DNA of 64,000 nucleotides, taken from positions 18,679 to 82,678 of the forward strand of contig JAFYSK010000050.1 in NCBI GenBank assembly GCA_017559385.1. The letters are read 5' to 3'. Shown piece by piece: positions 1 through 64,000 of the stretch; positions within the stretch are counted from its first letter, which is position 1; every line of letters begins with the position of its first letter. Below the pieces are notes generated by a model, which did not search any database, was not told the DNA's origin, and was given only the letters and a program-made list of their open reading frames with translations. Both the position numbers and the translations under genes were made by a program. This DNA comes from Paludibacteraceae bacterium (lineage in GTDB: Bacteria; Bacteroidota; Bacteroidia; Bacteroidales; Paludibacteraceae).

Positions 1-340
1 TGGCTGGTACATCAACTTCAACCGTGATACGAATGCGTGTGTCGGTTTCTTCTATTTGTTTTAGTTGAATCCAAGCATTTGCCTTAATCGGCATATTCTC
101 TGCTCCGTATTTGATCATCTTGTTCTCTTCGCGGTCTACGATACCAATAATGATCTTTGGACCTAATCCTTCTACTTTAAATTTAATAGAGTCTCGAGAA
201 ATTTCAATTTCTTTGACTTTATCTTGAGGAATTTGGTCTGCAAATTTTTGTAGATTTTCTAGATTAGTTAAAATGGCATATACATTTTCTGCGTTTGCGT
301 TAATCTGTCCAATCTTACTTTTATATCTAATTTCTGACAT
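1..340 (-). CDS. SRPBCC (START-like) family protein, partial
   Basis: The N-terminal 113 or so residues are present; the C-terminus lies beyond the left edge of the window. It begins MSEIRYKSKIGQINANAENVY, followed by NLENLQKFADQIP, an alternating beta pattern (EIEISRDSIKFKVEGLG) and a strand ending VTVEVDVPA. That order of strand, helix and strands fits the SRPBCC ligand-binding fold, the START/polyketide-cyclase superfamily of small cytosolic proteins with a hydrophobic cavity. It starts 2 bases after the PyrE-like stop codon, so the two are surely cotranscribed, a pairing also known in other Bacteroidales. Ligand and function are unknown. Confidence 0.75.
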   Translation of the reverse strand, partial: MSEIRYKSKIGQINANAENVYAILTNLENLQKFADQIPQDKVKEIEISRDSIKFKVEGLGPKIIIGIVDREENKMIKYGAENMPIKANAWIQLKQIEETDTRIRITVEVDVPA

Positions 341-342
341 GA

Positions 343-975
343 TTACTTATTCCATTTAGATGGTTTGTTTTGCCATTCTTTAATAGCTTTCTCTTCTTCC
401 TTATTGATCATCCCCATGATTACTGCATGATGCAAAATGGTATCTAGGTTAGTTAAGGCGGTTAAATCTACGCCTAACTTATTTAATTTTCGTTGAGTAG
501 AAGGAAATTCAAAGTCGAAAATAGTTACAATTCCTAGTATTTTGCATCCATTATTACGTAAAGCTTCCACGATCTTCACGCAATTATTACCAGCATTTAC
601 TTGATTTTCTACAATCACGACACTTTGTCGAGGGCGCAAATCACCTTCTATTTGATTTTCTAATCCGTGGTCCTTAGGAGTTGGATGAACATAAACAAAT
701 GGCAAACTCAATTGTTCTGCCACTAAAACTCCATGGGCGATAGCGTTCATAGCTACACCTGCGATGACATCAGCATCGGGATATAACTCGGCTATGGTTC
801 GAGCTAATTCTAGACGAATAAAGTCTCGCATTTTAGGATATGAGAGAACTTTGCGATCATCACAATATAATGGAGCTAACCATCCATTAGCCCATTTGAA
901 AGGGTTATTCAGTTGAAACTTAAAAGCCTTGAGCTGAAGTAGTTTCAACGCTGTCATATTTTGTAGAATACTCAT
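343..975 (-). CDS. pyrE: Orotate phosphoribosyltransferase-like protein with altered PRPP loop
   Basis: This 210-residue protein has the length and overall sequence of Bacteroidales OPRTase, the pyrimidine-synthesis enzyme joining orotate to PRPP to make OMP. Family landmarks are NPFKWANGW (24-32), YCDDRKVLSYP (37-47), PKDHGLEN (100-107) and a C-terminal EWQNKPSKW. The active site is unusual. The PRPP loop, normally VVEDxxSTGGS, reads IVENQVNAGNNC (121-132), so the second acidic residue, the T and a G are lost. The conserved Arg before the catalytic loop is His97 and the GVATGA segment is GVAMNA (73-78). Lys101 and His103 remain. The frame is intact, so it is not an obvious pseudogene; it may be a divergent enzyme, a paralogue with another substrate, or a non-catalytic relative. 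It leads a short operon with the SRPBCC gene. Confidence 0.8.
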   Translation of the reverse strand: MSILQNMTALKLLQLKAFKFQLNNPFKWANGWLAPLYCDDRKVLSYPKMRDFIRLELARTIAELYPDADVIAGVAMNAIAHGVLVAEQLSLPFVYVHPTPKDHGLENQIEGDLRPRQSVVIVENQVNAGNNCVKIVEALRNNGCKILGIVTIFDFEFPSTQRKLNKLGVDLTALTNLDTILHHAVIMGMINKEEEKAIKEWQNKPSKWNK

Positions 976-1037
976 TTTGTGTTTAGTGTCTAGTGTTTCT
1001 TATTTTGAAAGATTTATAGTTAGGTACAATTTGGGTA

Positions 1038-1069
1038 CAAAGGTACAACTTTTTTAGCAAAAAACCAAA
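1038..1069 (-). promoter_or_regulatory. Bacteroidota-type promoter for the pyrE-like operon
   Basis: On the minus strand a TTTG (complement of 1066-1069) is followed after 20 bases by TACCTTTG (complement of 1038-1045). This matches the -33/-7 pattern TTTG/TAnnTTTG used by the primary sigma factor of this phylum. The start codon lies about 60 bases downstream. Confidence 0.75.
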
Positions 1070-1077
1070 TTCTGTGA

Positions 1078-1893
1078 TTATTTTACCTTTTTTTGTTGGT
1101 AATGCATAATTTGTGCGTTAGCGGTTTTTTGCAATTGTTCAATATGGTTGATATCTTTCATAACCCATCCTAGTTGGTAGGTTTTTGATAGAGCATCTTT
1201 CTCTTGGGCGTTCAAATAGTAAACCCACGACTTGTTATTTTGTCCTTTGCCTTCGATAGCTATTCTATGGCCATGATGAGTGCTTACAAAATTGAGGAAG
1301 GCCAATGCTTGTTCATTTTCTAGCGTCATAATTTCATGATGGCCTTCAGATAGGAAATGATGATTATTTCCAGAGAACGATTGCTCCTGTTCATTGGCTT
1401 TTAAAATGACGGAGTTCTGATTGACTTGTGATGGACCAAAGTAGTAACTTTTTACTATTGTCTGTCTATCGTCTCGCACATATGCTTGTATAAAGTTTCT
1501 ATCTGTATTGTTGTTGGTTATCAATAGTTTATGAACATATCTACCCGCATCTTCGTAGCTATTGTTTTTCTCATATTTAAAGTGCTTGAGTAACTCATCC
1601 GCTTGAAGCAGTAGTGGGGGTAATAAGGTATCGGTATATGCTAGTGTTGCCTGTGCTTCTAGGTAAGTGATAGAGTCCGCTATATTTTTAGCTATTCTTC
1701 GTTGACTAACTAAGCGAGGATATGTACTATGGAGTGAATCGAGTATTATTAAAGCTTGTCTCCACGAGCCATTATCAACAAGTGTTTGAGCTTCTGTAAG
1801 TAATTGATTCGCTTCCTGCTCTACATCTGGTTTACATGAGCTAAATAAAATAGATATCAAAAAAACAAGAAAGATTAGTTGGTTGTTTGTCAT
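1078..1893 (-). CDS. Hypothetical lipoprotein, 271 aa
   Basis: The start at 1893 gives a clean lipoprotein signal: MTNNQLIFLVFLISILFSSC, with Cys20 as the likely acylated residue. An upstream in-frame ATG would place 21 unrelated residues before the signal, so it was not used. The mature part begins with a helical, TPR-like segment (ANQLLTEAQTLVDNGSWRQAL, then ILDSLHSTYP), followed by further helices and a beta-rich region around residues 140-225, and ends in a basic helical tail QQKKVK. I do not recognise the family. It is likely anchored in the outer or inner membrane facing the periplasm. A promoter-like TAACTTTG sits about 35 bases upstream. Confidence 0.7.
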   Translation of the reverse strand: MTNNQLIFLVFLISILFSSCKPDVEQEANQLLTEAQTLVDNGSWRQALIILDSLHSTYPRLVSQRRIAKNIADSITYLEAQATLAYTDTLLPPLLLQADELLKHFKYEKNNSYEDAGRYVHKLLITNNNTDRNFIQAYVRDDRQTIVKSYYFGPSQVNQNSVILKANEQEQSFSGNNHHFLSEGHHEIMTLENEQALAFLNFVSTHHGHRIAIEGKGQNNKSWVYYLNAQEKDALSKTYQLGWVMKDINHIEQLQKTANAQIMHYQQKKVK

Positions 1894-1926
1894 GATGTTG
1901 TGGTTATTTGGGCAGTTAAAACGCTG

Positions 1927-1934
1927 CAAAGTTA
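1927..1934 (-). promoter_or_regulatory. -7 box for the hypothetical lipoprotein
   Basis: The minus strand reads TAACTTTG here, matching the TAnnTTTG -7 element, about 35 bases before the lipoprotein start. It is divergent from the promoter at 1983-2014, so the 100-bp gap drives both directions. Confidence 0.65.
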
Positions 1935-1982
1935 CTAATAAATCTTCAAAACACAAAAAAAAATCAAAAAAATACCATTAAA

Positions 1983-2014
1983 TTTGCCCATTTGTAAATA
2001 TTTTTGTACCTTTG
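1983..2014 (+). promoter_or_regulatory. Bacteroidota-type promoter for the OmpA/TPR lipoprotein operon
   Basis: TTTG at 1983-1986, a 20-base gap, and TACCTTTG at 2007-2014 give a full consensus match. The first gene starts at 2090, leaving a leader of about 70 bases. Confidence 0.8.
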
Positions 2015-2089
2015 CAGCCGATAAATTGTGTCCGTAGCATAGTTTTTGTGAATCAGGTAATAACAAATCTAAAAATAACTCAAAAAAGT

Positions 2090-3775
2090 ATGAAAAAATC
2101 TATCCTTTTAGTATCAGTCTTTGCGATGGCAATGCTGATTGGTTGCGGTACTGCTGTTCAACCAGAACAAGTTACCGTAAATCCAAGTCCATTAGTGGTG
2201 GTAGGTGATAAAGTTGATGCTACTATCACTGGAACATTCCCTGTGAAGAAATTCTCCAAAAAAGCAGTTTTAACTGTTACCCCAGTATTAGTTTATGAGG
2301 GTGGTGAGGCAGTTGGTACTCCTGTAACTTATGTAGGAGAGAAAGCAAAAGAAAATGGTACTTCTGTATCTTACAAAGAAGGTGGTAAGTTCTCTATGAA
2401 AGCATCTTTTGCTTATGTACCTGCAATGGCTTCTTCTAGCTTGGTTCTTCGTTTTACCGCTACCAACGGTAAAAAAGTGGTTGAGATTCCTGAGATGAAG
2501 ATAGCTGATGGTGTTATTGCAACAGCTAAATTGGCTCAAGCTGAAGATGTTAAGCCTCAAGTAACAGCCGATAAATTCCAACGCATTATTCAAGAGGTGC
2601 AAGAAGCTGATATTCGTTTCTTGATTCAACAATCAACTTTGCGTAAGTCAGAGTTGAAGTCTGAGGATGTTGAGAACTTGACTGCTGCTATTAAAGCTGC
2701 TGATACCACTGAAAACAAGGCTATTAACAAGATAGAAGTTCTTGGTTATGCTTCTCCTGATGGTGGTCAAGACTTGAATGAGAAGTTGGCAGATGCTCGC
2801 CAAACTAAGACTCAAGAATATCTCCAAAAGCAACTTAAGAAAGCTGAGGTAGATGCTTCAATCATTTCTGATGTGACAGCTGAGGACTGGGAAGGTTTCC
2901 AAAAAGTTCTAGAGGCTAGCAATATCCAAGATAAAGAGTTGGTTTTGCGTGTGCTCAGCATGTATACAGATCCTGAGGAGCGTGAGGCTCAAATTAAGAA
3001 TCTAAGTACTGTTTTCAAAGCTATTGCTGATGATGTATTGCCAGCATTGCGTCGTAGTCGTCTTGTTTTGACTACTGATTTGATTGGTAAGTCAGATGAT
3101 GAGATTTCTGCTCTTGCAAAGAATGATCCAGCAGCATTGAATGTTGAGGAGTTACTCTATGCTGCAACTCTCTGCAATAACAATAGCGATAAGTTGGCTA
3201 TTTACAAGAAAGTTACTGAGATTTATCCAAACGACTATCGTGGTTTCAATAACCTAGGTATCACCTACTTTACACAAGGTAAGGTATCTGAGGCTCGTCA
3301 ATGCTACGCAAAAGCGTTGAAGCTGGATTCTAAAAACGCAGATGTTAATTACAATGCTGGTATTGCAGCAATGGCTGATGGTGACTTGGCTAAGGCTGAG
3401 GAGTTCCTTGGTAAAGCTGCTGGTACTTCAGGTAACTTAAAGGCTGCTATGGGTACTCTCTACACCATGAAGGGTGACTACGCTGCTGCTAAGAATGCAT
3501 ACGGTAATACCGCTTCTAATAATGCTGCTGTTCAACAAATCTTGAACGAGGATTATGCTGCTGCTCGTCAAACTTTGGCTAAAGTAGAGAATCCTAATGC
3601 TACAACAGCATACCTAGCAGCTGTTGTTGGTGCTCGTACTAACGACCGTGAGGCTGTTTACACCAACCTTGCTTTGGCTGTTAAGCGCGATGCTAATATG
3701 AAGGCAAAAGCTCAAAAGGACATCGAGTTTGCTAAGTATGCTGCAGACGAGAAGTTCCAAGCAATCGTTAAATAA
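2090..3775 (+). CDS. OmpA-like / TPR outer-envelope lipoprotein
   Basis: This 561-residue lipoprotein starts MKKSILLVSVFAMAMLIGCG (lipobox LIGC, Cys19). A beta-rich N-terminal region (about 25-160) resembles an immunoglobulin-like domain. Around residue 213 is a segment IEVLGYASPDGG...LNEKLADARQTKTQEYL, which matches the core of OmpA-like peptidoglycan-binding domains (strand, then a helix with the sliding register of Asp and Arg). From about residue 380 there are tetratricopeptide repeats (FNNLGITYFTQGKVSEARQCY, VNYNAGIAAMADGDLAKAEEF). The combination suggests a periplasmic scaffold tethered to the outer membrane and touching the cell wall. It heads an operon with a small membrane protein and mutL, joined by overlaps of 1-4 bases. 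Confidence 0.8.
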   Translation: MKKSILLVSVFAMAMLIGCGTAVQPEQVTVNPSPLVVVGDKVDATITGTFPVKKFSKKAVLTVTPVLVYEGGEAVGTPVTYVGEKAKENGTSVSYKEGGKFSMKASFAYVPAMASSSLVLRFTATNGKKVVEIPEMKIADGVIATAKLAQAEDVKPQVTADKFQRIIQEVQEADIRFLIQQSTLRKSELKSEDVENLTAAIKAADTTENKAINKIEVLGYASPDGGQDLNEKLADARQTKTQEYLQKQLKKAEVDASIISDVTAEDWEGFQKVLEASNIQDKELVLRVLSMYTDPEEREAQIKNLSTVFKAIADDVLPALRRSRLVLTTDLIGKSDDEISALAKNDPAALNVEELLYAATLCNNNSDKLAIYKKVTEIYPNDYRGFNNLGITYFTQGKVSEARQCYAKALKLDSKNADVNYNAGIAAMADGDLAKAEEFLGKAAGTSGNLKAAMGTLYTMKGDYAAAKNAYGNTASNNAAVQQILNEDYAAARQTLAKVENPNATTAYLAAVVGARTNDREAVYTNLALAVKRDANMKAKAQKDIEFAKYAADEKFQAIVK

Positions 3776-4011
3776 TGTCGATACTTTTTCCAAAAGTACG
3801 GAAACCACGTGAGTGGGACTATCGCCCCATTTACTATGATAAAGAAAAGGAGGCGCGCAAGGATAAACTTGCGCGTCTTCATCGTGGTTCCTTTCGTGAA
3901 GCCCACGAGGCCAATACACATAAGAGAAAAGACACACAACGCAAATCCAAATTGGTTTTTTGGATAGCGCTATTGTTGTTGCTTATTTTTGTTTTTCATT
4001 ACTTGCTATGA
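3775..4011 (+). CDS. Small C-terminal-anchored membrane protein, 78 aa
   Basis: A charged N-terminal part (KVRKPREWDYRPIYYDKEKEARKDKLARL) is followed by a basic stretch (KRKDTQRKSK) and a single hydrophobic segment at the extreme C-terminus (FWIALLLLLIFVFHYLL). That layout suggests a tail-anchored inner-membrane protein with its body in the cytoplasm. Its ATG overlaps the previous stop (TAATG) and its own stop overlaps the mutL start (ATGA), so it is translationally coupled to both. Function is not known. Confidence 0.75.
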   Translation: MSILFPKVRKPREWDYRPIYYDKEKEARKDKLARLHRGSFREAHEANTHKRKDTQRKSKLVFWIALLLLLIFVFHYLL

Positions 4012-5810
4012 GTGATATTATCCATCTATTACCTGATAGTGTTGCCAACCAAATTGCAGCTGGTGAAGTGATCCAACGACCAGCTTCATGTTTAAAGGAG
4101 TTGGTAGAAAACTCGTTAGATGCGGGTGCTTCGCATATTCGAGTTATTGTTCGCGATGCAGGACGAACTTTATTGCAGGTGGTAGATGATGGTAAGGGAA
4201 TGAGTCCAACCGATGCACGCATGGCTTTTGAAAGACATGCTACTTCTAAGATTTCACAGGCTTCGGATCTTTTCCAATTACGCACTATGGGCTTCAGAGG
4301 AGAGGCGCTGGCTAGCATATGTGCTGTTGCACATGTGGAATTGCAAACTCGTAGAGAGAATGATGAGGTTGGTACCCGTATTGAAATAGCTGGATCACAG
4401 GTTATAAACCAAGAGATTGTGCAATGTGCTGCAGGAACAAATATTCGTGTGAAGAATTTGTTCTATAATGTTCCTGCTCGTCGTAAGTTCCTCAAAACTG
4501 ATCAAACAGAACTGCGTAATCTACTGACCGAATACAATCGCATTGTATTAGTTAATCCTCAGGTACAATTTACATTTGTAAGCAACGACGAGATTTTATC
4601 TGACTTGGCACCATGTACTCTAAAGCAGCGCATAGAAGCCGTGTTTGGTCATTCATCAAAACATTATACAAGTCATTTAGTTGATGTATCTACAGATACC
4701 GAATTGGTAAGGATATCTGGATTTATAGGCAAGCCAGAAACTGTTGGTAAAAATAGTCAACAGTATATGTTTGTCAATGGACGCTATATGCGCCATTCGT
4801 ATTTTCATAAAGCTATAATGACAGCCTACTCTGGTTTATTACTCCCAGAACATACACCTTCCTATTTTCTATATTTTGATATTCATCCCGATGCCATTGA
4901 TGTAAATATTCATCCTACTAAGACTGAAATAAAGTTTGCTGATGAGCAGGCTATTTTCCAAATCTTATTGGCAGCTGTAAAGGAAGCATTAGGTAAGTTT
5001 AATGTGGCTCCTTCTCTTGATTTTACAAGCACCACACAGTTAGATATACCTGCTGCAAGAACAGGTGCAATACCTGTGCAGGCACCTATCTTGCAGGTGG
5101 ATCCTAATTATGATCCATTTAAAACTCATACATCACGCAGCAATCCTGTATCTAGCTGGGAGCAATTATACGAGCCTATTCAAAGTCACATGCCAGGAGC
5201 ATCCACTACTGTTGCGTCTAGCATGCTTTTTGATACTCCATTAATATCTGATTCGACACCATTGCTACAATGTGCTAATCGCTATATCTTAGCACCTGTT
5301 GAACATGGATTAATGCTTATCCATCAGCATCGTATGCATGTGGCTATTTTGTATAAAGAACTGCAAGAGCAGTTAAGCCAATCACAAGCTATTACACAGC
5401 CACTTTTGTTTCCTGAGATAATAGAACTCACTTATGATGATTGGCAAACTTTGCAAACGCTATTGCCAGATCTAGAGCGACTAGGATTTACATTAGACCA
5501 GTTCTCGCCACAAGCGTATACTATTTCAGCAGTGCCAGCATTGCTAGGACAAAAGAACGCAGTGGAAACATTGTTGCAGGTCATACATGATGTGCAGGAT
5601 ACTGAGGAATCGGTAGAAAATCAGTGGAAAGAAACGATGACACTATGTTTGGCTCGTCAAATGGCAATTCCACAAGGCAAGCCTTTGACAGATGTTGAGA
5701 TGCGTGATTTGGTTAATCGCTTTATGACTGCTAACTTATCTCGACATTTACCTAATGGACAAACAATCATATCAATACTAAATAATGATGATATACAAAA
5801 GCGTTTTTAA
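4008..5810 (+). CDS. mutL: DNA mismatch repair protein MutL
   Basis: This 600-residue protein is the mismatch-repair matchmaker that binds ATP, is recruited by MutS and activates strand removal. The N-terminal GHKL ATPase motifs are clear: ELVENSLDAGASHI, VDDGKGM and TMGFRGEALASI, preceded by ANQIAAGEVIQRPAS, a MutL signature. A variable linker (about 345-410) leads to a C-terminal dimerisation domain ending PNGQTIISILNNDDIQKRF. The dimerisation domain reads IHQHRMHV where endonuclease-type MutL proteins have a D-Q-H motif, so the metal-binding nuclease site may be missing. The start at 4008 is chosen because MSDIIHLLPDSVANQIAAGE aligns with the family N-terminus. Confidence 0.95.
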   Translation: MSDIIHLLPDSVANQIAAGEVIQRPASCLKELVENSLDAGASHIRVIVRDAGRTLLQVVDDGKGMSPTDARMAFERHATSKISQASDLFQLRTMGFRGEALASICAVAHVELQTRRENDEVGTRIEIAGSQVINQEIVQCAAGTNIRVKNLFYNVPARRKFLKTDQTELRNLLTEYNRIVLVNPQVQFTFVSNDEILSDLAPCTLKQRIEAVFGHSSKHYTSHLVDVSTDTELVRISGFIGKPETVGKNSQQYMFVNGRYMRHSYFHKAIMTAYSGLLLPEHTPSYFLYFDIHPDAIDVNIHPTKTEIKFADEQAIFQILLAAVKEALGKFNVAPSLDFTSTTQLDIPAARTGAIPVQAPILQVDPNYDPFKTHTSRSNPVSSWEQLYEPIQSHMPGASTTVASSMLFDTPLISDSTPLLQCANRYILAPVEHGLMLIHQHRMHVAILYKELQEQLSQSQAITQPLLFPEIIELTYDDWQTLQTLLPDLERLGFTLDQFSPQAYTISAVPALLGQKNAVETLLQVIHDVQDTEESVENQWKETMTLCLARQMAIPQGKPLTDVEMRDLVNRFMTANLSRHLPNGQTIISILNNDDIQKRF

Positions 5811-6642
5811 ATCCCTTTACCTATGCGCTATAATGATAGGCTGTTTAGCGTGTAGTCATTCAACTCAACCGATCGAGTTGACTATTTTGCACACTAATGA
5901 CACTCATTCACAAGTTGAGCCTTTGGAACCGGGTAAGAGAGATGAATTGTGTGGAGGATATGCACGCAGAATGGGATTGATCCAACAGGTTCGTCAACAG
6001 AATCCTAATTTGATCGTGTTGGATGCTGGAGACTTTTGTCAGGGTACTCCATATTTCAATTTCTATAGAGGTCGTATTGAAATTGAGGCAATGAATCGTA
6101 TGCAGTATGATGCAATCACACTAGGTAATCATGAGTTTGATTATGGTGTGGATACACTTGCTATGATGCTAAAAATGGCTGACTTTCCTATTGTTTGTTC
6201 TAATTATGATGTTCGAGGAACAGCTCTTGAGGGGTTGGTTCAACCATATACTATCATCAAGCGTGCAGGTTTGCGGGTGGGAGTGTTTGGACTAGGTATT
6301 AATCCTAAAGGACTAATTGCCGAGAAGAATTTTGCTCCAATACAGTATTTGGATCCTATTATAACTGCCCAAGAAATGGCCAACATTCTTCGTAATAACG
6401 AAAAGTGTGATGTGGTTATTTGTTTAAGTCATCAAGGTACTCATCCGGGAGCACATGGTCAAATGTCTGATATGGAGTTAGCAGAAAAAACTGATAATAT
6501 AGATGTGATTATTAGTGCACATACACACAAGGTGGTTCAAAATCTATATGTTTTGAATCTAAAGGGTGACTCAGTATTACTTGCTCAAACGGGCAAAGCA
6601 GGTGCAAGAATGGGTGAAATTACTCTCAAAATAGTGCAATAA
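5785..6642 (+). CDS. 5'-nucleotidase/UshA-like metallophosphatase lipoprotein (catalytic domain only)
   Basis: This is a two-metal calcineurin-type phosphatase of 285 residues. The motif blocks are ILHTNDTHSQ (D-x-H), LDAGDFCQG (GDxxG), LGNHEFDYG (GNHE), LSHQG and SAHTHK, in the order seen in UshA/5'-nucleotidases. The N-terminus carries a lipoprotein signal (MIGCLACSHS), placing the enzyme in the periplasm. Only the metallophosphatase domain is present; the C-terminal nucleotide-binding domain of UshA is absent, and no neighbour supplies it here. In other Bacteroidales the two domains are often separate genes. It overlaps the end of mutL by 26 bases; a second ATG follows 3 bases later. Likely substrates are nucleotides or other phosphoesters. 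Confidence 0.85.
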   Translation: MMIYKSVFKSLYLCAIMIGCLACSHSTQPIELTILHTNDTHSQVEPLEPGKRDELCGGYARRMGLIQQVRQQNPNLIVLDAGDFCQGTPYFNFYRGRIEIEAMNRMQYDAITLGNHEFDYGVDTLAMMLKMADFPIVCSNYDVRGTALEGLVQPYTIIKRAGLRVGVFGLGINPKGLIAEKNFAPIQYLDPIITAQEMANILRNNEKCDVVICLSHQGTHPGAHGQMSDMELAEKTDNIDVIISAHTHKVVQNLYVLNLKGDSVLLAQTGKAGARMGEITLKIVQ

Positions 6643-6663
6643 AAGCACAATTATGTAAAAAAA

Positions 6664-6695
6664 TTTGCATATTCCAAAAAAAAGTAGTTACTTTG
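6664..6695 (+). promoter_or_regulatory. Bacteroidota-type promoter for acpP-fabF
   Basis: TTTG at 6664-6667, a 20-base gap, then TTACTTTG at 6688-6695 (one mismatch to TAnnTTTG). The acpP start is about 65 bases downstream. Confidence 0.7.
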
Positions 6696-6758
6696 CAGCC
6701 GAATTTAAAATAAGAATACAATAAATACAAAATACTAACTAATTAATTTAAGATTATT

Positions 6759-6995
6759 ATGTCAGCTATTGAATCAAAAGTTAAAGCAATCATCGTAGAT
6801 AAATTAGGTGTTGAAGAATCACAAGTAACTCTAGATGCAAGCTTCACAGCGGATCTTAACGCAGACTCACTTGACACAGTTGAGTTGATTATGGAGTTTG
6901 AGAAAGAGTTTGGTGTTTCTATTCCAGACGAGGATACATCTAAGATCAACACAGTTAAAGATGTGGTTGATTACATTGAGAAGCTTCAAGCCTAA
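6759..6995 (+). CDS. acpP: Acyl carrier protein
   Basis: This 78-residue acidic protein carries the growing fatty acyl chain on a phosphopantetheine arm. The attachment motif [18 protein letters not shown] is present, with Ser37 the modified residue. Length and four-helix pattern are standard ([19 protein letters not shown] at the start, [13 protein letters not shown] at the end). It is followed after 72 bases by fabF, the usual type II fatty acid synthesis pairing. Confidence 0.98.
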
Positions 6996-7018
6996 CTTTA
7001 TAGTTGAATTTTAGTTTA

Positions 7019-7050
7019 GCGAGTTTGTAGGGTAATACTTACAGACTCGC
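7019..7050 (+). promoter_or_regulatory. Hairpin between acpP and fabF
   Basis: GCGAGTTTGTA at 7019-7029 pairs with TACAGACTCGC at 7040-7050 (11 pairs, one G-U), with a 10-base loop. No T-run follows, so it is more likely an mRNA-processing or stability element that lets acpP exceed fabF in abundance than a terminator. That role is inference. Confidence 0.45.
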
Positions 7051-7067
7051 TCAGTATATCTGTGTAT

Positions 7068-8321
7068 ATGACTTCTAGACGAGTGGTAATAACGGGATTG
7101 GGCATGGTCACATCTTTGGGAAATGATGTACATACCAACTGGATAAATTTGCTAGCAGGACATAGTGGAGCTGGTGAAATCACCCATTTTGATCACTCTA
7201 AGTTCAAAACTCATTTCGCTTGTGAGGTTAAGAACTTAGATGTCTCTGCTTTGTTTGATGCCAAAGAACTCCGTCGATACGATAGAAATATACATTATGC
7301 CATTCATTCTGCTCAGCAAGCCATAGATGACGCTAACTTTTGTATAGATACTGAGGATGCATACCGTTGTGGGGTGATTTATGGTTGCGGTATGGGCGGA
7401 GTACATACGATGGATACCAATATCGCTAGTTATGGTGCTGGTGATGGAACTCCTCGTTTTAGTCCATTCTTTGTGCCAATGATTATCCCAAATATGGCAT
7501 CAGGAATGATCGCTCAACGCTATGGTATTCGTGGTGTTAATTTTACGACAACTTCTGCTTGTGCTAGCTCAGCACACGCTATAGCAAATGCCTATTTACA
7601 AATTCAAGCAGGAATTGCAGATGTGATAATTGCAGGTGGTAGTGAGGCTGCTATTGAAGTTTCTGGTGTGGGTGGCTTTAATGCTCTACATGCATTGTCT
7701 ACTCGTAACGACTCTCCTCAAACTGCATGTCGACCTTTCTCAGCATCACGCGATGGATTTGTTTTGGGCGATGGTGCTGCAACATTGGTTCTAGAAGACT
7801 ATGAGCATGCCAAAGCAAGAGGTGCTAAAATTTATGCGGAGCTCGTCGGAGTCGGTATGACATCTGATGCGTATCATATGACAGCTTCTGATCCCGATGG
7901 TAAAGGTGCTGTACAAGCCATAAAAATGGCTATAGAATCTGCTGGGATCGAAGCGCAATATGTGGATTATATTAATGCACATGGCACATCAACGCCTGTT
8001 GGAGATATTGCGGAGGTAAGAGCCATAAAGCATGTATTTGGCGAACACGCTTATGATTTGAATATTACTTCCTCTAAGTCTATGACTGGACATCTACTGG
8101 GGGCTACTGGAGCAGTCGAGGCAATCATTTCTATTCTCTCATTAATGCACCAAGTCGTGACTCCAACAATCAACCATGATGATGCAGATAAGGATCCAGA
8201 TATAGATTACCAATTGAATTTTACATTCAATCAACCTCAAAAACGCGAAATACGCTACGCAATGAGCAATAATTTTGGTTTTGGAGGACATAATGCAAGC
8301 CTCTTGTTCAAAAAAATCTAA
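7068..8321 (+). CDS. fabF: 3-oxoacyl-[ACP] synthase II
   Basis: This 417-residue condensing enzyme elongates acyl-ACP with malonyl-ACP in type II fatty acid synthesis. The catalytic triad motifs are visible: TTSACASSAHA with the nucleophile Cys near residue 165, NAHGTSTPVGD with the first His, and MTGHLLGATGAVEA with the second His. The end, NNFGFGGHNASLLF, is diagnostic. The start MTSRRVVITGLGMV is preferred; another ATG lies 6 bases upstream. It follows acpP in one operon. Confidence 0.97.
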   Translation: MTSRRVVITGLGMVTSLGNDVHTNWINLLAGHSGAGEITHFDHSKFKTHFACEVKNLDVSALFDAKELRRYDRNIHYAIHSAQQAIDDANFCIDTEDAYRCGVIYGCGMGGVHTMDTNIASYGAGDGTPRFSPFFVPMIIPNMASGMIAQRYGIRGVNFTTTSACASSAHAIANAYLQIQAGIADVIIAGGSEAAIEVSGVGGFNALHALSTRNDSPQTACRPFSASRDGFVLGDGAATLVLEDYEHAKARGAKIYAELVGVGMTSDAYHMTASDPDGKGAVQAIKMAIESAGIEAQYVDYINAHGTSTPVGDIAEVRAIKHVFGEHAYDLNITSSKSMTGHLLGATGAVEAIISILSLMHQVVTPTINHDDADKDPDIDYQLNFTFNQPQKREIRYAMSNNFGFGGHNASLLFKKI

Positions 8322-8402
8322 GTTTTTTAGAACTCGATAATTAGAAAAGAACCGCGACGTGAGTCGCTATATATAAATAACTGTTTTATTTTTTAAGGTA
8401 TT

Positions 8403-8597
8403 ATGATTACAAGTAAAATTGGTGAGAACGCAGGTTTGATCTGGAATGCACTACAAGGTGGTGCTCTCACATTCAAAGCTTTGAAGAAAGCTACAAAATT
8501 GAAAAACGACGAACTTTATCTTGCTTTGGGCTGGTTGGCTCGCGAGGGTAAAGTATCTTTCACTGAGTATGAGGATTTGACAATCACACTTCTCTAA
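8403..8597 (+). CDS. Winged-helix DUF2582 family protein
   Basis: This 64-residue protein (GENAGLIWNALQ, TFKALKKATKLKNDELYLALGWLAREGKVSF) is a compact winged helix: three helices then a short beta wing. It matches the small DUF2582 family found throughout Bacteroidota. The recognition helix would be DELYLALGWLAREG. Most likely it is a DNA-binding or nucleoid-associated regulator, but no target is known. It has its own terminator. A small hairpin, GCGAC-GTGA-GTCGC, lies about 40 bases upstream of the start. Confidence 0.85.
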   Translation: MITSKIGENAGLIWNALQGGALTFKALKKATKLKNDELYLALGWLAREGKVSFTEYEDLTITLL

Positions 8598-8604
8598 TTA
8601 CTTT

Positions 8605-8640
8605 ATAAGGCTGACCAACATCGTTGGCAGCCTTATTTTG
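8605..8640 (+). terminator. Rho-independent terminator after the DUF2582 gene
   Basis: ATAAGGCTG and CCAAC pair with GTTGG and AGCCTTAT around a short loop, followed by TTTTG. The stop codon is 8 bases upstream. Confidence 0.8.
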
Positions 8641-8641
8641 A

Positions 8642-8729
8642 CTATACGATTACGCACTATTCACGCACAATAGACGGACAATAAGCGCACTATTCACGCA
8701 CAATAAACGCACAATAACCGTATAATTAA
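8642..8729 (+). repeat. Degenerate 11-bp tandem array (8 units) upstream of asd
   Basis: The gap before asd divides exactly into eight 11-base units of the form CGCACAATAAA or CGCACTATTCA, with no slippage. The array ends 6 bases before the asd ATG, so it must lie in its 5' leader or promoter. No TAnnTTTG box was found between the terminator and asd. Confidence 0.8.
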
Positions 8730-8735
8730 CATATT

Positions 8736-9755
8736 ATGACAATAGCTATCGTAGGCGCATCAGGCGCCGTAGGACAAGAATTACTTAAGATTCTAGAGGA
8801 GCGTCAGTTCCCTATTTCTCAACTTCGACTTTTCGGTTCTGCACGCAGTGCAGGCTCTACATATACTTTTTGCGGTAAAGAATATACCGTAGAAGAACTC
8901 CAACATGGTGACCAGTTCAAGGGCATTGATATAGCTTTTGTTTCTGCAGGCGGCGGTGTTTCTCGCGAATATGCAGCGGATATCACTCGCCATGGGGCTA
9001 TCATGATTGACAATTCATCGGCTTTCCGTATGGATCCTGAGATTCCATTGGTAGTGCCTGAACTCAATACAGAGGATATCGAGCAAGCACTCGCTGAGGG
9101 TGGAAGACGAATTATTGCCAACCCTAACTGTACCACCATCATTATGGCAGTATGCTTGAAGGCTATTGAGGAACTCTCTCACATCAAACGCGTACATGTA
9201 TCTTCGTATCAATCTGCTTCTGGTGCTGGAGCACAAGCTATGGCAGAATTGGAGGAGCAATACCGTCAAGCGCTTAATGGCGAGGAGGTTAAACACCAGA
9301 AGTTTGCTTATCAATTGGCATATAACTTGATTCCTCAGATCGATGTCTTTGGCGATGATGACTATACCAAAGAGGAGTTGAAGATGTACCACGAGACTCG
9401 CAAGATCATGCACTCAGATATCGCTGTTTCTGCTACTTGTGTACGTGTGCCTTCGTTGCGCGCACATAGCGAGGCAGTTTGGGTAGAAACAGAGACTCCG
9501 CTTACTCCTGACCAAGTACGTGAAGCAATGGCTAAGGCGGAGGGGGTACAGGTGATGGATGACCCAACCTTAAACTCTCAATACCCTTACCCTATGCCAT
9601 TGTATTTGAGCGGAACTGACGATGTGTATGTTGGTCGTATTCGCAAGGATTTAGCGAATGAGAATGGTATTACTTTCTGGTGTGTAGGCGACCAAATCCG
9701 CAAGGGTGCAGCTTTGAACGCAGTACAAATTGCAGAGAAGATTATAAAAAAGTAA
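8736..9755 (+). CDS. asd: Aspartate-semialdehyde dehydrogenase
   Basis: This 339-residue NADPH enzyme reduces aspartyl phosphate to aspartate semialdehyde, the branch point to lysine/diaminopimelate, threonine and methionine. Features are the Rossmann start [20 protein letters not shown], the active-site NPNCTTIIM (Cys near 131), the conserved [14 protein letters not shown], and a late His/Arg block ([13 protein letters not shown]). The length is normal. It stands alone, with the 44-bp hairpin terminator 17 bases after its stop. Confidence 0.96.
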
Positions 9756-9772
9756 TAACTGCTAATAAATAT

Positions 9773-9816
9773 AAAGAAATCGCCACTTATGTTCGTGACA
9801 TAGGTGGTGATTTTTT
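9773..9816 (+). terminator. Rho-independent terminator after asd (44-bp repeat, copy 1)
   Basis: AAATCGCCACTTATG pairs with CATAGGTGGTGATTT (15 pairs including two G-U), loop TTCGTGA, followed by six T. The whole 44 bases recur without a single change at 11533-11576, on the other side of the exonuclease/BRCT gene pair. Confidence 0.85.
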
Positions 9817-9825
9817 GTATATAGA

Positions 9826-9857
9826 TTTGGAAGAATTGAAAATTATTCGTAACTTTG
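9826..9857 (+). promoter_or_regulatory. Bacteroidota-type promoter for the exonuclease-BRCT pair
   Basis: TTTG at 9826-9829, 20-base gap, TAACTTTG at 9850-9857. The first gene starts 22 bases later. Confidence 0.75.
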
Positions 9858-9879
9858 CAGCATCAAATAATACATATAC

Positions 9880-10728
9880 ATGCAACCTAATTTCATTTCA
9901 ATAGACTTTGAGACTGCAACATGCGATAAGATGGCATGCCAAGTGGGTATTACTATCGTAAAAGATGGTGAAATCAAAGATACAATTGTCCGTCTTATAC
10001 AACCACCACAAAATAAATATGATTGGGGCTGCATAAACGTACATCATATAACTCCTGAAAACACGCTCAACTCACCTACTTTTGATATTGTCTGGGAAGA
10101 AATAAAACAACTTTTTCAAAATACAATTGTTGCGCATAATGCTGCTTTTGACGAAGCGGTTTTGCGAGCGAATCTCGATTACTACGGTATAGACCATACA
10201 AGTATTCCACCATTCCTTTGCACATACAAAATATATGGTCTATCACTCGATAAACTATGCTATTTGTTTGATATTCCTCTCGACAATCATCATGATGCTG
10301 GTTTTGATGCTTGCTGTTGCGCTAAGTTCTATCTAAATCACTTAAATGGAATAGAAGTAGATTGCTCAAAACTACAAAGCATGCCTGCGAAGGTTCACAA
10401 TGCTTATCATACAAGGCTCACAGGAAACATCTTGCAAAAAGACTTGAGCAATGCAGATCCTTTAAACCCCTTCTATAACAAGAAGGTCGTTATAACTGGC
10501 GTTTTTGACATAGATAGAAAAGAATTAGCGGCTAAACTAAAATCGCTAGGAGCTGATATTGATACAGGCATCAGTAAATGTACAAATTTTGTTTTTGTTG
10601 GTCAAAATGCAGGACCATCAAAAATTGCTAAAATAAAATCACTTACAGACGCAGGATATTCTATTGTCACATTAGGACAGGAAGATGCTAAGTACGTAAT
10701 GGAGAATAATTACTCTTTAATCCAATAA
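9880..10728 (+). CDS. DEDDh 3'-5' exonuclease with C-terminal BRCT domain
   Basis: The N-terminal two thirds are a DnaQ-type exonuclease. Motif I is ISIDFETATCD, motif II is IVAHNAAFDEAVL and motif III is HHDAGFDACCCAKFY (His and Asp spaced as in the DEDDh subgroup). From about residue 200 a BRCT domain follows: NKKVVITGVFDIDRKELAAKL, then LGADIDTGISKCTNFVFVG, as in DNA ligase. Such exo-BRCT proteins resemble stand-alone proofreading or repair nucleases and are found in Gram-positives and Bacteroidota. It sits 15 bases before a second BRCT gene, with its own promoter, and the pair is bracketed by identical terminators. Its physiological substrate is not known. Confidence 0.88.
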   Translation: MQPNFISIDFETATCDKMACQVGITIVKDGEIKDTIVRLIQPPQNKYDWGCINVHHITPENTLNSPTFDIVWEEIKQLFQNTIVAHNAAFDEAVLRANLDYYGIDHTSIPPFLCTYKIYGLSLDKLCYLFDIPLDNHHDAGFDACCCAKFYLNHLNGIEVDCSKLQSMPAKVHNAYHTRLTGNILQKDLSNADPLNPFYNKKVVITGVFDIDRKELAAKLKSLGADIDTGISKCTNFVFVGQNAGPSKIAKIKSLTDAGYSIVTLGQEDAKYVMENNYSLIQ

Positions 10729-10743
10729 TAAATTTATACCACT

Positions 10744-11481
10744 ATGGAGAATTCAATATTATTTTCATCTCATAATATTCAAGACAATCCATTTAATGGT
10801 CGAAGAGTAGCTTGTATTGGCTCATTCACCATAGAAGCACGTGCGTTGTCTAAGAAATTAAAAGAATGGGGAGCTGATGTTAATAACGCTATCACCAAAG
10901 CCACTAATATAGTGCTTATAGGAGAGAACCCTAACGCTGAAAAACTAAACCAATTAGAATCTAGGATACATGATGGTTTTCATATTAAAAAGCTATATCA
11001 AGAAGATATTGACAAAATCTTCAGTGGCATAAATTGGGAGGACTATAGAACAAATACAGAGGTAGTTAAATCACTAGATTTTACAATAGAACATTTCCAC
11101 CAACACCATTATCAATTCGATGAGGGTATAAGAAATAAAATCGCAGGTAAGGAATTGTATTTTTGCGAGGGTTTTCGCAAAGACAAATCTGCAATCCAAC
11201 AAATCACAGGTAATCTTGCGGCCTGGTTAAATTTCGCTCTTTCTTCTCAAATACAAATCTTTGTATTAAGTAATTCCACTATTGAAAAACTAGCAAATGG
11301 AGAAAAGGACGAAAACATATTGATGATAGAAAACTATTATAACAAGAACAAAGGCGACAAATTTGATTTCACTTTCATGCAAGAGCAAGATATCTTAGAC
11401 TATGCACAACTGTGGTGCAACACCCATGGTGACAAAGTCCTGCTATCTTTGTATGAGAGATATATGAATTCAGAGTACTAA
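10744..11481 (+). CDS. BRCT domain protein, 245 aa
   Basis: Residues 15-90 form a BRCT domain closely related to that of the preceding exonuclease: FNGRRVACIGSFTIEARALSKKL, WGADVNNAITKATNIVLIG, then a helix. The remaining 150 residues have no motif I can name; IAGKELYFCEGFRKD...AAWLNFALSSQIQIFVLSN could be a second, more divergent BRCT-like fold. There is no visible catalytic site. As a partner of the exonuclease it may act as a docking subunit in DNA repair (inference). Both genes are more AT-rich than asd and metG on either side. Confidence 0.75.
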   Translation: MENSILFSSHNIQDNPFNGRRVACIGSFTIEARALSKKLKEWGADVNNAITKATNIVLIGENPNAEKLNQLESRIHDGFHIKKLYQEDIDKIFSGINWEDYRTNTEVVKSLDFTIEHFHQHHYQFDEGIRNKIAGKELYFCEGFRKDKSAIQQITGNLAAWLNFALSSQIQIFVLSNSTIEKLANGEKDENILMIENYYNKNKGDKFDFTFMQEQDILDYAQLWCNTHGDKVLLSLYERYMNSEY

Positions 11482-11532
11482 TACTCACCGTGCGCGGGGT
11501 GCGCATGGTTAATAGGTTAGAGGTGATGAGGA

Positions 11533-11576
11533 AAAGAAATCGCCACTTATGTTCGTGACATAGGTGGTGATTTTTT
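11533..11576 (+). terminator. Rho-independent terminator after the BRCT gene (44-bp repeat, copy 2)
   Basis: This is base-for-base the same 44-base hairpin and T-run as at 9773-9816. The identity ends sharply on both sides, so the copy is recent or conserved by recombination. Confidence 0.85.
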
Positions 11577-11702
11577 ATTTGATCAGTTCATAGGTTTGTT
11601 AATCTATGGTTAACTATTTTCACAGACTTTTTATGGGTGTCCTTGAATGTGTCCATCGGAAGACCATAGAATCAACCCCATACCAGCTAAAGAGGATAAG
11701 CA

Positions 11703-11823
11703 TGTGATATGAATCACATACTAATCACATACTAATTACATAGTGAAGATAGCTTACGAACTCGTAATGAACCCGTAATTGACAGTGTAAGGCGTAGGAC
11801 GGAAAGAGCACGTAGAGGTAATG
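11703..11823. repeat. Degenerate 11-bp tandem array in the BRCT-metG gap
   Basis: The 417-base gap between the BRCT gene and metG holds this array. The units are TGTGATATGAA, two copies of TCACATACTAA, TTACATAGTGA, one divergent unit, then GAACTCGTAAT and GAACCCGTAAT, in strict 11-base register for at least eight units and perhaps eleven. Its unit types and order match the array at 40144-40242. The first junction makes TGTGA-N6-TCACA. Between 11577 and 11702 I see only a weak inverted repeat (TATGGG/CCCATA). Confidence 0.75.
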
Positions 11824-11828
11824 AGAAA

Positions 11829-11856
11829 ACAAGAGAGCCAGGTTCGGCTCTCTTGT
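11829..11856 (-). terminator. Rho-independent terminator for metG
   Basis: ACAAGAGAGCC pairs perfectly with GGCTCTCTTGT (11 pairs, loop of 6). On the minus strand it is followed by TTTTCT, so it most likely ends the folP-cdaA-metG transcript, about 45 bases after the metG stop. Confidence 0.8.
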
Positions 11857-11898
11857 TATATAAAAGTATTCCTTATTATTATATATAAGGTATAAGGA

Positions 11899-13974
11899 TT
11901 ATCCTACTTGGCTACCGTTTTTAACTGGAGAAGTCACGGTGGTGACAACCAACTTTCCGTCTGCATCCACAGCTGAAAGAATCATACCTTGTGACTCAAT
12001 ACCCATCATCTTACGAGGTGGGAAATTCGCCATAAACAGAATTTGTTTGCCTACCAAAACAGATGGATCAGGATAGCTTTGAGCGATACCACTCAAGATG
12101 GTGCGCTCACCCATACCGTCATCCAAACGGAACTGCAATAGACGGTCGGACTTCTTCACAGGTTGGCAATCAAGTACAGTGGCTACGCGGATATCCATTT
12201 TGCAGAAATCGTCGAAAGTAGTAGCTTCTTTGATAGCCTCTGGCTTCCAGTTCTTGAGTGCCTCTTGTTTCTCAGCCTCTTCGTTAGCTGCTTTGATTGC
12301 AGCAAGACGATCTAGTTGAGCTTGGATAGTAGCGTCTTCAATTTTCTCAAAGAGCAGACTTACTTCGCCTAATTCTTGCCCCTCTTGGAGAAGGTTGATA
12401 TTGCCTAACTCCTCCCACTTAAGCTCCTTCATATTAAGCATGTCACGAAGTTTTGCAGAAGAGAATGGCAAGAATGGCTCGAAGGCAATACTGAGGTTAG
12501 CAGCAATCTGCAATGAGAGATGCAGGATTGTAGCAGTACGCTCCATATCGGTCTTAGCCACTTTCCAAGGTTCGGTATCAGCCAAGTACTTATTACCAAT
12601 ACGCGCAAGGTTCATAGCCTCTTTTTGTGCATCGCGGAAGCGGAAATCGTTGAGTAGTTTCTCTACTTCTGCTTTCACATTCTGGAACTCAGCTATAGTA
12701 GCTTGGTCATACTCGTTGAACTGACCTGCTGCAGGTACTTTTCCATTAAAGTACTTCTTGGTCAGTACAAGGGCACGGTTGATGAAGTTTCCGTAGATCG
12801 CTACGAGCTCATTATTGTTGCGAGCTTGGAAGTCTGCCCAAGTGAAGTCATTATCTTTAGTCTCAGGCGCATTAGCTGTCAGCACATAGCGCAACACATC
12901 TTGTTTGCCAGGGAAATCAACAAGGTACTCGTTGAGCCATACTGCCCAGTTGCGAGAGGTAGAGATCTTATCTCCCTCAAGGTTGAGGAACTCGTTAGAT
13001 GGCACATTATCAGGGAGAATATAGCTGCCTTCAGCCTTGAGCATAGTTGGGAAGACGATGCAGTGGAAGACGATATTATCCTTGCCGATAAAATGGAGTA
13101 GGCGGGTAGATGGGTCTTTCCACCATGTTTCCCATGGACCGAGTTCTGGTTTAGCATCGCATAGCTCCTTGGTGTTGGAGATATAACCAATAGGGGCATC
13201 AAACCACACATAGAGCACTTTTCCCTCTGCACCTTCAACAGGGACAGGGATACCCCATTCTAGATCGCGAGTCACGGCACGAGGACGCAGACCACTGTCA
13301 AGCCATGATTTACATTGACCATAGACATTCGGACGCCACTCTTTGTGTTCTTGGAGAATCCATTCCTCCAACCATTGTTGGTATTGGTCTAGTGGGAGGT
13401 ACCAGTGTTTGGTTTCTTTCTTAGTGAGGGCATTGCCATTGATAGCATTGTATGGGTTGATGAGCTCATCAGGAGAGAGAGTAGCACCACACTTCTCACA
13501 TTGGTCTCCGTATGCACCTGCTGCGTGGCAACGAGGGCACTCACCGCGGATGTTACGATCTGTTAAAAACTCTTGAGTCTCTGGATCATAGAATTGTTCA
13601 GAAGTTTGCTCTACGAACTTTCCATTGTCGTATAGGTGACGGAAGAAATCCGATGCAAGTTGGTGGTGAGTTTTGCTAGTAGTACGAGAATAAACATCAA
13701 AGGAGATGCCAAAGCCCTCAAATGAGTCTTTGATGATTTGGTGGTAGCGATCCACTACTTGTTGAGTTGTAATACCTTCTTTGCGTGCGCGAATGGTCAC
13801 TGGCACGCCATGTTCATCGCTACCTCCTACATAGAGTACTGGTTCACCTTTGAGGCGAAGGTAGCGTACATAGATATCAGCTGGTACATACACACCAGCC
13901 AAGTGTCCTATGTGTACAGGACCATTGGCATATGGTAGAGCCGCTGTTACAAGAGTACGTTGAAATGATTTCAT
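11899..13974 (-). CDS. metG: Methionyl-tRNA synthetase
   Basis: This 691-residue class I synthetase charges tRNA-Met. It has the HIGH-type motif ([14 protein letters not shown], 15-28), a zinc-binding insert with paired CPRC and CEKC motifs (about 145-161) and a KMSKS-type loop written KISTS (about 335). The anticodon-binding helical domain follows. The last 110 residues are an extra EMAP/Arc1-like OB fold ([14 protein letters not shown], then [22 protein letters not shown]) that binds tRNA and makes the enzyme a dimer in the long MetG type. It is the last gene of a minus-strand run; its start is 5 bases after the cdaA stop. Confidence 0.97.
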
Positions 13975-13979
13975 ATATT

Positions 13980-14771
13980 TTATTGTTTATTATTTCCTAT
14001 TTCAGTTTTAATACCAAAGAGAGGTTGAATATATTCTGCTCTCAATTCTTCAATAGTGACATGCTTGATATTATCAGATTTAGCAATAGATATTTTTCCT
14101 GTTTCTTCGGATATTACGATGATGAGCGCATCGGATTTTTCGGCTAGTCCTAATGCTGCTCTATGACGCAAACCGTAGGATTTTGGTAGGTCTGTTCGCT
14201 TGGAAACAGGTAGGATACAAGCTGCCGCTGTGATTCTCCCATTATTGATAATCAGCGCTCCATCGTGTAATGGGGTGTTTTTGAAGAATATATTTTCAAT
14301 AAGTCGTGTAGATAAGATAGCATCTACTATTTCACCGGTGTCTTCATAGGCGGTCAATTCCTGTTGAGCTTGAATAACTAGGAGTGCACCCGTCTGAGAT
14401 TCGGACATGTGTTGGCATGCTTTTACTATAGCGTCTGCTTGCGATTGTGCATTTTGCATTTGTTTAACCCTAGACCATCTATCCTTAATGCGTTCAACAT
14501 TTACCTGAGAACCTATTCGGTAGAAGAACGAGCGAATTTCTTCTTGAAAAATCACAATGAGTGCAATAGCACCTACACTAACAAAACGATCAAAAAGCGC
14601 ACCTGTAAGCTCCAAGTTAAACACATAACTAACTAAAAGCCAGGCAAATACGAATGCTATGATTCCCCAAAAGAGGTTGCTTGCTCCAGACCTTCTCAAG
14701 ACGCGGTACATCGCAAATAGCAATACTGCAACTAGTAGAATATCAATAATATCTTTAATGCCAAGTATCAT
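13980..14771 (-). CDS. cdaA: Diadenylate cyclase CdaA
   Basis: This 263-residue membrane enzyme joins two ATP into the signal cyclic di-AMP. Three N-terminal membrane helices (about 5-80) precede the DisA_N cyclase domain. Both active-site motifs are present: [23 protein letters not shown] (DGA) and [28 protein letters not shown] (RHR). The gene lies directly downstream of folP, as in most Bacteroidota, which have it without the CdaR-GlmM neighbours of Firmicutes. Confidence 0.93.
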
Positions 14772-14774
14772 GAT

Positions 14775-14809
14775 GAGTTAAGAGTAATAAGTTACGAGTT
14801 ATGAGTTAG
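14775..14809. repeat. Degenerate 7-bp tandem array across the folP-cdaA junction
   Basis: Five 7-base units read GAGTTAA, GAGTAAT, AAGTTAC, GAGTTAT, GAGTTAG in register. On the coding (minus) strand the array encodes the last residues of FolP (LTHNS) and supplies its stop codon, then fills the gap to cdaA. The FolP C-terminus therefore ends inside a repeat. Confidence 0.7.
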
Positions 14810-15604
14810 TTGGTATATATGGATCGCTTGTTTGGCCGCTGCAACATCATGAACTCTCAGGATATTTGCTCCGCGTTCTAACGCTAATGTTTGAGCGGCT
14901 ATGGTAGCGGGTAGTACCTGCTGTGGTGTAGAATTAAGTGGTTTGTACAACATTGATTTACGCGAAATACCTACAAGAATCGGTGCTCCTAAGCATTGTA
15001 ATACATTGAGTTGTTGTAGGATGTTGTAGTTTTGTTGTTCGCTTTTGTTGAATCCAAAACCAGGGTCAACAATCACATCTGTTACTCCCATTTGATGCAA
15101 CGCATCCAATTTTTGTTGTAACACACCAATGAGCTTAGATAGTGTATGGGCATCGTTCGGAATTTCGCATGCATGAGTCAATACATAAGGGGTCTGATGC
15201 CTTGCAATGACATCCCATAAATGTCTATCGGCCTCACCTCCGTATACATCGTTGATGATATTCGCTCCCATGGCTATCGCTTGCTCAGCAATATCTGCTC
15301 GAAATGTATCTACGGATATTGGGATATCGGGCCAATGATGTCGTATAGTTTGTAAGGCCATGGATAGCCTTTTCCATTCTTCTTCTGCTCCTACTGGAGT
15401 AGAGTTGGGACGGGTAGAGCACGCTCCAATATCCAGTATGTCAGCACCTTCTGCTATGATTTGATCAACTTTGGTTAATATCTCATTTTCTGATAGGGTG
15501 CTACAGGATGTATAGAAACTATCAGGAGTAATATTAACAATAGCCATCACTAATGGAGACGACAAATCTAATAGACGATTATATGTCCGAACATAGTTGC
15601 GCAT
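14792..15604 (-). CDS. folP: Dihydropteroate synthase
   Basis: This 270-residue TIM-barrel enzyme condenses p-aminobenzoate with dihydropterin pyrophosphate in folate synthesis and is the sulfonamide target. Landmarks are MAIVNITPDSFY, DIGACSTRPNSTPVGAEEEW, VIVDPGFGFNKSEQQNY, VGISRKSMLY and ILRVHDVAAAKQA. The start at 15604 (MRNYVRTYNRLLDL) is chosen because longer frames run through the promoter. It leads the operon folP-cdaA-metG. Confidence 0.95.
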   Translation of the reverse strand: MRNYVRTYNRLLDLSSPLVMAIVNITPDSFYTSCSTLSENEILTKVDQIIAEGADILDIGACSTRPNSTPVGAEEEWKRLSMALQTIRHHWPDIPISVDTFRADIAEQAIAMGANIINDVYGGEADRHLWDVIARHQTPYVLTHACEIPNDAHTLSKLIGVLQQKLDALHQMGVTDVIVDPGFGFNKSEQQNYNILQQLNVLQCLGAPILVGISRKSMLYKPLNSTPQQVLPATIAAQTLALERGANILRVHDVAAAKQAIHIYQLTHNS

Positions 15605-15612
15605 TTTCCGTG

Positions 15613-15620
15613 CAAAGTTA
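15613..15620 (-). promoter_or_regulatory. -7 box for folP-cdaA-metG
   Basis: The minus strand reads TAACTTTG (matching TAnnTTTG) 9 bases before the folP ATG, giving an almost leaderless message. Confidence 0.6.
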
Positions 15621-15745
15621 CAAAAAATCTGTTGATTAGACGAATATTTTAGGCAATTTCCAATAAAAAGTGAGCATTTTTTTGGAAAATACATCGTTTA
15701 GTTGTTTTTTTTATAAAAAAATTCGTCTAAGTCAGTTTTTTTTTG

Positions 15746-15753
15746 TAATTTTG
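15746..15753 (+). promoter_or_regulatory. -7 box for the PorK/GldK-like gene
   Basis: TAATTTTG matches the TAnnTTTG element and lies 41 bases before the chosen ATG. Just before it is a T-rich run. Confidence 0.6.
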
Positions 15754-15793
15754 CGGGCTGAATAATTCGTACATGACACAAAATCACAAAATT

Positions 15794-17590
15794 ATGAATA
15801 TTAAAATTGTATCAAAGACTTTGGTTTTTGCTGCGGTACTCACTCTGAGTGCATGTAGCACACATGATTTGAACACAAAGACATCTTTCTGGACTGGTTG
15901 GAAAAACTTCGACCCAACCACTACTCATTTTGAGGCATATGAAGGAAACCTAGCTGATGCTCCAGCTGGTATGCTTCCTATTTTGGGTGGTACATTCACT
16001 ATTGGCCAGATGGATGAATTTATAACAGCTCCTCGTAATAGTGAGCGTCGTACTATTACTGTAAGTTCTTTCTTCATGGATAAATATGAAGTTACTAATG
16101 TTGCATGGCGTGAATATTTGCAATGGAACCAATATGTGTTTGGCGGTACTAGACCTGATTTGGTGAGCGCTTTGCTTCCTGATACAACAGTATGGCGTGA
16201 TCCTATGGCTTACAATGAACCATATGAGGAGTATTATTTCCGTCACCCAGCTTATAGTTTTTATCCTGTAGTTGGTGTGTCTTGGGAGCAAGCTATGGCA
16301 TATTGCCAATGGCGTACCGACCGTGTCAATGAGAACTTTTTGGTAGCTAACAAGTTTATTGAGTTGCCTCCATATAACATGTTGCGTCCGATGACACGCC
16401 AGGAGATAGAAACACTCTTGACTAATGCTGGTTTTACAAATATTGATGCTTATATATCTGTTGTAAAACTCCCTTATGCTACAGCATTAGGATATGGATA
16501 TGATGGCGCTGAGGAGCCTGAAGTTGAAATGTATCTTTTGTCATACGAGTGGATCAGAGATCATTTTGTATTCAATACCGATAAGTATCTAAAGAGCAAA
16601 AACTACAATCCATTGCAAGGAACAGCTGCACGTACAAATGCTCACGATATTAATCGTAAGTTGAATAGTGCTGATGGTTTGCTTTTGGTAGGTTACCGTT
16701 TGCCTACAGAAGCAGAGTGGGAGTATGCTGCTTTCTCTCCAGTAGCAGATGCGGATGGAATTCCTGTTGAAGGTAAGGTATATCCATGGTCTGGTTATTA
16801 TCCACGCGACTTATCCCCAAAAACAAAAGGCAAATTGATGGCCAACTTTGTTCGTGGTAAAGGTGATATGATGGGTGTTGCAGGTGATCATAATGATGGG
16901 TATGTATTGACTGCTCCTGTAGATGCTTATGAGCCAAACGATTTTGGTTTGTACAATATGGCTGGCAATGTAAACGAGTGGGTATTAGATGTTTATCGTG
17001 AGACATCTTTTGAAGAGATGGCAGAGTATAACTCATTCCGCGGTAATATTTACAAACACTTGAAGAAAGACGATAAAGGTAACTTAGTTTTGACCGATTA
17101 TGGTACATTGGCTGTAGAGTTTGCACCTGCTGATGACAAGCGTAATTACCGTGATGGAGATGATGCCTCTATGTTTGAGACAGACTATCCATTGAATGCC
17201 TTGGCTTTGCTAGAAAAGAAAAAAGCAGAGCAACCTGCGACAGAGACAGAGGAACAAGCTACTGAACAACCTACTGAACAACCTGCAGAACAACAGGAAC
17301 CTACTTATGAAGATGAATCATATGAAAGCGATTCTGATGAATATGAAGAAGAAACTTCAGAGGAGACATCAGATGTGTCTTATGCTGCTAATGATGAGCC
17401 TTCCATCAAAGTAGACCCATCTGATATTCTTATTCCTCGTATCAATGATGAAACACGCGTGTATAAAGGTGGAGCTTGGAACGATCGTATTTATTGGTTG
17501 AATCCTACAACTCGTCGTTTCAAACAACAAAATGAATCTTCTGCTACTATCGGTTTCCGTTGTGCGATGAGTGTTTTAGGTAAAGAATAA
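15794..17590 (+). CDS. PorK/GldK-like SUMF1-domain lipoprotein
   Basis: The 598-residue protein has a lipoprotein signal (LTLSACSTHD) and a formylglycine-generating-enzyme fold without obvious catalysis. Blocks shared with the T9SS ring lipoprotein PorK/GldK are GGTFTIGQ, MDKYEVTNVAWREYL, HPAYSFYPVVGVSWEQAMAY, LPTEAEWEYAA, LYNMAGNVNEWVLD and the end YKGGAWNDRIYWLNP with ATIGFRCAM. In known T9SS, PorK forms a periplasmic ring with PorN. Here no porL, porM or porN follows; gcvH does. An unusual acidic, low-complexity stretch rich in Glu, Thr, Gln and Pro (about 474-534) interrupts the domain near its end. It could be the T9SS component or a paralogue. Confidence 0.75.
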   Translation: MNIKIVSKTLVFAAVLTLSACSTHDLNTKTSFWTGWKNFDPTTTHFEAYEGNLADAPAGMLPILGGTFTIGQMDEFITAPRNSERRTITVSSFFMDKYEVTNVAWREYLQWNQYVFGGTRPDLVSALLPDTTVWRDPMAYNEPYEEYYFRHPAYSFYPVVGVSWEQAMAYCQWRTDRVNENFLVANKFIELPPYNMLRPMTRQEIETLLTNAGFTNIDAYISVVKLPYATALGYGYDGAEEPEVEMYLLSYEWIRDHFVFNTDKYLKSKNYNPLQGTAARTNAHDINRKLNSADGLLLVGYRLPTEAEWEYAAFSPVADADGIPVEGKVYPWSGYYPRDLSPKTKGKLMANFVRGKGDMMGVAGDHNDGYVLTAPVDAYEPNDFGLYNMAGNVNEWVLDVYRETSFEEMAEYNSFRGNIYKHLKKDDKGNLVLTDYGTLAVEFAPADDKRNYRDGDDASMFETDYPLNALALLEKKKAEQPATETEEQATEQPTEQPAEQQEPTYEDESYESDSDEYEEETSEETSDVSYAANDEPSIKVDPSDILIPRINDETRVYKGGAWNDRIYWLNPTTRRFKQQNESSATIGFRCAMSVLGKE

Positions 17591-17611
17591 TTAATCTATA
17601 AATTTAATATT

Positions 17612-17989
17612 ATGAATATTCCATCAAATTTGCGTTATACGCAAGAGCACGAATGGATTCGTGTAGAAGGTGATGTAGCATATGTTGGTATAACCGATTA
17701 TGCACAATCTGAGTTAGGTGAGATCGTTTTTGTTGATATCAATACAGAGGGTGAGACCGTTGCTCAAGGCGATGTTTTCGGATCTGTTGAGGCTGTGAAA
17801 ACAGTTAGTGATTTGAATATGCCTGTTGAGGGTGAAGTATTGGAAGTAAATGATACTATCAATGATCAACCAGAGTTGGTAAACAATGATCCATATGGTG
17901 AGGGTTGGATGATCAAGATTAGCATTGCTGACCCATCACAACTAGAGACCTTGTTGGATGCTGAGGCATATCAAGCATTGATAGGATAA
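17612..17989 (+). CDS. gcvH: Glycine cleavage system H protein
   Basis: This 125-residue lipoyl carrier shuttles the aminomethyl group between the P, T and L proteins of the glycine cleavage system. The lipoylation site is GSVEAVKTVSDLNMPV with Lys63. The start NLRYTQEHEWIRVEGDVA and WMIKISIADPSQLETLL near the end are typical. The other gcv genes are not in this window. It lies 21 bases after the PorK/GldK-like gene and shares its transcript. Confidence 0.97.
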   Translation: MNIPSNLRYTQEHEWIRVEGDVAYVGITDYAQSELGEIVFVDINTEGETVAQGDVFGSVEAVKTVSDLNMPVEGEVLEVNDTINDQPELVNNDPYGEGWMIKISIADPSQLETLLDAEAYQALIG

Positions 17990-18005
17990 TCAATGGTATA
18001 CTATA

Positions 18006-18039
18006 CAAAAAACGGCTACTCAATTGAGTGGCCGTTTTT
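18006..18039. terminator. Bidirectional terminator after gcvH
   Basis: AAAAACGGC and ACTCAA pair with TTGAGT and GCCGTTTTT. The A-run and T-run on opposite sides allow it to stop both gcvH and the converging DUF4270 transcript. Confidence 0.85.
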
Positions 18040-18092
18040 AGTATGTATTCATATTCTGCTAACTATATATAGATATCTTCAGTTAAAGGCGT

Positions 18093-19532
18093 TTATTGTC
18101 CTTGTCGAGTTTTGCTAAAACCTGCATATACCATTTCAATATCCATAGGAGTTTCTTGATTATTAGCTGAGCGGATTAGAGTAGCTGATATCGTTTGTAA
18201 TGGCTTAACAGATTGAATAGAACCCGTACTAGTGTTGCTAGTTACAGCCACAGGAACCAGTACAAAGTTGAGATATTCCGTTTGTACCTTATTGCGTATT
18301 TGGCGAGTTAATAATTTGGATAAATCGTATGTGTATTTATAGTTTATATTACCCAATGTATCTGAAGTTGCTGTGAGAGCAGCAATGATTGCTACAGAAT
18401 CTGATGGCATTTCGTTTTTGCTAAAGAATGTATTGATTTCTTCTTTTTGAATTAACATCATGTGTGATGCTGGCGTATCCCAACGATCTCGTGGTCTTCC
18501 TGTTGCGGAATCAGAATACAATACATCAATATTTAAATCAGCTTTATTTACATATACTCGGTATTCAGATGTGTCACCTATCTGCTGGTTAATTCTCTCG
18601 TAGATAGAATCTATTCTAACCGAAAGTTCTGTATAAATATTGGCTGGTGATACGATATAGTTAGTGTCGCTAACTTGCGAATAGTGAGTTAGTATGGATT
18701 GTCTATTAGGGTAAGAGTATCTGTTTACTTGGCGCACCTCCTCATTCGCATAGAATGCTCGTGTATCGTTGATGATTGTGTCATTCATTCCTGGTCTTTG
18801 CATGGTAAAATGATAGAACACTGTCATCGTTATGTCTGTCACGTAAAGAACATTGCTGCCACCAAAATCCGTACATATATATAGTCCCTTGAAGAGTTCG
18901 TTAAAAGCTTTTTGAGAATCAAATTCTTTAATCTTGAAGAAGCGTTTAGCAAACTCATCGGATAGTTTAATGCGAATTGTAGGAACATATGATTCGCTTT
19001 TTGATGAATAGGATGAATCTACTGGCGTAGCTGGGATTATAATATTGGATTGGTCAGAAATGTATGTAGACGGAGCAAGGCTACAATAATCTGCTAGTTG
19101 AATATTGCTTTGATACAATAGATTGTCTTTCAGTGTATTTTCATCCATTTCATACACAGCAATACCTAATGGACTTTTTCCATCACCGTACCAGTTGTTG
19201 TAATATAGGTATAAGCATACCGAGTCCACTTCAGCTGTTTCATTAGGATATTTAAATCCTTCTGGACAGGCTAATTGCGTAAGAATATCAGCTTGTAGGG
19301 TTCCAAAATGTGTAACACATTCACCTAATAGGAATGAGTCTGGTGTTAAACTGATAGCAATACATGAATCTAATTGCGATGTCACACCAAAAGTATCCGA
19401 CATCACGCGAATATCATTTTCTGGCAAGGTCGATGCACCTGCACTGATGGAATTATTTTCATTACAACCTACTAGTGCTATGAGAATTAGCAATAATAGA
19501 TATATCATTGATTTATTCTTCGTCTTCTTCAT
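18093..19532 (-). CDS. DUF4270 family lipoprotein
   Basis: This 479-residue protein has a lipoprotein signal, KNKSMIYLLLLILIALVGCNE. The body is beta-rich (DTFGVTSQLDSCIAISLTPDSFLLGECV; VDSVCLYLYYNNWYGDGKSPLGIAVYEM) and matches the DUF4270 family, cell-surface or periplasmic lipoproteins of Bacteroidota without a proven function. Its N-terminal codons overlap the end of the starch-synthase-like gene by 20 bases, and that gene order is conserved in the order Bacteroidales, so the two may act together at the envelope. Confidence 0.85.
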   Translation of the reverse strand: MKKTKNKSMIYLLLLILIALVGCNENNSISAGASTLPENDIRVMSDTFGVTSQLDSCIAISLTPDSFLLGECVTHFGTLQADILTQLACPEGFKYPNETAEVDSVCLYLYYNNWYGDGKSPLGIAVYEMDENTLKDNLLYQSNIQLADYCSLAPSTYISDQSNIIIPATPVDSSYSSKSESYVPTIRIKLSDEFAKRFFKIKEFDSQKAFNELFKGLYICTDFGGSNVLYVTDITMTVFYHFTMQRPGMNDTIINDTRAFYANEEVRQVNRYSYPNRQSILTHYSQVSDTNYIVSPANIYTELSVRIDSIYERINQQIGDTSEYRVYVNKADLNIDVLYSDSATGRPRDRWDTPASHMMLIQKEEINTFFSKNEMPSDSVAIIAALTATSDTLGNINYKYTYDLSKLLTRQIRNKVQTEYLNFVLVPVAVTSNTSTGSIQSVKPLQTISATLIRSANNQETPMDIEMVYAGFSKTRQGQ

Positions 19533-20346
19533 TCTTACCTAGTAACTCATTATAGAATTTTAGGTGTGCCTCTTTGTCTTCACCAACATATGGCATAATT
19601 GGTTTACCGCTATTTTGTGCGTAGTTGAGTAGGCGTTGATTAACATTCTCTGATGATAGTACAATAGCATCACAATAATCTATTGCTAATCGCATCAAAT
19701 CTTCATATGCGACTGGCAAACCTGCTATGCCGCGAACATGACTTTGAAGAATGCTACCACCAATGATTTTCTCCGCAAATTTGCTGTTAAATGGAGTATC
19801 AAATTCTTCGTTGTCAAGAGAAAGCACTACTTTGCTGTTCTCAAAGAATGGGGTGTCGCTGTATAACTTTTTGATAAACAATGGAGTTAATGCTGACATC
19901 CATCCTGAACAGTGGACTATATTAGGTGTCCAGCGTAGTTTTTTTACTGTTTCAAGTACGCCTCTTGCAAAGAATATACATCTTTCGTCGTTATCCTTAT
20001 ATTCGACTCCATTTGTATCCTTAAGTCCTTTACGGCGATTGAAATAGTCATCGTTGTCAATGAAGTATATCTGTATACGAGCCGATTGTATACTAGCCAC
20101 CTTAATTAGAAGTGGATGATCTGTCTCGGCTATAATAATATTGATACCTGACAAACGAATAACTTCATGCAACTGATTGCGTCGTTCATTGATGTCTCCA
20201 AACTTTGGCATAAATGTGCGTGTTTCAAATCGGGCGGATTGAAACCACTCTGGTAACTTCCTATTTAAGGTACGAATAGGAGTCTCCTCATCTAAATAAG
20301 GAAAGATTTGTTGTGAGACAAACAATATACGATTAGGCTCTTTCAT
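19513..20346 (-). CDS. Short glycogen/starch synthase-like protein (GT5 N-terminal domain only)
   Basis: At 277 residues this is about half the length of true GlgA. It corresponds to the N-terminal Rossmann half: ILFVSQQIFPYLDEETPIRTLNRKLPE, FMPKFGDINERRNQLHEV, PNIVHCSGWMSALTPLF. The ADP-glucose-binding KTGGL motif of glycogen synthase is absent, as is the C-terminal donor-binding half. Proteins of this shortened kind are usual in Bacteroidales beside panC, so it is not a recent truncation. Its activity is doubtful; it may be regulatory. It is divergent from panC. Confidence 0.8.
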   Translation of the reverse strand: MKEPNRILFVSQQIFPYLDEETPIRTLNRKLPEWFQSARFETRTFMPKFGDINERRNQLHEVIRLSGINIIIAETDHPLLIKVASIQSARIQIYFIDNDDYFNRRKGLKDTNGVEYKDNDERCIFFARGVLETVKKLRWTPNIVHCSGWMSALTPLFIKKLYSDTPFFENSKVVLSLDNEEFDTPFNSKFAEKIIGGSILQSHVRGIAGLPVAYEDLMRLAIDYCDAIVLSSENVNQRLLNYAQNSGKPIMPYVGEDKEAHLKFYNELLGKNEEDEE

Positions 20347-20381
20347 GTTGTGTATTTTTAAAAAGGTATTATTTCCCGCTA

Positions 20382-20389
20382 CAAAGGTA
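20382..20389 (-). promoter_or_regulatory. -7 box for the starch-synthase-like/DUF4270 operon
   Basis: The minus strand reads TACCTTTG, 35 bases before the ATG. It is back-to-back with the panC promoter. Confidence 0.7.
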
Positions 20390-20452
20390 CTAAAAAAATC
20401 TGATATTACATAATTTTTAGGAAAAAAACTTTCATTTTTCCTATATTTGTTG

Positions 20453-20460
20453 TACCTTTG
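20453..20460 (+). promoter_or_regulatory. -7 box for panC
   Basis: TACCTTTG at 39 bases before the panC ATG. No exact TTTG lies at the usual -33 position; the region there is T-rich. Confidence 0.65.
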
Positions 20461-20499
20461 TGGACTTTTTGGTGGTAAACATTAATAAAATCTTGATAT

Positions 20500-21354
20500 A
20501 TGCAGATAATCAGTACAAAACAAGAATTGACTAATCAGTTAGCTGTTTGTGTTCGTCAAAATAAGACAATTGGCTTTGTTCCAACGATGGGCGCATTGCA
20601 CCAAGGTCATGCCTCATTAGTTAGGCGTGCATGCGAGGATAATGATGTTTGTGTGGTAAGTGTATTTGTAAATCCAACACAATTTAATAATAAGGAAGAT
20701 CTTTTAAAGTATCCTCGCAACATACAGAAAGATGCTGAATTATTGGCCGATTTAGGCGTACATTTTGTCTTTGCACCTACACCAGAGGAGATGTATAGCC
20801 AGGAGGAAATGGAGCAAGAATTTGCTTTTGATTTTGCTGGCTTGGATCAGGTGATGGAGGGAAAAATGAGACCTGGTCATTTCAATGGTGTTGTTCAAGT
20901 AGTCAGTCGCCTTTTTGACCTAGTACAACCTACTCGTGCCTATTTTGGAGAAAAGGATTTTCAGCAGTTAGCTATCATTCATCACATGGTGGAGCGTTCT
21001 TCCATGGCTGGGCGTTTTGGCGACTTGAAGATAATAGATTGTCCTATAGTTCGCGAGAAAAATGGTTTAGCCATGAGTAGTCGCAACGAGCGTTTGTCTG
21101 AAGATGAAAGAGAAACGGCAGTGGCTATATCCCGAACTCTATTTGCTTCTTTGGAGTGGGCAAAAATGGCTACTGTTAAAGAAGTTCAACAACGAGTAAT
21201 AGACACCATCAATGCAGTAGATGGACTAGAGGTGGAGTACTATGATATCGTAGATAAAAACACTTTGCAACCTACCGACAAGTGGGAAAATGCAGTAGGT
21301 TGTATTACTGTATATTGTGGTCCTGTACGTTTGATTGATAATATACGATATTGA
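20500..21354 (+). CDS. panC: Pantothenate synthetase
   Basis: This 284-residue ligase joins pantoate and beta-alanine with ATP to make pantothenate for coenzyme A. The nucleotidyl-transferase motifs are visible: FVPTMGALHQGHASLVRRA (HIGH-type), FVNPTQFNNKEDL, YFGEKDFQQLAIIHHMV and MSSRNERLSEDERE. The length is normal. In many Bacteroidales panD follows, but here pdxB comes next, so beta-alanine synthesis must be encoded elsewhere or by another route. Confidence 0.97.
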   Translation: MQIISTKQELTNQLAVCVRQNKTIGFVPTMGALHQGHASLVRRACEDNDVCVVSVFVNPTQFNNKEDLLKYPRNIQKDAELLADLGVHFVFAPTPEEMYSQEEMEQEFAFDFAGLDQVMEGKMRPGHFNGVVQVVSRLFDLVQPTRAYFGEKDFQQLAIIHHMVERSSMAGRFGDLKIIDCPIVREKNGLAMSSRNERLSEDERETAVAISRTLFASLEWAKMATVKEVQQRVIDTINAVDGLEVEYYDIVDKNTLQPTDKWENAVGCITVYCGPVRLIDNIRY

Positions 21355-21386
21355 TTACTAGCATTACCCTTTATTTCCTCTAAAAA

Positions 21387-21441
21387 TCTTTAGTTATTCT
21401 TTAGTGATTCTTTAGTGATTCGTTAGTTATTCTTTAGTGAT
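21387..21441. repeat. 11-bp tandem array (5 units) upstream of pdxB
   Basis: Five consecutive units read TCTTTAGTTAT, TCTTTAGTGAT (twice), TCGTTAGTTAT and TCTTTAGTGAT. The array ends 6 bases before the pdxB ATG, the same distance as at asd. Confidence 0.85.
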
Positions 21442-21447
21442 TTAGCA

Positions 21448-22443
21448 ATGATAAAGCAGGTAGTAATAGATAGAGGAATACCTTTTCTAGATGGTGTTTT
21501 CCCCCCTGAGATAGATGTTCGTTTTCTTTCTCCTGAGGAAATTACTCCCCAAGCAGTTCGCTGTGCGGATGCGTTGTTTGTGCGCACGCGCACCAATATC
21601 AACAAGGAACTTCTATCAGGTAGCAATGTCCGCTTTGTCGCTACTGCCACCATTGGCTTTGACCACATCGACCAAGACTATTGCCGCGAAGCGGGCATAC
21701 ATTGGGTTTCTTGCCCAGGTTGCAATGCTCAAGCGGTTTGCGACTATGTAGAAGAAGCAATCACCTCGATCAAATCTGATAAGAGTGAACTAACTGTGGG
21801 AGTTATAGGTTATGGTCATGTAGGTAAACTTGTAGCTCGAATGGCAGAAAAAAGAGGATACACAGTTCTTCTGTCCGATCCTCCATTAGGAATCGGATTG
21901 TCGCTCGAACAACTTGCCCCTCAGTGCGATGTACTCACATTTCACACTCCTTTAACTCGTGAGGGCGAATATCCTACTTACCACCTTTGTGATGCGAATA
22001 TTCTTCGCCGCTGCAAACCGGGTACCCTTATTATCAACGCTGCTCGTGGTGGTGTCATAGACGAACAAGCACTCCTATCTCAACTCTCAACTCTCGTACA
22101 GCGAAGCAGATCGTTCGAGCGAATGCGAGATAAGAACTCTCAACTCTCAACCGCCATCGACTGTTGGGAAGGAGAACCTAAGCTAAATCAAGAGCTGCTC
22201 AAAAAAGTCAATTTAGCATCATTTCATATTGCAGGGTACTCTATTCAGGGCAAAATGAATGCTAGTGAGATGTGTTTGCGCGCTTTTTGTGAATTTTTCT
22301 CGCTTCCAATTTTGTCAATCAATAAAAAAGCAGTACCTTTGCAGGGTGATTCGGAAAAAGGATGGTTATTGCGCATAACTGAGCAACTCAAAGCCGATCC
22401 CGAGCAATTTGAACAATTTCGTAAACAATATAAATTAAGATAA
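21448..22443 (+). CDS. pdxB: Erythronate-4-phosphate dehydrogenase
   Basis: This 331-residue member of the D-2-hydroxyacid dehydrogenase family oxidises 4-phosphoerythronate in DXP-independent pyridoxal phosphate synthesis. The NAD fold motif is [23 protein letters not shown]; catalytic-region blocks are [27 protein letters not shown] and [19 protein letters not shown]. At about residues 211-235 a 20-residue stretch ([15 protein letters not shown], flanked by QLST on both sides) lies where the family has a short loop. Its DNA is bounded by two identical TCTCAACTCTCAAC copies. The frame stays open. proS follows directly. Confidence 0.93.
22078..22151 (+). repeat. 60-bp in-frame insertion with 14-bp flanking repeats inside pdxB
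   Basis: TCTCAACTCTCAAC occurs at 22078-22091 and again at 22138-22151, exactly 60 bases apart. Each copy is two 7-base units of the kind found between other genes here. The 60 bases add 20 codons without a frameshift. Confidence 0.7.
22311..22341 (+). promoter_or_regulatory. Internal promoter for proS within pdxB
   Basis: TTTG at 22311-22314, a 19-base gap, TACCTTTG at 22334-22341, about 100 bases before the proS start and inside the end of pdxB. It matches the consensus fully, so proS can probably be transcribed without pdxB. Confidence 0.6.
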
Positions 22444-23921
22444 TGGCAAGTTTTCAAAAACTAACACCTCGAGCAACTGATTATTCGAAGTGGTATAATG
22501 AACTAGTAGTAAAAGCCGATTTGGCAGAGCAATCTGCTGTACGTGGATGTATGGTGATTAAACCTTATGGCTACGCCATTTGGGAAACTATCCAAGCTGA
22601 ATTGGACCGTCGTTTCAAGGAGAATGGCGTAAAGAACGCATATTTCCCGTTGTTGATTCCTAAGTCATTCCTCAGCCGCGAGGCAGAGCACGTAGAGGGT
22701 TTTGCTAAGGAGTGTGCTGTAGTTACCCACCACCGTTTGATGAACGATCCAGAGGGAAAGGGTGTGGTAGTAGATCCTAAGGCACGCCTTGAGGAGGAGC
22801 TTATCATCCGCCCTACTTCTGAGACCATTATCTGGTCCACTTATAAGAACTGGATCTCATCTTACCGCGACCTGCCTATCCTTTGCAACCAATGGTGCAA
22901 CGTAATGCGTTGGGAGATGCGTACTCGTCTTTTCTTGCGTACTGCTGAGTTCCTCTGGCAAGAGGGGCATACTGCTCACGCTACCGAGGAGGAGGCTGAG
23001 AACTACGCAGCTACTATGCTTGATGTATATGCAGACTTCGCAGAGAAAGTGATGGCTATCCCTGTTGTGAAGGGTGTGAAGTCTCCTAACGAGCGTTTCG
23101 CAGGTGCACTCAACACCTATTCTATCGAGGCTATGATGCAAGATGGCAAGGCACTTCAAGCTGGTACTAGCCACTTCTTGGGACAAAACTTCGCTAAGTC
23201 ATTTGATGTGACTTTCCTCAATAAAGAGAACAAATTTGAGTATGTGTGGGCTACTTCTTGGGGTGTTTCTACTCGCCTTATGGGTGCGCTGATCATGACT
23301 CACTCGGATGACAACGGTCTTGTTCTCCCTCCTAATTTGGCTCCTACTCAAGTAGTAATCGTGCCTATCTTTAAGAAACAAGAGCAGTTGGATGAATTGA
23401 TGGCTAAACTCAATCCATTGGCTGACGAGTTAAAGAAATTGGGTATCCGCGTACAAGTGGATGCAAGCGACAAGGCTACTCCTGGCTTCAAGTTTGCTGA
23501 GTATGAACTCAAGGGTGTACCTTTGCGCCTCGCCATGGGAGGACGTGACTTGGAGAATGGAACCGTAGAGTTGGCTCGTCGTGATACCTTGACCAAGGAG
23601 ACTGTTGCGTTTGACGGCATCGTAGAGACAATACAAAACTTATTGAAGGAAATTCAAGATAATATCTACCAAAAGGCGCTTAACTTCCGTATTGAGAACA
23701 CCCGCGAGGTGGATACTTGGGAGGATTTCAAAGAGGAGATCAAGAAACCTGGCTTCTTGCTTTGCCACTGGGATGGTACTCCAGAGACTGAGGAGAAGAT
23801 TAAGGCTGAAACCAAAGCTACCATCCGTTGTATTCCTCTGGAGGGCGACAAGACACCTGGTAAGTGTATCTATACAGGCAAACCAAGTGCACAACGCGTT
23901 ATTTTCGCAATTGCCTACTAA
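22443..23921 (+). CDS. proS: Prolyl-tRNA synthetase (short, archaeal/eukaryal type)
   Basis: This 492-residue class II synthetase charges tRNA-Pro. It has the ProS type 3 architecture: no editing insertion, and a C-terminal zinc-like domain ending [15 protein letters not shown]. Landmarks include [55 protein letters not shown] and the anticodon-binding domain from [12 protein letters not shown] on. It begins 1 base after pdxB. A tRNA-Pro gene lies about 220 bases downstream. Confidence 0.96.
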
Positions 23922-23949
23922 AATTAGAAAAAGCAATATCCATTATCAG

Positions 23950-23978
23950 AAAAATCGCACTCAATGTGCGATTTTTTT
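23950..23978 (+). terminator. Rho-independent terminator after proS
   Basis: AAAAATCGCAC pairs with GTGCGATTTTT around TCAAT, ending in seven T. Confidence 0.85.
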
Positions 23979-24007
23979 GTGTATATCAAAAAAAAGCAGT
24001 ACCTTTG
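23976..24007 (+). promoter_or_regulatory. Bacteroidota-type promoter for tRNA-Pro
   Basis: TTTG at 23976-23979 (inside the terminator T-run), 20-base gap, TACCTTTG at 24000-24007. The tRNA begins about 140 bases later; the leader between holds small hairpins (GGACTTCGTGAGTCC and AAGCTTGTAAAGCTT), to be removed in processing. Confidence 0.7.
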
Positions 24008-24146
24008 TCGTCAGAATGAAGAAAGCTTGTAAAGCTTAGATTCATTATCAAAACTAACGAGGACTTCGTGAGTCCGAGTTAAGAGGAGGAATGGCGGCAA
24101 GCCAAACTCGCAGGGCGAGCTTCTTCTTGCAAGCCCATTACGACGA

Positions 24147-24220
24147 CGGGATGTGGCGCAGCCCGGTAGCGCAACGGTCTGGGGGACCGGAGGTCGCAAG
24201 TTCAAATCTTGTCATCCCGA
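24147..24220 (+). tRNA. tRNA-Pro (GGG anticodon)
   Basis: A 74-base cloverleaf is complete. The acceptor stem CGGGATG pairs with CATCCCG; the D stem GCGC/GCGC encloses AGCCCGGTA; the anticodon arm ACGGT-CTGGGGG-ACCGG gives anticodon GGG; the T arm is GCAAG-TTCAAAT-CTTGT. The discriminator base is A and CCA is not encoded. It lies after prolyl-tRNA synthetase. Confidence 0.93.
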
Positions 24221-24237
24221 CTAGCATCGAAGGAAAT

Positions 24238-24260
24238 GGAAATGTTTTCATTTCCTTTTT
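24238..24260 (+). terminator. Rho-independent terminator after tRNA-Pro
   Basis: GGAAATG pairs with CATTTCC around TTTT, followed by five T. Confidence 0.75.
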
Positions 24261-24385
24261 ATGCTCAGTAGTCTCGCCAAATTTATTTGAGTGAGATTAG
24301 TGAGCGTTAAAAAGATGGATATTTCCATCTAATTTCCGAAGATGCTTGCAGTCAACCCTTCCGGCGTGCAAGATTTACGCAGAAC

Positions 24386-24401
24386 ATCTTGTCATCCCGA
24401 C
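24386..24401 (+). repeat. 16-bp copy of the tRNA-Pro 3' end
   Basis: ATCTTGTCATCCCGAC repeats the tRNA bases 24206-24221 (T-stem to one base past the discriminator), 180 bases downstream. The rest of a tRNA is not found before it. The 24261-24475 stretch otherwise shows no gene. Confidence 0.6.
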
Positions 24402-24475
24402 AAATCAAGAGGTTTGTGGTAGAGAATGAGGGTGTAGTGATCGCCTTCATTCTTTTCTTAAAAGAAGTTAATAGT

Positions 24476-25384
24476 ATGACACTACGAGGAAAAATGGAGC
24501 ATTCGCATCTAATGGCGAAGTTGATAGTATGGTTAGGGTGCATCTTTGTGATGTTCAGTTTGGTAACATTATACATAGCTATTTGTGCTTTTGATGGTAT
24601 AAAGTTTGATGTTACTGCTCTTAAATGGATACAATTATCTCAGACTATAGCATTGTTTTTGGTTCCTTCTTTACTTGTGGCATACCTAGTATCTAAGTCA
24701 CCTATAAAGTGGCTCAAATTAGATACAAGACCGGAATTAAAATCTGCCTTGTGGGCAATTGGTATCATGTTGGTAGCATTACCTGCAATCAATCTGCTCG
24801 CTCATCTCAACCAACAAATGGTATTGCCTACTTGGCTGAGTGGAGTAGAAGAGTGGATGAAAAGCAAAGAAGCTGAGGCCGAATGGCTGACCAAGCAGTT
24901 TATGTCGGCAACTACCATAGGTGGTTTGTTGGTCAATCTATTTTTGATGGCAGTACTGCCTGCCCTATCCGAGGAGATTACTTTCCGCGGAGTACTCCAA
25001 CGCCTACTTAGTCCCAAAAACTCATCTCTTAACTCTCACCTCTCCATCTGGCTTACAGCCATCATTTTCTCGGCGATACATATGCAGTTTTACGGATTTA
25101 TACCTCGTATGTTGTTGGGTGCACTATTTGGCTATATGTTTGTTTGGACAGGTAGTTTGTGGGTACCTATGCTGATGCACTTTGTCAATAATGGAATGGC
25201 AGTCTTGTTGTATTATATAGCCAATAGAGCCGCTTGGGATATGGATAAAGTAGATGCAGTAGGCACAGGCAACACCTTGTGGTTGGGTGTTGTAAGTCTT
25301 GTTCTGACGATTGTGGGGATTTACATGTTTCGTCGTTCTACGACGATGAGAAGTGCTTCTTCGCGAATATCTAGCGGTAGTTGA
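24476..25384 (+). CDS. CPBP family intramembrane metalloprotease
   Basis: This 302-residue protein of about eight membrane helices belongs to the CPBP/Abi family, related to the Rce1 CAAX protease. The conserved motifs are SEEITFRGVLQRL (EExxxR), a second block FSAIHMQFYGFIPRMLLGALFG (His) and MLMHFVNNGMAVL (HxxN). These residues bind the catalytic metal or water inside the membrane. The ATG at 24476 (MTLRGKMEHSHLM) is preferred to an earlier TTG that would start within the repeated tRNA end. The substrate is unknown. Its last 64 bases overlap the converging gene. Confidence 0.88.
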   Translation: MTLRGKMEHSHLMAKLIVWLGCIFVMFSLVTLYIAICAFDGIKFDVTALKWIQLSQTIALFLVPSLLVAYLVSKSPIKWLKLDTRPELKSALWAIGIMLVALPAINLLAHLNQQMVLPTWLSGVEEWMKSKEAEAEWLTKQFMSATTIGGLLVNLFLMAVLPALSEEITFRGVLQRLLSPKNSSLNSHLSIWLTAIIFSAIHMQFYGFIPRMLLGALFGYMFVWTGSLWVPMLMHFVNNGMAVLLYYIANRAAWDMDKVDAVGTGNTLWLGVVSLVLTIVGIYMFRRSTTMRSASSRISSGS

Positions 25385-25776
25385 ATATTGCGCAATTGAA
25401 TACTGCGAACCCATCCTGGAACATCGCTAGCTTTGAGTGTTTCAAATACTTCACGAATCATTTTATATTGCTCCTTGGTGTAGTCCTCTGCGGCTATACC
25501 TGCTAATGTGTCTAGTTCTTCGTCATCGTAGTAGATGATTTCAGCATTCGTTTGTAGGAGTGTTTCTCTTTCACAAACAAGGTGCTCACCGCAGCATCCG
25601 TCGTCTTCAGCCTCTCCTATATCCTCCCCTGAAGGGAAGGACTTTTGAGCGGTACCATTCTCCCCTCCTTTCAGGGAGGGGTCGGGGGTAGGCTGGTTGT
25701 TTTCCTTCCTTGCTCGTATCTCAAAGATAATAAGGATAGCAATGCCGAGGCAGACAAATAATATCAATGGAATCAT
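25321..25776 (-). CDS. Single-pass membrane protein, unknown function
   Basis: The 151-residue protein has one N-terminal membrane helix (IPLILFVCLGIAILIIFEIRA), then a low-complexity linker, then a conserved-looking domain: EIIYYDDEELDTLAGI, MIREVFETLKASDVPGWVRSIQLRNIQLPLDIREEALLIV. I do not know a function. The linker (about residues 28-57, containing TPDPSLKGGE) is coded by a GC-rich palindromic repeat of the kind common between Bacteroidota genes, so it probably grew by insertion. It converges on the CPBP gene with an overlap. The parE stop begins about 25 bases upstream of its start. Confidence 0.7.
   Translation of the reverse strand: MIPLILFVCLGIAILIIFEIRARKENNQPTPDPSLKGGENGTAQKSFPSGEDIGEAEDDGCCGEHLVCERETLLQTNAEIIYYDDEELDTLAGIAAEDYTKEQYKMIREVFETLKASDVPGWVRSIQLRNIQLPLDIREEALLIVVERRNM
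25611..25696. repeat. Palindromic repeat pair within a coding gene
   Basis: Two inverted repeats lie here: CCTCCCCTGAAGGGAAGG (25623-25640) and CCCCTCCTTTCAGGGAGGGG (25662-25681), the latter with a 7-pair stem. The stretch is far more GC-rich than its surroundings and codes for the linker of the membrane protein on the minus strand. Confidence 0.7.
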
Positions 25777-25803
25777 AACTCTTAACTTTCAACTCTCAAC
25801 TCT
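25776..25803. repeat. 7-bp tandem array filling the gap upstream of the membrane protein gene
   Basis: TAACTCT, TAACTTT, CAACTCT, CAACTCT fill the entire 26-base gap between the parE stop and the membrane protein start. Confidence 0.65.
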
Positions 25804-27719
25804 TACTCCACATCTTCTTCTACGACTAGGTTGTTGATAATAAAGTTCTGGCGCTCCATGGTGTTCTTTCCCATATAGAAGCCTAGCAAATCGCTAACAG
25901 CATCTTCCTTGCGCAGGCATACTTGGTCTAAGCGAATACCTTTACCGATGAAGGACTTGAACTCGTCTGGACTGATTTCACCAAGACCTTTGAATCGAGT
26001 GATTTCTGGGTTGGGTTTGAGATCTTCAATCGCTTGAAGGCGTTCCTCTTCGTTGTAGCAGTATCGTATCTCTTTTTTGTTTTTAACGCGGAAGAGTGGA
26101 GTTTGTAGGATATAAACATGGCCTTTCTTAACCAGGTCAGGGAAGAATTGCAAGAAGAATGTAAGCATCAACAATCTAATGTGCATACCATCTACATCGG
26201 CATCAGTAGCGATGATAACCTTGTTGTAGCGCAATTCGTCTAGACCATCTTCAATATTGAGAGCGGCCTGTAAGCAGTTGAATTCTTCATTTTCATAAAC
26301 AACCGACTTACTCAGTCCATAGGAGTTGAGCGGTTTACCGCGTAGGGAGAACACAGCCTGCGTGCGTACATCACGACTGGTGGTGATACTGCCCGAAGCG
26401 GATAGACCCTCAGTAATAAAGATACTACTTTCCTCGCGCAAATCATCATCTGCATCTTTAGCAGATTTGGTAGGTTTGGCATCGTTATAGTGTACTTGGC
26501 AGTCGCGCAGTTTAGGGTTATTGAGCATGATCTTCTTGGCACGCTCACGAGCAATCTTAGTCACACCAGCGATCGCTTTACGCTCTTTCTCCGATTCAAG
26601 GATCTTCTGTAGCATCACTTCTGCTACTTCTGGATGCTTATGGAGGTAGTTGTCAAGTTGTTGTTTGACAAAGTCGTTCACGAACTTATTGACAGATAGT
26701 CCTCCTTCTGGAGCCATATCTTTGGAACCTAATTTTACTTTGGTTTGACTCTCAAAGACAGGTTCAGAGACATTGATAGCAATCGCTCCTACTACACCGC
26801 TACGGATGTCGCTAAGTTCAAAGTTCTTGTTGTAGAACTCCTTGATCGTGCGACCAATAGCTTCGCGTAGTGCAGCTTGGTGGGTACCACCTTGGATCGT
26901 GTGCTGACCATTGACGAAGGAATGATACTCCTCACCCGTTTGGTCGGTATGGCAAAGGGCGATCTCAATATCCTCGCCTTGAATATGAATGATAGGATAG
27001 AGCGGATCAACGGTCATGGTCTCTGTAAGGAGATCAAAAAGACCATTCTTAGAGGAGTATTTCTTGCCGTTATAGCTGAGCGTGAGTCCCACATTGAGGT
27101 ATGCGTAGTTACGCATCATGGTCTCAATGAAGTCATCGCGGAAACGGTAGTTTTCGAAGAGACCTTTGGTATTATCAGGAACAAACTCGATGAGTGTACC
27201 ACGCTTCTCAGGCCCGTTATGCTCTTGTATATCAGAGTCTTCCACTAGGTGTCCTTGTTTGAAAACAATGCGGCGAGTCTTGCCGTCACGCCAAACTTGT
27301 ACGGCAAACTCAAGACTGAGGGCATTGACTGCTTTGGTACCTACACCATTAAGACCGACAGATTTCTTAAAGGCTTTGGTATCGTATTTACCACCTGTAT
27401 TGAGGATAGAAACGGCCTCCACCATCTTACCCAAAGGAATACCACGACCGTAGTCACGCACGCGAACGCGCTGCGAGTTGTCTTCTGAAGAAGGGGCAGA
27501 AACGCTGACCTCAACTACTTTACCTTCGTTCATACGGAACTCATCAATACAGTTGTCAATAGTCTCTTTGATGAGTACGTATATACCATCGTCAGAGTGA
27601 CTTCCGTCACCCAGCTTACCGATGTACATACCCGGACGGCGGCGAATATGCTCGCGGTCATCAAGGTGAACGATGTTATCTTCGTTGTAAGTAGCTGTTG
27701 GTTTTATCTCTTCTGCCAT
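25803..27719 (-). CDS. parE: DNA topoisomerase IV subunit B
   Basis: This 638-residue type II topoisomerase ATPase subunit helps decatenate chromosomes with ParC. The start [29 protein letters not shown], the GHKL motif [10 protein letters not shown], the YGRGIPLG loop and the TOPRIM motifs EGLSASGSI (about 438) and [12 protein letters not shown] (about 506) are all present. The [16 protein letters not shown] form and length favour ParE over GyrB. The start at 27719 is supported by a promoter just upstream. parC is not in this window. Confidence 0.92.
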
Positions 27720-27740
27720 AATGGTTTTCGTTTCAGGGTG

Positions 27741-27748
27741 CAAAGGTA
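27741..27748 (-). promoter_or_regulatory. -7 box for parE
   Basis: The minus strand reads TACCTTTG, complement of CAAAGGTA, 22 bases before the parE ATG. Confidence 0.65.
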
Positions 27749-27949
27749 CGACAAAAAATGCACATACGCAAGTTAAGCGAGCCTTTTTTGGAAAAATTAT
27801 AGATTCTATCTATTGAAGCAGTTTCTCTGCTACTCGTTGGAAGCTTGCTTTCATAAGAGGATGCAGAGGGGCTGATTCACAAGGCGAGGCCGTATTTTTC
27901 AAAAAACGAGCGAACTGGAGTATGGGCTGCATTGAGCGAACGTAGCTAC

Positions 27950-28090
27950 GAGGGTGAAGGAGTGCGACGGAACGCACTCCGAGTGTTGTGCCCGAAGAGT
28001 TCCCACTCTGAGGATTAAGCGCAACACATAGAATGGCGCACCCCCTTGCGGGTACGCAGCCGTACGGCTATAGGGTATTGCCGTACAGGG
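27950..28090. other. Candidate structured RNA in the parE-GH20 gap
   Basis: This part of a 479-base gene-free gap is much more GC-rich than its surroundings and holds at least four helices: GGAGTGCG/CGCACTCC (27959-27980), TGTTGTGC/GCGCAACA (27984-28026) enclosing AGAGT-TCCC-ACTCT, GCG-ACCC/GGGT-CGC (28036-28057), and GTACGGC/GCCGTAC (28062-28086). A weak minus-strand -7 box (TACCTTCG, 28154-28161) could start a transcript through it. The strand is uncertain. It might instead be an old mobile or repeat element. Confidence 0.4.
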
Positions 28091-28198
28091 TAGGCACGAC
28101 CGCCCAAGATATGATGAAAGATAATAGCAGTAACTTTTCGCAAGGCAGATGTTCGAAGGTACAAAAAAAATTGTATATTTGCAAGGAAATAGCGTTTT

Positions 28199-30433
28199 TT
28201 AGAACGTTGCGCCTGTGTTTTTCTCTACCGTTTGCCCTTTCACATCGTGTTTGTCGTTCAACCACAGCCAAGTTGTATTACTTTCTTTGCCTAGGTAGCG
28301 AACCTTTGCCTTCACGACTTGTGTTGTAGCGGGTATGGCGATGGTATTGGTATAGACTTTCCATTCGCCATCGTCTAGGCAATAGAGGAGTTCGCCACCT
28401 TCCATCACTTTGTTCATTTCTATGAGTACGTGACTCTTATCCAATTGCAACTGCTCATTCTCTGTCGCCACCTGTCTGATACCAGGTTGTTGGATATGGA
28501 AGTTTCTTCCGCTAGTAGCCAACTGAGGCAGTAACTCTTCATACACTAGATGGTTATACTCACTCAATGTCAAGCTGCTGCGGTTGTTCCATGCGCGTTC
28601 AGCAAGACCATAAATCTTAGGATAAATTTGCCACTCCACTTGCGCAAACGAGCGGATCACCTCGCCCCAAAGTTGGGCGTTCATGCCAATGATGTTTGGG
28701 TGTTGAGCGGGCTGCCAGTCAAACGAGCGGTATTCATCGGTATATCCACCCCAACTGAGTCCTTTCTCCTCGTGGTGGTTGCAATACGCAAAGTCAAAAT
28801 ACAAGTGACTAGCCGTAGCGATAACTACTTGATAACCAGCCTCTGCTAGTTGCATCGGTTTGCTCTCACTGTTGAGCCAAGCATAGCAGATAGCACCACT
28901 CTCGGGTTGGCAGAAATGGTCAATCTCTTCCCAACCCATTGGTTGCAGGTTGTAGCGCTTCAGTATCTCCAAAACGGCATCAATAAACGCTTGATGTTCC
29001 TCTTTGGTGAGTGCTCCTTTGGGCACTTCATCGCCTCCGATATTGAAGATCGTCAGAGGATGACCTGCCTCCTCGTGCATCTTAACAATCTCCGTCACTA
29101 CATGATCGATAAACTCCACCGCATAAGGCTTGCTCACATCAATCACATTGTCGGTATAGTTTTGTGCAGACTTATACACTCGCGCATCAAACGCACTGTC
29201 AGTCAATTGTTTACCCATGGCTTTCTTAGCAGCACGCATATGCCCTGGCATATCAATCTCGGGGATCACACGGATATGACGCTCGCCTGCGTACTTCAAT
29301 AGTTCGATATACTTCTCACGGGTGATATAACCATTGGCAGTCGTAGGAGCCTCAGCATCCCAACCGCCGCAGTACATAGGCAATAGGCAGTTGCTCTCGT
29401 CGGTGGTGTAACCTCGCTTAGAACCAATATCGGTCAGTTGTGGCAAACCAGGGATCTCCAATCGCCATGCCTCGTCGTCGGAGAGGTGGAAGTGCAGCAC
29501 ATTGAGTTTGTGGTATGCCATCATGTCCAAAATGCGGTAGATGGAGTCCACGGGATAGTAGTTACGCACCACATCCAACATGATACCACGATGTTGTAGG
29601 TCGGGATAGTCCGTCACTCTGCCACATGGGATGGTGTCGCCCCATTGCTTCAAGGTCTGCTTGGCATAGAACACACCTGCTTCGTCGCTTGCTTCAATGC
29701 GAATCGTATCAGGACTGATAATCATCGTATATCCCTCTTTGACCATATTGGCATCGGTGCGAACTACCACCTCAGCCTTCGCCACTTCACACACACCATC
29801 CGCATATATCATCTGCTTTGGCTGTGGCAACAGAGGTTGCAACTCCTTCGCCTCATCGCCTAATCGCCCTATCGCCTTATCGCCTAATACTCGCTCCACA
29901 TAATCAAACACATACTCTCCGTCTGCATAAGGTGTTTTCTCCCATGTGACGATACCTCGTTTCATCTGTTCAGGGCGGGTGTATGGGGCGTAGGTGCAAG
30001 GGATAGTGATGGGTTTAGGGTTTAGGGTGGAGTGTTTAGTGTTCACCAAGAAGAAGCCTTCGGGGCAGATATTTTCACGGATGGCGCTACCTTTGTATCG
30101 TAGGGTGAAGGTTTGGCTTTCGCCTGGCGCCAGAGGAGTGAAAGTCTGCGTAGGCTCAATGCAGTGCCAACTAGCTTGAATCTCGGTCTCACGCAAAGCA
30201 TCGCCCTCAGTGTAGATAGGATGTAGCGACATGAGATTGAAATAGAGTGTCCAATCCCCATGGGTGAGTTCCTTATCACCTGTATTCGTGAGTGTTAGAT
30301 ATGCTTCGCATATGCCAGATTCTACATCGTTTTGCTTAAACTCCCAATGCAAAGAGAGCGGCGCAGTAGTAGACTTGCAAGCTGTGAAAATAGCAACGAA
30401 TGCGAATAGAAGAATATAAATACGATTTTTCAT
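28199..30433 (-). CDS. Beta-N-acetylhexosaminidase lipoprotein (GH20)
   Basis: This 744-residue enzyme removes terminal N-acetylglucosamine or galactosamine from glycans. It has a lipoprotein signal (LFAFVAIFTACKST), an N-terminal beta-sandwich with CHB-like strands (residues 20-160), a GH20b-type domain and a TIM barrel. Barrel landmarks are RGIMLDVVRNYYPVDSIYRILD, LHFHLSDDEAWRLEIPGLPQL, IPEIDMPGHMRA and the catalytic pair FNIGGDEVPKG (Asp-Glu about 466-467), followed by GWEEI and WGGY. Two short repeats lie inside the gene in frame: an 8-bp array giving LGDKAIGRLGDEA and a 7-bp array giving NTKHSTLNPKP. The chosen start fits the signal; a longer frame enters an 11-bp array. Confidence 0.93.
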   Translation of the reverse strand: MKNRIYILLFAFVAIFTACKSTTAPLSLHWEFKQNDVESGICEAYLTLTNTGDKELTHGDWTLYFNLMSLHPIYTEGDALRETEIQASWHCIEPTQTFTPLAPGESQTFTLRYKGSAIRENICPEGFFLVNTKHSTLNPKPITIPCTYAPYTRPEQMKRGIVTWEKTPYADGEYVFDYVERVLGDKAIGRLGDEAKELQPLLPQPKQMIYADGVCEVAKAEVVVRTDANMVKEGYTMIISPDTIRIEASDEAGVFYAKQTLKQWGDTIPCGRVTDYPDLQHRGIMLDVVRNYYPVDSIYRILDMMAYHKLNVLHFHLSDDEAWRLEIPGLPQLTDIGSKRGYTTDESNCLLPMYCGGWDAEAPTTANGYITREKYIELLKYAGERHIRVIPEIDMPGHMRAAKKAMGKQLTDSAFDARVYKSAQNYTDNVIDVSKPYAVEFIDHVVTEIVKMHEEAGHPLTIFNIGGDEVPKGALTKEEHQAFIDAVLEILKRYNLQPMGWEEIDHFCQPESGAICYAWLNSESKPMQLAEAGYQVVIATASHLYFDFAYCNHHEEKGLSWGGYTDEYRSFDWQPAQHPNIIGMNAQLWGEVIRSFAQVEWQIYPKIYGLAERAWNNRSSLTLSEYNHLVYEELLPQLATSGRNFHIQQPGIRQVATENEQLQLDKSHVLIEMNKVMEGGELLYCLDDGEWKVYTNTIAIPATTQVVKAKVRYLGKESNTTWLWLNDKHDVKGQTVEKNTGATF
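29848..29887. repeat. 8-bp tandem array inside the GH20 gene
   Basis: Five units of TCGCCTNA (minus strand GGCGATNN type) in exact 8-base register code for VLGDKAIGRLGDEA between two domains of the enzyme. Related arrays occur in ileS (two) and the NamZ-family gene. Confidence 0.85.
30011..30045. repeat. 7-bp tandem array inside the GH20 gene
   Basis: GGGTTTA twice, GGGTGGA, GTGTTTA, GTGTTCA: five 7-base units coding on the minus strand for a linker with NTKHSTLNPKP. Confidence 0.75.
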
Positions 30434-30521
30434 GGTGTATATGTTTTGTAATTTTTTGCTAAAATTGTCTTCAGTAGCTACGAGTTTCCCCGTTGTATCC
30501 CCCTTACCTGCCACCTGTTTG

Positions 30522-30576
30522 CATAGGAACTTCATAGGAACTTCATAGGGACTTCATAGGGACTTCATAGGAACTT
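30522..30576. repeat. 11-bp tandem array (5 units) upstream of the GH20 gene
   Basis: CATAGGAACTT, CATAGGAACTT, CATAGGGACTT, CATAGGGACTT, CATAGGAACTT in a row, then a decayed unit CACCGAATCTT. It lies in the 197-base gap between the GH20 gene and the small protein gene. Confidence 0.9.
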
Positions 30577-30630
30577 CACCGAATCTTTACCGTAGGATCA
30601 CCGAGAGAACTAGGACACATCGCCCAATCT

Positions 30631-30990
30631 TTATTGCGGCTTACTCAATTCGTGTCGAATATAATCCCACAATCTTTCGGGCACTGCTGGTTTTCCATTT
30701 GCTTGTGGCATGCGTTGATGTTTGCTGGCTTCTCGTTTTGCGGCGAGATGTTTAGCCGTCCATTCGGCTTTTTGTGCCTCATCACGCATGATAGCCGAAG
30801 CCTCTTTGCATAGGGAGGTAAACGCCTTCACGGCTGGGCGTTCTGCCATTTCTTTTTTCTGTTTCTTGGTGTATTGTGGTTTCCTGCAATATGCAGCATA
30901 CCCAGTCCGTCCTGGGATAGGGCGCAACCAATGTTCCTCATCGATACTCCCACCGATACTTTCTAAAAAAGATGCTACATGTACAATCAT
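30631..30990 (-). CDS. Small basic protein, unknown function, 119 aa
   Basis: The protein has no signal peptide or membrane segment. It begins MIVHVASFLESIGGSIDEEHWLRPIPGRTGYAAYCRKPQY and continues with a long charged helix (KKQKKEMAERPAVKAFTSLCKEASAIMRDEAQKAEWTAKHLAAKREASKHQRM). The conserved-looking Trp/Arg/Gly/Tyr N-terminus and helical tail suggest a cytoplasmic, possibly nucleic-acid-contacting protein; this is only an impression. It has its own promoter. The reading frame shows normal coding character and no better alternative on the other strand. Confidence 0.6.
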   Translation of the reverse strand: MIVHVASFLESIGGSIDEEHWLRPIPGRTGYAAYCRKPQYTKKQKKEMAERPAVKAFTSLCKEASAIMRDEAQKAEWTAKHLAAKREASKHQRMPQANGKPAVPERLWDYIRHELSKPQ

Positions 30991-31068
30991 AGTTAATTAA
31001 TTTTAAGTAAGTTACAAATTCTAATCTATCTTGATTCTCGGCTCTTTGTTCTTGGCTCCAATATGCTG

Positions 31069-31076
31069 CAAAGGTA
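31069..31076 (-). promoter_or_regulatory. -7 box for the small basic protein
   Basis: The minus strand reads TACCTTTG (complement of CAAAGGTA), about 80 bases before the start. Confidence 0.6.
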
Positions 31077-31117
31077 CAAAAATTTTCTCACATTTCCAAA
31101 TTTTCCAACACTTTTTT

Positions 31118-31207
31118 ATTGCCACCTTGCCGGCTTGCCACCTGTTTCCTAAAATACACACGTACGCGCAGGCGTGGATTTTTACATTTAGCTGTCAAGG
31201 TGGCAAT
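31118..31207. repeat. 90-bp element with 12-bp inverted ends
   Basis: ATTGCCACCTTG (31118-31129) and CAAGGTGGCAAT (31196-31207) are perfect inverted copies. The left end continues as TTGCCACC, TTGCCGGC, TTGCCACC (8-base register). The middle holds CACGTACGCGCAGGCGTG, itself partly palindromic. No coding sequence is inside, so it looks like a small non-autonomous repeat. Confidence 0.6.
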
Positions 31208-31306
31208 TCTTTGTTATTATTCCCGAATCATATTCAGGTATTCTCTCCTAACCCTAAACAGTTTCCTTGCCTTTAAACCTTAAACTCTAAACTTTCAACT
31301 AAAAAA

Positions 31307-31338
31307 TTTGCACATCCGCAAATTTTATTGTACCTTTG
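31307..31338 (+). promoter_or_regulatory. Bacteroidota-type promoter for the surface-protein locus
   Basis: TTTG at 31307-31310, 20-base gap, TACCTTTG at 31331-31338: a full match. The first long gene starts 334 bases downstream, so the leader is very long. Confidence 0.8.
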
Positions 31339-31344
31339 CACCGT

Positions 31345-31671
31345 GAACCTGCGCTGGGGGTGTCGGCACATCAGCGGTGAAGGGATAGCAGACATAATTA
31401 AAAGGCGTTTATTGGCGCTTGTTTTGGTCAATAGAAAACTGGAAACTTTCTCACACCCGAAACAAGAGAGCGATAAATGCCCCTTGGTGTGTTTAATTCG
31501 TTGTATCCTACAACGATGAACATATCGGCGTGGGCATTCATTGTTTATTCTTGTGTGAAGGTTTTTCCAGTACCTCTATTGAAAGGATAAGCAAAAAGAG
31601 GTTCCACGCTTTTTCTATATTTATACCAACGGGGCGTTTGGAGCCAACTTCCCTCAAAACGTTAAATAACA
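31345..31671 (+). promoter_or_regulatory. Long structured 5' leader (candidate regulatory RNA)
   Basis: The leader folds by eye into nested helices. CGCTG/CAGCG encloses GTG-TCGG-CAC (about 31353-31377). A long stem pairs GGCGTTTA (31404-31411) with TAAATGCC (31474-31481), and inside it CGCTTGTTT pairs with AAACA...AGCG around an internal loop. CACACC pairs with GGTGTG (an alternative partner), CGTTGTA-TCC-TACAACG forms a hairpin (31499-31515), and GCGTGG pairs with CCACGC enclosing CCTCT/AGAGG (about 31528-31602). A 24-codon upstream frame overlaps the last part. Competing pairings suggest a switch or attenuator for the adhesin locus; this is inference. Confidence 0.6.
31516..31590 (+). CDS. 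Possible leader peptide, 24 aa
   Basis: An ATG frame codes MNISAWAFIVYSCVKVFPVP followed by LLKG and a stop. It is hydrophobic, starts one base after the CGTTGTA/TACAACG hairpin and spans the GCGTGG/CCACGC stem, so its translation would affect folding. It is too short to be sure it is real. Confidence 0.3.
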   Translation: MNISAWAFIVYSCVKVFPVPLLKG

Positions 31672-32811
31672 ATGAAAAAAAATCTATTTCTGGGACTCTT
31701 AGTTTGCTCTGTGTTCATGTTCTCAAGTTGCGAGAACGATGGATTAGGGAAAGGCTTAACTGGCTATTACACAGACTTGAGTGCAGTTGCTAAGGCTTCG
31801 GATTTTAACGAGATTAATGAGGCTATTAAAAAGAATGAGTTATTGTATGTGTTCGATCATCGTTTGGGTGAAGATGATTATTACTATGCAACACGTGATT
31901 TATTCTTGAGAGACGGTATGTGGTGGGATTGCGAGCATCATCACGGACGATTTAGATTTTATATTAAAAGTACTCTTTATCCTGTTATTCATATTATTGA
32001 TAAGAACACTATAGCAATGAAAGGTTCATCCTGTTCTTTATACCAAGAGGGACGTGGAGATGGAGATGTTGTTTATAGATTCTATGCCGGACCTATTTTT
32101 GGAAATATGGAATATGTAGGTTATGATTGGAGTTATTATACATACGTGTACATTGCTGACAACAAAATAGCAGTTTCAAATGGTGATATTTATACTATTG
32201 TAGATGGTAGTTTGATAAAGGATGGTAGTTCTACTATCTTGAGCAAATACGATCCAGACAAATTACATGGTTCCGCAGGTTCTAGTGATAAAAATCCATG
32301 TAATCAAGATAATGTTGAAAACGGGAATAGTTCAAACGATAACAACCAAGCAGAAAAAGAAATTCAGAAGAAAATATCTCAAAACGTTGTAGTTAATGTG
32401 TCGGCATATAAAAATTATAGTTGGGATATATCAATCACTACCTCATTAGAAAGTGTATATTCCAATAAAACAATCAAGTATGGAATTTTATGTGGATATA
32501 ATAACCGTCCTCAGTACTACTATTGGAAGTATTTTACATTGCAAGGGAAGTCTATAAAAGAAACTGTACCTTTGTTTGTTGATGGTACGGGTAGCCCCTA
32601 TGCTGAACACTATTTATATTGGTGTAGTTTAGTAGCATTGGCAGAAAAAACATCTTTAACAGAAAGTGAGCAAATGTTGAAAGTTTCATGCATTAGATAC
32701 TGTAATGAGGTGGAAGATGATGCTCTAGATGAATATTGGGGACAAGTGTTTGTGGAAATAGATGGTGAAAAATATATTGTTAAAGAATACGGCAATAAAA
32801 AACAAGAATAA
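31672..32811 (+). CDS. Hypothetical lipoprotein of the surface locus, 379 aa
   Basis: A lipoprotein signal (KNLFLGLLVCSVFMFSSCEND) precedes a mature protein rich in Tyr, Trp and Asp with a beta-like pattern (RFRFYIKSTLYPVIHIIDKNTIAM, YDWSYYTYVYIADNKIAVSNGDIYTIVDGSLI). A linker rich in Asn, Ser and Gln around residues 200-225 separates it from a second beta-rich domain (NVVVNVSAYKNYSWDISITTSLESVYS, then IKYGILCGYNNRPQYYY), perhaps fibronectin-like. I do not recognise either domain. It follows the long leader and precedes the LRR gene by 22 bases, so it belongs to that operon. The gene is AT-rich. Confidence 0.7.
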   Translation: MKKNLFLGLLVCSVFMFSSCENDGLGKGLTGYYTDLSAVAKASDFNEINEAIKKNELLYVFDHRLGEDDYYYATRDLFLRDGMWWDCEHHHGRFRFYIKSTLYPVIHIIDKNTIAMKGSSCSLYQEGRGDGDVVYRFYAGPIFGNMEYVGYDWSYYTYVYIADNKIAVSNGDIYTIVDGSLIKDGSSTILSKYDPDKLHGSAGSSDKNPCNQDNVENGNSSNDNNQAEKEIQKKISQNVVVNVSAYKNYSWDISITTSLESVYSNKTIKYGILCGYNNRPQYYYWKYFTLQGKSIKETVPLFVDGTGSPYAEHYLYWCSLVALAEKTSLTESEQMLKVSCIRYCNEVEDDALDEYWGQVFVEIDGEKYIVKEYGNKKQE

Positions 32812-32833
32812 TTCATAATTTATCCTATCAATT

Positions 32834-35800
32834 ATGAAAAAGATTATTTTTATACTTTGTACCCTTTGCTTCGCAGTTAGCGTATTAGCTCACGATTTTG
32901 AGGTAGATGGGATATACTACAATATCCTCGAAGGGAATAATGTTGAAGTAACTTCTGGTTCTTCAAAATACACTGGAACTATTGCGATACCAGAGGCTAT
33001 TACATATAATGGGGATAATTATAGTGTGATAAGTATTGGAGAGAAGGCTTTTGAGGATTGCGATGTAGGACTTGACTCTGTTATAATCCCTAATAGCGTA
33101 ACTAGTATCGGAACTAAAGCCTTTTATGATTGTATGTTTCTTCGGTATATCTCCGTTCCTAATAGTGTAACACATATTGGAGACTATGCGTTCTATGGGT
33201 GCATGTTTGCTTCTATAAACATTCCCGAGAATATTACAAAGATTGGAAATTATGTTTTTTATGCATGTGCTTCTATCAATTCAATTACTATTCCAAACAC
33301 AGTAACTTCAATTGGGGATTATGCGTTTTATCAATGTAAAACACCTTCACATCTTATAATTCCTAATAGCGTAACAGATATTGGAGAGAGTGCTTTTCAA
33401 TATTGTTCAGGTTTGACTTCAATTGCTATTGGAAGTGGTGTAACAGAAATTAGACCAAGTACTTTTAAAGGATGCAAAGCTCTTACATCAATAACCATTC
33501 CTAATACAGTTGTGAGTATCGGAGATTGGGCATTTTCAGAATGTATAGTATTGGAATATGTCACGATTCCTAATAGCGTAACAAACATAGGATATGGGGT
33601 ATTTTCTAGTTGTTCTGCAATAAATACTGTAGTTTGGAATGTTAAAAATTGCGCTGATTTTTCATCAGAAAACTATAGTCCATTTCGTGATTCCCAAGAA
33701 ACAATAACTTCATTCACTTTCGGTAATAGTGTTGAACATATTCCTGATTACTTATGTTATGGTATGAGCAATCTCACTTCTGTTGAAATAGGCAATAATG
33801 TTAAAAGTATAGGATACAAAGTATTCTATGGATGTTCTGCCCTGTCCTCAATAACCATTCCAGATAATGTAACAAGTGTGGGAGATAAAACTTTTTATGA
33901 CTGCTCTTCTCTTAAATCAGTAAATCTTGGAAATGGAATAACCCATTTAGGTGTTAGTCTTTTTGGATATTGTACAGCACTTACTTCAATCTCTATCCCT
34001 AATAATGTAACGAGTATAAAATCTGCTTTCTACCAATGTTCTTCACTCAAAACAGTAGAATGGAACGCTAAAAACTGCCATGATTTTGATGATTCACCAT
34101 TCTATTATTCTCGCCAAACGATAACTTCTTTTACTTTTAGCAATACTGTTGAATATATCCCAGCATTATTATGTCGTAGTCTGAGTAGTTTAACTTCTGT
34201 TACTATTCCTAATAGTGTAGTAGCTATCGGTTCAAAAGCATTTTATAATTGTGGATTTAAATCTATTACTATTGGCAGTAACGTATTGAGCATTGGACAA
34301 GATGCATTCTCTAGTTGTTCTGCGCTCAAAACGGTTAAATGGAACGCAAAGAACTGCTCTGACTTTTCTGATATACCAAGTAGTCCTTTTGGTAATCTTA
34401 GTGAACAAATTACCTCGTTCACTTTTGGTTATGGTGTAGAACATGTTCCCGCTTATTTGTGTTGTGGAATGAGTGGTTTAACGTATCTTACTATTCCTAA
34501 TAGCGTAAAAACCATTGGGCTTCATGCATTTTCCAGTTGTGAAGGTATTACTTCCATCTCTATTCCAAGTAGCGTAACTAGTATTGGAAATTATGCATTT
34601 TATATGTGTCGTGGGATTTCTAGTCTTTCCATAGGAAGCAATGTAGAGACCATTGGGGATTATGCATTCCAATATTGTTCTATTACTTCTCTTTCTATTC
34701 CAAACAGTGTAACAACTATTGGTGAATACGCTTTTGATTGGTGTTCAAAACTTTCGTCTGTTACTATCGGAAGTGGCGTGAGAAGTATTGGAAATTTAGC
34801 ATTCTGGCATACTAATATCCAAAATGTCGTATGGAATGCAAGGCATTATGATGACATTATGGATAAAGTAAACCCCTTCACAGATTGGAATCTACTTAAG
34901 ATAACCTCATTTACGTTTGGAGAAGCAGTAGAACATATTCCTGCTTACATATGTTACCAACTGATGAACTTATCCTCTGTTACCATAGGAAGCAATGTCA
35001 CAAGTATAGGAGAAGGAGCTTTTTCAAAATGTACTAACATCGAAAAAGTTGTTTGGAATGCAAAGAATCTTCCTGACTTTGCAGATGCATCAGAGGCTCC
35101 TTTCTATGATAGTCAAGAAACAATTACTTCGTTTACTTTTGGCACTACAGTGGAGCACATACCTGCTTATTTGTGTTCTGACATGAGCGGATTGATTTCT
35201 GTTACTATTGGAGATGGCGTTAGTAGTATTGGAGAATCTGCTTTTTATAACTGCTATTCTCTTAGTTATTTGAAGTTAGGAAATACGATCAAGACTATTG
35301 GTGATTATGCGTTTGCAGATTGTAACTCTTTAGCAACTCTGACTATCCCAAATAGCGTGAAGAGCATAGAGTACGCAGCTTTTCAAGGATGCTCTTCTCT
35401 TACATCTATTACTGTTCCATCAGGTAACATAGCAAGTTATGCTTTTTCATATTGCAGCGATCTCACTTCTGTATCTATTGGAAGCGGTGTAACTAATATC
35501 GGCACGGATGCATTTGGTTATTGCAATGACCTTGCATCCATCAGGGTAGCAAATTCTAATGCCTATTACGATAGTAGGGAGTATTGTAATGCAATTATAG
35601 AAACAGCCACCAATACCTTGATTGCTGGTTGCTACAATACAATCATACCTTACGGTGTAACAGCTATTGGTGAATACGCCTTTTCCGCATGTGATAATCT
35701 AACTTCTATTGAAATTCCCAATAGCGTAACAACAATTGGGAACATGGCTTTTAGCGGCTGCTCTAATCTCACCTCAATAACTATTCCAAATAGTGTAAAA

Positions 35801-36235
35801 AGTATTGGTAGTAGAGCTTTTAGAGGATGCTTAACAAAAGTTTATGTAAAAGCAACAACCCCTCCAGAGATTGCAGACAACACATTCTCCACAAGTCCTA
35901 TTTGCTACGTTCCTTGCGGAACAATAGATGCTTATAGCACAACAAACTGGATGAGCAGTTGTAGCGAGATCATAGAAGAGCAACTATACCAAATATATCT
36001 TACTGCTGCTCCACATGATTATGGTACAGTGAAAGTTGTTTCACGCCCAGATTGTGATAATGCAATTATTTCTGCAACCCCTAACGACGGATATACGTTT
36101 GTCATATGGAGTGATGGCAATACACAAGCTACACGACACATTGCACTCAACCAAGATGTTTCTCTAAAGGCATATTTTGCACAAAAGGGATACACTATCC
36201 ATATCTATCAAGATTGTACAGTTACCGTTGAATAA
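32834..36235 (+). CDS. BspA-like leucine-rich repeat surface protein, 1133 aa
   Basis: After a signal peptide (MKKIIFILCTLCFAVSVLAHD) comes a short domain (FEVDGIYYNILEGNNVEVT) and about 35 BspA-type LRRs of the form LTSITIPNSVTSIGDYAFYGC. Five longer modules interrupt them at about residues 265, 408, 500, 664 and 738, each with WNAKNC, TSFTFG and VEHIPAYLC. From about 1053 an InlB-like repeat follows (LTAAPHDYGTVKV, NDGYTFVIWSDGN), then a final half repeat YTIHIYQDCTVTVE. No T9SS tail is present on this protein. BspA proteins bind fibronectin, fibrinogen or other bacteria. It is cotranscribed with the next genes (8-base gap). The gene is AT-rich. Confidence 0.9.
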   Translation: MKKIIFILCTLCFAVSVLAHDFEVDGIYYNILEGNNVEVTSGSSKYTGTIAIPEAITYNGDNYSVISIGEKAFEDCDVGLDSVIIPNSVTSIGTKAFYDCMFLRYISVPNSVTHIGDYAFYGCMFASINIPENITKIGNYVFYACASINSITIPNTVTSIGDYAFYQCKTPSHLIIPNSVTDIGESAFQYCSGLTSIAIGSGVTEIRPSTFKGCKALTSITIPNTVVSIGDWAFSECIVLEYVTIPNSVTNIGYGVFSSCSAINTVVWNVKNCADFSSENYSPFRDSQETITSFTFGNSVEHIPDYLCYGMSNLTSVEIGNNVKSIGYKVFYGCSALSSITIPDNVTSVGDKTFYDCSSLKSVNLGNGITHLGVSLFGYCTALTSISIPNNVTSIKSAFYQCSSLKTVEWNAKNCHDFDDSPFYYSRQTITSFTFSNTVEYIPALLCRSLSSLTSVTIPNSVVAIGSKAFYNCGFKSITIGSNVLSIGQDAFSSCSALKTVKWNAKNCSDFSDIPSSPFGNLSEQITSFTFGYGVEHVPAYLCCGMSGLTYLTIPNSVKTIGLHAFSSCEGITSISIPSSVTSIGNYAFYMCRGISSLSIGSNVETIGDYAFQYCSITSLSIPNSVTTIGEYAFDWCSKLSSVTIGSGVRSIGNLAFWHTNIQNVVWNARHYDDIMDKVNPFTDWNLLKITSFTFGEAVEHIPAYICYQLMNLSSVTIGSNVTSIGEGAFSKCTNIEKVVWNAKNLPDFADASEAPFYDSQETITSFTFGTTVEHIPAYLCSDMSGLISVTIGDGVSSIGESAFYNCYSLSYLKLGNTIKTIGDYAFADCNSLATLTIPNSVKSIEYAAFQGCSSLTSITVPSGNIASYAFSYCSDLTSVSIGSGVTNIGTDAFGYCNDLASIRVANSNAYYDSREYCNAIIETATNTLIAGCYNTIIPYGVTAIGEYAFSACDNLTSIEIPNSVTTIGNMAFSGCSNLTSITIPNSVKSIGSRAFRGCLTKVYVKATTPPEIADNTFSTSPICYVPCGTIDAYSTTNWMSSCSEIIEEQLYQIYLTAAPHDYGTVKVVSRPDCDNAIISATPNDGYTFVIWSDGNTQATRHIALNQDVSLKAYFAQKGYTIHIYQDCTVTVE

Positions 36236-36243
36236 TTCATCAT

Positions 36244-36792
36244 ATGAAAAATAAGATAAGATATTTATTCTTGCTTCTTTCCATTCCATTGCATCTGGTG
36301 GCTAAGGATTATACGGTGAGGGTCACAACTACTACATGTGGCACCATACAGTCCTATACCGTACCAGAAGGTGCAGAAATGGTTCTTGTAGCACATCCAC
36401 GCGATGGATATATCTTCAGTCAATGGTCGGATGGCAATACGGAGAATCCAAGAATGATTACAATCACATCAGATGTTGCATATTTAGCTCAATTTGTAAA
36501 ATCTGACCCTGCTGCCCCAGAAGAATCTTACTTGATTATTGCAAAAAATCAAGGGTGTGATGAAACCTTTGAGGGGTATTATCCAGCAGGTACAAAAATT
36601 CAACTTTTTGCCCAAGCTGAAGAATGCAACTACTTCTGGCGTTGGTCTGATGGTAATACAGATAACCCACGAACTGTATTTGTTGATAAAAATATGACTT
36701 ATACAGCCGAATTTAAAACAGAACAATTCATTATCACCGTAGAATCAGATAACGAAACACAAGGTTCTGTACACGTAGAAATCCAACAATAA
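36244..36792 (+). CDS. Secreted protein of InlB-like repeats, 182 aa
   Basis: A signal peptide (MKNKIRYLFLLLSIPLHLVAKD) is followed by two repeats, each with a Gly-rich strand and a W-S-D-G-N-T-x-N-P-R turn: VLVAHPRDGYIFSQWSDGNT (about 40) and LFAQAEECNYFWRWSDGNT (about 121). The protein stops after ITVESDNETQGSVHVEIQQ, which is the first half of another repeat. It has no lipobox, membrane segment or sorting tail, so it must rely on partners to stay at the surface. It lies between the LRR gene and the next repeat protein. Confidence 0.82.
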   Translation: MKNKIRYLFLLLSIPLHLVAKDYTVRVTTTTCGTIQSYTVPEGAEMVLVAHPRDGYIFSQWSDGNTENPRMITITSDVAYLAQFVKSDPAAPEESYLIIAKNQGCDETFEGYYPAGTKIQLFAQAEECNYFWRWSDGNTDNPRTVFVDKNMTYTAEFKTEQFIITVESDNETQGSVHVEIQQ

Positions 36793-36825
36793 CTAGTTAA
36801 ATAACAAAACAAAATTTATACAACA

Positions 36826-37926
36826 ATGAAAAAAAATCTATCATTTGCGATGATGCTCTTTGCCTTCGCATTCACAGCGCAAGCTGCCAATGAAGTTACT
36901 GCAGATTGCGGTAGCCAAGTGACTATCACTGCCACTCCAAAAGAGGGTCATCACTTTGTTCGTTGGAACGACAACAACACTGACAACCCACGTATCGTGG
37001 ACGTAACAGCAGATGCTACCTACACTGCGTATTTTGCCCCTAACAAGCACACCATCACTTGGCTTAACTGGGACAATAGCGAACTCTACAAAGCAGAGTT
37101 TGACTATGGTACAACCCCTGTATATGGCGGTGCTGTACCTACTAAACCAGCGGATGCACAATATACCTACACGTTCGATAGTTGGTCACCAAATATCCAT
37201 CCTGTACAAGGCGATGATGTATATACAGCAGTATTCTCTAAAACTGTCAATCAATATACCGTTACCTTCAAAAACTGGGATGGTGCGGTACTCCAATCCA
37301 CCAGCGTTGCCTATGGCGATATGCCTAGCTATACTGGCGCTATACCTACCAAGCCAACTACCGATCAATACACTTACACTTTCTCGGGTTGGGATACAGA
37401 AATTGCAAGCGTAACCGGCGACGTAGTTTATACGGCACAATTCGATGCTATAGTGAATAAGTACACCATCACCTTCAATAACTGGGACGGTACTACACTC
37501 GCTACCTACGAGGTTGAGTATGGTCAAACACCAGTATATGCAGGCGAATTGCCAACCAAAACATCTACAGATGAATATACTTATACTTTCTCAGGTTGGA
37601 CACCTGCTATCGTTCCTGTAACAGGCGATGCTACTTACACTGCAACCTTCTCTACCGATGTCAATAGCTACACCATCACGCTCAATGCTGAGAATGGAAC
37701 AGTAACAGGTGCAGGTACATACACCTATGGTACATCGGCTAACATCACCGCTATACCTGCGGATTGCTACCACTTCGTACAATGGAGCGATGGCGACACC
37801 AATGCATCACGTACCATCGTAGTGACAGTTGATATCACCCTCACAGCAATCTTCGAGATTAATACCTACACCATCAAGGTTGAGTCTGCGGACGAGACAC
37901 AGGGTAGCGTAAGCGTATCTAAGTAA
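36826..37926 (+). CDS. Secreted Listeria-Bacteroides/InlB repeat protein, 366 aa
   Basis: After the signal (MKKNLSFAMMLFAFAFTAQA) it begins directly with the second half of an InlB-like repeat (CGSQVTITATPKEGHHFVRW, N-x-NPR). Three copies of the roughly 70-residue Listeria-Bacteroides (Flg_new) repeat follow, each with YTVTFKNWDG, P-x-Y-x-G-x-x-PTKP and YTFSGW. One complete InlB-like repeat (LNAENGTVTGAG, YHFVQWSDGDT) comes next and the protein ends with a half repeat, YTIKVESADETQGSVSVSK. Such repeats make stalks or adhesive beads on surface proteins. It is less AT-rich than the LRR gene. No anchor is seen. Confidence 0.85.
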   Translation: MKKNLSFAMMLFAFAFTAQAANEVTADCGSQVTITATPKEGHHFVRWNDNNTDNPRIVDVTADATYTAYFAPNKHTITWLNWDNSELYKAEFDYGTTPVYGGAVPTKPADAQYTYTFDSWSPNIHPVQGDDVYTAVFSKTVNQYTVTFKNWDGAVLQSTSVAYGDMPSYTGAIPTKPTTDQYTYTFSGWDTEIASVTGDVVYTAQFDAIVNKYTITFNNWDGTTLATYEVEYGQTPVYAGELPTKTSTDEYTYTFSGWTPAIVPVTGDATYTATFSTDVNSYTITLNAENGTVTGAGTYTYGTSANITAIPADCYHFVQWSDGDTNASRTIVVTVDITLTAIFEINTYTIKVESADETQGSVSVSK

Positions 37927-38717
37927 TGAAGACAAAATCAATCATACTAATCACCTGCCTTATGCTCTTCTGCTCACCTTTGTGGGCGGAAGAACATAAG
38001 GTGGCTTGTGGTTCGTGGATTGAGATTGCTGCACACCCGCTAGAGGACTACCACTTCGTGAAGTGGAACGATGGCAATCAAGATTCCATTCGCCAGATAC
38101 AGGTGCACGAAGATGCTACCTATATCGCCTATTTCGCTGCCAACTGCGAGGAGTATGCCAATTGGCCTATAATCTCCCTCTACGACTGGCTGCTGATGGT
38201 GGATGTGCGTGCTATCAACGAGATGGGCTACTACTTTGCGCCAGAGGATGTCAGCTGGTACCGCGTAGTAGGAGAACCAGACGATATGCACAACCAATTC
38301 CCATTGGATGATCAACTCGTGGAAGAAGACAACTACTACCTCACCATTGACCAAAGCCTCAAGGGTTCAGGTACCTATTACGCGGTCATTGATGTGAGCG
38401 ACTCCCAAGGCATGCTATGCGATGGACTCATGCGCTCGGTGTTGGTATCCTATGCGGGTAGCCAACAACCTGCCAAAGTCGCACTCATCCCGAATGCGGT
38501 AGTCATGGGACAGACTATGCAACTCAAAGGACTCAATCCTGACGAGAATAGCGATATCTTCATCTATAGCACCACAGGACAACTCATTGAGCAGTTTGTC
38601 TCTACAGGAGAAAGCACCATCCAACTAGATGCTGCACAAGTGGCGGGATGTTACCAAGTGGTAGTCAAATCGCCATCCATCACGCAAATACTGCGATATA
38701 TTGTCAACAATAAATAA
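37926..38717 (+). CDS. Secreted protein with half InlB repeat and T9SS sorting domain, 263 aa
   Basis: The ATG overlaps the previous stop (TAATG). After the signal (MKTKSIILITCLMLFCSPLWAEE) it starts with a second-half repeat (CGSWIEIAAHPLEDYHFVKW, then WNDGN). A central domain (YDWLLMVDVRAINEMGYYFAPEDVSWYRVVGEPDD, SGTYYAVIDVSD) follows. The last 80 residues are a type A T9SS C-terminal domain: PNAVVMGQTMQLKG, IYSTTGQLIEQF and GCYQVVVKS. This tail targets the protein across the outer membrane and to A-LPS anchoring. It is the only protein of the cluster with the tail. Confidence 0.85.
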   Translation: MKTKSIILITCLMLFCSPLWAEEHKVACGSWIEIAAHPLEDYHFVKWNDGNQDSIRQIQVHEDATYIAYFAANCEEYANWPIISLYDWLLMVDVRAINEMGYYFAPEDVSWYRVVGEPDDMHNQFPLDDQLVEEDNYYLTIDQSLKGSGTYYAVIDVSDSQGMLCDGLMRSVLVSYAGSQQPAKVALIPNAVVMGQTMQLKGLNPDENSDIFIYSTTGQLIEQFVSTGESTIQLDAAQVAGCYQVVVKSPSITQILRYIVNNK

Positions 38718-38724
38718 TGAACTT

Positions 38725-39609
38725 ATGAGGACATTTATCAATAAATTTCTTTGTCTCTTATTGATGACAATATGTTGCACGCAAGTGTATGCGGCTAGAA
38801 GATATTATGTTTATCCTAGCAACGCTCATATCCTTCGTGTAGGATTATCTGGAGGCGGAATATATAATCTGACACCAACTGACTGCACGATGAAGAGTGA
38901 AGTAGGAGCTGCAGGAGCTATTGCACTAGATTATGTTTTCTACAAGCCACTCCGCTCTATTGACTTGGGACTTAGAACTGGTATAGATCTGGGCTATTTA
39001 TATTCCCCATATCACGCACAGTTTGAACATCAGTATAGCAATGTGGATTATCTAGGTAATCAGATGGACTACACCACCTCGGGTATGGTAGATATTGCGC
39101 AAAATCAACTCTATGCAAGCGTGCCACTGATGTTTGCATTGCGCAGCAATGGGTTTGTATGCAATCTTGGAGTACGTTTGCAAATGCCTTTCTACCAAAT
39201 AGGTAAACAGCAACTCTCTAATCCTCTCGTGCAGGCGTATTATCCGAAATATGATGTCACGGTAACCAACGAACTCATCACAGGAATTGTGGCAGATAAT
39301 CAACTATCTACTCCATTAGAATTTCCTTCTATCTTGTTGGAATGTCATGCTGCAATGGAAATAGGATACGAACATGAGATCAGGAATACGAATAGCGCAA
39401 TAGGTGTGCTGGCTTATTTCAATATGGGATTTTGGAACTCTTTGCCCAAGGCTACAGACTCACCAATCATCCAAGTCGCACCTATTATGGATAAGAACAA
39501 TCCAGTTCCTACAGTTACGGTCAACAATGCATATAATGCGCTATTGACTTCATATATTCCAATGCAGTTTGGTCTAAAAGTATATTATGCATTTCATCTT
39601 ACGAAATGA
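38725..39609 (+). CDS. Outer-membrane beta-barrel protein, 294 aa
   Basis: A signal peptide (FINKFLCLLLMTICCTQVYA) precedes a protein with alternating hydrophobic strands (HILRVGLSGGGIYNL, SIDLGLRTGIDLGYLYSP, LYASVPLMFALRSNGFVCNLGVRLQMPFY) and a final strand, FGLKVYYAFHLTK, that ends in a basic residue after aromatic ones. This fits a small barrel of the outer-membrane porin-like class. It begins 7 bases after the T9SS-tailed gene and ends the operon with a strong terminator, so it may serve as a membrane partner. The family is not recognised. Confidence 0.75.
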   Translation: MRTFINKFLCLLLMTICCTQVYAARRYYVYPSNAHILRVGLSGGGIYNLTPTDCTMKSEVGAAGAIALDYVFYKPLRSIDLGLRTGIDLGYLYSPYHAQFEHQYSNVDYLGNQMDYTTSGMVDIAQNQLYASVPLMFALRSNGFVCNLGVRLQMPFYQIGKQQLSNPLVQAYYPKYDVTVTNELITGIVADNQLSTPLEFPSILLECHAAMEIGYEHEIRNTNSAIGVLAYFNMGFWNSLPKATDSPIIQVAPIMDKNNPVPTVTVNNAYNALLTSYIPMQFGLKVYYAFHLTK

Positions 39610-39637
39610 TGTACTTATAGAATAGTCTGAATATTCA

Positions 39638-39679
39638 GCTCACCTCGCAAGTCAATTGATTTGCGAGGTGAGCTTTTTA
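39638..39679 (+). terminator. Strong rho-independent terminator of the surface locus
   Basis: AGCTCACCTCGCAA pairs with TTGCGAGGTGAGCT (14 pairs), with TCAATTGA in the loop, followed by TTTTAT. Confidence 0.9.
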
Positions 39680-39720
39680 TATTCTTCTTGCTCGAATTCA
39701 AGTGCTCCTTCTGGAAAATA

Positions 39721-39748
39721 AAAACTGAAAACTGAAAATGGAAAGCGG
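39721..39748. repeat. 7-bp tandem array
   Basis: AAAACTG, AAAACTG, AAAATGG, AAAGCGG in register, in the 836-base gene-free gap before the NamZ-family gene. Confidence 0.6.
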
Positions 39749-39804
39749 TAGAAACTCACGTGAATATAAAAACAACATGTGTCGGAAGTAACGAAAATGT
39801 ATGT

Positions 39805-39867
39805 GCGGTTATTGCGGTTTTAGCGGTTTTGAAAACCGCAATAACCGCTAAAACCGCAGAAACCGCT
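39805..39867. repeat. Mirrored 9-bp array, 63 bp (element 1)
   Basis: Three 9-base units (GCGGTTATT, GCGGTTTTA, GCGGTTTTG) are followed by four units in inverse orientation (AAAACCGCA, ATAACCGCT, AAAACCGCA, GAAACCGCT). The whole is seven units of 9 bases and can fold into a hairpin. It is followed by TCGCTAT, as is element 2. Confidence 0.85.
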
Positions 39868-39930
39868 CGCTATATTCAAAGAATATATTCATTGATTTTC
39901 AGGGAGAAAGCATCTTGAAATCAATTTCTG

Positions 39931-39973
39931 CGGACTTTTGAGAATGTCCTAGAGTGTATTCTCAGAAAGTCCG
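39931..39973. repeat. Long inverted repeat
   Basis: CGGACTTTTGAGAAT (39931-39945) pairs with ATTCTCAGAAAGTCCG (39958-39973) with one bulged base and a 12-base loop. No T-run follows, so it is not a standard terminator. A weaker hairpin (TTGATTT/AAATCAA) lies just upstream at about 39892-39924. Confidence 0.65.
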
Positions 39974-40037
39974 TGGGAATATCAATATTTTGGTCAAGTA
40001 CCTGATTATCAATCATACTAGATATAAAAGATAGATG

Positions 40038-40100
40038 CCGTAAATACCGTATTTCCCGTATTGCGGATAATCAATTACGGGATTTACGGGAAATACGGTC
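40038..40100. repeat. Mirrored 9-bp array, 63 bp (element 2)
   Basis: CCGTAAATA, CCGTATTTC, CCGTATTGC, a 9-base spacer, then ATTACGGGA, TTTACGGGA, AATACGGTC. The ends give a perfect 15-pair stem (ACCGTATTTCCCGTA). It is followed by GCTAT. The same design, length and flank as element 1 but a different sequence. Confidence 0.85.
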
Positions 40101-40143
40101 GCTATCGTTATCTCTCCCAGTTACTATTCATAACGTATAAGGA

Positions 40144-40242
40144 TGTGATTTAGATCACATAGTTATCACATATTAATCACATAGTAATATCATAGTAGAT
40201 ATAGCAAAGGTATAGTATGAACCCGTTATGAACCCGTAGTTG
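40144..40242. repeat. Degenerate 11-bp tandem array upstream of the NamZ-family gene
   Basis: Nine 11-base units: TGTGATTTAGA, TCACATAGTTA, TCACATATTAA, TCACATAGTAA, several divergent units, then two of ACCCGTTATGA / ACCCGTAGTTG type. It parallels the array at 11703-11823 unit for unit in its first four units, including the TGTGA-N6-TCACA start. A short GTTTAGT 7-bp run follows. Confidence 0.8.
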
Positions 40243-40406
40243 GTAGTTTAGTGTTTAGTGAATGCATTGCGGACGACTGTTTAGAGTTTAAGAATAAACT
40301 ATAAACAATGAGTGTTAGGTGAAGCGAGTTTTGCTAAATTGGCTCAAAAAAGTGCTAGTTTTGCATTTTTTGGCTCAAATAAAGCCGATAATCCAAATAT
40401 TTTTTG

Positions 40407-40414
40407 TAATTTTG
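40407..40414 (+). promoter_or_regulatory. -7 box for the NamZ-family gene
   Basis: TAATTTTG, matching TAnnTTTG, 31 bases before the start of the gene. Confidence 0.6.
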
Positions 40415-40445
40415 CACCAGTTTTCCAGCGAAAAGTTAAAATACC

Positions 40446-41657
40446 ATGAAAAGAGTTGTTTCATTTTTGATCATAATGCTTTTAGCCGTAGGTACTGCAT
40501 GCGCAGAGCGTGTAGTGCTGGGTGCTGAGCAGACGAAAGAATATTTGCCTCTGCTAAAAGGCAAGCGTGTGGCGCTACTAAGCAATCATACGGGACTGAT
40601 TATTCAAGCGAAAGGCGATAAGGCGATGAGGCAACAAGGCGATACTATTCATACATTGGATTGGTTGCTCGGGCATGGCATACAAGTGACTGCTATTTTC
40701 TCGCCAGAGCATGGTTTTCGTGGCACAGCGCGTGAGGGTGAGAGAGTGGCCAGCAGTGTGGATGAGAAGACAGGCATACCTATTCTATCGCTCTACGACG
40801 GAGATAGCAAGTACCCATCCAAGGAGTCTATGGCGATGTTTGATGTGCTCGTGACCGATATTCAGGATGTAGGTTTGCGTTTCTATACCTACTACATCAC
40901 CATGTACCGCTTGATGGATGTTTGCGCCCAATATGGCAAGCAGTTTGTGGTGTTTGACCGCCCCAACCCTAACGGCTGGTATGTGGACGGACCAATATTG
41001 GATATGAAGCACAAGTCGGGCGTGGGAGCATTGCCTATTCCTGTGGTGCATGGCATGACCTTGGGTGAGTTGGCGCTGATGATCAACGGCGAAGGCTGGT
41101 TGAAGGACGGGGCTAAAGTAGATTTGAAGGTAGTGCCTTGTAAGAATTATACCCACCAGACATTGTACCGTTTGCCTGTGGCACCATCGCCAAATTTGCG
41201 CAATATGTTGGCGATATACTTGTACCCTGCGGTTTGCTTGTTTGAGGCAACGCCTGTGTCGTTGGGTAGAGGAACGGATAAGCCCTTCTTGTGCTATGGC
41301 CACCCTAACTTCAACGCTCCACGCACAGAGGCTAGTGTATATGGTCCTGCGATTACTTTTACCCCTAATCAATCCACTCAGAAAGGTCGTGTGTGCGATG
41401 GTGTAGACTTGAGCGGTATGAGCGAAGAAGAAGCGCGCAAGGTAGGCTTCTCGCTTAGGTATCTATTGGATGCGTATAAGCATCTGAATATGGATAACTA
41501 TTTCTTCCGTTCGTTCTTTGAGTTGTTAGTGGGACAGGATTATGTGCGCAAGATGATCAACCAAGGCAAGAGCGAGGAGGAGATTCGTGCTTGCTGGCAG
41601 GATGATGTGGCGAAGTTCAAAATCCAACGCCGACCATATCTCCTCTACGAAGAATAA
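40446..41657 (+). CDS. NamZ-family (DUF1343) exo-beta-N-acetylmuramidase-like enzyme
   Basis: This 403-residue exported protein (signal MKRVVSFLIIMLLAVGTACA) belongs to DUF1343, whose studied members (NamZ) release N-acetylmuramic acid from peptidoglycan ends. Landmarks are RVALLSNHTGLI, FSPEHGFRGTAREGE, YDGD near the first third, DIQDVGLRFYTYYITMYRLMD, FDRPNPNG, GMTLGELALMINGEGW, LFEATPVSLGRGTDKPF and SFFELLVGQDYVRKMI. A short array-coded stretch (KGDKAMRQQGD) enlarges the loop before the second motif. It sits upstream of a sodium:solute symporter, suggesting release and import of a cell-wall sugar (inference). Confidence 0.85.
   Translation: MKRVVSFLIIMLLAVGTACAERVVLGAEQTKEYLPLLKGKRVALLSNHTGLIIQAKGDKAMRQQGDTIHTLDWLLGHGIQVTAIFSPEHGFRGTAREGERVASSVDEKTGIPILSLYDGDSKYPSKESMAMFDVLVTDIQDVGLRFYTYYITMYRLMDVCAQYGKQFVVFDRPNPNGWYVDGPILDMKHKSGVGALPIPVVHGMTLGELALMINGEGWLKDGAKVDLKVVPCKNYTHQTLYRLPVAPSPNLRNMLAIYLYPAVCLFEATPVSLGRGTDKPFLCYGHPNFNAPRTEASVYGPAITFTPNQSTQKGRVCDGVDLSGMSEEEARKVGFSLRYLLDAYKHLNMDNYFFRSFFELLVGQDYVRKMINQGKSEEEIRACWQDDVAKFKIQRRPYLLYEE
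40611..40642 (+). repeat. 8-bp tandem array inside the NamZ-family gene
   Basis: AAAGGCGA, TAAGGCGA, TGAGGCAA, CAAGGCGA: four 8-base units of the same family as in GH20 and ileS, coding KGDKAMRQQGD. Confidence 0.75.
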
Positions 41658-41717
41658 TCTAACAGCCGCAGGCGGTCTAACAGCGAAGCGGTCTAACATC
41701 TAACTTCTAAAGAATAT

Positions 41718-43169
41718 ATGAATCCATTAACCATTTTATTAGTTATTGCAGGCTATTTTGCGCTGCTGTTCTTTATTTCGTATTTGGCTGGTCGTAAGGC
41801 GGATAATGCAGGTTTCTTCTCAGGTAACCGCAGCAGCAACTGGCTATTGGTAGCCATGTCCACTATTGGCGCAGCTATCTCAGGTGTGACCTTCGTGAGT
41901 GTACCTGGTATGGTGGCAACATCGGGTTGGGCATATATGCAGATGGTATTGGGCTTTACTGTTGGTCAGTTTCTGATAGCATACGTGCTGATACCATTGT
42001 ATTATAAATTGAACCTCACTTCTATTTATCAATACTTGCAACAGCGCTTTGGTATGAGTACCTACAAGTCAGGTGCGTGGTTGTTCTTTGTGAGCAAGAT
42101 GTTGGGTGCGAGTGTGCGCTTGTTTGTGGTAAGTGAAGTACTTCAGTTGTTGGTATTTGATCGTTTGAGTGTGCCAGTTCCATTCTGGGCCAATGCGATT
42201 ATAACGGTTCTCATTGTATATCTCTGTACTTTTAAAGGTGGAGTTAAATCGCTGATTTGGACCGATTTATTAAAGACCTGCTGCTTGATCTTGTCAGTGG
42301 CATTGTGTATTTATTTTGTGCTTCGTGCTGGTGTGAATATTGATGGTTGGACCAGTAGCGACATGACTCGTTCGTTCTTCTTTGACAATCCTAAAGAAGG
42401 TACCTATTTTTGGAAACAATTCCTGGCAGGTATCTTCTTGGTTATTGCAACAACAGGTTTGGATCAAGATTTGATGCAGCGAACCCTATCATGCAAGAAC
42501 CCACGTGAGAGCCAAAAGAACTTGATTGTGGGTGCGTTGATGCAGATAGTAGTGATAGGTTTGTTCTTGTTCTTAGGCTTCTTGTTGTATGCTTATGCAG
42601 ATCAGATGAATATCGCTCAGGTTGCTAATCTTAAAGGTGATGAAGTGTTCCCATTCTTAGCAACAGGTAATTACTTCCCTGTGATTGTAGGTGTGTTGTT
42701 TATCATAGGCTTTATTGCTGCGGCTTATTCTGCAGCGGGTGGTGCATTGACTGCTTTGACCACATCCTTTACCATTGATATTCTCAATAAGCAACAAAGT
42801 GATGATGCCGCTCTCACGCGTACGCGCACCTTAGTACATATAGGTATGGCGTTGATGATGGCAGCCTGCATTTACGTGATACACTTGCTCAATAACGATT
42901 CAGTCATACAGACTGTGTATAAGGTGGCTAGTTATACCTATGGTCCATTGCTTGGTATGTTCTGTTTCGGAATCTTTACAAAGAAACAGGTAAGAGACAA
43001 ATGGATACCTCTTGTTGTAATTTTGGCACCAGTCATCACCTGGATTTTGGATGTCAACTCCGTAGCGTGGTTTAACGGTTATGTCTTCTCACACGAGCGT
43101 TTGATCTTCAACGCCTTGTTTACTTGTATTGGTATGATGTTCTTGATGAAAAGAGAAGTGAAAGCCTAA
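41718..43169 (+). CDS. Sodium:solute symporter family protein
   Basis: This 483-residue protein has about 13 membrane helices in the SSS fold (N-terminal LTILLVIAGYFALLFFISYLAGRKADN; ISGVTFVSVPGMVATSGWAYMQM; TTGLDQDLMQRTLSCKNPRESQKN). The GLDQDLMQR motif is typical of the sialic acid/sugar-like branch. It probably imports a sugar or amino acid with sodium. It begins 60 bases after the NamZ-family gene, so the substrate may be N-acetylmuramic acid or a muropeptide; this is inference. The intervening bases include an irregular repeat (TCTAACAG...GCGG twice). Confidence 0.88.
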   Translation: MNPLTILLVIAGYFALLFFISYLAGRKADNAGFFSGNRSSNWLLVAMSTIGAAISGVTFVSVPGMVATSGWAYMQMVLGFTVGQFLIAYVLIPLYYKLNLTSIYQYLQQRFGMSTYKSGAWLFFVSKMLGASVRLFVVSEVLQLLVFDRLSVPVPFWANAIITVLIVYLCTFKGGVKSLIWTDLLKTCCLILSVALCIYFVLRAGVNIDGWTSSDMTRSFFFDNPKEGTYFWKQFLAGIFLVIATTGLDQDLMQRTLSCKNPRESQKNLIVGALMQIVVIGLFLFLGFLLYAYADQMNIAQVANLKGDEVFPFLATGNYFPVIVGVLFIIGFIAAAYSAAGGALTALTTSFTIDILNKQQSDDAALTRTRTLVHIGMALMMAACIYVIHLLNNDSVIQTVYKVASYTYGPLLGMFCFGIFTKKQVRDKWIPLVVILAPVITWILDVNSVAWFNGYVFSHERLIFNALFTCIGMMFLMKREVKA

Positions 43170-43194
43170 GAGTTGAATGTTGAGAGTTGAGATA

Positions 43195-43232
43195 AACAAT
43201 AATCGCGAGGTGAGAGCCTCGCGATTGTTGTT
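43195..43232. terminator. Bidirectional terminator between converging genes
   Basis: AACAAT and AATCGCGAGG pair with CCTCGCGATT and GTTGTT around TGAGAG. It lies between the symporter and the converging barrel gene and suits both. Confidence 0.8.
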
Positions 43233-43245
43233 ATGGTGTATAGAA

Positions 43246-44952
43246 TTAGAATTTGTATTTAACACCAAGAAGGAAGTGACATCCTTGTGATTGATATCCA
43301 TAGAAGATGTCATTCTTGCGGTTGAGGTAGTTGTTGAGTTGTAGGTAAACATTTAACCACTTATTGATAGAATATTGTCCACCAATATTGAGTGAAATGA
43401 TAGGGCGGAGTAGTTGTATGTCTTTTGCTACATATGCCCTTCTACTACCCACAAATTGATTCTCGGAATAGATACTCCACTTAGAGTCGATATGTGCGTC
43501 TATACGTGCGTATGCATCCCATTGAGGACGATCAAAAGTAGTTGTTGCCTTGAGGAAATTAGGACTAGTAGGATCCATAGATGGAATACGACCTAAAGGG
43601 TAGAAATAGTAGTTGCCGGCTAGATTAACATCAATAATGTCTTTATAGTGGTAATGTAATTGGGCTCCTACTTTCCACTGTTGTTCATTATGTAACCATA
43701 ATTTATACTCTTGTACACTAGGTGAGTTGTCTTGCAAGATAGCTTCCATATGGCATGCTCCTATATGGTATGCGTAGCCTCCATAGATATCAATGAGCAT
43801 GGTTTTGATAGGGCGAATCTTGAAACCTATTTGTGCATCTACTGGAGTATAAGCGCGGATGTCATTGAATGCAAGCCCTTGCCCGATATTTAGATATCTA
43901 TTGTATCCTAGATACTCTTCTACAGATCCAATACCAATAGATCCCTTAGCATTAGCATATAGGTGAAAGATGTTATCCATCATATTCCACTCAAACTCTA
44001 TGTTAGGTGAAGGTGCGAATGCAATATTTTCCACGGAACTTAATAGTGTACCTGTGCCAATATTCAAATCCACATTTACACCTGCATGCAAACGGATAGA
44101 TTTATGTTTGTACTCATAAAATGGTTCTATGCGTAATGCATGTCTATTAAGTATTGTAGAATCTAGTTTTAGAGTATTATATAACATGTTCTGGACATCA
44201 ATATTGATACCTGCCACATGTTTTTTGTTGGATGTCCAATTTATATCAAAGTGTGTGAGAATTTGATTTTCTACCGTGTATTGAGGGGCAATAAATGCTT
44301 TGTATCCCACTTGAAAACTATATTGTACATCTCCTTTGTGTGTACTTTTCAATCCCATATTGGCAGATACTTGCCATAGGTTTTGATGCTCTACTGGCTC
44401 GCCAATATTGATAGCCAATCCGTGATTGCCATCAAAATATTTTCCGTAATAAGTGAAATAATCATTATTACCTTTGACATCAAAGTACATATCGATATTT
44501 CTAAAGTGGTGCACTAGTTGCATACCAAGTAGGGATTGAGACAATGCATCTCGTCCCCAATATGCGTCATGTGATGCATAGATATTTAGCGCTGTGTGTT
44601 TGGCAGATGCGATCTGATATCCAAACAGCAAGTGGCTATTACGATGTCCTATACCACCTTCTATAATACCATTTAAAGGTGTTTGAGGTGTGAAATCTGT
44701 TTTGGCAGCTTGTAGTGGATGTAGGTTAAAGTCGACTACAAGTGGAATGGAATAAGTAGAATAAACCACTGGGTTAGGTTCTACTTCTTCTTTGATAAAA
44801 TTAGGTATGACCGGAATTTTATTAGCGTGCTGTATCTCAGGTTGATAATCTCGTTCTACTGTCACAACGCGATTGAACACACTATCTTGTGCACTTGTAG
44901 CAGCTACACTAATGAACGCTACAATGAAGATTAATATAAATTTGATTTGCAT
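43246..44952 (-). CDS. Outer-membrane beta-barrel (TonB-receptor-like, no plug)
   Basis: This 568-residue protein has a signal peptide (QIKFILIFIVAFISVAATSAQD) and a short N-terminal extension (VVTVERDYQPEIQHANKIPVIP), then repeated amphipathic strands through to a last strand HFLLGVKYKF with C-terminal Phe, the outer-membrane insertion signature. It resembles the barrel part of TonB-dependent receptors but lacks a plug domain and TonB box. The gene follows the large TPR gene by 3 bases, a pairing widespread in Bacteroidota. Cargo unknown. Confidence 0.82.
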   Translation of the reverse strand: MQIKFILIFIVAFISVAATSAQDSVFNRVVTVERDYQPEIQHANKIPVIPNFIKEEVEPNPVVYSTYSIPLVVDFNLHPLQAAKTDFTPQTPLNGIIEGGIGHRNSHLLFGYQIASAKHTALNIYASHDAYWGRDALSQSLLGMQLVHHFRNIDMYFDVKGNNDYFTYYGKYFDGNHGLAINIGEPVEHQNLWQVSANMGLKSTHKGDVQYSFQVGYKAFIAPQYTVENQILTHFDINWTSNKKHVAGINIDVQNMLYNTLKLDSTILNRHALRIEPFYEYKHKSIRLHAGVNVDLNIGTGTLLSSVENIAFAPSPNIEFEWNMMDNIFHLYANAKGSIGIGSVEEYLGYNRYLNIGQGLAFNDIRAYTPVDAQIGFKIRPIKTMLIDIYGGYAYHIGACHMEAILQDNSPSVQEYKLWLHNEQQWKVGAQLHYHYKDIIDVNLAGNYYFYPLGRIPSMDPTSPNFLKATTTFDRPQWDAYARIDAHIDSKWSIYSENQFVGSRRAYVAKDIQLLRPIISLNIGGQYSINKWLNVYLQLNNYLNRKNDIFYGYQSQGCHFLLGVKYKF

Positions 44953-44955
44953 ATC

Positions 44956-47877
44956 TTACTCGTTAGGGGTTGTGTCCGTAATTTCAGATTTTTCTAGTTG
45001 GGCGATTCTATCTAACTTGCTAACTATTATTTGTGCAATATCGTCTGATTGCTTGTAATTGTTTTGTAGTGCAAGTAAATATTGTTTAGCTTGGAACAAA
45101 TCTTTGTTATCAACATTTATGTCTGCTAATAGGATAAGGCTCTTCGCTAACCAGTATTGGTGTGTGGTTTGCATGGTAGTGAACGACATAATTTCTTGCT
45201 CTGCCATATCTTTAGCTCCCAAATTATAGTGGCATTCAGCCAATCTATACTTTGCCTCGGCTCCCCATGCTGATCGCACTTCTTTAGCCAATAGTGTATA
45301 ATCTGCGATGGCCTCACTATACTGCTTGTTATTAAGATATGCACTAGCACGATAATACAAGGCTTCGTTGTATATAGCATTACTCAAATCTTCCAGTGCT
45401 AACATGGATGTGGCATGCTTGATACTAGCATCGTTATTATTGATGTAATGGCTACATCTCATCATTCCAAGTAGTGCTGTTTGAGCCATATTTTGATCCG
45501 AAGCGGCAGCATACATGCGTTCAAAATAGGTAAGTGCAGTAGAATAATCCTTTTGGTCGTAACTGATTTCTGCCACACGCATGCAAGCTTTTTCCATATA
45601 TGGATTGCCATCTATCTTGGTTAGTTCCATATACTGCTCCTTGGCTTGTTCGTATTGTTCTAGCATGTAGTAACTATTAGCTGCATAATGCATTGCATTC
45701 ACACAGTAGCGGCCTCCGGGACAAAAACGTGTGAGATAAGTGGCCAATCCCGCAGCAGCTTGCTCATAGTTCTGCATCATATATTGCAATTCAGCTGTCA
45801 CAAAGATGAGTGAATCTTCCTGTGTGGTAGATTGGATATTCATCTTGTTTAGTGTTTTGGTATATGCGATATATTCTGCTACATTGTTAGTTTCTACATA
45901 GATTTGCTCCATACCATCCAATGCTGAGTATGCTTCGCTAGTATTAGGATATTTGCTAATTGTTTGCTTGAATGCATCAATAGCTTCTGTATGCAACTGC
46001 AGCGAACGATATGTCATGCCCAGTTCCAACGATGCTCGGGCTCCATAACCGCTGTTATTATATTGCTTTAATAGTTTCTTGTATGCAGTAATTGCCTTAT
46101 CATATTTTTCTAATTGCAAATTAGCGCGTGCTATTTCGTATAACGCATCATCGCCGAAGTCCGATTTAGGATATGTTTGAACAAACTTTTCTAAAGTTTG
46201 CACTTTTTGCTCGTACTGATGCATTAATCCCAATGCATAACCTTGTTGCATCATAGCGTAGTCAGCACTTGTTTTGCCGATGTTAGACACCTGTAAATAT
46301 AAAGCGTGGGCTTCTTCAAACTTGCGTTGGTGGAAATAGCAATCTCCTCTACGATTTAATACATCCGTATAGGTGGAATGATTAGCTTGGATATTAGTAG
46401 CATATTCTTCAAACTGTTTGTTGGCTTTTTCGTATTGCTTTTTATTGAAATATGTATATGCCTCTAAATATTGTGCATTTATCTTGTTTGAAGATTCTTT
46501 ATAATTAGGTTGTTTACTATACTCTTCTAGTGTTTTTAACACTGCATCGTAATCTCCGATTTTGTATTCTGCTTCCGCTTTCAGATAATATGCATCTGTT
46601 TTGTATATAGATGGATTTTCTGTTGCATTGATAATCTCTTTGCACCAATGCAATGTTTGTTGATTATCTTCTTGAAGAAATGCATCCGCTGCTATTTGGT
46701 AGCGCAGATATTGTAGTGTTTGACGGATTTTATCGTTAGGTTGTTGTATCTCCATCAAAGCTTCTACGGCAGCCAGATAATTTTTATTATTCATATACAT
46801 ATCTGCCATGAGAGAATATACTTTATCCATATACTTAGAGTTAGGATATTGACTGATAAAGTTTTTAAATGCAGTAATATTCTCTCCTAATGCTGAGTTT
46901 TGCAAATAGGTAACCTGTACATAATTGTACATGGCCTCTTCTCTAAGTTGATCGTTGATCTTGAACTCAATAGCTGCTGCATAAGATAATTTGGCTTTCT
47001 CCAGGTCGTCTTCCCTTAAGTAGCTATGACCTAGATGCAGGCATGTACTCTCTGCAATAGAGTCTGCTGGAGTCTGTTTTACCTGTTTCAGGTAGTTGAT
47101 AGCATCTTGATATTGTTTCTCTTTGTAGCAAGATATACCTAGCAAGTACAAATCATTACGAACGATGTCTTTTTTCTTGCTTTTGCGCAGTTCATGATAG
47201 GCTTTTAAATGTCTAACAGCATCTGTGTATATGCCTTTTTGATAATAAATTTCTCCCACTAACCGATGCAATTCATCGTTGTAGTCATTATCAGGGTAAT
47301 TTCTCAAGAGTTTCTCAGCTAGTTCGTATACTTTATCATATTGTCCAATGGCGTAATATATTTGCACGATATAATATGGAACAATCTTGCTGTAGTTTCC
47401 AGACTCATCCAATGTAAGGAATTCGCTTAAAGCTTGTGGATACAATTGTTGTTGGTAGTAACAATAACCCATGTAATAGGTTGCTTGCATTGAGTATGGG
47501 TTTTGTTTCTTTTTTAACGGACGCAAAACGGTCAATGCTTGATCATATTCATTTAGATTCACCAACGCATATCCTTTGTAGAATGAAAGTGTACTTTCAG
47601 ATGAGCGAGATAGGTTTTTAGTGTCTATGTTAGCAAAAATCTTTTTTGCCTTATCAAAATTATTCTTTTCTACCTCTAATACTCCTAACATTAATTGAAT
47701 TTCATCGCTATAAGGGGTATAAGGGTATTTACCCAAATATGCCTTGATGTGCTCTTGGGTAAATTTTGCGCGATTTTCAAACTGTTCTTGCAACTTAATG
47801 AAATCAGTTGCATAGTCTTGTGCATAAATGGCGCATGTGCTCAGGCAAATGAATATAGCAATGATGATTTTTTTCAT
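44956..47877 (-). CDS. Large periplasmic TPR-repeat protein, 973 aa
   Basis: A signal peptide (MKKIIIAIFICLSTCAIYAQ) precedes about 24 tetratricopeptide-type helical pairs from the N-terminus to near the end (for example KYPYTPYSDEIQLMLGVLEVEKNNFDKAKKIF; FYKGYALVNLNEYDQALTVL; YEIARANLQLEKYDKAITAY). The structure would be a long superhelix for protein binding in the periplasm. It is cotranscribed with the barrel protein just downstream, suggesting the two form a complex in the outer envelope. No enzymatic domain is seen. Confidence 0.87.
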   Translation of the reverse strand: MKKIIIAIFICLSTCAIYAQDYATDFIKLQEQFENRAKFTQEHIKAYLGKYPYTPYSDEIQLMLGVLEVEKNNFDKAKKIFANIDTKNLSRSSESTLSFYKGYALVNLNEYDQALTVLRPLKKKQNPYSMQATYYMGYCYYQQQLYPQALSEFLTLDESGNYSKIVPYYIVQIYYAIGQYDKVYELAEKLLRNYPDNDYNDELHRLVGEIYYQKGIYTDAVRHLKAYHELRKSKKKDIVRNDLYLLGISCYKEKQYQDAINYLKQVKQTPADSIAESTCLHLGHSYLREDDLEKAKLSYAAAIEFKINDQLREEAMYNYVQVTYLQNSALGENITAFKNFISQYPNSKYMDKVYSLMADMYMNNKNYLAAVEALMEIQQPNDKIRQTLQYLRYQIAADAFLQEDNQQTLHWCKEIINATENPSIYKTDAYYLKAEAEYKIGDYDAVLKTLEEYSKQPNYKESSNKINAQYLEAYTYFNKKQYEKANKQFEEYATNIQANHSTYTDVLNRRGDCYFHQRKFEEAHALYLQVSNIGKTSADYAMMQQGYALGLMHQYEQKVQTLEKFVQTYPKSDFGDDALYEIARANLQLEKYDKAITAYKKLLKQYNNSGYGARASLELGMTYRSLQLHTEAIDAFKQTISKYPNTSEAYSALDGMEQIYVETNNVAEYIAYTKTLNKMNIQSTTQEDSLIFVTAELQYMMQNYEQAAAGLATYLTRFCPGGRYCVNAMHYAANSYYMLEQYEQAKEQYMELTKIDGNPYMEKACMRVAEISYDQKDYSTALTYFERMYAAASDQNMAQTALLGMMRCSHYINNNDASIKHATSMLALEDLSNAIYNEALYYRASAYLNNKQYSEAIADYTLLAKEVRSAWGAEAKYRLAECHYNLGAKDMAEQEIMSFTTMQTTHQYWLAKSLILLADINVDNKDLFQAKQYLLALQNNYKQSDDIAQIIVSKLDRIAQLEKSEITDTTPNE

Positions 47878-47910
47878 ATAATAATATTTTCTTTTGAGCG
47901 ATTTCTCAAA

Positions 47911-49245
47911 TTAGCGTTTACGATTGCGTTTTTTGCGTTGCAAATCGCGTTGATGTTTTCTATTGATTGCTTGTAGTATAAACACAACAACAATCAAAGC
48001 CAATATGATACAAACAAAGAAGACCATTCCCGTGGTCAAATTGTCCCCCTTGACTCTTGACCACATAGCTATCATATCTTCGGTCTTTTCACCGCAATCA
48101 TGCATCAATGCACAACGCTCAATAATTGTTTGATCAGGATAGAATACAGGGTTTGCATGAACAGAATCAGCTCCTTCGCCAAAGAAATAGCTCAAGTTAG
48201 AAGGTTCTGGATTCGATTCTGCATCATTGGCCCACTCTAAGATCTCAGGTGCTGCAATGACGCTAACGTATCCAATCTCTTCCATGTTCAATATCGCATT
48301 TTCTGGCCTACACATGTAGTTGATAAAATAGCTAGCGGCTTTGGTGTTTTTAGCATATTTAGGAATGCACCATCCGTCAAACCACACGTTGCTACCTTCT
48401 GCGGGCACTAAGTATTGTAGGTCAACACCCACTTCAGCGGCCTCTTCAATCGCCCATTGAGCATCTCCCGACCAACTGAGGTTCATCCACACTTGGCCTT
48501 TTGTCATTTGCTCTTTTCCAAAATCTACCTCCCAACCTGCAACATTGTATTTGATATCATTTAGGTACTCCTCTACGCGTGCAATACGCTCTTTGGTTAC
48601 ATTAGCAACTAATTCATCGCGTGTCACTTCTCCACGGGCAATTTCATCTCTGAAGACATATAGCACAACTACTGAATACACATCTCTAAATGCATCTTTC
48701 ATGAAGATCTTACCACTAAACTTAGGATCTAATAGGTCACCTAATGAGCGAATGTCGGATTCATTAACCAAAGCTGTATTGTACAACACTCCTGTTGTTC
48801 CCCACATATAACCTACTGTATAATCTGCTACACATATTGTACTGTCAGGAGCCATTTGCTGGAACTTTTCAACAGCAAAAGGTGAAACTAGTTTGGTATA
48901 ATCCGGAGTTGTTCCAAAGTTCTTATCAATCTTGAGAAGTAAACCTTTTTTCAGCATGCGCTCAATAATGTACTCGGATGGACAAATTACATCATAATCC
49001 TCCTCGGCAACTTCTATTTGGGTTAACATGGATTCGTTGATGTCGAATGTCTGGTATAGTACCTCCACCTCTTCGCCTGTTTGTTCTTTGTACCAAGAAG
49101 GGAAGTTGTTAAGCACATTGGTCATATCTATATAGTCTGCCCAGTTGTAAATCTTCAAGGTATGAGCTCGATCTGCTGCATGTACTGAAGAAACAAATAA
49201 TACAGGCAAAACCAAGCCAATTATTGCACAAAAGAACTTTTTCAT
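47911..49245 (-). CDS. potD: Spermidine/putrescine ABC transporter substrate-binding protein with C-terminal membrane anchor
   Basis: This 444-residue protein is the polyamine-capturing subunit. Signal peptide KKFFCAIIGLVLPVLFVSSVHAAD is followed by LKIYNWADYID, YDVICPSEYIIERM, YMWGTTGVLYN, KGQVWMNLSWSGDA and FINYMCRPENA, all typical of PotD. Unusually, the C-terminus has a membrane helix (GMVFFVCIILALIVVVFILQAI) and a strongly basic tail (NRKHQRDLQRKKRNRKR), so the protein is probably tethered to the inner membrane rather than free. It is last in the potABCD operon. Confidence 0.92.
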   Translation of the reverse strand: MKKFFCAIIGLVLPVLFVSSVHAADRAHTLKIYNWADYIDMTNVLNNFPSWYKEQTGEEVEVLYQTFDINESMLTQIEVAEEDYDVICPSEYIIERMLKKGLLLKIDKNFGTTPDYTKLVSPFAVEKFQQMAPDSTICVADYTVGYMWGTTGVLYNTALVNESDIRSLGDLLDPKFSGKIFMKDAFRDVYSVVVLYVFRDEIARGEVTRDELVANVTKERIARVEEYLNDIKYNVAGWEVDFGKEQMTKGQVWMNLSWSGDAQWAIEEAAEVGVDLQYLVPAEGSNVWFDGWCIPKYAKNTKAASYFINYMCRPENAILNMEEIGYVSVIAAPEILEWANDAESNPEPSNLSYFFGEGADSVHANPVFYPDQTIIERCALMHDCGEKTEDMIAMWSRVKGDNLTTGMVFFVCIILALIVVVFILQAINRKHQRDLQRKKRNRKR

Positions 49246-49256
49246 AAAATAACTGA

Positions 49257-50117
49257 TTACTTTTCTTGTTTGTTATGTTGTTTGTGTGTCCTTATATTCA
49301 TAATAATTAACAATATGAGAATTGTTAAGAATATTAGAGAGAATAGTGGTCGTAATTCAGGTGTCAAACCACCTTTACGAGCATCAGCATAGATGAAGGT
49401 TGATAATGTCTCTAGTCCATTACTTCCCTTTGTAAAGAATGTTACACCAAAATCATCAATACTCAAGGTTAAACTTAACAAGAAACCACTAATCATTCCG
49501 GGCCACAATTCAGGCATCATTACCTTTCTCAAAGCTTGGAATGGGGTAGCGCCCAAGTCTAGCGCGGCTTCATAAATATTAGGATCCATCTTACTCAACC
49601 TTGGTAAAACACTTAATACTACATATGGAGTACAGAACACCACATGTGCAGCTACTACAGTACCTAAGCCACGACTGATACCCAAGAATACGAATAGCAA
49701 GAACAAACTAATACCCGTCAGAATATCTGGGTTAATCATAGGAACACTATTAAGGAATGTTAATGCTTTTCTTCCCTTAGGTTGCATGTGGTATATACCA
49801 ATAGCTGCTAATGTACCTAGTATGGTTGATATAATCGCAGAACATAGTGCTATAATTATGGTGTATAAAATGGCGCGATACAAGTTGGGATCCACTCGTA
49901 CTTGTGCTACAGTATCATAACCAGTGAATAGATTCTCATATAATCCAAAGGTAAAACCTGTCCAATTACCAAACACCTTACTTTGTGTGAACGAGAATAT
50001 AATAATCAGTAGGATAGGAGCGTATAGTACAATCAATAATAGCCACAAATATGACTGAGCAGCAATGCGCTCCCAGATACTTCTAGTCTCTAGTTTTGTT
50101 GTTTTTTTCTTTTCCAT
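49257..50117 (-). CDS. potC: Spermidine/putrescine ABC transporter permease PotC
   Basis: Six membrane helices in 286 residues (LWLLLIVLYAPILLIIIFSFTQ at the N-terminus). The ABC permease EAA loop is present (YEAALDLGATPFQALRKVMMPELWPGMISGF), which docks on PotA. LSIDDFGVTFFTKGSNGLETLSTFIYADAR is the PotC landmark. The start at 50117 (MEKKKTTKL) is preferred, since a longer frame overlaps potB. It belongs to the potA-potB-potC-potD operon. Confidence 0.94.
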   Translation of the reverse strand: MEKKKTTKLETRSIWERIAAQSYLWLLLIVLYAPILLIIIFSFTQSKVFGNWTGFTFGLYENLFTGYDTVAQVRVDPNLYRAILYTIIIALCSAIISTILGTLAAIGIYHMQPKGRKALTFLNSVPMINPDILTGISLFLLFVFLGISRGLGTVVAAHVVFCTPYVVLSVLPRLSKMDPNIYEAALDLGATPFQALRKVMMPELWPGMISGFLLSLTLSIDDFGVTFFTKGSNGLETLSTFIYADARKGGLTPELRPLFSLIFLTILILLIIMNIRTHKQHNKQEK

Positions 50118-50124
50118 AATCCTC

Positions 50125-50913
50125 TTACCTATTAATATCCTCTTTGTCGCCTCCAAAGAAACTTGTTAGACCGATGATGATCAGCATGATGAGCGATAGT
50201 GCTGCACCATAGTTCCACATGGCTATACCTCCTTCGCCGAAACTACGCTGAATCAACGAACCAAACAAAGTGACTTTATTGTGTGTTAATAATTCAGCAA
50301 TTGCAAATGTAGATACTGTAGGCATAAATACCATCACAATTCCAGAGTATATACCAGGCATGGACAGAGGCAAAGTCACTTTGGTGAACACTTGTTTGCG
50401 ATTTGCACCCAGATCGTGAGCTGCTTCAATCAAGCTAGTATCCATCTTTTGCAAGGTATTGTAGATAGGGTATATCATAAATGGCAAGAAATCATATACC
50501 ATACCAAAAATCAGTGCACCTTCACCTAGAGGCAAACCAAACATGTGGAATAATTCTACGGTAGCAATTGTACGCAATAAGAAGTTAATCCACATCGGCA
50601 AGATAAACAACATTGCTATTACATGTGGTGTCTTAAAGTCTGCCATTGCCATGATGTATGCGGCAGGGTATCCAAGTAATAGACAAATTATAGTTGTTAT
50701 CAGAGCAATACCAATTGAGTATATAAAACTATTTAGATACAATGAATTAGTGAAGAAACTAACAAAATTCAGTATCGTAAATTCACCATTAGGATTAGTG
50801 AAGGCATATACACCAATCAAGACCAACGGTAGAGCCACCAAGCATAGCAAGAATATGGCATATGGCCATGCCCATGTACTGCGCGATTGTAATTTTATTT
50901 TCCAATTACTCAT
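50125..50913 (-). CDS. potB: Spermidine/putrescine ABC transporter permease PotB
   Basis: This 262-residue permease has six membrane helices and the EAA loop (IEAAHDLGANRKQVFTKVTLPLSMPGIYSG). WINFLLRTIATVELFHMFGLP matches the PotB family. It pairs with PotC to form the polyamine channel. The start is 2 bases after the potA stop. Confidence 0.94.
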   Translation of the reverse strand: MSNWKIKLQSRSTWAWPYAIFLLCLVALPLVLIGVYAFTNPNGEFTILNFVSFFTNSLYLNSFIYSIGIALITTIICLLLGYPAAYIMAMADFKTPHVIAMLFILPMWINFLLRTIATVELFHMFGLPLGEGALIFGMVYDFLPFMIYPIYNTLQKMDTSLIEAAHDLGANRKQVFTKVTLPLSMPGIYSGIVMVFMPTVSTFAIAELLTHNKVTLFGSLIQRSFGEGGIAMWNYGAALSLIMLIIIGLTSFFGGDKEDINR

Positions 50914-50915
50914 AC

Positions 50916-52352
50916 TTAATCTTGGATTCTAACTCCTTGTTCTTGATTAGTCTTGTACAATCTAATATAGCTTGGTGCGATTCGAATACCTACACGGTCG
51001 CCATCGTCCCAAACATCATTTGTATCAACATAGATGTCGTCTCCTTCGTCTGTACGAATAGTTAAGTGGTAGTGATCGCCTTTATACAATATGAAATGTA
51101 CTTCACCACATAGTATTCCATCTTCTTCGTCATCTTGTAGGTTGACGCGATTAAAATCAACTTCAACTTCAACCTTTTCTCCGACTTCAAATCGATCTGC
51201 TACACGCTCAGGAATGTCCCACTCCTCATCTAAGAACAGAACACGATTATTTTCAAGCACCTCACCTTCGAAAGTGTTGCATAGGCGCTCTTTCTTCATT
51301 ACTTGAATATCTTCTGGTTTAATCAATAAGCTCACTTGACTACCTACTTCGAAAGCATGATAGTCCTGAATCATCAATTCGTATCCATTTTCGGTAAGTA
51401 CGGTCATTTCATAATGTACACCTTTGAAGATACAGCTCTTGACTTCGCCATGTAGTTGCCATGGACTATCACCTTTAACCTCTCGCTTCTCGCTTATGTA
51501 GATATCCTCTGGGCGCACTACAACATCCACTTCGGTATCTTCACCAAAGCCCTTATCGACGCATTCAAAGTCTTTATCGCAGAAATTAACAACGCCATCT
51601 TTAATCATAGTAGCATCTAGTATATTACTTTCTCCAATAAAGTCCGCTACAAAACAGTTTTGTGGCTCATTGTACACATCTGTAGGGGTGCCTACCTGTT
51701 GAATTTTACCCTCGCGCATTACCACTACACGGTCGCTCAATGTTAAAGCTTCTTCTTGGTCGTGCGTTACATATATGAAGGTGATACCCAATTTCTTGTG
51801 CATTTCACGGAGTTCCATCTGCATGTCTTTGCGCATCTTGAGGTCAAGTGCTGCCAAAGGCTCGTCTAACAACAATACCTCTGGTTCATTGATGATGGCA
51901 CGAGCAATAGCAACACGCTGTTGCTGACCACCGCTCAAGCTAGATACATCGCGATATTCATAATCCGTCATACCTACAGTTTTCAAGGCGTGTTTCACTT
52001 TCTTCTCGATCACCTTCTTGTCTGTTTTCTTTAGTTTCAAACCAAAGGCAACATTGTCATACACATTCAAGTGAGGGAACAAAGCATACTTTTGGAACAC
52101 TGTGTTAACATCGCGTTGATGAGGGGGCATTTGTGTAACATCCTCACCGTTTAACAAAATATCGCCTTTGCTAGCAACTTGAAAACCTGCTATACAACGC
52201 AACAAAGTTGTCTTGCCACAACCTGATGGACCCAAAATAGTTACAAACTCACCTTTCTTTACAGTTAGACTGACATCGTCCAAAGCAAACTTGCCATCCT
52301 CGAACTGCTTAGACACATGATTAACCTCAATGATATAATCCGATTTTTGCAT
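50916..52352 (-). CDS. potA: Spermidine/putrescine ABC transporter ATPase PotA
   Basis: This 478-residue ATPase drives polyamine import. Walker A is [11 protein letters not shown] (about 39-49), the signature is LSGGQQQR, Walker B is [12 protein letters not shown] and the switch His is VTHDQEEAL. After the ATPase domain two beta domains of the TOBE type follow: [22 protein letters not shown] and, as an extra copy, [22 protein letters not shown]. This makes the protein longer than the usual 370 residues. Both copies end in a similar IKPEDIQV / [10 protein letters not shown] strand. It leads the operon. Confidence 0.94.
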
Positions 52353-52422
52353 TTTTTATTTACTTATATTAAGAATATAATAATTTTTCTAAATTAATCG
52401 ACATATTTTCCAATATCGGCGA

Positions 52423-52430
52423 CAAAAGTA
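52423..52430 (-). promoter_or_regulatory. -7 box for the potABCD operon
   Basis: The minus strand reads TACTTTTG (matching TAnnTTTG), 71 bases before the potA start. The promoter faces away from the LRR gene promoter. Confidence 0.6.
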
Positions 52431-52469
52431 CTAAAAAAAAAGCATATATGCAAGTAAATTACTTCAAAA

Positions 52470-52501
52470 TTTGTGAGATTATTATAATTTTACTAACTTT
52501 G
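52470..52501 (+). promoter_or_regulatory. Bacteroidota-type promoter for the second LRR gene
   Basis: TTTG at 52470-52473, 20-base gap, TAACTTTG at 52494-52501. The start is 43 bases downstream, so this LRR gene has a short leader, unlike the large one at 32834. Confidence 0.75.
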
Positions 52502-52544
52502 CAGCAGATTTCTATTTGTTCAGCCCATTTATACACATAATTTA

Positions 52545-53564
52545 ATGAAAAATATTGTTGCCATACTTTGTATGATTTGCTGTGTAACTACCGTTGTTGC
52601 ACAGAAATTTGTGGTAGAAGGGGTTACTTATGAGATTATCAAGTCTTCTCAAAATGCGGCAGTCACTAGTTCTGCTACTCCATATTCGGGAAATATATAT
52701 ATTCCATCCTATGTTACATATAAGAATAAAAAATACCAAGTCACTACTATCGGAGCCTATGCTTTTAAGGAGTGTTTTCAGCTCAAATCAGTGGTTCTTC
52801 CAGCTAGTATAAAAACCATTGAGAAGGGAGCTTTTTACTCTTGTATTTCGATGCGAAAAATAGTACTTCCAGAAGGATTGAAAACTATTCGAAAAGTGGC
52901 CTTTTATGACTGTGCTTCAATAGCAGCAATTACGCTTCCAACCACCCTTACTACAATCGAAGAAGAAGCCTTTAGATATTGCAGAAGAATAAAATCCTTA
53001 TCTATTCCTAATGGGTTGAAAATCATACCAAAACATGTGTTCAGGGGGTGTATGTCACTAACAGAAATTACCATACCAGAATCGGTTACTACGATCCAAG
53101 ATTATGCCTTCTACTCTTGTGCTTCACTTCGCCAAATTAACTTGCCTTCATCCGTCAAAATAATAGGACGTGGAGCCTTTATGGATTGCCGTTCGTTAGA
53201 GGAGATTATAATACCATTTGGAGTGACACGCATTGCAAGTTGCACGTTTGAATTTTGTGATAAACTTCGTACGGTATCTCTTCCTTCGACCGTAACCAGT
53301 ATTGGCTATGGTGCATTCAGCGATTGCATATCGATGGAAAGCATTGTTATTCCTCGTTCTGTAACCACTTTGGGTGCCGGTGTTTTCTCGTATTGTAAAT
53401 CGCTTACAACGGTTACATTCTTAGGTGATTTAAAGAGTGTTGGGTCGAACTTATTTGATCATTGTCCGGCCATCTCATACCTTGTTATTCCTCAAGGTAA
53501 GAAGGCGCATTTTACAGCATTGCTTAATAATAGTCGTTATGCAGCAATGCTGTTAGAGCAGTAA
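52545..53564 (+). CDS. BspA-like leucine-rich repeat protein, 339 aa
   Basis: A signal peptide (MKNIVAILCMICCVTTVVAQ) is followed by the same short N-terminal domain as the large LRR protein (FVVEGVTYEIIKSSQNAAVT, GNIYIPSYVTYKNKKYQVTTIGAYAF) and about ten BspA repeats (LKSVVLPASIKTIEKGAFYSC). It ends after a repeat, with VIPQGKKAHFTALLNNSRYAAMLLEQ, without a T9SS tail. It is probably secreted. It is a single gene between potA (diverging) and ileS. Confidence 0.88.
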   Translation: MKNIVAILCMICCVTTVVAQKFVVEGVTYEIIKSSQNAAVTSSATPYSGNIYIPSYVTYKNKKYQVTTIGAYAFKECFQLKSVVLPASIKTIEKGAFYSCISMRKIVLPEGLKTIRKVAFYDCASIAAITLPTTLTTIEEEAFRYCRRIKSLSIPNGLKIIPKHVFRGCMSLTEITIPESVTTIQDYAFYSCASLRQINLPSSVKIIGRGAFMDCRSLEEIIIPFGVTRIASCTFEFCDKLRTVSLPSTVTSIGYGAFSDCISMESIVIPRSVTTLGAGVFSYCKSLTTVTFLGDLKSVGSNLFDHCPAISYLVIPQGKKAHFTALLNNSRYAAMLLEQ

Positions 53565-53655
53565 TGGCTGTTCCTATAGTCTATCTCACCAAAATGATAG
53601 ATTGAACTTAATTTCCCCTTAAAAACACTTGTTTTTACTAAAAAAATCAGCTTTA

Positions 53656-53687
53656 TTTGCGTATTCGGAAAAAATGTTGTAATTTTG
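53656..53687 (+). promoter_or_regulatory. Bacteroidota-type promoter for ileS
   Basis: TTTG at 53656-53659, 20-base gap, TAATTTTG at 53680-53687, 60 bases before the ileS start. No gene lies in the 53565-53747 gap. Confidence 0.7.
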
Positions 53688-53747
53688 CTGCATATTTTGT
53701 ATAACCCTCTATGAGGGAATCATAGTTTAATAGCAATTTATCACAAT

Positions 53748-56700
53748 ATGAAGCATTTTAACGAGTACAAGCAATTGAATTTGGCTGAGGTTAGTAAAGA
53801 GATTCTCCAAGTATGGGAGCAAGAAGATTTGTTCCACAAGAGTATTGAAACTCGCGAAGGTAACCCTTCGTTTTTGTTTTTTGAGGGTCCTCCTTCTGCA
53901 AATGGTATGCCAGGCATTCACCATGTAATGGCTCGTACTATAAAGGATACTTTTTGCCGCTTCAAAACCATGCAAGGATATCAGGTGAAGCGTAAAGCTG
54001 GATGGGACACACATGGTTTACCTGTTGAATTGGGTGTGGAGAAGCTCCTGGGTATCACCAAAGAAGATATTGGCAAAAAGATCAGCGTAGACGAGTATAA
54101 TGCTGCATGCCGCCGCGAAGTGATGAAATATACCCAAGAATGGACTAACTTGACCAAACAAATGGGTTATTGGGTCGATCTTGACAATCCGTATATCACG
54201 TACGATAATAAGTTTATTGAGACACTTTGGTGGCTCCTCAAAGAGCTTTATAAGAAAGGTTACCTCTACAAAGGCTACACTATCCAACCTTACTCGCCTG
54301 CTGCGGGTACCGGTCTTTCGTCTCACGAGCTTAATCAACCAGGCTGCTATCGTGATGTGAAGGATACTACATGTACTGCTCAGTTTAGGCTATTAGGTGA
54401 TAAGGCGATGGGGTTATTAGGCGAGGAAGCTCCGCTCTATGCTCTCGCGTGGACGACTACTCCTTGGACGTTGCCAAGTAATACAGCGTTGTGCGTAGGT
54501 CCAAAGATTGATTATGTGATTGTGAAGGGTGAGAATCCATATACCAAACAAGAAGCCCTCTATCTCCTGGCTGAGGCTCGTCTTGCGGCTTATAGCAAAG
54601 AACTTGGCGAGACTCCAGAAGTGCTATGGAAAGGTAAAGGCGCTGACCTTGTTGGTGTGGAATACGAGCAACTTATTCCTTGGGCTAATCCAGGTGCAGG
54701 TGCATTCAAAATTATTCCAGGTGATTATGTGACCACTGAGGATGGTACGGGTATCGTACATATCGCTCCTACCTTTGGTGCAGATGATGCATTTGTAGCA
54801 AAGAAAGCAGGCGTACCTGGTATGGTATTTATTACCAAGAAAGGTGAGCAGCGTCCAATGGTGGATATGACAGGTAAATTCTTTATCTTGGAAGATCTGG
54901 ACGATGACTTTATAAAGAGTCAAGTCAATGTTGAGGTATACGAGCAATGGGCTGGACGTTATGTGAAGAATGCTTATGATGCCAACCTTACAGATAAAGA
55001 TGAGACATTGGATGTTAGTATCTGCATTTGGCTGAAGGGTGAAAATAAAGCTTTCCGCATAGAAAAGCATGTACACAATTACCCACACTGCTGGCGCACT
55101 GATAAACCTGTGCTATATTATCCACTTGATTCATGGTTTATTCGTTCAACACAGGCTCGTGAGGAGATGATGGCGCTCAATGATACCATCAACTGGCAAC
55201 CGGAATCTACAGGTACAGGTCGCTTTGGCAAGTGGCTGGAGAACCTTAACGATTGGAACCTCTCTCGTTCTCGTTATTGGGGTACACCGCTCCCTATCTG
55301 GCGTACTGAAGATGGACAAGAGGAACTTTGCATTGGCTCAATCGCCGAACTCATGCAGGAGATTGACAAGTCTATCGCTGTGGGCTTCATGACAGAGAAC
55401 CCATGGCCAAAGCATGAGGTGGGTAACTATTCTAAGGAGAACTACGACCCTGCAGTTATTGATCTCCACCGTCCATATGTAGATAATATTGTCCTTTGCT
55501 CACCTAGTGGCAAACCTATGAAGCGTGAGCTTGACCTTATTGACGTATGGTTTGATTCGGGTGCTATGCCTTATGCACAAAACCACTATCCATTCGAGAA
55601 TCAAGATGCACCTCGAACTGCAGACTTCATCTCTGAGGGTGTGGATCAAACACGCGGATGGTTTTTTACTCTACATGCTATTCATACCATGATTGAGGGT
55701 AGTGTTGCATACAAGAATGTAATCAGCAACGGACTCGTCCTTGACAAGAACGGCAACAAGATGTCTAAGCGTTTAGGCAATGCGGTGGACCCATTCGGAG
55801 CATTGGATAAATATGGAGCGGATGCTGTTCGATGGTATATGCTTACCAACTCTAGCCCATGGGAGAACCTTAAATTCGACCCAGAAGGTGTGGATGAGAT
55901 TCGCCGTAAGTTCTTCGGTACCCTCTATAATACTTACGGCTTCTTTGCCCTCTATGCTAACGTGGACAATTGGGGAGGCGATGAGGCGATGAGGCGATTA
56001 GGCGATGAGGCGAGTCTCACTGAGATTGATAAATGGGTTTTGAGTAAACTCAATTCGCTCGTAAAAGAGGTGACCGCAGCTTACGAGGCTTACGAACCAA
56101 CTAAGGCAGGTCGTGCCGTGTCAGACTTCGTGCAAGACGATCTGAGCAACTGGTATGTGCGCCTCAACCGCAAGCGTTTCTGGGGTGGTGAGATGGACGC
56201 TGACAAACAAGCTGCTTACTACACCCTCTACACCTGCCTCAAGACTGTGGCTCAACTCATGGCGCCTAATGCACCATTCTATGGCGACCGTCTATATCGT
56301 GACCTCACAGGTGAGACCGTTCACCTCAGCCAATGGCCTGTAGCAGACGAGGCGCTTATCAACCTCGACCTCGAGCGCAGTATGTCACTCGCACAACAAG
56401 CTACATCTATGATTCTCTCACTTCGCAAACGCGCAGAGAAGAATGTGCGCCAACCACTCCAAAAAGCTGTTATTCCTGCTCCTGACCAAGAGACCCTGGA
56501 GGCACTTCTCCGTGTAGAAGACCTCATCAAGGGCGAGGTGAATGTCAAGGAGATGGTCATCGTTCGTGCAGAGGATTCTGAGATTAAACTCGTGAAAAAG
56601 ATTAAACCAAACTTCAAAGTGCTCGGTAAGAAAGTGGGCGGTATGATGAAGCAACTGGCTGCTGCCATCGCTCAAATGACTCAAGACGATATTTCAACTT

Positions 56701-57101
56701 TTGAAACTTCTGGAACCTTTGAACTCTGCGGCTACGCACTTGTTGCGGAGGATGTAGATATCATCACAGAGGATATGCCAGGTTGGCTTGTTGCTAACAA
56801 CGGCACGATTACTATTGCGTTGGATATTGAGCTCACTCCTGCTCTCATCGAAGAAGGTATTGCTCGCGAACTCATCAATCGTATCCAAAACTTGCGTAAG
56901 TCTTCTGGCTTGGAGATCACCGATCGCATTGCTGTGCAATTGGAGAACCGCGAGGAGATAGCCGCTGCGGTAACCAACTGCAACGACTATATAGCTTCGC
57001 AAGTTCTTGCGACTTCTTTGGTTTTAGTAGATGGCTTAACAGGTGGTGTAGCTCTAGAGATGGATGGTTATAATGTTCAGTGTACAATAGTGAAAGCATA
57101 A
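53748..57101 (+). CDS. ileS: Isoleucyl-tRNA synthetase
   Basis: This 1117-residue class I enzyme charges tRNA-Ile and edits valine. The HIGH-equivalent motif is FEGPPSANGMPGIHHVMAR, the editing domain has LAWTTTPWTLPSNTALCVGP and GTGIVHIAPTFGADD, and the KMSKS motif is NGNKMSKRLGNAVDPF (about 670). WFDSGAMPYAQNHYP and the anticodon-binding domain are present, with a long C-terminus as in this phylum. Two short 8-bp arrays enlarge loops: LLGDKAMGLLGEEA just before the editing motif and GGDEAMRRLGDEA before the anticodon-binding domain. Confidence 0.96.
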   Translation: MKHFNEYKQLNLAEVSKEILQVWEQEDLFHKSIETREGNPSFLFFEGPPSANGMPGIHHVMARTIKDTFCRFKTMQGYQVKRKAGWDTHGLPVELGVEKLLGITKEDIGKKISVDEYNAACRREVMKYTQEWTNLTKQMGYWVDLDNPYITYDNKFIETLWWLLKELYKKGYLYKGYTIQPYSPAAGTGLSSHELNQPGCYRDVKDTTCTAQFRLLGDKAMGLLGEEAPLYALAWTTTPWTLPSNTALCVGPKIDYVIVKGENPYTKQEALYLLAEARLAAYSKELGETPEVLWKGKGADLVGVEYEQLIPWANPGAGAFKIIPGDYVTTEDGTGIVHIAPTFGADDAFVAKKAGVPGMVFITKKGEQRPMVDMTGKFFILEDLDDDFIKSQVNVEVYEQWAGRYVKNAYDANLTDKDETLDVSICIWLKGENKAFRIEKHVHNYPHCWRTDKPVLYYPLDSWFIRSTQAREEMMALNDTINWQPESTGTGRFGKWLENLNDWNLSRSRYWGTPLPIWRTEDGQEELCIGSIAELMQEIDKSIAVGFMTENPWPKHEVGNYSKENYDPAVIDLHRPYVDNIVLCSPSGKPMKRELDLIDVWFDSGAMPYAQNHYPFENQDAPRTADFISEGVDQTRGWFFTLHAIHTMIEGSVAYKNVISNGLVLDKNGNKMSKRLGNAVDPFGALDKYGADAVRWYMLTNSSPWENLKFDPEGVDEIRRKFFGTLYNTYGFFALYANVDNWGGDEAMRRLGDEASLTEIDKWVLSKLNSLVKEVTAAYEAYEPTKAGRAVSDFVQDDLSNWYVRLNRKRFWGGEMDADKQAAYYTLYTCLKTVAQLMAPNAPFYGDRLYRDLTGETVHLSQWPVADEALINLDLERSMSLAQQATSMILSLRKRAEKNVRQPLQKAVIPAPDQETLEALLRVEDLIKGEVNVKEMVIVRAEDSEIKLVKKIKPNFKVLGKKVGGMMKQLAAAIAQMTQDDISTFETSGTFELCGYALVAEDVDIITEDMPGWLVANNGTITIALDIELTPALIEEGIARELINRIQNLRKSSGLEITDRIAVQLENREEIAAAVTNCNDYIASQVLATSLVLVDGLTGGVALEMDGYNVQCTIVKA
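54385..54424 (+). repeat. 8-bp tandem array inside ileS (editing domain)
   Basis: TTAGGCTA, TTAGGTGA, TAAGGCGA, TGGGGTTA, TTAGGCGA: five 8-base units in register. They encode RLLGDKAMGLLGEEA in a loop that varies in length in the family. Confidence 0.75.
55975..56014 (+). repeat. 8-bp tandem array inside ileS (before the anticodon domain)
   Basis: GAGGCGAT three times, TAGGCGAT, GAGGCGAG: five 8-base units coding GGDEAMRRLGDEAS. This copy is the most regular of the four found. Confidence 0.9.
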
Positions 57102-57107
57102 GAAATA

Positions 57108-57560
57108 ATGAAGACGAAAAGCATTCTTTTTAGCGTTTTGGCGTTAATAGCCGTTACAATGACATCGTGCTGGGAGAATCCTGCACCAGAACAAGTGTTC
57201 AATGAGGAAGATTTGCTAGGATTATGGGCAAAAACGAATGCTAGCTATTCGGATTCTGTACCTGTAGTTTTTGTGCGCTTTACCGACGAAATGGACTCAA
57301 CTGGCGAGTATAAGTACGGTCGTGAGTGGGACGAGAGTGAAGATATCTACGAAGAAGATCTCAAGCCATACGGCAATGGATGGTTTAAGTATAAGTTGGA
57401 TATAAAGAACGATCTAACTGAAATACACTTGATGGATAATGGTGGTGCGGATGTGCCTAAAATATACAGAGTGGTGAAGCTTACTGAATACGAATTGCAA
57501 TACAAAGACCAATACGGTAAGACTCACTATTGGTCAAGATGTGGCTCTGCAAAAGAATAA
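57108..57560 (+). CDS. Hypothetical lipoprotein, 150 aa
   Basis: The signal is MKTKSILFSVLALIAVTMTSCWEN with a lipidated Cys21. The mature protein has a lipocalin-like pattern: FNEEDLLGLWAKTNASY followed by strands (VVFVRFTDEMDSTGEYKYG, WFKYKLDIKNDLTEIHLMDNGG, KIYRVVKLTEYELQYKDQYGKTHYW). The LLGLWxxT start and W in the last strand are suggestive of a small lipocalin or DUF-type lipid binder, but I cannot name the family. It follows ileS by 6 bases and overlaps the AsmA-like gene. Confidence 0.7.
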   Translation: MKTKSILFSVLALIAVTMTSCWENPAPEQVFNEEDLLGLWAKTNASYSDSVPVVFVRFTDEMDSTGEYKYGREWDESEDIYEEDLKPYGNGWFKYKLDIKNDLTEIHLMDNGGADVPKIYRVVKLTEYELQYKDQYGKTHYWSRCGSAKE

Positions 57561-60514
57561 GAGTGAAGCGCAAGCATAAAATATGGTGCATTAGCATAGC
57601 TAGCATTTTAGGACTCATTGTGCTAGTTGTTGGATTGGCCATTTGGGTCATTTTCACGCCTGAGCGGCTTACTCCTATTGTACGCAGTGTGGCTAAAGAG
57701 TATGTGACTTGTGCACATACAATTGAAAAAGTAGAGTTGACTTTTGTTTCTACTTTCCCATATGTGGGTTTGGAAATTAATAACTTTGTTGTTAATAACC
57801 CTATGGAGGGCGCTCCTAGCGATACTGTACTAGCTATACCACAGTTGATTGTGAATTTAGATGTGATAGCTTTACTCAAACATGATACACTATCAATATC
57901 CAACTTATCGATACCAGATATACAAGCCAATCTTTTTGTAGATGCTAATGGGCATGCTAACTACGATGTGCTTTCTCTAGAAGAAGATTCTGTTTCAGAA
58001 GATAGTACAGGTCTTCCCTTTGATCATATTAGGATTGATAAATTAGAATTAACCGCTACTCAAGTTAACTTTGTAAACCTGCAAGATACTATCGATATAT
58101 CTTTACGAGATGCTGCGATAATCGCACAAGTGGTAGATTGGAATGATATACAATTGGCTATAGATGCTAAGCATATCAATGCTGTAATAGCAGAAGAACA
58201 ATTAGTTAAAGATTTATCTTTGCAACTTATTATACCAGCAGCGGTTGATTTAGATAGTATGCGTTTGACCCTTCATCAAGCCAATTTGGTAGTAGATAGT
58301 TTGTCTATGATATTAGATGGATGGGCGGAATTAGGTGAGCATATCAAAACGAATATGCGGGTAACTACTAGCATTTGGCAGTTTGATGATATTATGCGCC
58401 TATTGCCGATAGAACTAGATAATGATATAACCAATCTGTTGGCAGGTGGTAAAGTATCATTAGACGCTACTGCTACAATTGATATGACTGATGATAGTCA
58501 GTCGAAGGTGGTTGTTCACGGTGCTAATGCTAGTTTCAAGAGTACTAATATTGGTGTTCAGGGAACAATCAAGAATCCGTTGAGTACCTTGTGGCTTGAT
58601 TTGGCAACCTATATGGATATCCGCATTTCGGATGTGGGGGTATTTTTACCCGTCGGCATGCAAGTGGCTGGTAGGTTGAAAGGTAATGCACAGATACAGA
58701 TGTATCTGGATGATTTGATTTCAATGCAACTACACAAAGGTAAATTGCTTGGTGATCTGCAATTGTTGGGCTTGCGATATTATGATGATGGTATAAAAGC
58801 TGCGTTACCTAATAACAAGTTAGAGTTTCAAATACCCAATCCCACACCTTCGCGCAAAGAGGTGGATTGGATAGCAGCTACACTGCACACTCAAGGTGGT
58901 CAGGTGGCAGTAGATACGAGTTTGAACGCTATAATAGGAGGTTGTGATATTGCGCTCGAACTGAATAATATATTGAGTGATAGTCCATATTTGCATGCTA
59001 CACTGGCATTGCGTAGTGATGAACAATTGCGCGCAGTGATGGATAGTATGGATATAACTATGGTCGAGCCTGCACTGCAAACTTACGTGGCATATCATAT
59101 GGCAGATACTAATATGATGCCTGTTGTAGATGCCAAGTTGGATTTCAAGCATATGCAAGGATATTACACGGACATATATGTAGATATGCAGCCATCAACA
59201 CTGACGGCATCTCTGCAAGCTCCTCGTATGAGTGCTAATTTGCAGACACAATCTTTGCTTGCTACAATGGGTGAGGAAGTCAAATTGAGAACACAGGACT
59301 TTAAGATATCCGCTGCAGCAAGATACAATGCTCGTGGAGGAGAAAACATTTTGCTGAAATGGAATCCAAAATTTTCAGTGAATATGAATGATGCGGAAAT
59401 TGCATTGGCCAATTGGGATCAAACGATACAAATACCTAATATTGACTTTAACTATACCAATCGAACTTGCAAAATTAACCAATCCAATATCATTATTGGC
59501 AATAGCGATTTTTCTCTAACAGGTGAGTTGAATAATATTGGTCGTTGGATGCGTGGTAGGGATATACTGGAAGGCGAATTGTCGTTTGAAAGTACATATA
59601 CTGATGTAGATGAGTTAATGGCATTATTTTCCGCTCCTCAAGGAACAGAGGCAGAAGAATCTGATGTTACTTCACAGGATGAAAATACAGTTAAAGACAC
59701 AATATCCAGTCCTTTTATGGTGCCATCTAATGTGGATCTAACACTTAATACACTCATAAAAAAAGCTACTGCATTTAATCAGACTGCTACTAATTTAGGG
59801 GGCAAAGTTTATGTCAAAAACGGAATTTTAGTCATAGAGGAAATGGGTCTAGTGTGTAACGCTGCTAAGCTACAACTAACTGCTATGTATCGTACTCCGC
59901 GCAAGAATCATATCTATGTAGGTTTCGACTACCATATGCTAGATGTAAATATTGAGGAGTTGATAAATATGATTCCGCAATTAGATACAATGATGCCTAT
60001 GCTCCGTAGTTTCAAAGGCCAGGCGGAATTTCACTTGGCAGCAGAAACATATACGAATGATCGTTATGAGATTAAACCATCTACTTTGCGTGGCGCTGCA
60101 AGTCTTTTTGGAAAAGACCTAGTAGTGCTTGATAATGCAACATTTAGCAAGATATCAAAGCTACTACTATTTAGCAAAAAAACAGAGAATAAGGTGGATA
60201 GTATTTCTGCGGAATTAACCCTATATAAGAAGGAGATTGATGTATATCCTTTCTGTGTGTCAATGGATAATTATATGGTAGCACTAGGTGGACAACACAA
60301 CTTGGATATGAGTTTTAATTATGATATTAATGTGCTCTCACCTATTTATCTCGGTGTGAATGTTTCCGGAAATATCGATGATCTAGATATAAAATTGGTA
60401 CCTTGTAAATTTGCCAAGGATTTTAAACCTCTTTTCCATCGCAAAGTCGATACACAAACTGCAGAATTGCGTAGTATGATTCGTGAATCTATGAGAAAAA
60501 ATGTGAAGCAATAG
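57539..60514 (+). CDS. AsmA-like membrane-anchored protein
   Basis: The 991-residue protein has an N-terminal membrane helix (WCISIASILGLIVLVVGLAIWVIF) followed by FTPERLTPIVRSVAKEYV, the typical AsmA/TamB-like start, and a long beta-rich periplasmic part (IEKVELTFVSTFPYVGLEINNFVV). The C-terminus has the AsmA-type SANGDIDDLDIKL-like block (VNVSGNIDDLDIKLVPCKFAKDF). Such proteins resemble lipid-transfer bridges (AsmA, TamB) between the two membranes. The start is uncertain: ATG at 57539, TTG at 57530 and GTG at 57563 all fit. The overlap with the lipoprotein indicates coupling. Confidence 0.85.
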   Translation: MWLCKRIRVKRKHKIWCISIASILGLIVLVVGLAIWVIFTPERLTPIVRSVAKEYVTCAHTIEKVELTFVSTFPYVGLEINNFVVNNPMEGAPSDTVLAIPQLIVNLDVIALLKHDTLSISNLSIPDIQANLFVDANGHANYDVLSLEEDSVSEDSTGLPFDHIRIDKLELTATQVNFVNLQDTIDISLRDAAIIAQVVDWNDIQLAIDAKHINAVIAEEQLVKDLSLQLIIPAAVDLDSMRLTLHQANLVVDSLSMILDGWAELGEHIKTNMRVTTSIWQFDDIMRLLPIELDNDITNLLAGGKVSLDATATIDMTDDSQSKVVVHGANASFKSTNIGVQGTIKNPLSTLWLDLATYMDIRISDVGVFLPVGMQVAGRLKGNAQIQMYLDDLISMQLHKGKLLGDLQLLGLRYYDDGIKAALPNNKLEFQIPNPTPSRKEVDWIAATLHTQGGQVAVDTSLNAIIGGCDIALELNNILSDSPYLHATLALRSDEQLRAVMDSMDITMVEPALQTYVAYHMADTNMMPVVDAKLDFKHMQGYYTDIYVDMQPSTLTASLQAPRMSANLQTQSLLATMGEEVKLRTQDFKISAAARYNARGGENILLKWNPKFSVNMNDAEIALANWDQTIQIPNIDFNYTNRTCKINQSNIIIGNSDFSLTGELNNIGRWMRGRDILEGELSFESTYTDVDELMALFSAPQGTEAEESDVTSQDENTVKDTISSPFMVPSNVDLTLNTLIKKATAFNQTATNLGGKVYVKNGILVIEEMGLVCNAAKLQLTAMYRTPRKNHIYVGFDYHMLDVNIEELINMIPQLDTMMPMLRSFKGQAEFHLAAETYTNDRYEIKPSTLRGAASLFGKDLVVLDNATFSKISKLLLFSKKTENKVDSISAELTLYKKEIDVYPFCVSMDNYMVALGGQHNLDMSFNYDINVLSPIYLGVNVSGNIDDLDIKLVPCKFAKDFKPLFHRKVDTQTAELRSMIRESMRKNVKQ

Positions 60515-60566
60515 TAGTTATTTGAATGTGCTAATATAGATAATAAAACAAAAATAATCACCAACA

Positions 60567-62657
60567 ATGAAAAAAATCTTATTCATGAGCCTTGCGCTCG
60601 TATCGCTTATGGCTTGTACGAAAAACGAAAATCCATTGCTCACTCCATCAAATGCACCTTATGGGGTACCTGCATTTGACAAGGTGAAAATTGAGCATTA
60701 TCTTCCAGCTTTTGAGGTAGCTATTGCTGAGAATAAAGCTGAGATTGATGCTATTGTCAATAACCCAGAAGAGCCAACTTTTGCTAACACCATCGAGGCA
60801 CTTGATCGTGCTGGTGGTTCGCTTGAAAGTGTAGCGGGTGTATTCTACAATGTTCTTGAGGCAGATGGTAATGACGAGATGAACGCTATTGCAGAGCAGC
60901 TCTCACCAATGATGTCAGAACTTTCAGATGGTATCATCCTCAATGATGCTCTCTTTCAACGAGTAAAAACCGTTTATGATCAACGTGAGACACTAGGTCT
61001 TAACGATGAGCAAATGCGTCTTCTTACCGAGACATTCAAGTCTTTTGCTCAGAACGGCGCTAACCTTCCAGAGGATAAGAAAGCTCGTTTGAAAGAAATC
61101 AACCAAGAGCTCGGTTTGCTCTCATTGCAATTCGGTAATAATGTTGTGGCTGAGACCAACGCATATCAACTCTTCATTACTGATGAGGCTCAACTCAAAG
61201 GTCTTCCTGAGAGCGCTAAAGCCGCAGCAAAAGAAGAGGCAACCGCAGCAGGTCGTCCTGATGCATGGCTCTTTACTCCAAAACGCACTAGCTTTACCCC
61301 AGTGCTCCAATACTGCGAGAACCGTGAACTGCGCAAAGAACTTCTGATGGCATACACCACTCGTGGTAACCATGATAACGAGAATGACAATAAGTCTGTT
61401 ATTGTTCGCACTATGCAGCTCCGTGTGGAGAAAGCACAACTCTTCGGCTATGATAATCCAGCTGACTATATTTTGGCAGACTGTATGGCACATGATGCTA
61501 AAACGGTGGATGCCTTCCTTGCAAGCGTTTGGGCTCCAAGTTTGGCAGCAGCTCAACGCGAGGCTGCAGAACTCCAGAAACTCCTCGATAAGGATCTTCC
61601 TGGCGAGAAACTTCAACCATGGGATTGGTGGTACTATGCTGAGAAACTCCGTCTAGAGAAATACGCATTGAACGAGGAAGAACTAAAGCCATACTTTGAA
61701 CTCAATAATGTTCGTAATGGTGCATTTGGTTTGGCAACCAAACTATTTGGTTTGCAATTCAAGAAACTAGATAACATGCCAGTCTATAACCCAGAGGTCG
61801 AAGTGTTTGAGGTGACTTATGCGGATGGTAGTTTGGTAGGTGTTCTTTATACCGACTATTTCCCACGAGCAGGCAAGCGCCCAGGTGCATGGATGAACAA
61901 TATCTGCCCACAATATGTAGATGCTAACGGTGTGGATCATCGCCCTGTAATCATCAATGTAGGTAACTTTAACAAGCCTACTGCAGGCAACCCATCTCTG
62001 CTTTCAATGGACGATGTTGAGACACTCTTCCACGAGTTTGGTCATGCTTTACACGGATTGATGTCAAAGGCTACTTACAAGTCATTGGCGGGTACCAATA
62101 CCCCACGCGACTTTGTTGAATTGCCTAGTCAATTCATGGAGAATTACTGCTACCATCCAGAGGTATTAAAGACATATGCGTTCCATTACCAAACAGGTGA
62201 ACTTATTCCTGATGAGTTGGTAGCTAAGATTAACAAAGCTGGCACCTTTAACCAAGGTTTTGTTCAAACTGAATTGCTCTCGGCATCCATTCTCGATATG
62301 GATTATCACAAGATGAACACCATAGAGGATTTTGATGTAAATGCTTTTGAGGATGCATCCATGAAGAATATGAAGATGATTCCAGAGATCATTACTCGCT
62401 ATCGTTCTACTTTCTACAATCATATCTTCACCACCGGCTATGCTGCAGGTTACTATAGCTACACATGGGCTGCGGTATTGGATGCGGATGCTTTTGCAGC
62501 GTTTGAGGAAACAGGTGATATCTTTAATCCTGAGATGGCTGCTAAGTTCAAACGCTTGTTAGAACAAGGTGGTACACGTGATGCTGCATTACTCTATCAG
62601 GAGTTCCGTGGCAAGGATGCCGATGCAAAGCACCATATGAAACGTTGCGGATTCTAA
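60567..62657 (+). CDS. dcp: Peptidyl-dipeptidase Dcp (M3 family), lipoprotein
   Basis: This 696-residue zinc peptidase removes dipeptides from the C-terminus of oligopeptides. The catalytic HExxH is in LFHEFGHALHGLMS (about 488), with the third ligand in the later conserved ELPSQFMENYC. The lipobox LVSLMACTKN at the N-terminus shows it is membrane-attached in the periplasm, as for the Dcp lipoproteins of this phylum. N-terminal NPLLTPSNAPYGVPAFDKVK and the end MKRCGF are typical of Dcp. It stands in its own transcript after the AsmA-like gene (52-base gap). Confidence 0.95.
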   Translation: MKKILFMSLALVSLMACTKNENPLLTPSNAPYGVPAFDKVKIEHYLPAFEVAIAENKAEIDAIVNNPEEPTFANTIEALDRAGGSLESVAGVFYNVLEADGNDEMNAIAEQLSPMMSELSDGIILNDALFQRVKTVYDQRETLGLNDEQMRLLTETFKSFAQNGANLPEDKKARLKEINQELGLLSLQFGNNVVAETNAYQLFITDEAQLKGLPESAKAAAKEEATAAGRPDAWLFTPKRTSFTPVLQYCENRELRKELLMAYTTRGNHDNENDNKSVIVRTMQLRVEKAQLFGYDNPADYILADCMAHDAKTVDAFLASVWAPSLAAAQREAAELQKLLDKDLPGEKLQPWDWWYYAEKLRLEKYALNEEELKPYFELNNVRNGAFGLATKLFGLQFKKLDNMPVYNPEVEVFEVTYADGSLVGVLYTDYFPRAGKRPGAWMNNICPQYVDANGVDHRPVIINVGNFNKPTAGNPSLLSMDDVETLFHEFGHALHGLMSKATYKSLAGTNTPRDFVELPSQFMENYCYHPEVLKTYAFHYQTGELIPDELVAKINKAGTFNQGFVQTELLSASILDMDYHKMNTIEDFDVNAFEDASMKNMKMIPEIITRYRSTFYNHIFTTGYAAGYYSYTWAAVLDADAFAAFEETGDIFNPEMAAKFKRLLEQGGTRDAALLYQEFRGKDADAKHHMKRCGF

Positions 62658-62685
62658 TTCCTGATGCATTTAACCTAGACATGTA

Positions 62686-63444
62686 ATGTATTATTACTTC
62701 AGGAATATAGCCCAGAATAGCCTGGTGAGAACTATCTTTTTGGTTCTCATTGGGCTAGCAATGTGGGTCCTTGCCCTGATCAATAGTACATACGATGGAC
62801 TGACCTTACTTATAGGATGCATATTGGTTACCATCAATTCGCTATTGGCGATGCAATACGCCCATAGAATAGGGTGGACTAATCTTCCATCTGGACAACT
62901 AGCCGCTACTTTATGGATGGCTTTGTCAGCTTTTACAGCTTTCCAGCCAAACTGGCAAATACACATAGTCGTGTTGGAATTGCTAGTCGCAGGATGGATT
63001 GTATCTAGAGTAGGTGTGCAAACGCAAGCAACGGAGCAAACATTTCTAATTACATTGATATGTTGCATCGTATCGCCTAAGTTTGTCATCATTGGAATAG
63101 GCGTCGCCTATCTACTAGTAGCGTTGATGTTCCGTAGTCGTGTCACTTGGCGGGTGATAATGGCTGCGGTGATAGCATTAGCTGTTTATGCACTATATGC
63201 GATGATAATCAGATATCTTGGCTGGGCGGATAGCCTTTGGAAAGAGAATATTCCCACATTGCCAATGATTTGGTGGGTTATCGGCGGAGGTATATATTTC
63301 ATAACATGGTTACTGCTATACCTCACACTTAATAGGCCTTCTGTATTTAACGGAGTTCTCTATGCAATTTATATCGTGCTCATAACAGCTTTGGGTATAG
63401 GGTGTAATAGCCAATTATTGAATAAATTATTTGCATTACTCTAG
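62686..63444 (+). CDS. Multi-pass membrane protein, unknown function, 252 aa
   Basis: About eight hydrophobic helices cover the whole length (TIFLVLIGLAMWVLALI, LLIGCILVTINSLLAMQYA, VVLELLVAGWIVSRV, FLITLICCIVSPKFVIIGIGVAYLLVALMF, VIMAAVIALAVYALYAMII, WWVIGGGIYFITWLLLYLTL). No catalytic or transport motif is recognised. It follows dcp after 28 bases and may be cotranscribed. Confidence 0.72.
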   Translation: MYYYFRNIAQNSLVRTIFLVLIGLAMWVLALINSTYDGLTLLIGCILVTINSLLAMQYAHRIGWTNLPSGQLAATLWMALSAFTAFQPNWQIHIVVLELLVAGWIVSRVGVQTQATEQTFLITLICCIVSPKFVIIGIGVAYLLVALMFRSRVTWRVIMAAVIALAVYALYAMIIRYLGWADSLWKENIPTLPMIWWVIGGGIYFITWLLLYLTLNRPSVFNGVLYAIYIVLITALGIGCNSQLLNKLFALL

Positions 63445-63445
63445 C

Positions 63446-63474
63446 CACACATATGCGTGCGCGTGCGTATATAT
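63446..63474. repeat. Alternating purine-pyrimidine tract
   Basis: A 29-base run alternates purine and pyrimidine without break, with GCGTGCGCGTGCG in its centre. Such tracts can form left-handed Z-DNA under supercoiling. It lies in the gap before the last gene. Confidence 0.6.
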
Positions 63475-63556
63475 TTTAGGTAAAGCGTATATAGAATACG
63501 AAAAAATAACAATACATTAGAAACAATTTATTAACAAACCATTTAAAACATTTTGT

Positions 63557-64000
63557 ATGAAGAAAATTTTTCTTTCTTTGGCGTTGGCTATTTCTATGAT
63601 GGCTTCGGCGCAAGTGTTTGAGGTGGGTCAACTGACTAAGTTGAACACTCCTACAGACACCGATGTGAAGGTGGCAGGTGTGAGTCCAGATGGCTCATAT
63701 GTCCTGATTACCAATGGTTCTAACCATGGTTTACGTCGTTATGACGTTGCTACAGGTAAGACCACTACTATTACTACTGCACCAGGTGCAGGTTACAATG
63801 TTCAAATCAGTACCGATGGTCAAGAGATCGTTTATCGTGAGACCAAGTTTGACAAACAAGGTTTGCGCAAGAACGATGTGCTTCGTTTGAATTTGACTAC
63901 AGCTAAAACCGCTACTGTAGCAAAGGCACAACGTGATGCTAGTGCTATGGTAACCAGTTCAGCCAAACAATCTGTTTCTATTCAAGACCGCTTGATGGTA
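63557..64000 (+). CDS. Exported beta-propeller (PD40/TolB-like) protein, partial
   Basis: The first 148 residues are in the window; the rest lies beyond the right edge. A signal peptide (MKKIFLSLALAISMMASAQ) is followed by VKVAGVSPDGSYVLITNGSNHGLRRYDVATGKTTTITTAP and YNVQISTDGQEIVYRETKFDKQGLRKNDVLRLNL, two blades of the PD40/TolB propeller type (S-P-D-G, Y-D/L-L-T). It is likely periplasmic or secreted. What the full length carries is unknown. Confidence 0.78.
   Translation, partial: MKKIFLSLALAISMMASAQVFEVGQLTKLNTPTDTDVKVAGVSPDGSYVLITNGSNHGLRRYDVATGKTTTITTAPGAGYNVQISTDGQEIVYRETKFDKQGLRKNDVLRLNLTTAKTATVAKAQRDASAMVTSSAKQSVSIQDRLMV

What the first reader, a model, noticed from the sequence alone, without database searches (positions are those of the whole stretch)
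35995..38060. An InlB-like repeat is split in halves across consecutive secreted proteins
Seen in sequence: the repeat has a first half (Y-T-I-x-V-E-S-x-x-E-T-Q-G-S-V-x-V) and a second half (C-G-S-x-V-x-I-x-A-x-P-x-x-G-Y-x-F-x-x-W-x-D-G-N). The LRR protein, the 182-residue protein and the 366-residue protein each end with a first half. The 366-residue and 263-residue proteins each begin, right after their signal peptides, with a second half. Inference: neighbouring subunits could complete each other's repeat, like donor-strand exchange, giving a chain ending in the one T9SS-tailed subunit. Alternatively an ancestral large adhesin was cut into genes with added signal peptides. The idea is new to me and testable.
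Basis: partly seen in the sequence, partly recalled or inferred. Interest (0 to 1): 0.78.

Follow-up and report, generated by a model that had tools for sequence, protein, structure and literature searches.

The report
Secreted proteins share split InlB repeats
In a group of uncultured gut bacteria, neighbouring genes for secreted surface proteins each carry one half of the same protein domain, so the proteins probably snap together end to end into a chain that is held on the cell by its last member.

Summary
The split repeat is real and conserved. In the window the 182-aa and 366-aa proteins end with the first half of an InlB B-repeat. The 366-aa and 263-aa proteins begin, right after a signal peptide, with the second half. 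The LRR protein's end is only a weak, shortened first half. Of 178 genomes of the same genus I counted 47 with a short split anchor in a truncated list. In 48 loci of these genomes, 92 of 94 genes called as starting with a second half follow a gene that ends with a first half. The usual order is head(s), adaptor (second half ... first half), anchor (second half, own domain, T9SS sorting domain), outer-membrane barrel. Two relatives carry the anchor in one giant gene with the repeat intact. Joining tails to acceptors completes a repeat model built from unsplit repeats. A cysteine marks the acceptor and the donor's last repeat, which suggests a disulfide lock. Best reading: subunits complete each other's repeat, and one sorting domain serves the whole chain. 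Pairing itself is inferred. AlphaFold of read-through proxies gave one ordered tail and one disordered tail, without coordinates.

The parts
32834..36235 (+). Head 1: BspA-type LRR protein, 1133 aa, one InlB repeat near its end (about 36002-36187), then a weak short first-half tail (36191-36232)
   Evidence: LRR_5 756.5 bits and PF18998 28.9 bits; tail 5.4 bits
36244..36792 (+). Head 2: 182 aa, two InlB repeats
36727..36789 (+). Donor tail (first half) of the 182-aa protein
   Evidence: sequence
36826..37926 (+). Adaptor: 366 aa, N-terminal second half, middle repeats, last complete repeat, C-terminal first half
36892..37050 (+). Acceptor (second half) of the adaptor, with conserved Cys28 at 36907-36909
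   Evidence: alone it matches repeat-model positions 23-73
37765..37767 (+). Cys314 of the adaptor's last complete repeat (CYxFxxW), proposed disulfide partner
   Evidence: the bond is inference
37867..37923 (+). Donor tail (first half) of the adaptor
   Evidence: sequence
37926..38717 (+). Anchor: 263 aa, second half, YDWLLM domain, T9SS type A-like C-terminal domain; start overlaps the adaptor stop by one base
37989..38144 (+). Acceptor (second half) of the anchor, Cys28 at 38007-38009
   Evidence: alone it matches repeat-model positions 24-69
38490..38705 (+). T9SS sorting domain of the anchor
   Evidence: TIGR04183 23.3 bits and 25.6 bits in the genome search; the orthologue's model matches PorZ and mirolase CTDs
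38725..39609 (+). Outer-membrane beta-barrel-like protein that follows the anchor (start codon chosen by eye)
   Evidence: homologue found in 45 of 51 loci; one of five homologues hits PF13568 over its cut-off

Best explanation
The cluster encodes a multi-subunit surface chain held together by domain complementation. Each head (LRR, 182 aa and others) ends in the first beta-hairpin of an InlB B-repeat. The adaptor (366 aa) begins with the rest of a repeat (the acceptor) and ends in another hairpin (the donor). The anchor (263 aa) begins with an acceptor and ends in a T9SS sorting domain. All have Sec-type signal peptides (read by eye). In or beyond the periplasm, the donor hairpin of one subunit completes the acceptor of the next: head to adaptor to anchor, perhaps with repeated adaptors. 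A disulfide between the acceptor Cys and the Cys of the donor's last repeat may lock each joint. The anchor's sorting domain, with the neighbouring barrel, brings the chain to the surface, so heads need no sorting domain of their own. Shown: the halves, their position, their conserved order, the cysteines, the sorting domain and the unsplit relatives. Inferred: physical pairing, the disulfide, polymerisation, co-export and the adhesive role.
Against: No complex was predicted and no contacts could be read. In the 182/366 read-through model the 182 tail is disordered (block pLDDT 48, 44, 36), while the adaptor's own tail is ordered (86, 84); this fits self-closure or a homopolymer as well as a hetero-chain. 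(The 182 tail was covered by 8 alignment rows and the 366 tail by 20; the ordered tail of the second model had 8 as well.) Tails of other genomes complete acceptors as well as the cognate tail does (4.61 against 4.63 bits), and 35 of 92 cognate pairs gain less than 3 bits. Some clusters have two donor-only heads before one adaptor, so donors outnumber acceptors. 15 of 92 donors have no Cys within 62 residues of the end (one of them is a mis-assigned frame, and in several the Cys of the last repeat lies just beyond). G431 has an adaptor with no donor gene directly upstream. G014 has a donor inside a gene and another gene order.
Confidence: 0.7

Rival explanations
1. Self-complementation: the adaptor's tail folds back onto its own N-terminal acceptor, or joins copies of the adaptor only, and heads and anchor are held by other contacts.
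For: In the 182/366 read-through model the adaptor's own tail is ordered while the 182 tail is not.
Against: In the 28 loci of the first survey exactly one adaptor and one anchor per locus were called as acceptors, no head was, and none of the 28 anchors has a donor tail by the pattern (a few heads are cut by contig ends). A closed adaptor would leave head tails and anchor acceptors without a partner. In the two-Cys adaptors the cysteines are 78 to 434 residues apart, which is hard to match with one internal bond.
Confidence: 0.13
2. The tail is a sorting tag read by the barrel or by another factor, and its likeness to a first half is inherited from the unsplit ancestor.
For: Tails are C-terminal, short and conserved, and heads of unrelated kinds carry them (LRR, Endonuclease I).
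Against: It does not explain why downstream genes begin exactly with the missing second half, nor the acceptor Cys that internal repeats mostly lack.
Confidence: 0.09
3. Relic of gene fission: a large adhesin was cut by new signal peptides and the leftover halves have no role.
For: Unsplit relatives exist.
Against: Halves keep their length, pattern and cysteines across the 47 genomes counted; unused remnants should decay.
Confidence: 0.05
4. Assembly error or frameshift in one gene.
For: No call supports it.
Against: Signal peptides lie between the halves, and the same split is found in many separate assemblies.
Confidence: 0.01

Closest known systems
Donor-strand exchange/complementation in pili, including the Bacteroidales type V (Fim/Mfa) fimbriae
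   Same: A terminal beta element of one secreted subunit is proposed to complete the fold of the next; tip, shaft and anchor roles; head-to-tail chain (Mfa4 passages, PMC4789730)
   Different: Here the fold is the InlB B-repeat, the donor is a two-stranded C-terminal hairpin, the acceptor is N-terminal, and the anchor uses a T9SS sorting domain; no pilin family was hit in the family searches
Spectrin tetramer domain
   Same: A repeat protein whose end carries part of a repeat binds another chain whose start carries the rest, forming one repeat across two chains (PMC9082959 passages)
   Different: Helical and eukaryotic; no relationship, same principle only
T9SS adhesins with a neighbouring shuttle barrel (SprB/SprF and other type B pairs)
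   Same: Surface protein with a C-terminal signal followed by a barrel gene (PMC12618676 and PMC9143113 passages)
   Different: The anchor's signal resembles type A; the four barrels tested did not hit a PorP/SprF model; SprB is described as one giant repetitive chain, not several subunits
Unsplit relatives in the same genus (G506, G559, also G006)
   Same: Same anchor domain, sorting domain and following barrel
   Different: Repeat complete and in one gene; G006 has a List_Bact-like repeat at this place

Membership tests
InlB B-repeat (PF18998) | Profile match above curated cut-off in complete repeats | tested here: met
   28.9, 51.2 and 74.6 bits for the LRR, 182-aa and 366-aa proteins, cut-off 23.6
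InlB B-repeat (PF18998) | Fold of InlB B-repeat | tested here: met
T9SS type A substrate (anchor) | C-terminal sorting domain | tested here: met
T9SS type A substrate (anchor) | Genome encodes the translocon and shuttle | tested here: met
   SprA 2677.5 bits, PorV 435.2 bits
T9SS type A substrate (anchor) | Secreted through T9SS | not testable with these tools
   Needs an experiment
T9SS type A substrate (heads, adaptor) | C-terminal sorting domain | tested here: not met
   No TIGR04183 match at E 0.01 in the LRR, 182-aa and 366-aa proteins
Type B substrate with PorP/SprF barrel | Barrel belongs to the PorP/SprF family | tested here: not met
   No such hit for four barrels in NCBIfam (window at E 0.01; L095, L078, L071 at E 1). 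Pfam: OMP_b-brl_2 over cut-off for one of five barrels, a sub-cut-off DUF3575 for another
Donor-strand pili (chaperone-usher, type V) | Pilin-family domains | tested here: not met
Donor-strand pili (chaperone-usher, type V) | Fold of one subunit completed by a strand of another | tested here: inconclusive
   Indirect evidence only; ambiguous

The most novel reading that the evidence does not exclude
A modular surface fibre in Bacteroidales in which interchangeable heads (adhesin-like LRR proteins, even an Endonuclease I protein) carry a universal half-domain plug, dock into an adaptor and an anchor that carry the socket, are locked by an intersubunit disulfide, and leave the cell through T9SS on the sorting signal of the anchor alone.
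Probability: 0.4. Interest if true: 0.88.

Novelty: new variant of a known kind. Interest (0 to 1): 0.76.

Why it matters
If true, it is donor-hairpin assembly with a fold for which I found no such report, and T9SS would export multi-subunit complexes in which only one member has a signal. That would widen the set of T9SS cargo beyond proteins with their own sorting domain and would give a natural plug-and-socket for displaying proteins on Bacteroidota. The claim can be tested with small recombinant proteins. In the listings of ten paper searches (titles and abstract beginnings seen, empty) I saw no paper on such a split repeat; the library covers open-licence PubMed Central only.

Tried and rejected
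Frameshift or local accident: rejected by conservation. A split at the LRR/182 boundary: rejected, the 182-aa protein starts with a complete repeat. Split outside the genus: in loci L098-L147 the strict pattern found no N-terminal acceptor and a loose one only three frames that I judge spurious. In L150-L177, loci, a loose pattern gave four frames that I judge spurious. Both sets are samples. Among the listed rows of a search of 393 genomes of the order (list truncated), matches from profile position 1 were only in the own genome and G419 of the same genus. Rfam: nothing at gathering threshold in 30500-40500. Foldseek on the second model gave no usable match for the joint, and the VIA listing was filled by the sorting domain. 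The PDB profile search with the adaptor alignment gave weak matches only, InlB among them at E 0.055. Partner specificity: no sign. Limits of the tests: in the tail test related species are in both halves, so the halves are not independent; the first regular expressions were written after seeing the tails; the surveys overlap in species. In one search two acceptors had no upstream ORF in the stretch (L208, L209); the two misses are a spurious short frame in L243 and a real exception in L246. One search, an earlier tally, lost several adaptors to overlapping antisense frames and was replaced. Before the count I dropped L246, the spurious L243 frame and duplicate pairs, and from its random C-termini the recognised donor tails.
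Full report
WHAT IS THERE. The window lies on contig C59 of a 2.0-Mb draft genome. Five genes run in one direction: an LRR protein (32834-36235), a 182-aa protein (36244-36792), a 366-aa protein (36826-37926), a 263-aa protein (37926-38717) and a barrel-like protein (38725-39609). Gaps are 8, 33, -1 and 7 bases. Pfam finds the divergent InlB B-repeat (PF18998) in the first three and BspA-type LRRs in the first. TIGR04183, the T9SS sorting domain, is in the 263-aa protein. The 182-aa and 366-aa proteins end in a first half; the 366-aa and 263-aa proteins start with a second half. The LRR protein ends in a weak, shorter version, and the 182-aa protein starts with a complete repeat.

CONSERVATION. 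A search of 61 genomes matched 37, of which 35 are of the same genus. Reading eight of those loci (L051-L054, L056-L059) showed the same kind of break. A scan of one genome per species gave 77 loci, of which I take 27 (L071-L097) as orthologous clusters; they are metagenome-assembled or uncultured Bacteroidales/Paludibacteraceae, and the titles that name a source name deer, goat, yak, water buffalo or pig. In these and the window, 56 genes start with a second half after a signal peptide. All 56 follow a gene whose C-terminus is a first half: 53 by pattern, 3 by eye. In the same 27 loci the pattern hits 11 of 239 other ORFs, two of which are additional heads. A search of 178 genus genomes matched 154, and I counted 47 genomes with a short split anchor in the listed rows; the list was truncated.

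CROSS-CHECK. From 48 loci of these 47 genomes (one, L079, taken for G560 by matching coordinates) I called 96 N-terminal acceptors with a Cys, 94 with an upstream ORF in the fetched stretch. A tail profile trained on one half of the loci and tested on the other scores 92 of 94 upstream tails at 3 bits or more and 88 at 8 or more. Of 273 background ORFs 15 reach 3 bits and 8 reach 8, and by eye those 8 are donor tails from the same clusters. The two misses are a spurious frame in L243 and one real exception, G431.

THE HALVES FIT. I built a profile from 69 unsplit repeats of loci in which I found no split cluster. In the eight examples printed, acceptors alone match it from position 19-24 onward. 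With the upstream tail in front the match starts at position 1-4 in 7 of 8; the eighth, an adaptor of L053, lost 2.3 bits. For 92 pairs the mean gain is 4.63 bits (57 of 92 gain 3 or more), for 920 shuffled tails -0.52 (22 of 920), for 920 random C-termini -0.96 (3 of 920). Tails of other genomes do as well (4.61; 275 of 460), so the joint looks generic.

UNSPLIT RELATIVES. In G506 (1783-aa frame) and G559 (1901-aa frame) the same anchor domain and sorting domain sit in one giant gene, directly after a complete repeat, and a barrel gene follows. Where split acceptors have C these have Y. G006 has a fused gene with another repeat type there. Which state is older was not tested.

CYSTEINES. Counting from three residues before the acceptor Cys, 26 of 28 adaptors have exactly two cysteines: one in the acceptor and one in the last complete repeat; the other two have three and four. 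Before the aromatic residue of the last half-repeat, Cys stands in 55 of 55 matches found among 92 donors, against 9 of 160 earlier half-repeats; 15 of 92 donors have no Cys within 62 residues of the end. At the acceptor place, internal second halves have Cys in 5 of 79. Acceptors were selected with Cys in that call; a scan without that demand called 93, of which 7 lack it, and I judge these 7 spurious or complete repeats. For LRR heads the nearby Cys is part of a motif that recurs in the same proteins and says little. An intersubunit disulfide is the simplest reading, and is inference. Intermolecular disulfides between envelope proteins are described as rare, but are known in Bacteroidota (PMC12635249, passages).

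HOW IT LIKELY WORKS. Heads are varied: of seven scanned, two have LRR_5, one is an Endonuclease I (166.5 bits, L064), two have only InlB repeats and two have no Pfam hit at E 0.001. They share the donor tail. Adaptors have an acceptor and a donor; anchors have an acceptor and a sorting signal. The genome has SprA and PorV. A reporter with a signal peptide but no sorting domain is the negative control for secretion in F. johnsoniae (PMC12618676, passages), so heads and adaptor should need a carrier; co-export is inference. A homologue of the barrel is found in 45 of 51 loci. Reading its coordinates, it starts within about 200 bases of the anchor's end in 42 of the 45 and lies upstream of the cluster in L216, L217 and L220. 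This recalls substrate-shuttle pairs, though the barrels tested hit no PorP/SprF model.

EXCEPTIONS. Two donor-only heads precede one adaptor in the window (one weak), L052, L064, L073 and L074. G014 has the donor inside a gene, before a C-terminal domain, and the short anchor comes first. Some anchors end in a short module instead of the T9SS domain.

VERDICT. Complementation between subunits is the best explanation (0.7), unproven at the physical level.

Noticed in passing
L216 3611-4252, L217 6853-7494, L059 8071-8715; also ends of long ORFs in L066-L069: Many secreted proteins and some anchors end in a short module like ILRNGQIFILRGDKVYTLQGQEI; for the two anchors tested (L064, L059) no sorting-domain model hit it. 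It may be another sorting signal.
   Followed up: no
L064 4895-7603 (minus strand): A head protein that is an Endonuclease I (PF04231, 166.5 bits) with List_Bact repeats and a donor tail.
   Followed up: partly
L060 9094-10987: Variant cluster: short anchor first, then a gene with N-terminal acceptor, internal donor hairpin and a further C-terminal domain.
   Followed up: partly
L210 and L211 (G498, G499): Two anchors and an additional adaptor within about 5 kb, suggesting cluster duplication.
   Followed up: no
window 31672-32811: Lipoprotein-like gene upstream of the LRR protein, no Pfam or NCBIfam hit at E 0.01.
   Followed up: no
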